Source of the DNA: a virus
Strand: one strand, 5' to 3'
Virus record (IMG/VR): IMGVR_UViG_3300032265_000800
Span: 1 to 25,739 of that record
Length of the DNA: 25,739 nucleotides
The translations under genes were made by a program, and so were the position numbers. This document shows positions 1-25,739 of the stretch, piece by piece. Under the pieces are notes generated by a model that saw nothing but the letters and a program-made list of their open reading frames with translations, was not told where the DNA came from and made no database searches. Numbering within the stretch: position 1 is the first letter of the stretch; each line of letters opens with the position of its first letter.

Positions 1-222
1 ATGATGAGGAATTTTCTGTTTGAATCCATAATGAGTAAACTCAATTGCTGTAATTTCAACACCTGGGAGTTCTGCGGCATCGCATCTAAATGCCAGATAT
101 TTACTATCAATCGTGCCATTCATAACAGGAGGAATCCAAATTCTCGCCTCAAACTTGTTCGACATTGCGAACTCATTTTGAGAACCTATACTGTTAATAA
201 ATTGTTGTACGTTAAATGCCAT
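1..222 (-). CDS. Tail-tube-fold protein (gp54/gp19-like), 3' end cut by window edge
   Basis: Only the first 74 codons are present; the gene continues past the left edge. It reads MAFNVQQFINSIGSQNEFAM..., then NKFEARIWIP and LAFRCDAAELPGVEITAIEF at residues 41-60. The last segment resembles the 'FQCKATALPAG' region of T4 tail-tube protein gp19, and the N-terminal 'QxFxNxxxxxNxF' layout also resembles T4 gp54, the baseplate-tail tube initiator. Both belong to one tube-fold superfamily, so the choice between them is open. In the virion it would be a ring subunit of the inner tail tube or its junction with the baseplate. The ATG is at 222 and overlaps the TAA of the upstream gene by one base (TAATG), consistent with coupled translation. 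No ribosome-binding sequence was needed to choose the start. Confidence 0.7.
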   Translation of the reverse strand, partial: MAFNVQQFINSIGSQNEFAMSNKFEARIWIPPVMNGTIDSKYLAFRCDAAELPGVEITAIEFTHYGFKQKIPHH

Positions 223-800
223 TAAAATGACTCTACTGATAGTTTCTGTACTTTTGATGCTTTCTCTTTAACGAATTGTTCAACAGGCAAGAATATTGCC
301 GTTTCCCACTTGTCAGGTTCAACCTGAATTAACTTAGATTGAATGTGGTTAGTTAAATATCTCTTTAGGCAAGGTGCGAATTCTTTAAATCGTTTTGTGC
401 CACTCAAAATGTCATAACTTATTCTCAGTTTAGTCGTATCATCATACTTATCATTATTTAGAAGATCATAAAGTTTGTCTAATAGAATAACTCTATATTT
501 GATTGGAAGGTAGTGTAAGTTTAACCCAAGAAACCCATCTGGATATTTTTCAACTGGAATTACTAAAGGGAAACGATCGTAAAATGGTAGAACATCTTTT
601 AATTTAGGATTATAAAAGAAGAAGTACATTCTTCCAGGAAGAAACTTATTAGTTGCTCGGTTTTTATCTTTTGTTATGTCTTTGCGATCAACAGAAAGGT
701 TTTTGACATTTTGTCTCAACCAAGTTCGTGACTGGGTTGTTCTGAGAGTTAACCCAGTTTTGCCTAAATCTGCACCAATTTTATCAAGTAGTTTTGACAT
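222..800 (-). CDS. T4-like virion-assembly protein of 192 residues, possibly the DNA end protector (gp2-like)
   Basis: A 192-residue basic protein between gp4 and the tube-fold gene. The N-terminal part (about 1-55) is Lys/Arg-rich with a TTQSRTWLRQNV stretch. The conserved-looking core is GRMYFFFYNPKLKDVLPFYD (residues 56-75), then FPLVIPV and DGFLGLNLHYLP, with LLDKLYDLL following. I remember this YDxFPLV...GLNLHYLP pattern from T4-like marine phage proteins sitting beside gp4. In T4, gene 2 (DNA end protector) is next to gene 4, which makes gp2 the best guess, but I cannot align it to T4 gp2 with confidence. There is no signal peptide or membrane segment. The ATG at 800 overlaps the gp4 stop by one base (TAATG), so the two are probably translationally coupled. 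Confidence 0.75.
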   Translation of the reverse strand: MSKLLDKIGADLGKTGLTLRTTQSRTWLRQNVKNLSVDRKDITKDKNRATNKFLPGRMYFFFYNPKLKDVLPFYDRFPLVIPVEKYPDGFLGLNLHYLPIKYRVILLDKLYDLLNNDKYDDTTKLRISYDILSGTKRFKEFAPCLKRYLTNHIQSKLIQVEPDKWETAIFLPVEQFVKEKASKVQKLSVESF

Positions 801-1237
801 TATTTTATATTTAACTCTCTCTCTGTAATAATCTTAAATTCCCAACCTCGATCTTCACAAAAGTCCACAGCAGCTTTCCATTTAGCCTCATTAACTCCCC
901 AAGTCGCGATCTCATTGATTACTCTTTTGGTCACTTTCTTTGGCTTCTCAGGAGGCTTCGTCTGTTTCTCAGGTTTCACTTCTATTACATATTTTTTGGT
1001 ACTTCCGTCTCTTGATTTAACTTTTGCAACAAAATCTGGAAAGTATCTATGATATTTATTGTCTAAAGGAGAAATATAAGGGATAATCAGTTCTTCACTA
1101 GACCACTCTAAAATACTGTCATTACGATCAAACCAGTCCATAGTCTTTCTTTCCCAAAGACTTCGATACCAAATATTGGTAACATCCCCAGTGTACTTCT
1201 TTGGGTTTTTTGGGTAATATCTTCCGGAGTATGCCAT
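800..1237 (-). CDS. 4: Head completion protein gp4 (T4 gp4/gp50 family, nuclease-like fold)
   Basis: A 145-residue protein (T4 gp4 is about 150). It starts MAYSGRYYPKNPKKY and shares with T4 gp4 the pattern YRSxWE, a WSSEELIIPY segment, RYFPDF, IEVKPEKQTKPP and a C-terminal INEIATWGVNEAKWKAA block. The family has a TnsA/PD-(D/E)xK-like nuclease fold; candidate active-site residues are visible as D68 in FPDF and E86-x-K88 in IEVK, though catalysis is not established here. In T4 it completes the packaged head before tail joining. The start is set at 1237 because MAYSG matches the family N-terminus; the frame stays open to a TTG at 1273 but that extension has no family support and contains the promoter octamer. 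No clear ribosome-binding site precedes the ATG. Confidence 0.93.
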   Translation of the reverse strand: MAYSGRYYPKNPKKYTGDVTNIWYRSLWERKTMDWFDRNDSILEWSSEELIIPYISPLDNKYHRYFPDFVAKVKSRDGSTKKYVIEVKPEKQTKPPEKPKKVTKRVINEIATWGVNEAKWKAAVDFCEDRGWEFKIITERELNIK

Positions 1238-1244
1238 ATAAATA
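1237..1244 (+). promoter_or_regulatory. T4-type late promoter octamer TATAAATA (rightward)
   Basis: A perfect TATAAATA, the late promoter recognised in T4 by gp55-RNA polymerase with the gp45 clamp. It overlaps the gp4 start codon on the other strand. Initiation would be expected near 1250, 26 nt before the gp48 ATG at 1276, so it would drive the whole rightward morphogenesis operon. A TATAAT at 1253-1258 on the same strand could be a host-type -10 box, but no good -35 is visible upstream. Confidence 0.72.
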
Positions 1245-1262
1245 AGAGTGGTTATAATCAGG

Positions 1263-1270
1263 TATTTATC
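1263..1270 (-). promoter_or_regulatory. T4-type late promoter octamer GATAAATA (leftward)
   Basis: On the minus strand, 1270 to 1263 reads GATAAATA, one base from the T4 late consensus TATAAATA. It is placed to start transcription near 1257, about 20 nt before the gp4 ATG at 1237. Its position immediately upstream of a late operon supports function. It sits inside the transcript expected from the rightward promoter at 1237-1244. Confidence 0.6.
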
Positions 1271-1275
1271 CAACT

Positions 1276-2442
1276 ATGGCAAGCAATCAAATAAATCCGA
1301 CCCTAACTCTTGGTACACAACCAACTGGGGAACTCGCAGCACTTGACAGTTCTGTTGGCAGCTCAGGATATAGTTATGAAATCTTAAGGTATCCTTATGA
1401 TTTAGGTAACTCAGACACTCAACATTATGTAATGTTTTACATTAATCTTCCACAAACTTCCAAATATGACGTTTCGGAGACTGTTGGTGCTAACATGTCA
1501 GCATCTTCTGCTAATTATGATCTAGTGCATAATCTGACGCAAAGTAATGGTGGTCTTATATCTGGAAAATCAGCAGCAGCAGCTACTCTTGCTCAGGGTG
1601 CGGTGGCGACTATACAAGGTACATTAGCTGCAGCTGGAGGGAAACCACAATCCCAGTCCGCAGGTGCTCAAACCATAGAACTTGGAGTTGCAGCAGCTAT
1701 TGCAACTCAAATTAATTTAAAGCCTAAGTTAAACAGAATAAAGAGTGCTATAGCAATTTACATGCCCGATACTATAATTTCTGATTTTAGACATGACTAT
1801 CAGACAGTTAGTGTAACTGAGGCACTCGGCAAAGTTGGAAACATGGCGGCAATGGCTGCTGGTGGGGCTAATGTTATAAGTGCTGGAATAGAAAAGCTCT
1901 CTGGGGGTAATGCCAACTTTGGAGATGCTGTTAAAAAATCTCCAAGTAGCATGGAAGCTCTGGGTCAAGTAGCTAACATGACTGGTGCAGTTGGTGCTGG
2001 ATTCACAGACCTTGCTGTTAAGAGTGCAGGCTTTGCTGTTAACCCACAGGTTGAACTTCTATACAAGGGTACTGATAATAGATCGTTTGTTTTTGAATTT
2101 AAATTTCAACCAAGATCAAAAGCAGAAGCACTAGCGATTAGAAAGATTATCTATACTTTTAGAAGATTCGCTGCGCCAGAATTAGCTGCAGACTCTATGA
2201 CTAATGGAAGATATTTTATTCCTCCTGGACAGTTTGATATCAAATTCAAATTTAACAATACGGATAATACTAATTTGTTTAACATATCAACTTGTGTGTT
2301 AACTGGAATATCAACAAATTATTCTAGTGCTGGTCAATTCGCAACCTTTGATGATGGTATGCCTGTTGAGATTTCTCTACAGTTACAATTTAAAGAAGCA
2401 GATATTATCTACAGAGATCTTATCGAGCAATTTGGATACTAA
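1276..2442 (+). CDS. 48: Baseplate tail tube cap gp48
   Basis: A 388-residue protein, close to T4 gp48 (about 364). The N-terminal region YEILRYPYDLGNSDTQHYVM at residues 34-53, followed by FYINLP, is typical of gp48 in marine T4-like phages. A long Ala/Gly-rich middle (about 95-230, including ALGKVGNMAAMAAGG) is followed by a C-terminal tube-fold-like block with FKFQPRSKAEALAIRKI, GRYFIPPGQFDIKF and FDDGMPVEISLQLQFKEA. In T4 gp48 polymerises on the baseplate with gp54 and nucleates the tail tube. The ATG follows the late promoter at 1237-1244 and has a weak AGGT about 12 nt upstream. It is the first gene of the rightward operon and is separated from gp53 by two bases. Confidence 0.85.
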   Translation: MASNQINPTLTLGTQPTGELAALDSSVGSSGYSYEILRYPYDLGNSDTQHYVMFYINLPQTSKYDVSETVGANMSASSANYDLVHNLTQSNGGLISGKSAAAATLAQGAVATIQGTLAAAGGKPQSQSAGAQTIELGVAAAIATQINLKPKLNRIKSAIAIYMPDTIISDFRHDYQTVSVTEALGKVGNMAAMAAGGANVISAGIEKLSGGNANFGDAVKKSPSSMEALGQVANMTGAVGAGFTDLAVKSAGFAVNPQVELLYKGTDNRSFVFEFKFQPRSKAEALAIRKIIYTFRRFAAPELAADSMTNGRYFIPPGQFDIKFKFNNTDNTNLFNISTCVLTGISTNYSSAGQFATFDDGMPVEISLQLQFKEADIIYRDLIEQFGY

Positions 2443-2444
2443 TA

Positions 2445-3380
2445 ATGAGATACTTCCAAAAATTTCATACCATGCCTTATACATTCGATCCAACTGGATT
2501 CAGTTTCTTTAATGTTGTGAATATATTTGAGAGAGTAAATCTCATTGCTCCAGTAATGAATAATATCAATATCTATTATGAATATGATTTTAAAGATAGT
2601 GATAACTTAGAAACTATCGCATACAAATATTATGGAGATACTAATAGATTTTGGATTTTAATGTTAGCGAATAATTTAATGGATGTATTTTATGATTTAC
2701 CATTAAAAGATAATCAATTCGCTAATTATCTCGTCAGCAAATATGGATTAACTTCTGATGTCGGAAATGACACACAGATAATTTCAAGAACAAGATCTAC
2801 AATAGATCACTACGAAAAGACAATGACCAATACCACTTTGGCTGGAAATGGGGTATCGACTTCAAATACGACCACTGCGTATTATGCAAATAATGTTTAT
2901 GCAATTGATGGGATAACTTCAATATCAACCCCAGTTTCCCTTCCAACAATATTAAATCCGACAATAACACTATCGAGCACAAGTACACAGATTGGTGGTT
3001 ATTTCTCTAGAGTAATGATATATAAGGGTGGATCGGGATATACATTACCACCAACATTAACGATAAATGGAACAAATACTGGCGGCAGCAATGCGAATGC
3101 ATATCCAGTTTTAACTAGTGGTGTCATAACTTCTGTTGTTATAGATAACCCAGGATCACTGTATAGTGATGCCTCAATAACTGTTACTGGCGGTGGTGGG
3201 AGCGGAGCTTCATTATCACCATTCATACAACAGATAATGACTGTGACGTCAAAAATTAAATTAACTGCTGTCTCAATTTATGAATCTGAAAGTAACAAAA
3301 ATGAAGATAAAAGAACAATTCATATAATTAAGAAAGACTTTGCGCCTCAAATTGAGGCTGAGCTAAAATCCATTCTATAA
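2445..3380 (+). CDS. 53: Baseplate wedge subunit gp53, enlarged by a glycine-rich insertion
   Basis: A 311-residue protein against about 196 in T4. Residues 42-100 (NIYYEYDFKDSDNLETIAYK..., YYGDTNRFWILMLANN) match the conserved gp53 segment 'LANAIYGNPQLYWVLLMCNDN' and the family's LysM-like wedge domain. The C-terminus (KNEDKRTIHIIKKDFAPQIE) matches the family's ending. Between them, residues about 110-265 are extra, including a GGSGY-type module at 190-261. In T4 gp53 ties neighbouring wedges together to close the six-fold baseplate. The start is ATG 2445; MPYTFDPTGF at 2472 is an alternative, as neither has a clear ribosome-binding site. It follows gp48 by two bases, so translation may be coupled. 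Confidence 0.88.
   Translation: MRYFQKFHTMPYTFDPTGFSFFNVVNIFERVNLIAPVMNNINIYYEYDFKDSDNLETIAYKYYGDTNRFWILMLANNLMDVFYDLPLKDNQFANYLVSKYGLTSDVGNDTQIISRTRSTIDHYEKTMTNTTLAGNGVSTSNTTTAYYANNVYAIDGITSISTPVSLPTILNPTITLSSTSTQIGGYFSRVMIYKGGSGYTLPPTLTINGTNTGGSNANAYPVLTSGVITSVVIDNPGSLYSDASITVTGGGGSGASLSPFIQQIMTVTSKIKLTAVSIYESESNKNEDKRTIHIIKKDFAPQIEAELKSIL
3012..3227 (+). repeat. GGSGY glycine-rich module, copy in gp53 (residues 190-261)
   Basis: The module has the order hydrophobic strand - KGGSGYTLPPTLTI - GTNTGGSNANAYPVL - GVITSVVIDNPG - ITVTGGGGSGASLSPFI. The copy in gp6 (7945-8166) has the same order: NPGYGYASAPTITI, GKGANAYPII, GQVTSVVVDNPG, IAVSGGG, VLTPIL. At the DNA level the two share TAACTTCTGTTGT and a GCxAATGCxTATCCA stretch, which points to duplication within the genome or shared descent. 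Confidence 0.75.
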
Positions 3381-3390
3381 AGTGAACTAA

Positions 3391-4701
3391 ATGGCAGATT
3401 CAACAACAAACATAGATAGTGGTCTACATTCAGCTAGTGATTATGTACTCAGTTCATTTATGATTACAACTAGTGATGGCAAACAAATAGATTTAGCCAA
3501 AATGATTAATTCATTTAACCTCTATGAAGACATCTTCACACCATTCATAACTGGGGATGTTGATGTTGGCGATGCCATGGACATATTTAATAATTTCGTT
3601 ATTCGTGGAAATGAGTATGTGTATATTAAGTTGGATAAGCCATCATTAGACAAGCCAATAGAAAGATATTTTAGAATATGGAAAATTAATAATAGAAATA
3701 TAACCTCACAGGCTCTACAGAATTATAAAATACACTTTTGTTCTGATGAGATGATTTTATCTTCTCAAATGTACATGAGAAAATCGTATACAGGAATGAC
3801 TGTCGATAACATGGTCAAAGATGTCCTGAATAAGATTCTTGTAGTTTCTAGCGATAAGATGGCTAATGGTGTATTCTCAAGTACTGCTGGTAACTACAGT
3901 ATAGTTGTTCCGCGAATGAGACCTTTTGAGGCAGCAAGCTGGCTAACATCAAGAGCATATAATGATTCGGCTACTTTATATTTCTTTTTTGAAAATAGAG
4001 ATGGGTATAATTTTGCATCATTTGAAGATTTAATTAAGTTACCCATCTACAACACATATAGCAGATCACCAAAAACTACTCAAGAGCCTGACCAAAATCT
4101 TAACACATTCAACTTTATAAGATTTGTTAATGAATTTGATGTTCTTAATGGTATTCGTTATGGGCAGTTTAATGTAACACTACTCTCATTTGATATAATA
4201 AAGAGAATTTATAAATTTGATGAATTTTCTTCACGTAATTTAAATAAAAACAGCACTCTAAATGGGAATGTTCCGATTAATTATGCGCAAGATAGATTCA
4301 CTAATACGATGTATGACTATCCTGATGCAACAACTAAATTCTTGTTCAAAACTGATTCTGATCCAAATGTCCCAGCAACAAATCCAGAGAAGTGGTTATT
4401 ACCTCATGCTCTTAAGTTAGCACAATTAACATCAGCTAAAATTGTCATCAACGTTCCGACAGATTATATGTTAAAGGTTGGAATGTGTATTAATTTAGAT
4501 ATACCAAAAATGCAACCTCAAGATCAGTCATATGCTCAAAATAAATACTCCTCTGGTAAGTATCTAATCACTAGTGTTCATCATGGTATAACTGGTGATG
4601 TTTCGTCAACAACTTTAGAGCTGATGTGCGACTCCCTTGGTGAAGCTCTACCTTCTGCGGTTAATGATTCCGCAGTTATGCAGGCGGTAAAAAACTCATG
4701 A
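3391..4701 (+). CDS. Baseplate central hub protein, gp27-like
   Basis: A 436-residue protein (T4 gp27 is 391) encoded directly before gp5, the position expected for the hub partner of gp5. The N-terminal 110 residues include INSFNLYEDIFTPFITGDVD, then a VYIKLDKP strand and RYFRIWKINNR, compatible with the tube-like beta-barrel of gp27 and late-control-D proteins. Residues about 165-215 (VVPRMRPFEAASWLTSRAYN, FFFENRDGYNFASFEDL) resemble the hub's second domain. The C-terminal block GKYLITSVHHGITGDVSSTT is typical of such hub proteins. The assignment to gp27 rests on position and general resemblance, not on a catalytic motif. In the baseplate it would form the trimeric ring that holds gp5. Its last four bases overlap the gp5 start (ATGA). 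Confidence 0.72.
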   Translation: MADSTTNIDSGLHSASDYVLSSFMITTSDGKQIDLAKMINSFNLYEDIFTPFITGDVDVGDAMDIFNNFVIRGNEYVYIKLDKPSLDKPIERYFRIWKINNRNITSQALQNYKIHFCSDEMILSSQMYMRKSYTGMTVDNMVKDVLNKILVVSSDKMANGVFSSTAGNYSIVVPRMRPFEAASWLTSRAYNDSATLYFFFENRDGYNFASFEDLIKLPIYNTYSRSPKTTQEPDQNLNTFNFIRFVNEFDVLNGIRYGQFNVTLLSFDIIKRIYKFDEFSSRNLNKNSTLNGNVPINYAQDRFTNTMYDYPDATTKFLFKTDSDPNVPATNPEKWLLPHALKLAQLTSAKIVINVPTDYMLKVGMCINLDIPKMQPQDQSYAQNKYSSGKYLITSVHHGITGDVSSTTLELMCDSLGEALPSAVNDSAVMQAVKNS

Positions 4702-5924
4702 TTGAAAAAAGTTATGCAGGTATGGATCATTTTATTTGGTGGATGGGTGTTGTTGAAAATAGACAAGACCCTCTATTTTTGGGCAGGTGTCAGGTCAGAA
4801 TATATGGTACTCACACAGATTCTTTAGTAGATGTTCCGAGTGCAAGTTTACCTTGGGCAATTCCAGTCCAGGCTTTGAATAATCACACATTCACAACTCC
4901 AAAAGAAACAGATGTTGTTTTTGGTTTTTTTGCGGATGGTCGTGCATCACAAATGCCAATAATGATGGGAATTGTTCCTGGAATTGAAACCAATGCACAA
5001 AATACAGGACTCGGATATCATGATTTGAGAGATGATGCCACAGTTAAAGCTGCTCCACAAGTTGTTACCGATAGAGAATATAAAACTGATGGAACTGGCA
5101 GTACAATAAAACAAGAACCAGTTGGAAGATATCCAACAGCAAATGCCATGAACGTCCCCACAATAACAGGACTTTCTAGATTTGATCTGAATCCATCAGA
5201 TGTTATGCAGTCTAGAATTAGCAAACCATATCCAACCTTTAATAGTGCGGCTGGCAAAAGCTGGCAAGAACCGAAACCTAAATTCAATCCAGTTTACCCA
5301 TACAATCAGGCATTTACATCAGAGTCTGGACATACATTAGAATTTGATGATAGTAAAGGATCTGAGCGAGTCAATCTTTCGCATCGTTCTGGTTCATTCA
5401 TTGAGTTTTTTCCAGATGGATCAAAGGTAGAAGAAGTCGTAAAGGACAATTACAGAATAATGTATTCGAATGACCATATTGTAATAATGGGTCAGGCGAT
5501 GGTTACATTCGGTTCTGACGTTTACATTAAGGCAGCTGGAAATATCTACCTTGAGGGTGGAAATAACATGAACGTTTCTGTAAGCGGAACGATGAATCTA
5601 AGTGTTGGTGAGGCATTGAATATTAAGGCTCAATCTGTAAGTATGGATATACAGAAAGACTTTAATGTAACTGCAGCAGGAAGTCAGTTCCTAACCGCTG
5701 GTAAGGATATGAACATATTCGGGCAAGGATCGGTCTATGCAAGTGCAGGGACGGACTTCGACGTTCTAGCGGGTACTAACGCCAATATCCAGGCAAGCAG
5801 CGGAGTGAACCTCGTAGGCGGAACACTGAATATGAACTCTGGTGGTGGTTCGACCCCAGCAACTGCGGCAACCCCATCTGGAATTGATAGCCCAGCACAA
5901 CGCAGTACTTACAATAAGTTTTAA
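4698..5924 (+). CDS. 5: Baseplate hub/needle protein gp5 without the lysozyme domain
   Basis: A 408-residue protein against 575 in T4. Residues 20-37 (ENRQDPLFLGRCQVRIYG), SLPWAIPV and the VVFGFFADG segment match the OB-fold of gp5/VgrG. The linker to residue 205 has no lysozyme: the T4 'DEGLRLKVYWDTEGYPTIG' catalytic block is absent. From about 208, ESGHTLEFDD, ERVNLSHRSGSFIEFFPDG and a run of short VxxxGxxNxxV strands match the C-terminal triple-stranded beta-helix that pierces the outer membrane. The tail is low-complexity (GGGSTPATAATPSG). An AGGCGG lies about 10 nt before the ATG. Translation is likely coupled to the hub gene through the ATGA overlap. Codons toward the 3' end are noticeably GC-richer than in neighbouring genes. 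Confidence 0.92.
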   Translation: MIEKSYAGMDHFIWWMGVVENRQDPLFLGRCQVRIYGTHTDSLVDVPSASLPWAIPVQALNNHTFTTPKETDVVFGFFADGRASQMPIMMGIVPGIETNAQNTGLGYHDLRDDATVKAAPQVVTDREYKTDGTGSTIKQEPVGRYPTANAMNVPTITGLSRFDLNPSDVMQSRISKPYPTFNSAAGKSWQEPKPKFNPVYPYNQAFTSESGHTLEFDDSKGSERVNLSHRSGSFIEFFPDGSKVEEVVKDNYRIMYSNDHIVIMGQAMVTFGSDVYIKAAGNIYLEGGNNMNVSVSGTMNLSVGEALNIKAQSVSMDIQKDFNVTAAGSQFLTAGKDMNIFGQGSVYASAGTDFDVLAGTNANIQASSGVNLVGGTLNMNSGGGSTPATAATPSGIDSPAQRSTYNKF

Positions 5925-5951
5925 AAACCATACTAAATATAAAGTAAAAAG

Positions 5952-6344
5952 ATGCCATTAAATACAAGAACATATAGCGATTTCAATATGAATTTTACTC
6001 CGAATCCTATCACTCAGGACATTCTGAAAGTGACGGGACCGAATTCTGTTGTACAGGCTGTTGTAAATCTTGTTCAGTATTCACATTATGACAAACCATT
6101 TCATCCAGAGATTGGTTCTAATATTCGTTCTCTGTTATTTGAACAGTTGGACATGGTAACTGCTGATGCTTTGGCGAAAGAGATTACACAATTACTTGGT
6201 AACTTTGAGCCTCGAATTAAAACTAAGAATGTGATCGTTCAGAGTAATAGTAATTTAGATGGATATGATATAGAGATTGAATTTTACTTATTAAATGTGA
6301 CTTCACCATTAACTATTGCAGTATTTTTGCAGCGTCTAAGATAA
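5952..6344 (+). CDS. 25: Baseplate wedge subunit gp25
   Basis: A 130-residue protein, the usual family length (T4 gp25 is 132). It has the family's hallmark EPR triplet at residues 86-88 (NFEPRIKTKNV), preceded by HPEIGSNIRSLLFE at 51-64, and ends in the DIEIEFYLL strand region. The fold is shared with T6SS TssE. In the baseplate it joins the gp6-gp7 bundle with gp53 and contacts the first sheath ring. The 27-bp gap upstream is AT-rich (TACTAAATATAAAGT) and has no clear ribosome-binding site or full late octamer. The gene is followed 16 bp later by gp6, its structural partner. Confidence 0.93.
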   Translation: MPLNTRTYSDFNMNFTPNPITQDILKVTGPNSVVQAVVNLVQYSHYDKPFHPEIGSNIRSLLFEQLDMVTADALAKEITQLLGNFEPRIKTKNVIVQSNSNLDGYDIEIEFYLLNVTSPLTIAVFLQRLR

Positions 6345-6360
6345 GGATTTTAAATTAAAA

Positions 6361-8439
6361 ATGGCAACTAATAATTCCAAACTGCAATTAACCAATTTAG
6401 ATTTTGACACAATTAAGTCTAGTTTAAAAACATATTTGCAGAACCAAAATGAATTTGCAGACTTCGATTTTGAAGGTTCTGGTCTTAATGTTATATTAGA
6501 TATCTTATCATACAACACTTTCTATAACGCATTCTATATGAACATGGTTGCTAATGAAATGTTCTTAGATTCTGCAGTTCTTAGGCAGTCTGTGGTTTCA
6601 CACGCCAAGTTAATTGGGTACACACCAAGATCAGCAGTCGCTTCTCAAGCATACTTAAATGTTACCATCACAAAAGCTCCTGGGGACAATACTAGAGTTT
6701 TAAAGATTCCAAGATATACTCAATTTGCAGCACAAGGTGCAAATAGTACAGCATATTCATTCTATACTGTAGATGATACTGCGTATGTACAGAATAATTT
6801 ATCAACATTTACATTTACTGATGTTTTGGTTAAAGAAGGATTACCAGTAACGACATCTTTCTTATACAATCAAGCGACAAACCCAACAGCATATTTTAAA
6901 TTAACCGACACCAATTTAGACACATCAACAATGACTGTTGGTGTTCAGACTTCTGCAACCAACCCATCATATAATATATTCAGTTTAGCTCAAGATGCAA
7001 CTGAGGTTTCTAAGAATTCTAATGTTTATTATCTAGAAGAAGCTCAAGATGGAACTTATCAAATATATTTTGGTGATAATATTTTGGGAACCGCACTTAG
7101 TGATCAGAATATTGTAACGGTTTCTTATCTCGTAACCAAAGCTGATTTAGCTAATGGCTGTCAAACCTTTGCTCTACAAAATCAAGTTCTTGGTGGCTCA
7201 AGTTCTAATGTTTCTCTATCAAATGCCTATAGTCCATCTTTTGGTGGTGCGCAGATAGAAGATATTGCTAGTATTAAATTTACTGCTCCAAAATCATTTA
7301 TCTCACAAAATCGTGCAGTAACGGTTAATGATTATATTAATCTAATCAATAAAAACTATCCATACTTTAATGCAGTTAATGTTTGGGGTGGGAATGAATC
7401 TTCACCACCAGTTTATGGTGTTGTTTACGTTTCAGCAATTCCTAAGACTGGGTTCGTCATAACTCAGGCTCAACAACAGTATTTGTTAAACACAGTATTA
7501 AAACCAATTAGTGTGTTGACAGTAACCCCAAAATATGTTAATGCTGATTATGACTTCTTAAATTTTACAGTCAATATTATGTATAATCCAGCAAAAACTG
7601 CACTAAGTGCTCAACAGCTGCAGTCAGCAATTGGCAAATCAATTCAAACTTTTTCTAATCAGTATTTGAGCACGTTTAATAGTTCATTCTATTATTCAAA
7701 GTTCTTGCAATATATTGATGGTACAGATAATTCGATTCAAGCTTCACAGGCGACGATTTATCTACAAAAGACATTTACACCAGACTTATCAAATACAACT
7801 TCTTATAATTTAAACTTTGGAGTTCCTTTACATAGAGGAACACTAAATGATAGATTATACTCAGCTCCATATTTCAATTTGAATGATCAATCTGGAAATC
7901 AACAACAGTGCTATCTAGAAGAAATTCCATTCTCATTTGGTGGTGTTGATGCCGTTCAGATCGTTAATCCTGGTTATGGTTATGCGAGCGCACCAACCAT
8001 AACAATCTCTGGTGATGGTAAGGGAGCTAATGCTTATCCAATTATCGTTAATGGTCAGGTAACTTCTGTTGTGGTTGATAATCCTGGAGACCAATACACC
8101 ACTGCAACTATTGCAGTTAGTGGTGGGGGTAGCGTGGGAACACCAGCTGTTCTAACCCCAATTCTACTAGGATCAACTGGGACTCTAAGAACATATTATT
8201 TTGATTCAATGAGCACTAAAAAGATATTAAATAATAACGCTGGAAAGATTTATTATTCCAATGGTACGATTTCATTAATCAGTTTTGGTCCTAGTAATGT
8301 TGGTAGCGCAGATCAAGCTCTATCAATTTATGCTCAACCTCAAGATTCGATATTCTCATCTTCTCAACATATAGTTCTTGCATATAATTCAAATGATAGT
8401 AGCGCATTAAATATTAATTTAACACCTGTCTCTTCATAA
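6361..8439 (+). CDS. 6: Baseplate wedge subunit gp6 with an inserted glycine-rich module
   Basis: A 692-residue protein (T4 gp6 is 660). The N-terminus is diagnostic of the gp6/J-like family: LKTYLQNQNEFADFDFEGSG, then LNVILDILSYNTFYNAFYMN and SVVSHAKLIGYTPRSAVASQ. The region around residues 245-340 contains YQIYFGDNILGTAL and VTVNDYINLINKNYPYF, also characteristic. gp6 forms the dimeric iris that holds the six wedges together during contraction. Residues 529-602 are a GGSGY-type module that looks inserted between LEEIPFSFGG and TGTLRTYYFDS. AAGGA lies 13 nt before the ATG. One base separates its stop from the gp7 ATG. Confidence 0.94.
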   Translation: MATNNSKLQLTNLDFDTIKSSLKTYLQNQNEFADFDFEGSGLNVILDILSYNTFYNAFYMNMVANEMFLDSAVLRQSVVSHAKLIGYTPRSAVASQAYLNVTITKAPGDNTRVLKIPRYTQFAAQGANSTAYSFYTVDDTAYVQNNLSTFTFTDVLVKEGLPVTTSFLYNQATNPTAYFKLTDTNLDTSTMTVGVQTSATNPSYNIFSLAQDATEVSKNSNVYYLEEAQDGTYQIYFGDNILGTALSDQNIVTVSYLVTKADLANGCQTFALQNQVLGGSSSNVSLSNAYSPSFGGAQIEDIASIKFTAPKSFISQNRAVTVNDYINLINKNYPYFNAVNVWGGNESSPPVYGVVYVSAIPKTGFVITQAQQQYLLNTVLKPISVLTVTPKYVNADYDFLNFTVNIMYNPAKTALSAQQLQSAIGKSIQTFSNQYLSTFNSSFYYSKFLQYIDGTDNSIQASQATIYLQKTFTPDLSNTTSYNLNFGVPLHRGTLNDRLYSAPYFNLNDQSGNQQQCYLEEIPFSFGGVDAVQIVNPGYGYASAPTITISGDGKGANAYPIIVNGQVTSVVVDNPGDQYTTATIAVSGGGSVGTPAVLTPILLGSTGTLRTYYFDSMSTKKILNNNAGKIYYSNGTISLISFGPSNVGSADQALSIYAQPQDSIFSSSQHIVLAYNSNDSSALNINLTPVSS
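7945..8166 (+). repeat. GGSGY glycine-rich module, copy in gp6 (residues 529-602)
   Basis: Reads VDAVQIVNPGYGYASAPTIT, GKGANAYPII, GQVTSVVVDNPG, TIAVSGGG and AVLTPIL in the same order as the gp53 copy at 3012-3227. The flanking gp6 sequence is a strand-turn that would read naturally without the insertion. Confidence 0.75.
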
Positions 8440-8440
8440 C

Positions 8441-11400
8441 ATGGCAGCTTTATCCAATACAACCTCGGCATTAATTACTGGACAGCTGCCCGAGTTCATT
8501 GTTGAGAATTATCCAAACTTTGTACAGTTTCTGACTGCATACTATAAGTGGATGGAATCTCAGCCACTACAAACTGCGAATGCAAATAATGGTGGGGTAA
8601 TATACAACACTAAGAATTTATTAAATTATAGAGATTTGGATAATAATTCTGGAGCATTTTATAATTACTATACTCAAGAAGATGACGATTTTTTAAATTA
8701 CTTTACCAATGACTTTCTTCCATATTTTCCAAATAGTATTGCCTTAGATAAAGCGAAACTAATTAAGGCTGCTAAGAATTTCTATAATAGAAAAGGCAGC
8801 TATGAATCAGTACAATTCTTATTTAGAGTTTTGTATGATGAAGAAATTAACATCTATTATCCTAAAAATAATATCTTAAAAGCATCTGACGGTAAGTGGA
8901 ATATTCCACAAGCAGTTAAGGTTATTATTGGCGGAACTGATTCTGCTAGTGTAAATGTTGGTCCAACATTTGATGTTAGTCTATTAAATAGAACAGAAGC
9001 TAGAGGCACAAAGTCAAACACCATTTGTGCGATTGAGAGCGCAGCATTAACAGTTGATGCTGGAATTAATCAAGTAGTAGTTGAAATTTATATTTCAAAT
9101 TTAACGAAAGCATTTGTTGCTGGTGAAAATCTGGTAGTTACTGGATATTATGCCAATACGATGCCTTGGACTTTTTCTGAACAGATTATCGGAGAACTTT
9201 CAAATTTAAAAATTAACCCGAAGAATCGAGGTTTAAATTATAATGGCGCAACGTTCAGTACAGTTACTGGCAAATATACCTATAGTGGCGATCCAGTCGT
9301 ATTCATTGGTGGACTTGCAAGAAGCGCAGTTTCCGAAAAGGCAGTCGCCTATGTTAATAATGTAACATCAGGACAAATAACCGCAGTATATCCATTTAGT
9401 GGTCAGGGTGGGTTCGGTTATACTCTATATCCAAACACACATATTGATATAATTAGTTCGACTGGTACGGGTGCAAACGTTATTGTCACAGGTTTAAGTC
9501 AACAATCTAATATTGCTGTAAATATTGATAGTGTTTATTATAAACGAAACGCCAGTATTGGTGGATATGGATCAAATATTGCTAATGTGGTTGGCCAAAC
9601 CTCATCATCAGTTAATATTTATGGAACTGGCGTAAGCACAGTTGAAGGAATGTATAATGGGTCTTTTGTGAACTTTGATGGTGGTACTGGTTCAGGTCAA
9701 ATAAAACAAATTATAACTTATGACTCAGTTACCAATATAGTTACATTAAATTCAGCATTATCTATTCTTCCAGATACAACGACAACATTCAATATCACAA
9801 TGTATGGTACAAGTCCGATTGGTTATGCGACTTATGGATTTGCGAATCAGTTCTTTCATGGCACCGTTTCCACAACTGGAACGACATCAAGTCTAATTAA
9901 TTTGGGAAGCACTTCTTCAACGACTGACAGTTATTATAATAATACTCTTTTAATAATAACATCCGGAACTACTTCTGGTCAAGCGAGAGAAATTATAAGT
10001 TATAGTGCTACAAATTATATTGCTACTATGAATTCTGCATTCTCAGTAACACCAGATGCTACAAGTAATTGGTTCATCACAGCATTCGCGAATACTCCAT
10101 TGGGCAGCGCATTCTCATATTCTAATATTTCGATCGGTGGTATTTCTACTCTCTCCGTTATTAATGGTGGTAGTGGGTTTAAATCTAAACCAACATATGA
10201 TGCACTACCATATTATGATACAGATTATTCTTCTGATGAGTTTGGTACGCCGACATATGTAACGGTAACCCAGCCATTATCTAATTTTGGTTTAGTTGCT
10301 AATGTGACTATTATTAATGGTGGAACCAATTATCAGGTTAATGACAAAATCAATTTAATTACTGGGGTTGGATACGGCGCAGATATTGAAGTTGCTTCTA
10401 TCAGTCCTTCTGGCGCAATTACTGGAATTAATATAAATGCTGGCGGAGAAGGATATCCTCACCCATTAGCAAATATTCCACTAACAGTAACAAGCACATC
10501 AGGAGCTGGCGCGATTTTAGTTGCTTATGGTTATGGTGAGGGTGTCAACCTAGATTCTTCAGTATCTCACATTGGAGAAATTCAAGACTTTAGAATTGTA
10601 AGTCGTGGGTTTGATTATGTCACAACACCTAATGTTTCATTAAGAATTGTTGATGTTAATATAACTAATGCTCTTTCTAATTCGCAAATTCTAACTATTT
10701 CTGATGACCAAACGGTCTATCAGGGAGTAAGCCCAACCAACTCTACATTCTTAGCCTATATTGATAAATATAATTCTGAATTACGCAGTCCGCCATATTT
10801 TGTTAGATTGTATAATTATAGTGGCTCAATTGATACTCAATTACCATTAACGATTGTTTCTTCTGCTGGAAGTTTAAATGTTTCTCCAAACTTATTATCT
10901 CCCCAGACACTAACCGTTTATGGTAATGGTCTTGCTAAAGCGAATGTCTCTTTCTTGAATGGCTTAATCCAGTACAATGGATTCTATCTAAACACAGATG
11001 GTCAACTGAGCTCAGATCAATACTTACAAGCTAATACGAAATATCATAATTATTCTTATGTAATTCAATCAGAACATTCATTAAATGAGTATCAAAGTGC
11101 ATTAATGCAAATTGCGCATCCTGCAGGAATGCAGATGTTGAATGACATGATGATCGTTGATAGTATACCTTCCGAAGTTACTCCGACAGAGAATTTGTCT
11201 AGAATCTATAGTTGGACTGGAAGTGTTACTGCCAATGCTGCAGATCCTAATGGTAACTTAACTGGTTCAGGTACGACATTTACAACATCAGCGAGTGTTG
11301 GAGATATTATTGTTATTGATAATACTGATTCGATCAGACAACAAACCAAGGTCATTAAACAAATTATTAGCGACACATTACTAGTCATGGAAAGTAATAC

Positions 11401-11908
11401 AAGAATCATGGGCAATGGAATGATATTGATGGAGCCATCCTCTAATGTCATTAATGTGACGGCAAATATTTACGGCAGCGTTTCAATTAACGATAACGTA
11501 TCATTTGAATTTGACTCAAATATATACAATGGCGCTAATGTTGTTTATCTCGATTCAAGTCCAAGTATGAGTAATATACAAATATCTACACCGAGCGCAA
11601 GTATTGCTGGGGATGATTATGTTATTGATGGATTCTCGATGGTACAAGGAAGTAATGCCATAATAACAAGCAACTCATCTGCTTCGCTTTACTTGACTTA
11701 TGGCATGCACGTTTATGGAACTTATATCCCAAATGGGACATATATTGAATCAATAAATTACACAACATCTGGTACGAAATTATATCTTTCGCAGACTTTG
11801 GAAAACGCAGCATCAAATGTTTCGCTGAACTTTAATAATAGTGGAATATATTATATCTTACCAGTACTGAAAGCAGTGAGCTATCAGATAATTAATACCA
11901 ATTACTAG
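8441..11908 (+). CDS. 7: Baseplate wedge protein gp7 (marine T4-like type)
   Basis: An 1155-residue protein (T4 gp7 is 1032). The first 155 residues, QLPEFIVENYPNFVQFLTAY, FTNDFLPYFPNSIALDK, FYNRKGSYESVQFLFRVLYD and EINIYYPKNNILKASDGKW, match the N-terminal domain of the protein at the gp7 position in marine T4-like phages. Later parts are beta-rich and modular: a tandem domain pair at 389-555, GGSGY-type segments at 568-702, and a C-terminal region with a conserved-looking NEYQSALMQIAHPAGMQMLN helix at about 886-905. The wedge protein bridges gp6, gp8 and gp10-like parts. There is no obvious ribosome-binding site; the one-base spacing from gp6 suggests translational coupling. The identity is clear for the N-terminus and positional for the rest. 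Confidence 0.85.
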   Translation: MAALSNTTSALITGQLPEFIVENYPNFVQFLTAYYKWMESQPLQTANANNGGVIYNTKNLLNYRDLDNNSGAFYNYYTQEDDDFLNYFTNDFLPYFPNSIALDKAKLIKAAKNFYNRKGSYESVQFLFRVLYDEEINIYYPKNNILKASDGKWNIPQAVKVIIGGTDSASVNVGPTFDVSLLNRTEARGTKSNTICAIESAALTVDAGINQVVVEIYISNLTKAFVAGENLVVTGYYANTMPWTFSEQIIGELSNLKINPKNRGLNYNGATFSTVTGKYTYSGDPVVFIGGLARSAVSEKAVAYVNNVTSGQITAVYPFSGQGGFGYTLYPNTHIDIISSTGTGANVIVTGLSQQSNIAVNIDSVYYKRNASIGGYGSNIANVVGQTSSSVNIYGTGVSTVEGMYNGSFVNFDGGTGSGQIKQIITYDSVTNIVTLNSALSILPDTTTTFNITMYGTSPIGYATYGFANQFFHGTVSTTGTTSSLINLGSTSSTTDSYYNNTLLIITSGTTSGQAREIISYSATNYIATMNSAFSVTPDATSNWFITAFANTPLGSAFSYSNISIGGISTLSVINGGSGFKSKPTYDALPYYDTDYSSDEFGTPTYVTVTQPLSNFGLVANVTIINGGTNYQVNDKINLITGVGYGADIEVASISPSGAITGININAGGEGYPHPLANIPLTVTSTSGAGAILVAYGYGEGVNLDSSVSHIGEIQDFRIVSRGFDYVTTPNVSLRIVDVNITNALSNSQILTISDDQTVYQGVSPTNSTFLAYIDKYNSELRSPPYFVRLYNYSGSIDTQLPLTIVSSAGSLNVSPNLLSPQTLTVYGNGLAKANVSFLNGLIQYNGFYLNTDGQLSSDQYLQANTKYHNYSYVIQSEHSLNEYQSALMQIAHPAGMQMLNDMMIVDSIPSEVTPTENLSRIYSWTGSVTANAADPNGNLTGSGTTFTTSASVGDIIVIDNTDSIRQQTKVIKQIISDTLLVMESNTRIMGNGMILMEPSSNVINVTANIYGSVSINDNVSFEFDSNIYNGANVVYLDSSPSMSNIQISTPSASIAGDDYVIDGFSMVQGSNAIITSNSSASLYLTYGMHVYGTYIPNGTYIESINYTTSGTKLYLSQTLENAASNVSLNFNNSGIYYILPVLKAVSYQIINTNY
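9605..10105 (+). repeat. Tandem duplicated domain inside gp7 (residues 389-461 and 482-555)
   Basis: Two consecutive blocks of about 73 residues align: SGQIKQIITYDS...VTLNSALSILPD...TSPIG, and SGQAREIISYSA...ATMNSAFSVTPD...NTPLG. The order and spacing of G, SGQ, II-Y, NSA, PD and P-x-G are kept. The copies are diverged at the DNA level, so the duplication is old. Confidence 0.65.
10142..10546 (+). repeat. GGSGY glycine-rich segments in gp7 (residues 568-702)
   Basis: Contains VINGGSGFKSKPTYD, TIINGGTNYQVNDK, the ASISPSGAITGININAGGEG and YPHP run, and TSTSGAGAILVAYG, a degenerate series of the same NGGSGY...GxITxxxIxxxGxGY theme found in gp53, gp6 and gp8. A further GGFGYTLYP occurs upstream near residue 325. 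Confidence 0.6.
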
Positions 11909-11919
11909 GATTTTCTAAC

Positions 11920-13530
11920 ATGAGCAGTATATTAACAATTAAAGAAAGGGTTGATCTGGCGACGGATATTATTCAAGATTGGTCTGATGAAGCAAATACT
12001 TATGTTGGTGTTGGCAGATTACAGAACTGGTCAACGAATGACTTAATTATACCCTCACCAAACAACACAATTGATACTATTAATAGTATCTTCGATAACC
12101 TTTTTGCAATTAAGAAAGTGTCAGCTGCTGATATGTGTGGAGTAGTCCCAAGAGTCGATTGGATTCCTAATGTAGTTTATGATGCATACGATAACACAGT
12201 TGACATGTACAGTTATATGGATGTGGAACAGATATCTAATGGTACAATTACGACATATACGACCAATAATCAGATTGTAAGTTCTAATTCAACATTCAAT
12301 TATGATTTTGCCACTGGTTCATTTATTTCTTATTATAATCCAAGTACGAATATTACTGAGATGAAAGAGGTCGTCAGTATTAACGCGGCTGGCGATTTTA
12401 TGACAGTAAACTCTAAGCCAAGTTTTGCGACCACAACGAACACTTATTACAATACATCAAACACATACCCAAACTATGCACAGAATTTTTATGTTAGAAA
12501 TTCTTATGATCAAGTCTATAAATGTCTGTTTAATAATAATGGTGCGCTATCAATCGAAATGCCACTAATTACGATTGGTGGACAATTACCAGAAAATCGA
12601 TGGATTGAGACTGGTGACCTATACAAGTGGAAGTATATGTACACGATCCCTTCTGGACTGAAGCAAAAATTCTTCACCACTCAGTGGATGCCTGTGAGCA
12701 AAGACCCAGTTGTGACAGCTGCGGCTGTAGATGGCTCTATTGACATTATTAAAATTGCTAATGGCGGAACTGGATATAACAGTAACGTTGCCTGCAGTAA
12801 TGCGACTATCGTTACTGTAACGGGTAATGGTGAGGGAGCTAATGTTTCCGCATATGTCAGTTCTTCAGGAACAATTACAGACGTGACTATTTTAAGTGGT
12901 GGTTCTGGGTACACCTATGCAAATATTACCGTTACCCCAGGATTAACTGGGAAGTCTGCAAATCTCATTCCAGTAATAAGCCCACATGGTGGTAATGGTG
13001 GGAATCCAGCCTATGAGCTTGGTGCCACTGGTTTTATGCTTTCCGTTTCTTTGGATGCAGACGAACATGGTACTATCCCTACTACTGCGGTCGGTGGCTC
13101 TGGAATATTTGACTATCACCAGATTTCAATAATAAAAGACCCACGTCTAAGTTCAAATACTTCTAATATTGCTTCTGCGATAAACTATAACACTACAACA
13201 AAATTAACAATGACCCCATTTGCACCAGTAGACTTCCAAACTGGGGATATAGCATTCCAAGGCTTAACGTATGCCAATGCATATTTTACTTCCTCCGTTA
13301 TTAATTCTGATTCGATCAATAGAATAGTTTACCTAAATAATATTCGAGGAACATTCAACTCTAACGACACCATTAGAACGGTAAATACTGGAGCGAATGT
13401 CGCCCCAACTAGTTTGGTTCATTCTGACATACAAATATATACTGGAGACATTTTGTATATTCAAAATAGAGCGGCAGTCGATAGATCGCCTAACCAAACA
13501 GAACAAATTAAATTGATCATACAGGTATAA
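11920..13530 (+). CDS. 8: Baseplate wedge subunit gp8, enlarged by a glycine-rich insertion
   Basis: A 536-residue protein against 334 in T4. Residues 50-95 (NTIDTINSIFDNLFAIKKVS..., MCGVVPRVDWIPNVVYDAYD) and the stretch NFYVRNSYDQVYKCLFNNNG, with RWIETGDLYKWKYMYTIP, are signature gp8 segments. The C-terminal part with YTGDILYIQNR and SPNQTEQIKLIIQ is also the family ending. gp8 is a dimer on the outer wedge that connects gp7 to gp10-type proteins. Residues 275-353 hold a GGSGY-type module placed between the two gp8 domains. AGGA sits 9 nt before the ATG and overlaps the gp7 stop. Confidence 0.93.
   Translation: MSSILTIKERVDLATDIIQDWSDEANTYVGVGRLQNWSTNDLIIPSPNNTIDTINSIFDNLFAIKKVSAADMCGVVPRVDWIPNVVYDAYDNTVDMYSYMDVEQISNGTITTYTTNNQIVSSNSTFNYDFATGSFISYYNPSTNITEMKEVVSINAAGDFMTVNSKPSFATTTNTYYNTSNTYPNYAQNFYVRNSYDQVYKCLFNNNGALSIEMPLITIGGQLPENRWIETGDLYKWKYMYTIPSGLKQKFFTTQWMPVSKDPVVTAAAVDGSIDIIKIANGGTGYNSNVACSNATIVTVTGNGEGANVSAYVSSSGTITDVTILSGGSGYTYANITVTPGLTGKSANLIPVISPHGGNGGNPAYELGATGFMLSVSLDADEHGTIPTTAVGGSGIFDYHQISIIKDPRLSSNTSNIASAINYNTTTKLTMTPFAPVDFQTGDIAFQGLTYANAYFTSSVINSDSINRIVYLNNIRGTFNSNDTIRTVNTGANVAPTSLVHSDIQIYTGDILYIQNRAAVDRSPNQTEQIKLIIQV
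12742..12978 (+). repeat. GGSGY glycine-rich module, copy in gp8 (residues 275-353)
   Basis: Reads IIKIANGGTGYNSN, VTGNGEGANVSAYV, SSGTITDVTILSGGSGYTYA, NITVTPG and SANLIPVIS: the same order of elements as the gp53 and gp6 copies, with a longer first loop. Confidence 0.68.
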
Positions 13531-13532
13531 AC

Positions 13533-16500
13533 ATGGATTTTTCAATTGCACCATATTACGACGATTTTCAATCCACAAGTGGCGCAAAATACAATAATTA
13601 CATGCGCATCCTGTTCAAACCAGGATATGCAGTTCAGGCTAGAGAACTAACGCAGATTCAGTCTATTCTACAGAATCAGATTAAGTCCCTCGGCGATTTT
13701 GTTTTGCAGAATGGTTCACCTGTTTCCGGTGGGCATATAACATTTGATGTTTCTTCTAAATCCATTCAAATTCAGTCGACTCAGTCTGGTATACCGATCA
13801 CAATATCTGATTTTAATAATCAGCTAATCATTAATGCGACTGGCTCTGCCATTGCTAGAGCTAAAGTTACTGCAGTAGATACATCGACATCAAGCGCAGT
13901 TTCTGCTGGTTCTCTTATTTTAAAATATTTAACTTCTGATGAATTTGCCGATGGAGATGTAATTCAGATCGCAAACGGCAATCAAGAAAAGGCAACTCTA
14001 TTAACATCTAATGCACTTTCTAATTGCGCAACAGTAAGTATCAATGATGGTGTATTTTATGTTGATGGGTATTTCGTATATGTTCCATCTCAAACAATTG
14101 TTCTCAGTTCACTATCATCAAATGTTTCCTGCACCGTTGGTCTTCAAATTAATGATGCCATAGTCGACTATACTGCTGATGCTGCACTATTAGATCCTGC
14201 TCAGGCTTCATTCAATTATCAGGCTCCTGGTGCTGACAGATACCAGTTCAATCTAACACTAACATATAGACCAATCGGATCAACGGATACCAGTGCGTAT
14301 TTTGAATTATTGACTATTGAGAACGGAGTTGTAACAAGTCAGGTTGACTATGCGCTCTTGGGTGGAATTCAAGACACTCTTGCTGCAACTGTTTACGACC
14401 AGTCTGGTGATTTTACTGTTAGACCATTCCGAGTTTCTGCGTCAGAAAATACAGCAAACCAAAGTACATTCTTACTCAACATTGAACCAGGAAAGGCTTA
14501 TGTTAAGGGTTATGAATTCGAAACGATAGGCACAGTTAAAATTGCTGACCTAAAGGCTCAAACCACAGAAAGAAATTCTGGTTATGATTTATCCCTATTT
14601 TACGGCAATTATGTAATTACCAACAATGTACATTCAGGAAATATTGCAGACTTTAATATTCAGAATTTTGGTAGCTTAGATTTACATACTGTTCCTCAAG
14701 CATATATTAACACTAAGAGCTCAGCCGCATATTCAAATACTAAGATTGGTACTGCTAAAATTAGAGATCTTGAGCCATCAGGTGATGGTGTAACATATTA
14801 TGCTTATCTAACCGCAATTAATACGGCTCCGCTTGTAGTAAATTCTTCAGGATTCAGTCCAAATCAATACTACGCAAACGTTCCTCTATTAACGACCCAG
14901 ACAGGAGCATTCAATAATGTAACTGTTTCTGTGGTTTCGGGAAACTCTAGTGGTGATGTTCGAACAATTATTGCATCAACATCAGATGGTAACGGAAATA
15001 CTTCTTTACAAGTTAATAACCCATTCACAGATCAAATTGATTCTACATCAGTCTTATCTTTAAATTTTGGAATTAAAGATGTTGATTCTCTAGTAGTCTC
15101 TCCAACAATTGTTCTTGATGGAACTGCCGCAAATAATTACGTGTATTCCAACAACTATTTTGCTGGTATGGATATTTCCGCAAAAGGAAAATCTGCTGTT
15201 GGTGGGAATACCAATATATTCTCAACCGATTATAATAGTTTAATATATCCACTTCCTCAGACTTGGATTGCTCAATCAACTACCGCATTACCTTCAATGA
15301 ATAATATGAGCTACCTCACGAAAAAGGTGCTCACTGGTGTAACATTTGCAACCTCTAACTCATATTTTGCAACTTCAGGAACTCAATTAAAGGGAACAAC
15401 TTCTGAATCGTATACTTTCGGATTTGGTTCTGGTGGCTCTGTACCAGATATTTTAGCAAATGAAACTGTTACGATTTTGGTTACGAATAAACAGTCATCA
15501 AATCTAACAAATGGTTCTATTATTGTATTCAACCACAATACTGTCGCTAATGGCAATTCGATCTATCAAAATAGTCAGAACTCAATTACTGCAATCGTAA
15601 GTTCTAGTGGTGCATTTACCGCAGATATCATTTTAACAATTCAAGAAAATAGTGTTGAGGTTCCTCAGAATAATTTACTGAGAACAAAAACGCGTGTTGG
15701 TAATACTGCAAACATAACATTAATTTCGACAGACTCACCAGCTAATGGTGGCTATGCGATTATTGGTGCACCTGGTGGCACATATTTTGATTCTTCAAAT
15801 GGATATGTTTGGATTCCAGCATCTAGCGTCGTTAATGTTCCAGGAAAACCACAAAGTCTATATGTACCTGACGTGTTAAGTGTGATTAGAATTTATGATT
15901 CGGGAAATCCAAGTTACCCTCCGAATTCGGTTAATGCTATTGATGTAACAAATAGTTATTTACTTAATGGTGGTCAAAATGACAACTACTATGACCATGG
16001 ATATTTACTACTGAAGGAAGGATACAATCCTCCTCGTGGTCAAATTGTTGTTATGTTAACGTGTTATTTGCATTCAACAAATCCTGGATTCTTTAGTGTT
16101 GACTCATATCCAGCATTTGATTATAATGAGGAATATATCCCACACTATAGCTCTAAACAGAATGGCGTATTCTCTTTGAGAGATGCTATTGATTTTAGAC
16201 CAACAAGAGCTCCTGGATATTCGTCAAATGTTCAACCTTTTACTTTAATAACTGGAACCAATGGTGTATATTTGCCTAATCCGAATTATGCAATGCCATT
16301 GTCATACAGTTATTATGTTCCAAGAATTGATAAACTGACTTTAACTAAAGATAGACAGTTCAATATTATCTATGGAACACCAGGATTAAATCCACAAACT
16401 CCTGCAGACGCAGATGATGCGATGACTCTTTATATTATAACCGTGCCACAATACACAAGTAATACTGCAGCTATTGGTCTAAAATATATTGATCATCGTG

Positions 16501-18155
16501 GATATACGATGAAAGATATTGGTACTCTGGATAAGAGAATTACTAATCTAGAGAGCTACACAACTTTAAACTCTCTACAGCAAAAAGCAACTAACCAGAC
16601 TATAACATATCAGAATGGAACGACAGCAAAAGATATCTATGGTGTAATTACGGATAATTTTGCAGACTTTAGTGTTGCTGACACTACAAGTGTAGATTTA
16701 CTATCAAAAATTCAGAATTCGACACTAACTCCAATTCAAGAAATTACGCCAATAAACTTTAACTTCTTATCATCAACATCTGGTAATTATCAGATTCATC
16801 ATAAAACTTTAACTGTTGGATATACCGAAACTCCAGCGATTACTCAGAATACAGTTACTAGAGGAATTGTTGTTCAGCCATTCTCATTCGGCCAGTTTAA
16901 AGGTCAGATGAAACTGAAACCAGAGTCAGATTTCTTCGTAAGTCAAAATCTAGTTCCTGTTGTAATTACTGCTCCTGATGAGCCAGTAATTCAGCCTGCA
17001 TATACTGTTGGTGCTAATGGTGTTGCAGTTCCAGTAGCAACATCCCCAGTAACTCCAGTAATTGTAATAAATCCACTGTTACTTCCAATTGCAAATATTA
17101 CTGAGGTTCCTACCCTATTCACTCAAACATTAACTTCGAGCGGTGGAACATCTCCATATGTTTATACAGTAATTACAGGATCATTGCCTCCAGGTCTTTC
17201 ATTAGGATCATCAACTGGAATTATAACTGGATACCCAACATATCCAGGAAGATATCATTTCTCTATAAAATCAACAGATGTTAATGGCTTAACTAGTGCG
17301 CAAGATTTTTACATGACTGTAAACATGGTTTATCCAACAATACTAGTAAGTCCATTGTCAGTTTCTGGTGCAACCTCAAATGTTGCATACTCAACAGTTA
17401 ACTTCACTGCTTCTGGTGCCTATACTCCATACACATACTCAGTAACTAGTGGTTCGCTTCCAACTGGATTGTCATTAAGTTCTGGTGGTGCGTTAACAGG
17501 AACTCCAACCTCGCAAGGAAATTATAACTTTACCGTAACTGCTAAAGACGTCAATTCATATAATGGTTCTTCGAGCTACACAATGACAGTTTCTCCACCA
17601 ACAATCAGTATAACCCCTTCAACATTACCGAGTGGAATTGGTTCTACAGTATACACAACAACAGCAATTACTGCTTCTGGTGGTAATGCTCCATATACAT
17701 ATACTGTATATACTGGTTCTTTACCTCCTGGATTAACATTAAGTTCTGGCGGTTCATTATCAGGAACCCCGACTTCTAATGGTACATATAACTTCCATGT
17801 GAAGGCGACAGATTCTAATAGTGCTATTGGTATTATTGCATATACAGTAGCAGTTGCTGCACCAACGATTAGCATAAGCCCATCTTCCCTATTGGTTGGA
17901 ACTGCTGAGGCTGCTTACTCTGGTGCTGCAAATACCGTATCTGCATCTGGTGGTTCTGGCGTATATACATATGCAGTAACCAATGGATCTTTACCGAGTG
18001 GTCTATCGATGGCATCAACTGGAATTATTAGTGGGACGCCGACAGTGGCTGGTACATTTGGTATTACAGTTACTGCAACTGACGCGAATGGGTTTATTGG
18101 ATCGAAAGTTTATTCCGTTCTGATAAATGCTCCAACAATAACATTAAGTCCTTAA
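13533..18155 (+). CDS. DUF4815-type virion protein fused to four Ig-like (He_PIG) domains
   Basis: A 1540-residue structural protein. The N-terminus (YYDDFQ..., YMRILFKPGYAVQARELTQI, QSILQNQI) and later landmarks (NIEPGKAYVKGYEFETIG, PRIDKLTLTKDRQFNI, HRGYTMKDIGTLDKRI) are those of the DUF4815 family found after gp8 in marine T4-like phages. Its place suggests a peripheral baseplate or fibre-attachment role; exact function is not known. Residues 1180-1265, 1266-1354, 1355-1442 and 1443-1532 are four tandem putative-Ig domains with SGG-xxPYxYxVxxGSLPxGLxL and GTPTxxGxYxFxVxxxDxxG. The last eight residues, APTITLSP, are the first strand of a fifth domain whose body is encoded by the next gene. 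AGG lies 8 nt before the ATG; gp8 ends two bases upstream. Confidence 0.85.
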   Translation: MDFSIAPYYDDFQSTSGAKYNNYMRILFKPGYAVQARELTQIQSILQNQIKSLGDFVLQNGSPVSGGHITFDVSSKSIQIQSTQSGIPITISDFNNQLIINATGSAIARAKVTAVDTSTSSAVSAGSLILKYLTSDEFADGDVIQIANGNQEKATLLTSNALSNCATVSINDGVFYVDGYFVYVPSQTIVLSSLSSNVSCTVGLQINDAIVDYTADAALLDPAQASFNYQAPGADRYQFNLTLTYRPIGSTDTSAYFELLTIENGVVTSQVDYALLGGIQDTLAATVYDQSGDFTVRPFRVSASENTANQSTFLLNIEPGKAYVKGYEFETIGTVKIADLKAQTTERNSGYDLSLFYGNYVITNNVHSGNIADFNIQNFGSLDLHTVPQAYINTKSSAAYSNTKIGTAKIRDLEPSGDGVTYYAYLTAINTAPLVVNSSGFSPNQYYANVPLLTTQTGAFNNVTVSVVSGNSSGDVRTIIASTSDGNGNTSLQVNNPFTDQIDSTSVLSLNFGIKDVDSLVVSPTIVLDGTAANNYVYSNNYFAGMDISAKGKSAVGGNTNIFSTDYNSLIYPLPQTWIAQSTTALPSMNNMSYLTKKVLTGVTFATSNSYFATSGTQLKGTTSESYTFGFGSGGSVPDILANETVTILVTNKQSSNLTNGSIIVFNHNTVANGNSIYQNSQNSITAIVSSSGAFTADIILTIQENSVEVPQNNLLRTKTRVGNTANITLISTDSPANGGYAIIGAPGGTYFDSSNGYVWIPASSVVNVPGKPQSLYVPDVLSVIRIYDSGNPSYPPNSVNAIDVTNSYLLNGGQNDNYYDHGYLLLKEGYNPPRGQIVVMLTCYLHSTNPGFFSVDSYPAFDYNEEYIPHYSSKQNGVFSLRDAIDFRPTRAPGYSSNVQPFTLITGTNGVYLPNPNYAMPLSYSYYVPRIDKLTLTKDRQFNIIYGTPGLNPQTPADADDAMTLYIITVPQYTSNTAAIGLKYIDHRGYTMKDIGTLDKRITNLESYTTLNSLQQKATNQTITYQNGTTAKDIYGVITDNFADFSVADTTSVDLLSKIQNSTLTPIQEITPINFNFLSSTSGNYQIHHKTLTVGYTETPAITQNTVTRGIVVQPFSFGQFKGQMKLKPESDFFVSQNLVPVVITAPDEPVIQPAYTVGANGVAVPVATSPVTPVIVINPLLLPIANITEVPTLFTQTLTSSGGTSPYVYTVITGSLPPGLSLGSSTGIITGYPTYPGRYHFSIKSTDVNGLTSAQDFYMTVNMVYPTILVSPLSVSGATSNVAYSTVNFTASGAYTPYTYSVTSGSLPTGLSLSSGGALTGTPTSQGNYNFTVTAKDVNSYNGSSSYTMTVSPPTISITPSTLPSGIGSTVYTTTAITASGGNAPYTYTVYTGSLPPGLTLSSGGSLSGTPTSNGTYNFHVKATDSNSAIGIIAYTVAVAAPTISISPSSLLVGTAEAAYSGAANTVSASGGSGVYTYAVTNGSLPSGLSMASTGIISGTPTVAGTFGITVTATDANGFIGSKVYSVLINAPTITLSP
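17070..18152 (+). repeat. Array of four Ig-like domains plus an orphan first strand
   Basis: Units of 86-90 residues begin at codons 1180, 1266, 1355 and 1443 of the upstream protein. Each has PTIxxSP, ASGGxxPYTY, GSLPxGL, GTPT and a final VxAxDxxG element (the He_PIG/PF05345 pattern). The array ends after APTITLSP, which would start a fifth unit. The copies are diverged in DNA, sharing only short runs such as AACAGGAACTCCAAC. Confidence 0.85.
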
Positions 18156-18173
18156 TTTGAGAGAATACGAATG
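18153..18173 (+). other. In-frame stop, ribosome-binding-like stretch and restart splitting an Ig-like domain
   Basis: A TAA at 18153-18155 is followed in the same reading frame by TTT GAG AGA ATA CGA and an ATG at 18171. GAGAG lies about 7 nt before that ATG and can serve as a ribosome-binding site. Removing these 21 bases would join ...PTITLSP to TALTNATVSTPYTQ..., which fits the repeat consensus exactly. The upstream and downstream genes are therefore one ancestral array divided by a small intercistronic insertion. Confidence 0.75.
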
Positions 18174-20090
18174 ACAGCATTAACAAACGCAACAGTCAGT
18201 ACTCCATATACGCAAGTTATAACACCAAGTGGTGGTATTTCTCCGTATACCTATTCTATAGTTTCAGGTACTGGTTCTCTACCAACAGGATTATATTTTA
18301 CTCCAAATGGTGCGGCAACTGGAGCGACTACAACAATACAGGGTACTCCAACTGGTGCTGTGGGCACATACGCATTTACATTTAGCGTTAGTGATTCTTA
18401 TAATTTTAGTGTACAAAAAATATATACAATTCAATTAGGTTCTCCAACAATTATCATCACTCCTGGGGTATTGCCAAATGCTAAAGTTGGGCAATTATAC
18501 ACTCAAACATTTGTTGCAAATACACCTACGGGCAGTTACAATTTTACATTTGCTAATACTGGAGCATTACCAGAAGGTCTAACGCTAACATCATCGACTG
18601 GTGTTCTAAGTGGAACCCCGACAACAGCTGAGTCTAATACATTCACTATCACCGCAAGTAATAGTCAATATTCTTATTCTAATACCACACCCAACTACAC
18701 TATTGTGACTGCAGCATCACCACCAACAATTATTGTTTCTGGTTCACCAGGATATGGGGTTTGGGGTCAAGTTTATCCAGGAGCAACAATAACTGCTTCT
18801 GGAGGAACTGCACCATATACATTCGCAATCTCATCTGGTGCATTGCCAGCAGCATTGACGCTGTCGTCGGGTGGTGTAATATCAGGAACAGTTGCCAAAG
18901 CGGATGCTGATGATTATGGGACTGGAACAGATCCTGATGATATTGGTGCATACCAATTTACTGTATCGGCAACGGATGCTAATGGGTATACTGGAACGAA
19001 TTCTTTTCAAATTTCACTTAATAATCCAACTATAACTATTGCTGCTCCGACATCAACTGCAACCGTTGGTACTGCATACTCTAGTTCTATTTCTGCTAGC
19101 GGTGGATACACACCATATACTTACAAAATAGCAAGCGGATCTTTACCAAGTGGACTCACTAAGGGTTCTTCTGGTGCAATAACAGGAACTCCAACTCGTA
19201 ATGGAGTGTATACTTTCACGGTAACTGCAACAGACCAATATGGATATAGTGCAACATCTTCTTCTTTTACTATTACTGTCGGTGCTGGAACGTTAGCTCT
19301 GAGTACACTATCAGCAACTACTGGAACTGGTAATGTTGCATATACTGGAACCTTTAGTGCCTCGGGTGGTTCTGGTAATTATTCATATGCAATTACATCA
19401 GGATCTTTACCAACAGGAATTACTAACAGTGGTACTGGTACTATTTCTGGGACTCCACAGGCTACAGGTACATTTAATTTTACTGTTACTGCTACAGATA
19501 CGACATATGCCACTACTGTCTCTAGAGCATATACATTAACTATTGTTCCACCAGGAATAACTGTACTCCCAACAGTCATAACATCTGGACAATTTGAAGT
19601 CGCATATACGCAAACCATGAGTGCTACTGGCGGTACTGCGCCATATACATTCGCGGTAACAGGTAATCATTTACCTCAAGGCTGGCAAATGAGCACAGCT
19701 GGTGTTATAAATGGAACAAGTGTTGGTCCTGGCTGGGATGCATATATTTTATCTCAGCATCCGAATGGATACCAAAATTTCAACTTTACTATAACAGCAA
19801 CTGACAAGTATGGTTATCAAGGATCTAGAGCTTATGATCACACAATGAATGCTCCGACAATAACTTTAAGTCCAGCAAGTTCATTCCCAGCAACAATATC
19901 TGCTAGTGGTGGCGTTGGACCATATGTTTATTCAGTAAGTTCCGGAACATTACCTAATGGCTGGTCACTAAATGGTACCACTGGTGCAATTAGCGGTACT
20001 GCTCCATCAACTGGCGGAACATACAACTGGACAGTACAAGCGGTTGACTCTAATGGATTCGCTGGGTATCGTAGTTACACTACAACTCTA
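18171..20090 (+). repeat. Array of seven Ig-like domains
   Basis: Continuation of the array at 17070-18152, making about eleven units in total. The unit length varies from 80 to 102 residues because of loop insertions in domains 3 and 6 of this gene. Domain 7 has a shortened first half (ASSFPATISASGG). Confidence 0.82.
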
Positions 20091-20474
20091 CCTAATACTA
20101 ATCGACCAGGACCACAAGGTGGTCAAGTATCAGCTGCTGGCGGTGGTGGTCCTGTTGGGGCAATACTAACTGGCACAACTACTTCTGCTGGTGGCTTACC
20201 GACAACTTATACTGCTTCTGGTGGAGCTGCTGGTGCTGCTGGAGTTCAAACGACAGTCACTGTTGCGCAGCCAACGGGAACTTCTCAAACGACATCAGGT
20301 GTAACGACGGTTTTAGTATCGCCAGTCTCTACTGGCGTTGTGACTACGCAAGCCAGTAACACAAATACTGCTTGCACTACAACCTCAACCACAGCTAGTG
20401 GAACTGGATCATCAATACAAGTTAGTGGTGGTGGGTATGTTAATCCGAGCCTTGGTGGTCCGAGCGGGAAATAA
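18171..20474 (+). CDS. Ig-like (He_PIG) repeat virion protein, seven domains plus Ser/Thr/Gly-rich tail
   Basis: A 767-residue protein in the same frame as the preceding gene, 15 bases after its stop. Domains span about 1-90, 91-182, 183-284, 285-372, 373-460, 461-560 and 561-640. Each keeps ASGG-xxPYTY, GSLPxG and GTPxxxGxYxFTVxATD. The first domain lacks the PTIxxSP strand that begins all others. Domain 3 has an Asp-rich loop at 245-257 (DADDYGTGTDPDD) and domain 6 a longer insertion near 517-533. Residues about 642-767 are low-complexity Thr/Ser/Gly/Ala. Phage Ig-like domains usually decorate capsid, baseplate or fibres and bind carbohydrate weakly; here the context suggests a surface accessory of the baseplate. 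No signal peptide or membrane segment is seen. Translation is probably coupled to the upstream gene. Confidence 0.82.
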   Translation: MTALTNATVSTPYTQVITPSGGISPYTYSIVSGTGSLPTGLYFTPNGAATGATTTIQGTPTGAVGTYAFTFSVSDSYNFSVQKIYTIQLGSPTIIITPGVLPNAKVGQLYTQTFVANTPTGSYNFTFANTGALPEGLTLTSSTGVLSGTPTTAESNTFTITASNSQYSYSNTTPNYTIVTAASPPTIIVSGSPGYGVWGQVYPGATITASGGTAPYTFAISSGALPAALTLSSGGVISGTVAKADADDYGTGTDPDDIGAYQFTVSATDANGYTGTNSFQISLNNPTITIAAPTSTATVGTAYSSSISASGGYTPYTYKIASGSLPSGLTKGSSGAITGTPTRNGVYTFTVTATDQYGYSATSSSFTITVGAGTLALSTLSATTGTGNVAYTGTFSASGGSGNYSYAITSGSLPTGITNSGTGTISGTPQATGTFNFTVTATDTTYATTVSRAYTLTIVPPGITVLPTVITSGQFEVAYTQTMSATGGTAPYTFAVTGNHLPQGWQMSTAGVINGTSVGPGWDAYILSQHPNGYQNFNFTITATDKYGYQGSRAYDHTMNAPTITLSPASSFPATISASGGVGPYVYSVSSGTLPNGWSLNGTTGAISGTAPSTGGTYNWTVQAVDSNGFAGYRSYTTTLPNTNRPGPQGGQVSAAGGGGPVGAILTGTTTSAGGLPTTYTASGGAAGAAGVQTTVTVAQPTGTSQTTSGVTTVLVSPVSTGVVTTQASNTNTACTTTSTTASGTGSSIQVSGGGYVNPSLGGPSGK

Positions 20475-20482
20475 TTTAAATA
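20475..20482 (+). promoter_or_regulatory. Possible late promoter octamer TTTAAATA
   Basis: TTTAAATA differs from the T4 late consensus TATAAATA at one base. It begins directly after the stop of the Ig-repeat gene, in the widest rightward gap (50 bp), and would initiate near 20488, about 36 nt before the next ATG. The rest of the gap (20483-20524) is AT-rich with GGGA 6 nt before the ATG and no hairpin that I can see. Confidence 0.3.
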
Positions 20483-20524
20483 CATAATATGTACAAAATA
20501 GTAAAGAGATAATCGGGAAAAAAT

Positions 20525-23500
20525 ATGGCAACACCAATAATAACAAATGCTGGTCCACAAAAAATTGATGTGTCCATCGTTCCATACATGCGATCGGGGC
20601 AAGTTGAGGTTATCACAAATAATCTACGCCCAGGAAAGGGTGCATATTATTGGTTTGATCAGACTCCAGTCAATCAATTCGTCCAGACAGCTTCTGTTTT
20701 GAATGTTAAAAATGTATCTTCTGTTAATATTTCTCAGGGCGATGGTATTTACTGTCAGAACACCCATGCTTATGCAACTGTTATTTCAGTTTCACCAAAT
20801 ACCGCGCCAAATGTAACTACAATCTATATTAATGAAAATTATTTGACTCTAAATTTATATCCTGTTGGTGCGAATGTAGTTTGGAATTCTAGCAATACTA
20901 GTGACTATAAACCAGGCGATATTATTTTCCAGATCATTAATGTTCCTGCAAATGGTAATACATCCCTAAGCGCGACGTTCATGGGCATGGTTGAGTATTG
21001 GAATCCAGTAAATGCTTCTCTTAGCGTATCTCCTATCTCTGGAACTATTTTTGCCAATTCAATTTCTCAATTGACGGTTAATGCAAATAGTGTTATCTAT
21101 AAAATGACGGATAATCAAATTGCATATACTCTATCTGTTGTTGGTGCAAATGGCGGCACTACTGTTCCTAATTTCCCGAATGCTAATGCAATTATTTTCA
21201 CATCACAGACCTCGCCGAATTTGTTATCGACAAATACAACAAGTGCATATGTCCAAAATCACGGTTTGATAATTAATGCAAATACTTTAGATACGACATA
21301 TACTCATATAAATTTACCATCAGCTGACTATGCTGGAACTCGCGCGGCAAATACTCTGTATATTGTTAGTGGAAGTGGCATTGGTTCTAATTCTCAAATT
21401 ACCTCAGCTTCTGATAACACAGTAATAACTTCTAACCCACTTTATGTTAATGGTACTTCTGCTTGGACAATTGGTACTCCGCAAGTAGACCATAATGGTA
21501 TGCTCGCTGGTATATTCACAATTCCAGAAACTGCTACTTTTAACTTTTTAAGCGGTCAAAGAACATTAACAATTACAGATACTGCAGATAGTGTTGATAG
21601 CGTTAATGGTACGATGAGAGCTCAGGCATATTATACTGCTTCTCCATCAATATTCAATACAAGTGACTTTAGAGGAACACCTACTCTTAAATGTGTAGCG
21701 GTTCAGCCTCCAGGAAGTGCTCCAGTTGCTCCAGTAGACCCATCATCTAGAGGGTCAGTCACATCAACGCATGCGCTAGTTGCTAATACTTCGGTTGCTA
21801 ATACTGGAACTTATCTATCAGATAATGATCCTCTAGCTCAAACCTTTACGACACCAGCACCAAAAAGCGTTAAACAAAATTATGGAATTTTTGCAACATC
21901 AGTTGATCTTTGGTTCAAGAATGTACCAACAGGAAGTTCTCCACAACTTCCTGTAATTTTAAGTCTCGTTACGACCAATAATGGGTTCCCAACATCAACG
22001 ATTCTTTCACAGGTTGCTGTGCAATGCGCTGATGTTAAAGTATCAAATGTTCCAGATAGTGCTAACATCGGTTCTTTGATTGCAAACAATTCGACGGCAA
22101 CAAGATTTACTTTCCCTGATCCAGTTTATCTTGATGCATCAACTCAATATGCTATTGTTGTTCATTCAGACTCTCCAGACTACCAATCATTCGTCTCTGA
22201 TATTGGTTCATATAACATATCATATGGTGCAAATAGTTCAGTTACTGTTGGTGGTTCTCAGCAGACTAATATTCTATACACTTACCTAACTCAGCCTGAA
22301 GCATTCACGGTTTCTGATGTTCTAGTTTTTGGTGCAGCTAAAGGTGTTACGAATCCAACCACAAGAGATAGTATCGTCCAAAAAGCACTACAAACATACA
22401 GATCTACAAATCCTGGGGATGCAGTTAATGCTGCTCAGTCTTCAATTACATATTATGCAGTAGATCCGACTACTGGTAATGTGTATCAGATGACTAATAT
22501 TATTCCAACGTCGACGCAAAGTAAAGTTTCTGCGCCACCTAATGTTGGATCATTATATTTGGCTCAGAATTCTTCAACATGGAAACCACTAAAGAATCAA
22601 ATGCTCATGTTTGTACTGAATAGAGCAGTATTTAATACAACACCGACACAGTTAAAATTTAATGTTTCTCCTCCAGTAAATACTATCGCGGTAGATTCTG
22701 TCGTATTGAACTCTGATGATATTGTATTCCCATCATCAAGTTTAACATATGCTTTAGAAACAACATATTTGAGTAATCAAGTATCTCCTCCTGCATTTAA
22801 GCTGAACCCAACAGCTAAGATCTTAACTCCTGGGGTAGTTTATAATTTTAATCAAGATTATGAAGCATTATCCATAAGCAATACTAGAGAGAAATATATT
22901 CTTCCTGGAAACGCTAATACAGTCATAGTTAATGTTACAATGCAGACAAATGATCCTGATGTAAGTCCAATATTCAACATGGAAAGATTCAGTGCTCTTG
23001 TTGGAACTAATATAATTTCCCCAGGATATATACTTCCTCCGCATGTGTCAATATCTAATTCAGTTAATGTAATATCCAAAATTTCTTCGACATATAACGT
23101 TGAAACTTTTGTTGTGACCATTGATCCTCCAACTTCACTTGTCAATAATGTCCAAGCAACAGCAAATATTACTGCCGCGCAAATTTCCTCAAATGGAAAT
23201 ATCACTGGGATAAACATGATAAATCTTGGTGCTGGATATATACAAACACCAAATATTACTATTACATCTAATGCTGTTGCTATTGCAACTGGCGATGCTT
23301 TAGCGAACAGTAATGTTATTCTTAACTTAACAACTTCTTATGGAAGCTGGGATAATGGATTACAGGTTAGTGGTCCAGGAATTCCTAATGGAACTCTCGT
23401 TCTTTCTTATAATTCAACCCAGTTGAATCTTTCTCAGAATGTGACACAAACTGCTAGTGCGATAACAATAACTGGAAATACGGTTCTTGCTAATACGACA

Positions 23501-23965
23501 GTTTCTGGTGAGAATAGAAAATACAACGGTAATGGCGTTGCTCGATATCAAACTCGTGAAATCATTCTTGCTAATGGGTTTGCTTCTGGCGACTTGAGGG
23601 TATTTGTTGATGGTATTATTCCTAATGGTACTGCTGTAAATGTATACTATAAGGTTCTTTCTGGTCATGATTCAGATACAATCCTAGATAAGAATTGGCA
23701 GCTGATGACAGCTGTCAGTAGTGTTGTAAATTCCCCAGATCATAATACTCCAATTGAGATTGCTTACGCTCCAAGTCCTCTTGTAAATGGACTACCGAGC
23801 GGAACTTTATCTTATGTTGAATATTCGTCAGATGGTATTCCTACGACCTATCCACTTGGAGGAACATTCCAGTCGTTCCAAGTTAAGATTGTAATGATCT
23901 CTGACGATCCGACTGATGTTCCTAAGATAATAGGATTGAGAGCTGTTGCATTACCGCCAGGATAA
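20525..23965 (+). CDS. Large virion protein with DPLAQTF/lectin-like domain, at the gp10-like position
   Basis: An 1146-residue protein. The N-terminus (DVSIVPYMRSGQVEVITNNL, RPGKGAYYWFDQTPV) is typical of the structural proteins that accompany DUF4815 proteins in marine T4-like phages. Residues about 436-600 carry NDPLAQTFTTPAP, ATSVDLWFKNVP, FTFPDPVYLDASTQYAIVVH and SPDYQSFVSDIG, a jelly-roll-like module found in many such virion proteins. The C-terminal region includes a GGSGY-like element at about 890-917 (NGNITGINMINLGAGY, PNITITS) and a final beta domain with REIILANGFASGDLRVFVDG and FQSFQVKIVMISDDPTDVPK, typical of wedge or pin proteins that end in 'xKI-R-xAL'. It probably sits on the baseplate edge and anchors fibres; the exact T4 equivalent is uncertain. 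GGGA precedes the ATG by 6 nt. Confidence 0.78.
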   Translation: MATPIITNAGPQKIDVSIVPYMRSGQVEVITNNLRPGKGAYYWFDQTPVNQFVQTASVLNVKNVSSVNISQGDGIYCQNTHAYATVISVSPNTAPNVTTIYINENYLTLNLYPVGANVVWNSSNTSDYKPGDIIFQIINVPANGNTSLSATFMGMVEYWNPVNASLSVSPISGTIFANSISQLTVNANSVIYKMTDNQIAYTLSVVGANGGTTVPNFPNANAIIFTSQTSPNLLSTNTTSAYVQNHGLIINANTLDTTYTHINLPSADYAGTRAANTLYIVSGSGIGSNSQITSASDNTVITSNPLYVNGTSAWTIGTPQVDHNGMLAGIFTIPETATFNFLSGQRTLTITDTADSVDSVNGTMRAQAYYTASPSIFNTSDFRGTPTLKCVAVQPPGSAPVAPVDPSSRGSVTSTHALVANTSVANTGTYLSDNDPLAQTFTTPAPKSVKQNYGIFATSVDLWFKNVPTGSSPQLPVILSLVTTNNGFPTSTILSQVAVQCADVKVSNVPDSANIGSLIANNSTATRFTFPDPVYLDASTQYAIVVHSDSPDYQSFVSDIGSYNISYGANSSVTVGGSQQTNILYTYLTQPEAFTVSDVLVFGAAKGVTNPTTRDSIVQKALQTYRSTNPGDAVNAAQSSITYYAVDPTTGNVYQMTNIIPTSTQSKVSAPPNVGSLYLAQNSSTWKPLKNQMLMFVLNRAVFNTTPTQLKFNVSPPVNTIAVDSVVLNSDDIVFPSSSLTYALETTYLSNQVSPPAFKLNPTAKILTPGVVYNFNQDYEALSISNTREKYILPGNANTVIVNVTMQTNDPDVSPIFNMERFSALVGTNIISPGYILPPHVSISNSVNVISKISSTYNVETFVVTIDPPTSLVNNVQATANITAAQISSNGNITGINMINLGAGYIQTPNITITSNAVAIATGDALANSNVILNLTTSYGSWDNGLQVSGPGIPNGTLVLSYNSTQLNLSQNVTQTASAITITGNTVLANTTVSGENRKYNGNGVARYQTREIILANGFASGDLRVFVDGIIPNGTAVNVYYKVLSGHDSDTILDKNWQLMTAVSSVVNSPDHNTPIEIAYAPSPLVNGLPSGTLSYVEYSSDGIPTTYPLGGTFQSFQVKIVMISDDPTDVPKIIGLRAVALPPG

Positions 23966-23967
23966 TT

Positions 23968-24180
23968 ATGAGTAAATATATTAAAGTAAAAGATAATGAA
24001 CATTTAGTCAAAGATCCTGTGACTAAAGCGATCTTAAATATAGATCATAAGGCGATTTTGAGACACGAACAGAGAATGAAGGTTATTGAAAAAGAAAAGA
24101 ACAGAGATGATGAGATAAATACAATTAAGACGGAACTATCTGAGATTAAATCTCTACTTCAGAAATTAATAAGCGGTTAG
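23968..24180 (+). CDS. Small coiled-coil protein, possible fibre or baseplate adaptor
   Basis: A 70-residue protein. Residues 1-30 (MSKYIKVKDNEHLVKDPVTK, AILNIDHKAI) resemble a small protein I recall from T4-like marine phages near tail fibre genes, with the pattern 'KDxxxLVRDxxTGAILN'. Residues about 31-46 are strongly charged, and 47-68 (INTIKTELSEIKSLLQKLI) form a short heptad pattern with I50, I53, L57, I60, L64 and L67, compatible with a dimeric or trimeric coiled coil. AGGA sits 5 nt before the ATG and overlaps the upstream stop region; the next gene begins five bases after its TAG. No function is established; the position before the fibre suggests an attachment or assembly factor. Confidence 0.75.
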   Translation: MSKYIKVKDNEHLVKDPVTKAILNIDHKAILRHEQRMKVIEKEKNRDDEINTIKTELSEIKSLLQKLISG

Positions 24181-24185
24181 AATAA

Positions 24186-25739
24186 ATGGCAAACGCAAAT
24201 ATAGGTCAGATTAGCACAGCAAATACCTTTAACGATTGGAGGGTGGCTACAAACAATCTGGCTAATGGTTATAACCAGTTAAGAAATAGTACCTTCGTCA
24301 AAGATACTGGCGACTTCCGTATGGAAAATGGAGTCGTGTATCTTGATGGTACATCTGGTGATCAATTGGTCAGTGCTGGTGGCGTTTCCATCGCAGGACA
24401 ATTAAGCTCAACTATTCTTGTTAATAGTTCTGATGCTACAGTTCAAGGAAACCTTACTGTAAGTGGTTCAGCTAAAACTCTAAGCGTAACAAATAATACA
24501 TACACAAGAAATCTAACCGTTGCTAATGCAGCGTCAGTTGGAACGAATCTATCAGTCACTGGTAATACGACAGTCGGTGCAAACTTATCGGTATCTGGTA
24601 ATGCATCAATTGGTGCAAACTTAGCATTAACTGGTAATCTAACTGTTGGTCAAAATACCACAGTTAGCGGTAATGTTTCTATAACTGGTAATACATTAAT
24701 CTCATCAAATCTATCTGTGAGTGATAATGTTACCATCGGACAAAATACTTCGATCAGTGGAAACTTGCTTCTAACTGGTAACGCTACAATTTATTCTAAT
24801 GTTTATGTTTCTCAGAATGCAAATATTACTGGCACACTAAACGTATCTTGGCTAAATGTTTCTTCAAATATTGCTAATACTGGCAATATTATGGTAACGA
24901 TGAATACGATTACTGGCAATATAACAGTAGCCAATAATACATCAACTGCCAATCTTTCAGTTACTAAAGTTGCTAATATTGCAACTGGTAACATAGCGAC
25001 TCTAAATGTATCTAACGAAACAATTACTGGAACATTGAACGTTGCTACTGCAAACGTATCAACACTAAATGTAACTAACGAAACGATCACTGGAACATTA
25101 AATGTTGTTACTGGTAACGTGACGACTCTAAACGTATCTAACGAAACCATTACTGGAACGTTAAATGTTGTTACTGGTAACATAACTTCGTTGAATGTGG
25201 GCACTGGTAACTTAGTGACTGGTAATATAACAACCCTCAATGTCACTAATGAGACTGTTGGTACTTTAAATGTCACAAGTGAGTCTGTTGGCACTCTTAA
25301 TGTTACGACAGGCGCGACGATTGTTACCCTAAACGTGACCAATGAAACAGTTGGTACTTTAAATGTAACAACAGGCAATATTGTTTCTCTAAATTCCAGT
25401 ACTGCTAATCTAGTCACTGGTAACATCACAACTTTAAATGCTTCTAGTGCAACAATCAGTACTTTAAATGTGACCAATCAAACTGTTACTGGTTTGTTGA
25501 ATGTTGCAACAGCTAATATTACGACATTAAATGTAACCAATGAGACTGCTTTTGGTACTTTAAATGTTACCACTGGTAATATTATTAGCTTGAACGCTGC
25601 AACAGCAAATTTGGTTACTGGTAACATCACGACTTTAAATGCTTCTAGTGCGACTATTAGCACTCTTAATGTGACTAGTGAAACTATCGGAACGCTCAAC
25701 GTAACAAGTGCCACGATCGCAACGCTCAATAGTACAGGA
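24186..25739 (+). CDS. Repetitive tail fibre protein, 3' end beyond the window
   Basis: The reading frame from ATG 24186 is open for 518 codons to the last base, with no stop. Residues 1-55 (IGQISTANTFNDWRVATNNL, ANGYNQLRN, FRMENGVVYLDG) resemble the attachment head of fibres in marine T4-like phages. Residues 112-219 are strict hexapeptides with [V/I/L]xxNx[S/T]. From 273 onward the pattern changes to 10-residue units of the type LNVTxETVGT. Such repeats build thin beta-helical shafts; the receptor-binding tip should lie past the right edge. The frame is bordered on the left by the 70-residue gene. A weak GCGG lies about 10 nt before the ATG. Confidence 0.88.
   Translation, partial: MANANIGQISTANTFNDWRVATNNLANGYNQLRNSTFVKDTGDFRMENGVVYLDGTSGDQLVSAGGVSIAGQLSSTILVNSSDATVQGNLTVSGSAKTLSVTNNTYTRNLTVANAASVGTNLSVTGNTTVGANLSVSGNASIGANLALTGNLTVGQNTTVSGNVSITGNTLISSNLSVSDNVTIGQNTSISGNLLLTGNATIYSNVYVSQNANITGTLNVSWLNVSSNIANTGNIMVTMNTITGNITVANNTSTANLSVTKVANIATGNIATLNVSNETITGTLNVATANVSTLNVTNETITGTLNVVTGNVTTLNVSNETITGTLNVVTGNITSLNVGTGNLVTGNITTLNVTNETVGTLNVTSESVGTLNVTTGATIVTLNVTNETVGTLNVTTGNIVSLNSSTANLVTGNITTLNASSATISTLNVTNQTVTGLLNVATANITTLNVTNETAFGTLNVTTGNIISLNAATANLVTGNITTLNASSATISTLNVTSETIGTLNVTSATIATLNSTG
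24519..24842 (+). repeat. Hexapeptide repeat segment of the fibre (residues 112-219, 18 units)
   Basis: Units such as VGTNLS, VTGNTT, VGANLS, VSGNAS, IGANLA, LTGNLT, VGQNTT and VSGNVS follow without any slip. Asn is at the fourth place of sixteen consecutive units, residues 121 to 211. The pattern resembles the [LIV]-G-x-x-[STAV]-x hexapeptide of left-handed beta-helices. Confidence 0.8.
25002..25739 (+). repeat. Decapeptide LNV repeat of the fibre (residues 273-518)
   Basis: LN[VAS] recurs at intervals of mostly 10 or 11 residues, with three 15-residue intervals (LNVGTGNLVTGNITT, LNSSTANLVTGNITT, LNAATANLVTGNITT). A longer direct DNA repeat pairs 25338-25485 with 25536-25686, about 201 bp apart, including TAACATCACxACTTTAAATG and CTTCTAGTGC in both. 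Confidence 0.8.

Follow-up and report, generated by a model that had tools for sequence, protein, structure and literature searches.

Continuous coding regions that have been cut into neighbouring genes, with products that reassemble, are known from T4-like phages, and by analogy these 'genes in pieces' are the closest kind of system in the literature to the locus described here. They include nrdA of Aeh1, gene 43A/43B of phages 25 and 44RR, and T4 gene 60/39 (PMC2988022). The split nrdA and gene 43 products reassemble into working enzymes (ribonucleotide reductase and DNA polymerase), and the 44RR gene 43 halves are separated by untranslated intercistronic sequence only (PMC2988022). The window analysed here, a stretch of viral DNA of 25,739 nucleotides, likewise holds what was probably once a continuous coding region, now divided over neighbouring genes. 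It differs from the T4-like cases in that a baseplate structural protein is cut, the spacer is 21 bases long and carries no homing endonuclease, and the cut falls inside one repeat of ~90 residues, at a strand hinge.

At the protein level, two systems offer comparisons. Classical cadherins exchange the A* strand at the hinge between A* and A, while in the donor-strand exchange of chaperone-usher pili a strand of one chain completes the Ig-like fold of another. With classical cadherins the window shares the fold class, the A*/A hinge and the proline that ends the A* segment. However, the donor in the window comes from the C-terminus of another protein, whereas cadherins use the N-terminus of a like chain; the sequence is He_PIG and not of the cadherin family, and the strand, APTITLSP, does not contain the conserved Trp of the cadherin strand swap. 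With pili the window shares, as the first-pass annotation proposed, the notion that a strand from one chain could complete the Ig-like fold of the other. The donor, however, is a C-terminal edge strand of eight residues, the acceptor is predicted to fold alone, and no chaperone or usher was seen. As the strand is short (three residues assigned by DSSP) and the acceptor is predicted to be folded without it, the pilus comparison was not supported in the form first proposed, and cadherin A*-strand exchange is the closer analogy. A literature search combining donor strand, bacteriophage, baseplate and Ig-like domain returned nothing.

The closest solved relatives, by profile and by fold, are the cadherin-like domains of SraP (PDB 4m03, 4m00 and 4m02), which form a continuous chain in a staphylococcal adhesin, whereas the window repeat is divided over two chains. 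These were also the best structural matches to the predicted fold (4m03, Z 12.3, rmsd 5.4, 160 aligned residues over two domains), with cadherins and protocadherins among the next. The predicted fold is cadherin-like, which places the cut between A* and A. For the surrounding protein, the relatives are the VrlC/DUF4815 baseplate proteins of cyano- and pelagimyophages, in which VrlC appears to substitute for T4 gp7 (PMC7029224). These share the core and gene order of the window, but VrlC is usually a single chain of ~2000 aa without Ig repeats, whereas the window has three genes and an Ig array.

The window covers part of the baseplate operon of a T4-like myovirus. On the + strand, a baseplate wedge gp8-like protein (11920-13530; PF09215, 3e-09; phrog_438, 1.2e-77) is followed by a DUF4815/VrlC-type baseplate protein of 1540 aa (13533-18155, +; PF16075, 1.4e-50; He_PIG, 4.2e-45; phrog_358, 6.5e-184). 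The phrog_358 match to this protein spans residues 2-1146, giving a conserved core of ~1-1150, after which come four whole He_PIG repeats (17049-18128) and a lone APTITLSP strand (18129-18152, +), which by profile register is the A* strand of repeat 5 and forms the C-terminus of the first chain. The second chain, of 767 aa (18171-20474, +; He_PIG, 1.3e-67, seven stretches), comprises the remainder of repeat 5 (18171-18440), six whole He_PIG repeats (18441-20093) and a Gly/Ser/Thr-rich tail with final residues GGGYVNPSLGGPSGK; it had no match in a PHROG profile comparison. Next comes a separate gene (20525-23965, +; phrog_358 positions 1323-1743) whose product is homologous to the C-terminal half of VrlC, a protein of ~2000 aa. 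An array of eleven He_PIG repeats (four whole upstream, one split, six whole downstream) thus sits between two VrlC pieces and crosses one gene boundary. The 'seven-domain arm' originally proposed holds if the strandless repeat is counted; otherwise the arm has six whole repeats. Elsewhere in the window, a Gly-rich module of ~75 residues (profile positions ~1764-1840) occurs within 2394-3377 and 20525-23965; it recurs in several of the baseplate genes and in many relatives, in the manner of a mobile insert. The contig ends within an ORF made up of TLNVTNETI/GNITTLN repeats (24186-25739), which probably encodes a tail fibre.

Analysis of the junction showed that the first chain ends ...VLINAPTITLSP* and the second begins MTALTNATVSTPYTQ, both on the + strand and in one frame, with the second start 15 bases past the stop. 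The stretch from TAA through ATG, both included, is exactly 21 bases long, TAATTTGAGAGAATACGAATG (18153-18173, +); it consists of TAA, TTTGAGAGAATACGA and ATG, and its removal restores the repeat length. The ORFs (13533-18155 and 18171-20474) and the profile register thus bear out the first-pass annotation, which described one Ig-like repeat divided between two same-frame ORFs by a 21-base gap with TAA and ATG. Without the seven codons, the A*-to-Tyr spacing of the joined repeat is the canonical 20 residues, as found in five of the nine intact repeats with a complete A*/A segment. Scored against a profile built on the ten intact repeats of the window, the joined repeat gave 57.2 bits without the seven codons, 47.2 bits with them and 46.5 bits when the strand was absent. 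Both the joined repeat (42.0 bits) and the downstream piece (39.7 bits) belong to Pfam He_PIG (PF05345; gathering cut-off 24), the former covering profile positions 1-94 of 96 and the latter 9-94. Since the downstream piece alone starts at position 9, what the upstream tail adds is exactly the first strand that this piece lacks. When the junction was aligned to four other stretches of two repeats from the window, none of the four had residues opposite the seven codons. The tail of the first chain retains the exact A* consensus and ends right at the A*/A hinge.

The register, exact by two profiles and by alignment once the 21 bases are removed, argues for gene fission, as do the closed alternative frames and the spacer/restart configuration described below. 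Relatives were sought in 174 loci retrieved by searches, nearly all with a DUF4815 homologue. None of the 174 had an Ig array in the DUF4815 gene, and none of the near relatives among them had an intact array; a profile search of all frames of these loci found a single weak repeat, in one ORF of L161. In the nearest relative by sequence (L083, ~60%), the contig edge precedes the point where the array would begin. The DUF4815 and P0003-like parts are fused in 43 loci and lie side by side as two genes in a further group, to which the nearest relatives belong. Near relatives have no gene between DUF4815 and its P0003-type partner and no Ig repeats there, so the extra gene of the window belongs with the array. 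C-terminal GGG tails, which the tail of the second chain resembles, occur in six of 19 DUF4815 proteins of relatives (L001, L002, L018, L022, L080 and L100, all with a separate DUF4815 gene), against 3.7% of all ORFs. The motif lies 14-18 residues from the C-terminus in L001, L002, L022 and L080 and 34-38 in L018 and L100; in the window, GGG is found 15 residues from the end of the second chain and is absent from the first. This suggests that the second chain bears the original DUF4815 C-terminus and that the two genes were formerly one.

Searches of viral contigs for the same junction found none, and the Ig array with its split is known from one contig only. Searches for relatives of the array gave only weak generic matches in viral contigs; among phages, the only matches were short ones to major tail proteins of Gordonia phages. 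The closest cellular repeats found were 49% identical and lie in a Mesorhizobium metagenome-assembled genome (L195:5001-5777); the array may have come from repeats of this type.

Taken together, we consider it about an even call that the gene underwent fission within a repeat and that its two chains re-join at the baseplate with A* docking as one contact. The ancestral gene would have been a single frame encoding the VrlC/DUF4815 core, eleven cadherin-like He_PIG repeats and the Gly-rich tail. An insertion of 21 bases with a stop, a start and a ribosome-binding site between them would have interrupted this frame in repeat 5, at its A*/A hinge. Ribosomes would halt at TAA and restart 15 bases on, presumably by coupled translation, producing two chains; equal molar amounts of the two are something we infer from the 15-base spacing only. 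The first chain would be anchored in the baseplate through its VrlC core, with a free A* strand at its C-terminus, and the second would be a seven-repeat arm whose first repeat lacks A*. The two most likely re-join at the baseplate, where the A* strand would dock, as one of several contacts, against the exposed edge of the repeat that opens the second chain; re-joining would depend on the strand in part. Docking of the APTITLSP strand in trans is itself a somewhat weaker proposition, which we put a little short of even. A split Ig-like joint, in which the donor A* plugs the strandless repeat and the receptor-contacting arm is attached or shed non-covalently, is more tentative again.

Structure predictions bear on the docking step. 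In an AlphaFold model of repeat 4 and the joined repeat 5, with TAA read as Tyr (pLDDT 86), residues 95-97, within APTITLSP, form a strand matching residues 5-7 of repeat 4, though a single covalent chain and an alignment of sibling repeats favour such docking by construction. The docked strand is a short edge strand, with three residues in strand by DSSP, and its affinity in trans may therefore be low. Six spacer residues (100-105) are disordered, with pLDDT below 50. When the second chain was predicted alone, its first repeat was folded (pLDDT mostly 83-88, with one block of 70) at a confidence near that of the neighbouring repeat, but the A strand (2-7) and the end of strand B (18-20) were largely not assigned as strands. 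The model suggests that the missing strand is helpful but not essential to the downstream repeat. The proposal of strand complementation in trans thus fared unevenly: the repeat is split at an inter-strand hinge and the strand docks in the joined model, but the downstream repeat is predicted to fold alone, at the cost of strand A and the end of B. This goes some way towards the outcome that the first-pass annotation had itself named as refuting, a downstream domain complete without the strand.

The same prediction supports a different reading, in which the gene was indeed split but the strand is now vestigial: the second chain would fold without A* and be held by other contacts, through its Gly-rich tail or VrlC partners, or would be a free or decorating arm, while the APTITLSP tail dangles. 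We regard this as a credible though not favoured outcome. It agrees with the last repeat of the window (19851-20093), which lacks most of its A segment and retains its family match, so that a shortened A is tolerated. It agrees also with two unrelated phage ORFs of ~145 aa that end PTITVTP and PTITITP with no Ig sequence beyond the stop (L175:586-609 and L193:5031-5054), and which are possibly relics of a lost Ig domain; of 20 further ORFs found with the A* consensus at their C-terminus, none had an Ig piece after it. However, a strand that had long been useless would be expected to drift, whereas the tail still matches the A* consensus exactly and ends at the hinge. Moreover, the identical octapeptide (DNA 21/24 identical) opens the intact last repeat, where it serves as A*.

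An ATG in frame within six codons, with anti-SD pairing at least equal to that of the junction, follows 1.8% of the in-frame codons of the window. If translated, the spacer would encode FERIR, three-fifths Glu/Arg, and such a composition was found in none of 997 five-residue windows of Ig arrays. Pairing with the anti-SD at the second start is modest (-2.9 kcal/mol) and inside the range of the window's other starts, the start region has no strong folding, and no further start codon in frame occurs before a GTG at 18360, by which point most of the repeat has passed. The spacer looks like a ribosome-binding site rather than Ig coding sequence, and the boundary is likely real. The sole likeness to another gene boundary (TAATTT...AATAC at 20472) was equalled or beaten by 9% of window stretches, and copying of the spacer from such a boundary was rejected. 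Translational bypass was likewise rejected, as the gap holds no codon matching the take-off CCT. Fusion by programmed frameshift, a frequent route to Ig extensions in phages, would need an alternative frame open into the Ig domain. Both other frames hit stops within a few codons of the junction, and readthrough of the stop is thus the sole way to fuse the chains.

A second cut of this kind was found in a relative, L021 (13040-13110), where the conserved DUF4815 core is interrupted by TAAGGGAGTTTAAG-ATG. The first ORF ends DDFLASIE-TAA, followed by GGGAGTTTAAG and the ATG of MALGPYTEKTPLEL; unlike the same-frame pair of the window, the second ORF is in another frame. When joined, the halves align to relatives, in which this region is continuous, with a one-residue gap. 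A search for a similar public phage record covering the cut found none, so that this case, too, rests on one contig. L021 thus carries a stop-RBS-start of its own, independent of that in the window and placed within a conserved domain of this protein family, and intradomain fission has probably occurred twice in the DUF4815/VrlC family. The gene appears to be split recurrently: DUF4815 and P0003 are fused in 43 loci and separate elsewhere, and in L021 the core is cut.

These observations also bear on whether the stop reflects a misassembly, a point error or a dead allele, the phage then making a single chain with a seven-residue loop at the A*/A hinge. The array is on a single contig, TAA is one base from several sense codons, and the read-through chain is predicted to fold, yet we judge an error unlikely: the loop, xFERIRM, is unlike anything in the arrays (0/997 windows), it would hold an RBS-like stretch and an ATG by chance (1.8%), and L021 has the same layout independently. 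Regulated low-rate readthrough of TAA, giving a few particles a fused long arm akin to minor frameshift Ig products, is very improbable. Both sides share a frame, and the fused product would have an intact repeat with an added loop; but UAA is as a rule the tightest stop codon, folding of the stop region is no better than in shuffles (z 1.27), frameshift is excluded, and the ATG and RBS would be unneeded.

Relative to known genes in pieces, the proposed fission at this locus is new in being minimal, intradomain, in a structural protein and apparently repeated in one family. If the chains re-join through the shared repeat, they would form a natural split Ig-like tag and catcher in the virion, and a route to an exchangeable baseplate arm that keeps its place in the particle. 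Even with an idle strand, two intradomain fissions suggest that a minimal stop-RBS-start is a tolerated means of cutting structural genes. A missing strand or a short adjoining gene should therefore not be taken immediately for an annotation error.

Two further observations concern DUF4815/VrlC genes elsewhere. One DUF4815 protein (L089:9989-14563) has a C-terminal domain that, judged by eye, is Hint/intein-like (AGGGGGAGCPDPSM ... EGFLSHN). In another locus (L016:12150-12260), the reading frame of the fused VrlC gene shifts close to the C-terminal end (profile 1848/1849), likely through a sequence error or another break.

Follow-up and report, generated by a model that had tools for sequence, protein, structure and literature searches.

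A strict array of eighteen hexads in the tail fibre of an uncultivated T4-like phage as a candidate narrow three-chain beta-helix

Thin rods made of three wound chains are already known, and a repeat as readable as the one described here is unusual. In phage T4, the narrow triple beta-helix of the tail-fibre proteins gp34 and gp12 is an intertwined structure of about 2 nm that shows, according to its authors, no clear sequence motif (PMC5537660, in the part of the article drawn on here), while the C-terminal triple-stranded beta-helix of gp5 is a wide rod with a well-defined repeat motif (PMC4576200, in the part drawn on here). Hexapeptide repeats wound by three chains are found in the stalk of MyRF, a solved triangular prism located beside an ICA domain, in which each strand has two core residues, one residue apart; the same article names phage ICA families (PMC8326128, in the part drawn on here). 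This is the only open-licence paper found that joins hexapeptide repeat, tail fiber, and phage, and none of the open-licence papers found reports hexad arrays from the shafts of phage fibres.

The fibre considered here belongs to an uncultivated T4-like phage known from a 25,739-base fragment (IMG/VR virus record IMGVR_UViG_3300032265_000800), which in its whole length is the window of this analysis. The features concerned are:

20525..23965, plus strand: C-terminal part of a VrlC-like structural protein (phrog_358, E 2.6e-64, profile positions 1323-1743)
23968..24180, plus strand: 70-residue virion structural protein directly upstream of the fibre (phrog_473, E 6.5e-15)
24186..25739, plus strand: tail-fibre gene, the last ORF, giving the first 518 residues with no stop before the contig end
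24186..24518, plus strand: N-terminal region of the fibre, residues 1-111, presumed attachment domain (from alignments with relatives)
24519..24842, plus strand: hexad array of 18 units, fibre residues 112-219 (from translation, periodicity statistics, and Pfam Hexapep)
24843..25739, plus strand: second repeat region, with 21-residue (63-nt) and 10-residue (30-nt) units, e.g., TLNVTNETVG

The last gene of the window is identified as a tail fibre by its gene order and its relatives, which agrees with the label given to it in an earlier note on this DNA. Upstream of it lie T4-type baseplate genes (gp5-like, gp6, gp7-like, and gp8) followed by the VrlC-like and phrog_473 genes, and the succession of VrlC-like protein, small phrog_473 protein, and fibre is also present in the contigs L006, L007, L019, and L022 and in Pelagibacter phage HTVC008M. 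The N-terminal region carries an ANTFxxWxxxTNxLA motif near its start, and both the N-terminal domain and the gene order of the S74-chaperoned T4-like tail-fibre group are found in this gene. In L006, L007, and L022 the VrlC-like gene is a single ORF coding for 1930-2182 residues, and in the window (13533-23965) it is distributed over three ORFs; an in-frame TAA (18153-18155) lies where putative Ig (He_PIG) domains stand in series, with an in-frame ATG downstream at 18171.

The fibre N-terminus alone had no tblastn match in 50,697 phage records, and an IMG/VR scan with this single N-terminus did not find relatives either; these were retrieved by an alignment-based scan of IMG/VR, which gave 131 fibre relatives, the best 80 of which were kept (L103-L182). 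Among these best 80 of 131, 15 are duplicates as judged from the first 150 residues, and two contigs appear under two handles (L022 is the same as L166, and L100 the same as L172). The relatives share the N-terminus with its ANTFxxW-type motif, and in many of them a hexad array of 3 to 24 units starts near residue 117. The nearest of the best 80 of 131, L104 and L105, reach about 41% over the aligned part; both carry TLNVTNETVG-like repeats, of which L105 has many more copies than the present fibre, and collagen-like repeats, which in L104 form the end of the protein together with an S74 domain. Peptidase_S74 is matched at the C-terminus of 30 of the 48 distinct complete relatives, the remaining 18 being without an S74 match. 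Endosialidase-type chaperones (S74) and collagen are trimer-associated domains, and the present fibre is therefore probably a homotrimer, a conclusion taken from the C-terminal domains of its relatives because its own C-terminus lies beyond the contig end.

The array (24519-24842) translates to 108 residues that form 18 uninterrupted hexads, in which every unit has V, I, or L at position 1 and 16 units have Asn at position 4, units 2-17 standing in an unbroken row. The hydrophobic spacing extends over 19 units (residues 112-225), and when the residues of the segment were shuffled 20,000 times, no position-1 hydrophobic run exceeded 9 (19 observed) and no [VILMF]xxN run exceeded 5 (16 observed), so that both the eighteen consecutive hydrophobic units and the sixteen consecutive Asn residues described in the earlier note are well beyond shuffled expectation. 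The alternation of xG[A/Q]N with x[S/T]GN described together with them holds in the first half only: units 2-9 follow a strict GxN/xGN alternation (VGTN VTGN VGAN VSGN IGAN LTGN VGQN VSGN), which is lost after unit 9 (ITGN ISSN VSDN IGQN ISGN LTGN IYSN VSQN). As regards strictness, the Asn run of 16 compares with at most 6 in the best 80 of the 131 relatives and with 11 in L015, a fibre found by its pattern.

The hydropathy power of the segment has its peak at period 6 (145.9, null mean 8.0), with a further peak at period 2 and a weak one at period 3, and no peak at periods 8, 12, 15, and 18 (period 8, 0.2, p 0.98; period 12, 3.1, p 0.69; period 15, 2.8, p 0.70). The eight-residue VxGxxxxx repeat of the T4 gp5 type is thus absent from the segment, as is the repeat of about 15 residues by which adenovirus-type triple beta-spirals are defined.

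The LbH rule places a small residue at position i-2, corresponding to position 5 of the hexads, and is broken by this array, where 7 of the 18 units have Leu there; for this reason the array is not filed in the acyltransferase LbH family. The size of the position-5 residue alternates between large and small in 16 of 18 neighbouring pairs, almost to the array end, with two slips of phase that account for the missing period-12 hydropathy peak. The twelve-residue unit is visible in this fibre in position-5 size only, whole-unit identity not favouring it (p 0.21), and in several relatives it is supported by whole-unit identity. Across 13 distinct arrays of at least 8 units, picked by position 1 alone, the alternation is found in 115 of 137 pairs (shuffle mean 73.7, sd 5.6, the observed count being reached in 0 of 5000 shuffles) versus 32 of 75 in E. 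coli hexapeptide-enzyme controls found in the same way, and Leu is at position 5 in 52/150 fibre-family units versus 2/83 control units, counts that are not independent events because the 13 arrays have a common ancestry. When arrays of at least 6 units are considered, the alternation is 131/185 versus 60/138 and Leu at position 5 is 54/207 versus 2/158. The controls derive from eight E. coli proteins, those of at least 8 units from DapD, GlmU, LpxA, LpxD, YdcK, and YrdA, and some of them, namely GlmU 248-295 and YdcK 228-275, have probably been divided in the wrong register, as may also be the case for runs in either set. In the relative L149 the alternation is not clear (6 of 11 pairs). On the strength of the alternation across the arrays, the repeat unit of the family is best read as twelve residues, composed of one L-x-V strand and one T-x-V/I strand.

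In comparison with known folds, the isolated segment scores 29.7 bits on Pfam Hexapep (PF00132), above the cut-off of 27, and the whole ORF scores 17.1, below it; on Bactofilin (PF04519) the isolated segment reaches 26.3 bits, below the cut-off of 27.9, and the score in the genome search is 15.4. A profile made of phage hexads only finds in hmmsearch the solved left-handed hexapeptide enzymes LpxD, LpxA, and similar ones (best E 1.9e-8, for LpxD), phmmer matches the segment to LpxD with E 1e-7, and no solved phage fibre is among the matches of either search; a separate profile scan likewise gave LpxD and LpxA as significant and no T4 fibre protein. Taken together, the Hexapep, near-Bactofilin, and enzyme-profile matches make a six-residue strand-and-turn geometry likely, in line with the beta-helix geometry proposed in the earlier note, and the array most likely has its six-residue geometry in common with the LbH acyltransferases. 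With LpxA and LpxD it shares a hydrophobic residue every six residues, xGxN-type turns, and detectability by profiles, but it differs from them in its position-5 Leu, its two-hexad alternation, and its fibre context, with no enzyme domain seen.

The resemblance to solved three-chain rods concerns other traits. With T4 gp34 and gp12 the fibre has in common its T4-type tail-fibre nature and, in the structure proposed below, would share a width of about 2 nm, a hydrophobic core, and Gly, Ser, and Asn in the turns, whereas the T4 structures are described as being without a clear motif and this array is strict over 18 units (PMC5537660, in the part drawn on here). A twelve-residue matrix has its best match on gp34 at 911-934, inside the solved triple beta-helix and not above shuffles (z 1.6), and gives z 0.8 on gp12, z -0.2 on gp36, and z 4.0 on gp37 at 561-584, the scores on gp34, gp12, and gp36 thus remaining within those of shuffles; residues 905-941 of gp34 allow a division into hexads in which every second unit has Leu at position 5, in a register drawn post hoc. 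The gp5 rod resembles the proposed one in its three chains and regular repeat, and a gp5 homologue, L017, runs on into hexads; the gp5 rod differs in being wider and built of VxGxxxxx octads, the 8-residue period being missing here (PMC4576200, in the part drawn on here). The MyRF stalk is similar in its hexapeptide strands, core-residue spacing, triangular prism, and adjoining ICA (S74-type) domain, but it belongs to a mammalian transcription factor, has 4-6 strands per side, and is partly intertwined, and a long regular array or Asn series is not described in the part of the article drawn on here (PMC8326128).

Structure prediction by AlphaFold2 (AF2) from the single sequence (residues 1-238) gave a mean pLDDT of 45.5, too poor to judge, and its Foldseek search had no match at E<=0.001. 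When 19 hexad sequences were supplied, in a gappy alignment of 19 rows aligned by repeat register only, the mean pLDDT rose to 69.5 (75-82 over model residues 41-120) with a pTM of 0.46. In this second model, model residues 1-88 (fibre residues 82-169) are free of in-chain strands, and model residues 89-139 have them about every six residues; such six-residue strands appear in part of both models. The open chain, being without in-chain partners, could be a protomer of an intertwined trimer, while half of the array is closed in a single-chain manner. Foldseek of the 19-sequence model versus the PDB listed five matches at E<=10, none at E<=0.001, and neither an acyltransferase nor a phage fibre among them, and the best matches in BFVD, which comprised an S74 protein together with further proteins of viruses or phages, all had E >=0.008. 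In VIA-align the best structural match was BacA (2n3d) with Z 6.4 and 2.1 A over 75 residues, a Z under 8 being common according to the program's own note, and absences from this comparison mean little because only six chains were compared. The check by structure prediction suggested in the earlier note therefore yielded, with these AF2 monomers, no confident prediction of another fold. AF2 is reported to over-predict beta-solenoids on repeats (PMC11795689, in the part drawn on here).

The segment is proposed, with moderate confidence, to be a narrow beta-helix of three chains and about 18 layers that serves as a stiff spacer in the shaft of a trimeric, baseplate-attached fibre. Each hexad would provide one short beta-strand and a turn, with positions 5 and 1 (L-x-V or T-x-V) facing the core and the Asn at position 4 sitting in the turn. 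The three chains would be wound round one axis, each layer consisting of the same hexad from every chain. Bulky-core layers (Leu and Val) would mostly alternate with small-core ones (Thr or Ala and Val or Ile), giving the twelve-residue unit. The layer spacing of beta-helices is about 4.8 A. A stack of eighteen layers would thus be roughly 8-9 nm long, and the gain or loss of hexad pairs may change the length of the shaft.

The Hexapep score and the LpxD matches would also suit a left-handed hexapeptide beta-helix formed by each chain on its own, of about six coils and about 3 nm, with three prisms side by side as in the LpxA and LpxD trimers, an arrangement to which the in-chain strands in part of both AF2 models also point. 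The earlier note had envisaged either about six turns of this kind in each chain or a three-chain intertwined version. The former is rather unlikely and not the better option, since the position-5 Leu of this array and its family is nearly absent from the enzymes, the alternation runs over two hexads and not three, the relatives have trimerising C-termini, the AF2 model has a long strandless stretch, and Foldseek gave no acyltransferase and no PDB match at E<=0.001 despite the reported bias of AF2 towards beta-solenoids. It can further be argued that a repeat of two units is out of step with a coil in which one chain contributes three hexads; in a three-chain helix it would give alternating bulky and small layers, each keeping three-fold symmetry. 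The intertwined version fits better in these respects, but not with model residues 89-139, which AF2 closes within a single chain.

Bactofilins are right-handed, and a triangular six-residue beta-helix of their type, in one chain or three, would be consistent with the segment score close to the Bactofilin cut-off and with BacA having come closest to the AF2 model in the structural comparison; it appears improbable, because that score is below the cut-off and lower than that for Hexapep and the Z value is in the common range. A different trimeric fold of fibres that repeats every twelve residues, for example a triple beta-spiral in shortened form, could account for the two strand-like halves of the family dodecad and for relatives that form trimers, but the 15-residue periodicity is lacking and the two halves of the dodecad follow one hexad pattern, each with its Asn at the corresponding position, which makes this reading very improbable. 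As for the explanation that DNA was recently duplicated and gave a low-complexity repeat with no structural meaning, a tandem repeat is called at 24553-24654 (36-nt unit, 2.9 copies, 73% matches); nevertheless, the dodecads of the array differ in 28-64% of their bases (36-72% shared) while keeping the Asn and hydrophobic positions, AAT and AAC are both used as Asn codons, and the pattern recurs in relatives, so that the Asn series is not merely fresh DNA duplication and the probability of this explanation is close to negligible.

Hexads are not confined to the relatives of this fibre. A scan for the pattern found 11 contigs, including the fibres L015, L019, and L022, a Collar-domain protein with a short hexad run (L020), small proteins without a fibre-like appearance, and a gp5-type spike (L017). 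The latter is an IMG/VR homologue of T4 gp5 (PDB 1k28, E 9.9e-23) whose chain continues C-terminally into six-residue xGGN units (1204-1983), and these do not alternate at position 5 (1/5). Among the "acyltransferases" of the Thermus phages TMA and phiYS40, TMA_051 resembles the fibre in having a 22-unit array with position-5 alternation in 17 of 21 pairs, but it comes from another phage group and differs in its N-terminus and gene neighbours.

Several small phage proteins (L012, L013, L014, L016, and L021) have near-perfect VGGNAW/VGGNQD hexads but do not resemble fibres, and L012 matches the solenoid repeat of YdcK. The phage proteins with hexad-like matches in L003 (3620-4492), L004 (3767-4732), and L005 (3926-4663) carry the database labels UDP-3-O-acylglucosamine N-acyltransferase, acyltransferase, or glycerol kinase, the enzyme label being probably wrong for at least L003, and ORF165 of phage MA9V-1 is also labelled acyltransferase. 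The acyltransferase genes of H. pylori prophages were discarded as candidates, having turned out to be a flanking host gene. In the Streptococcus salivarius plasmid NZ_CP054155.1, a protein near 56170 is annotated as polymer-forming cytoskeletal, and the hexad segment matches 36 places in the record.

In a wider and more tentative reading, which may well not hold, the dodecad L-x-V-x-G-N-T-x-V/I-G-x-N would be a second code, readable from the sequence, for an intertwined phage rod, that is, a narrow three-chain beta-helix with a hydrophobic core, an Asn ladder at the corners, alternating bulky and small layers, and a length determined by how many units the array has; this code would stand beside the VxGxxxxx code of gp5 as its thin counterpart, with some phage "acyltransferases" as members. 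If the hexads do form a narrow rod, a narrow triple beta-helix would become recognisable from sequence and the length of the shaft could be read off the gene, the acyltransferase annotations of phage hexad proteins would need correcting, and thin protein rods could be built from a regular module that occurs in nature.
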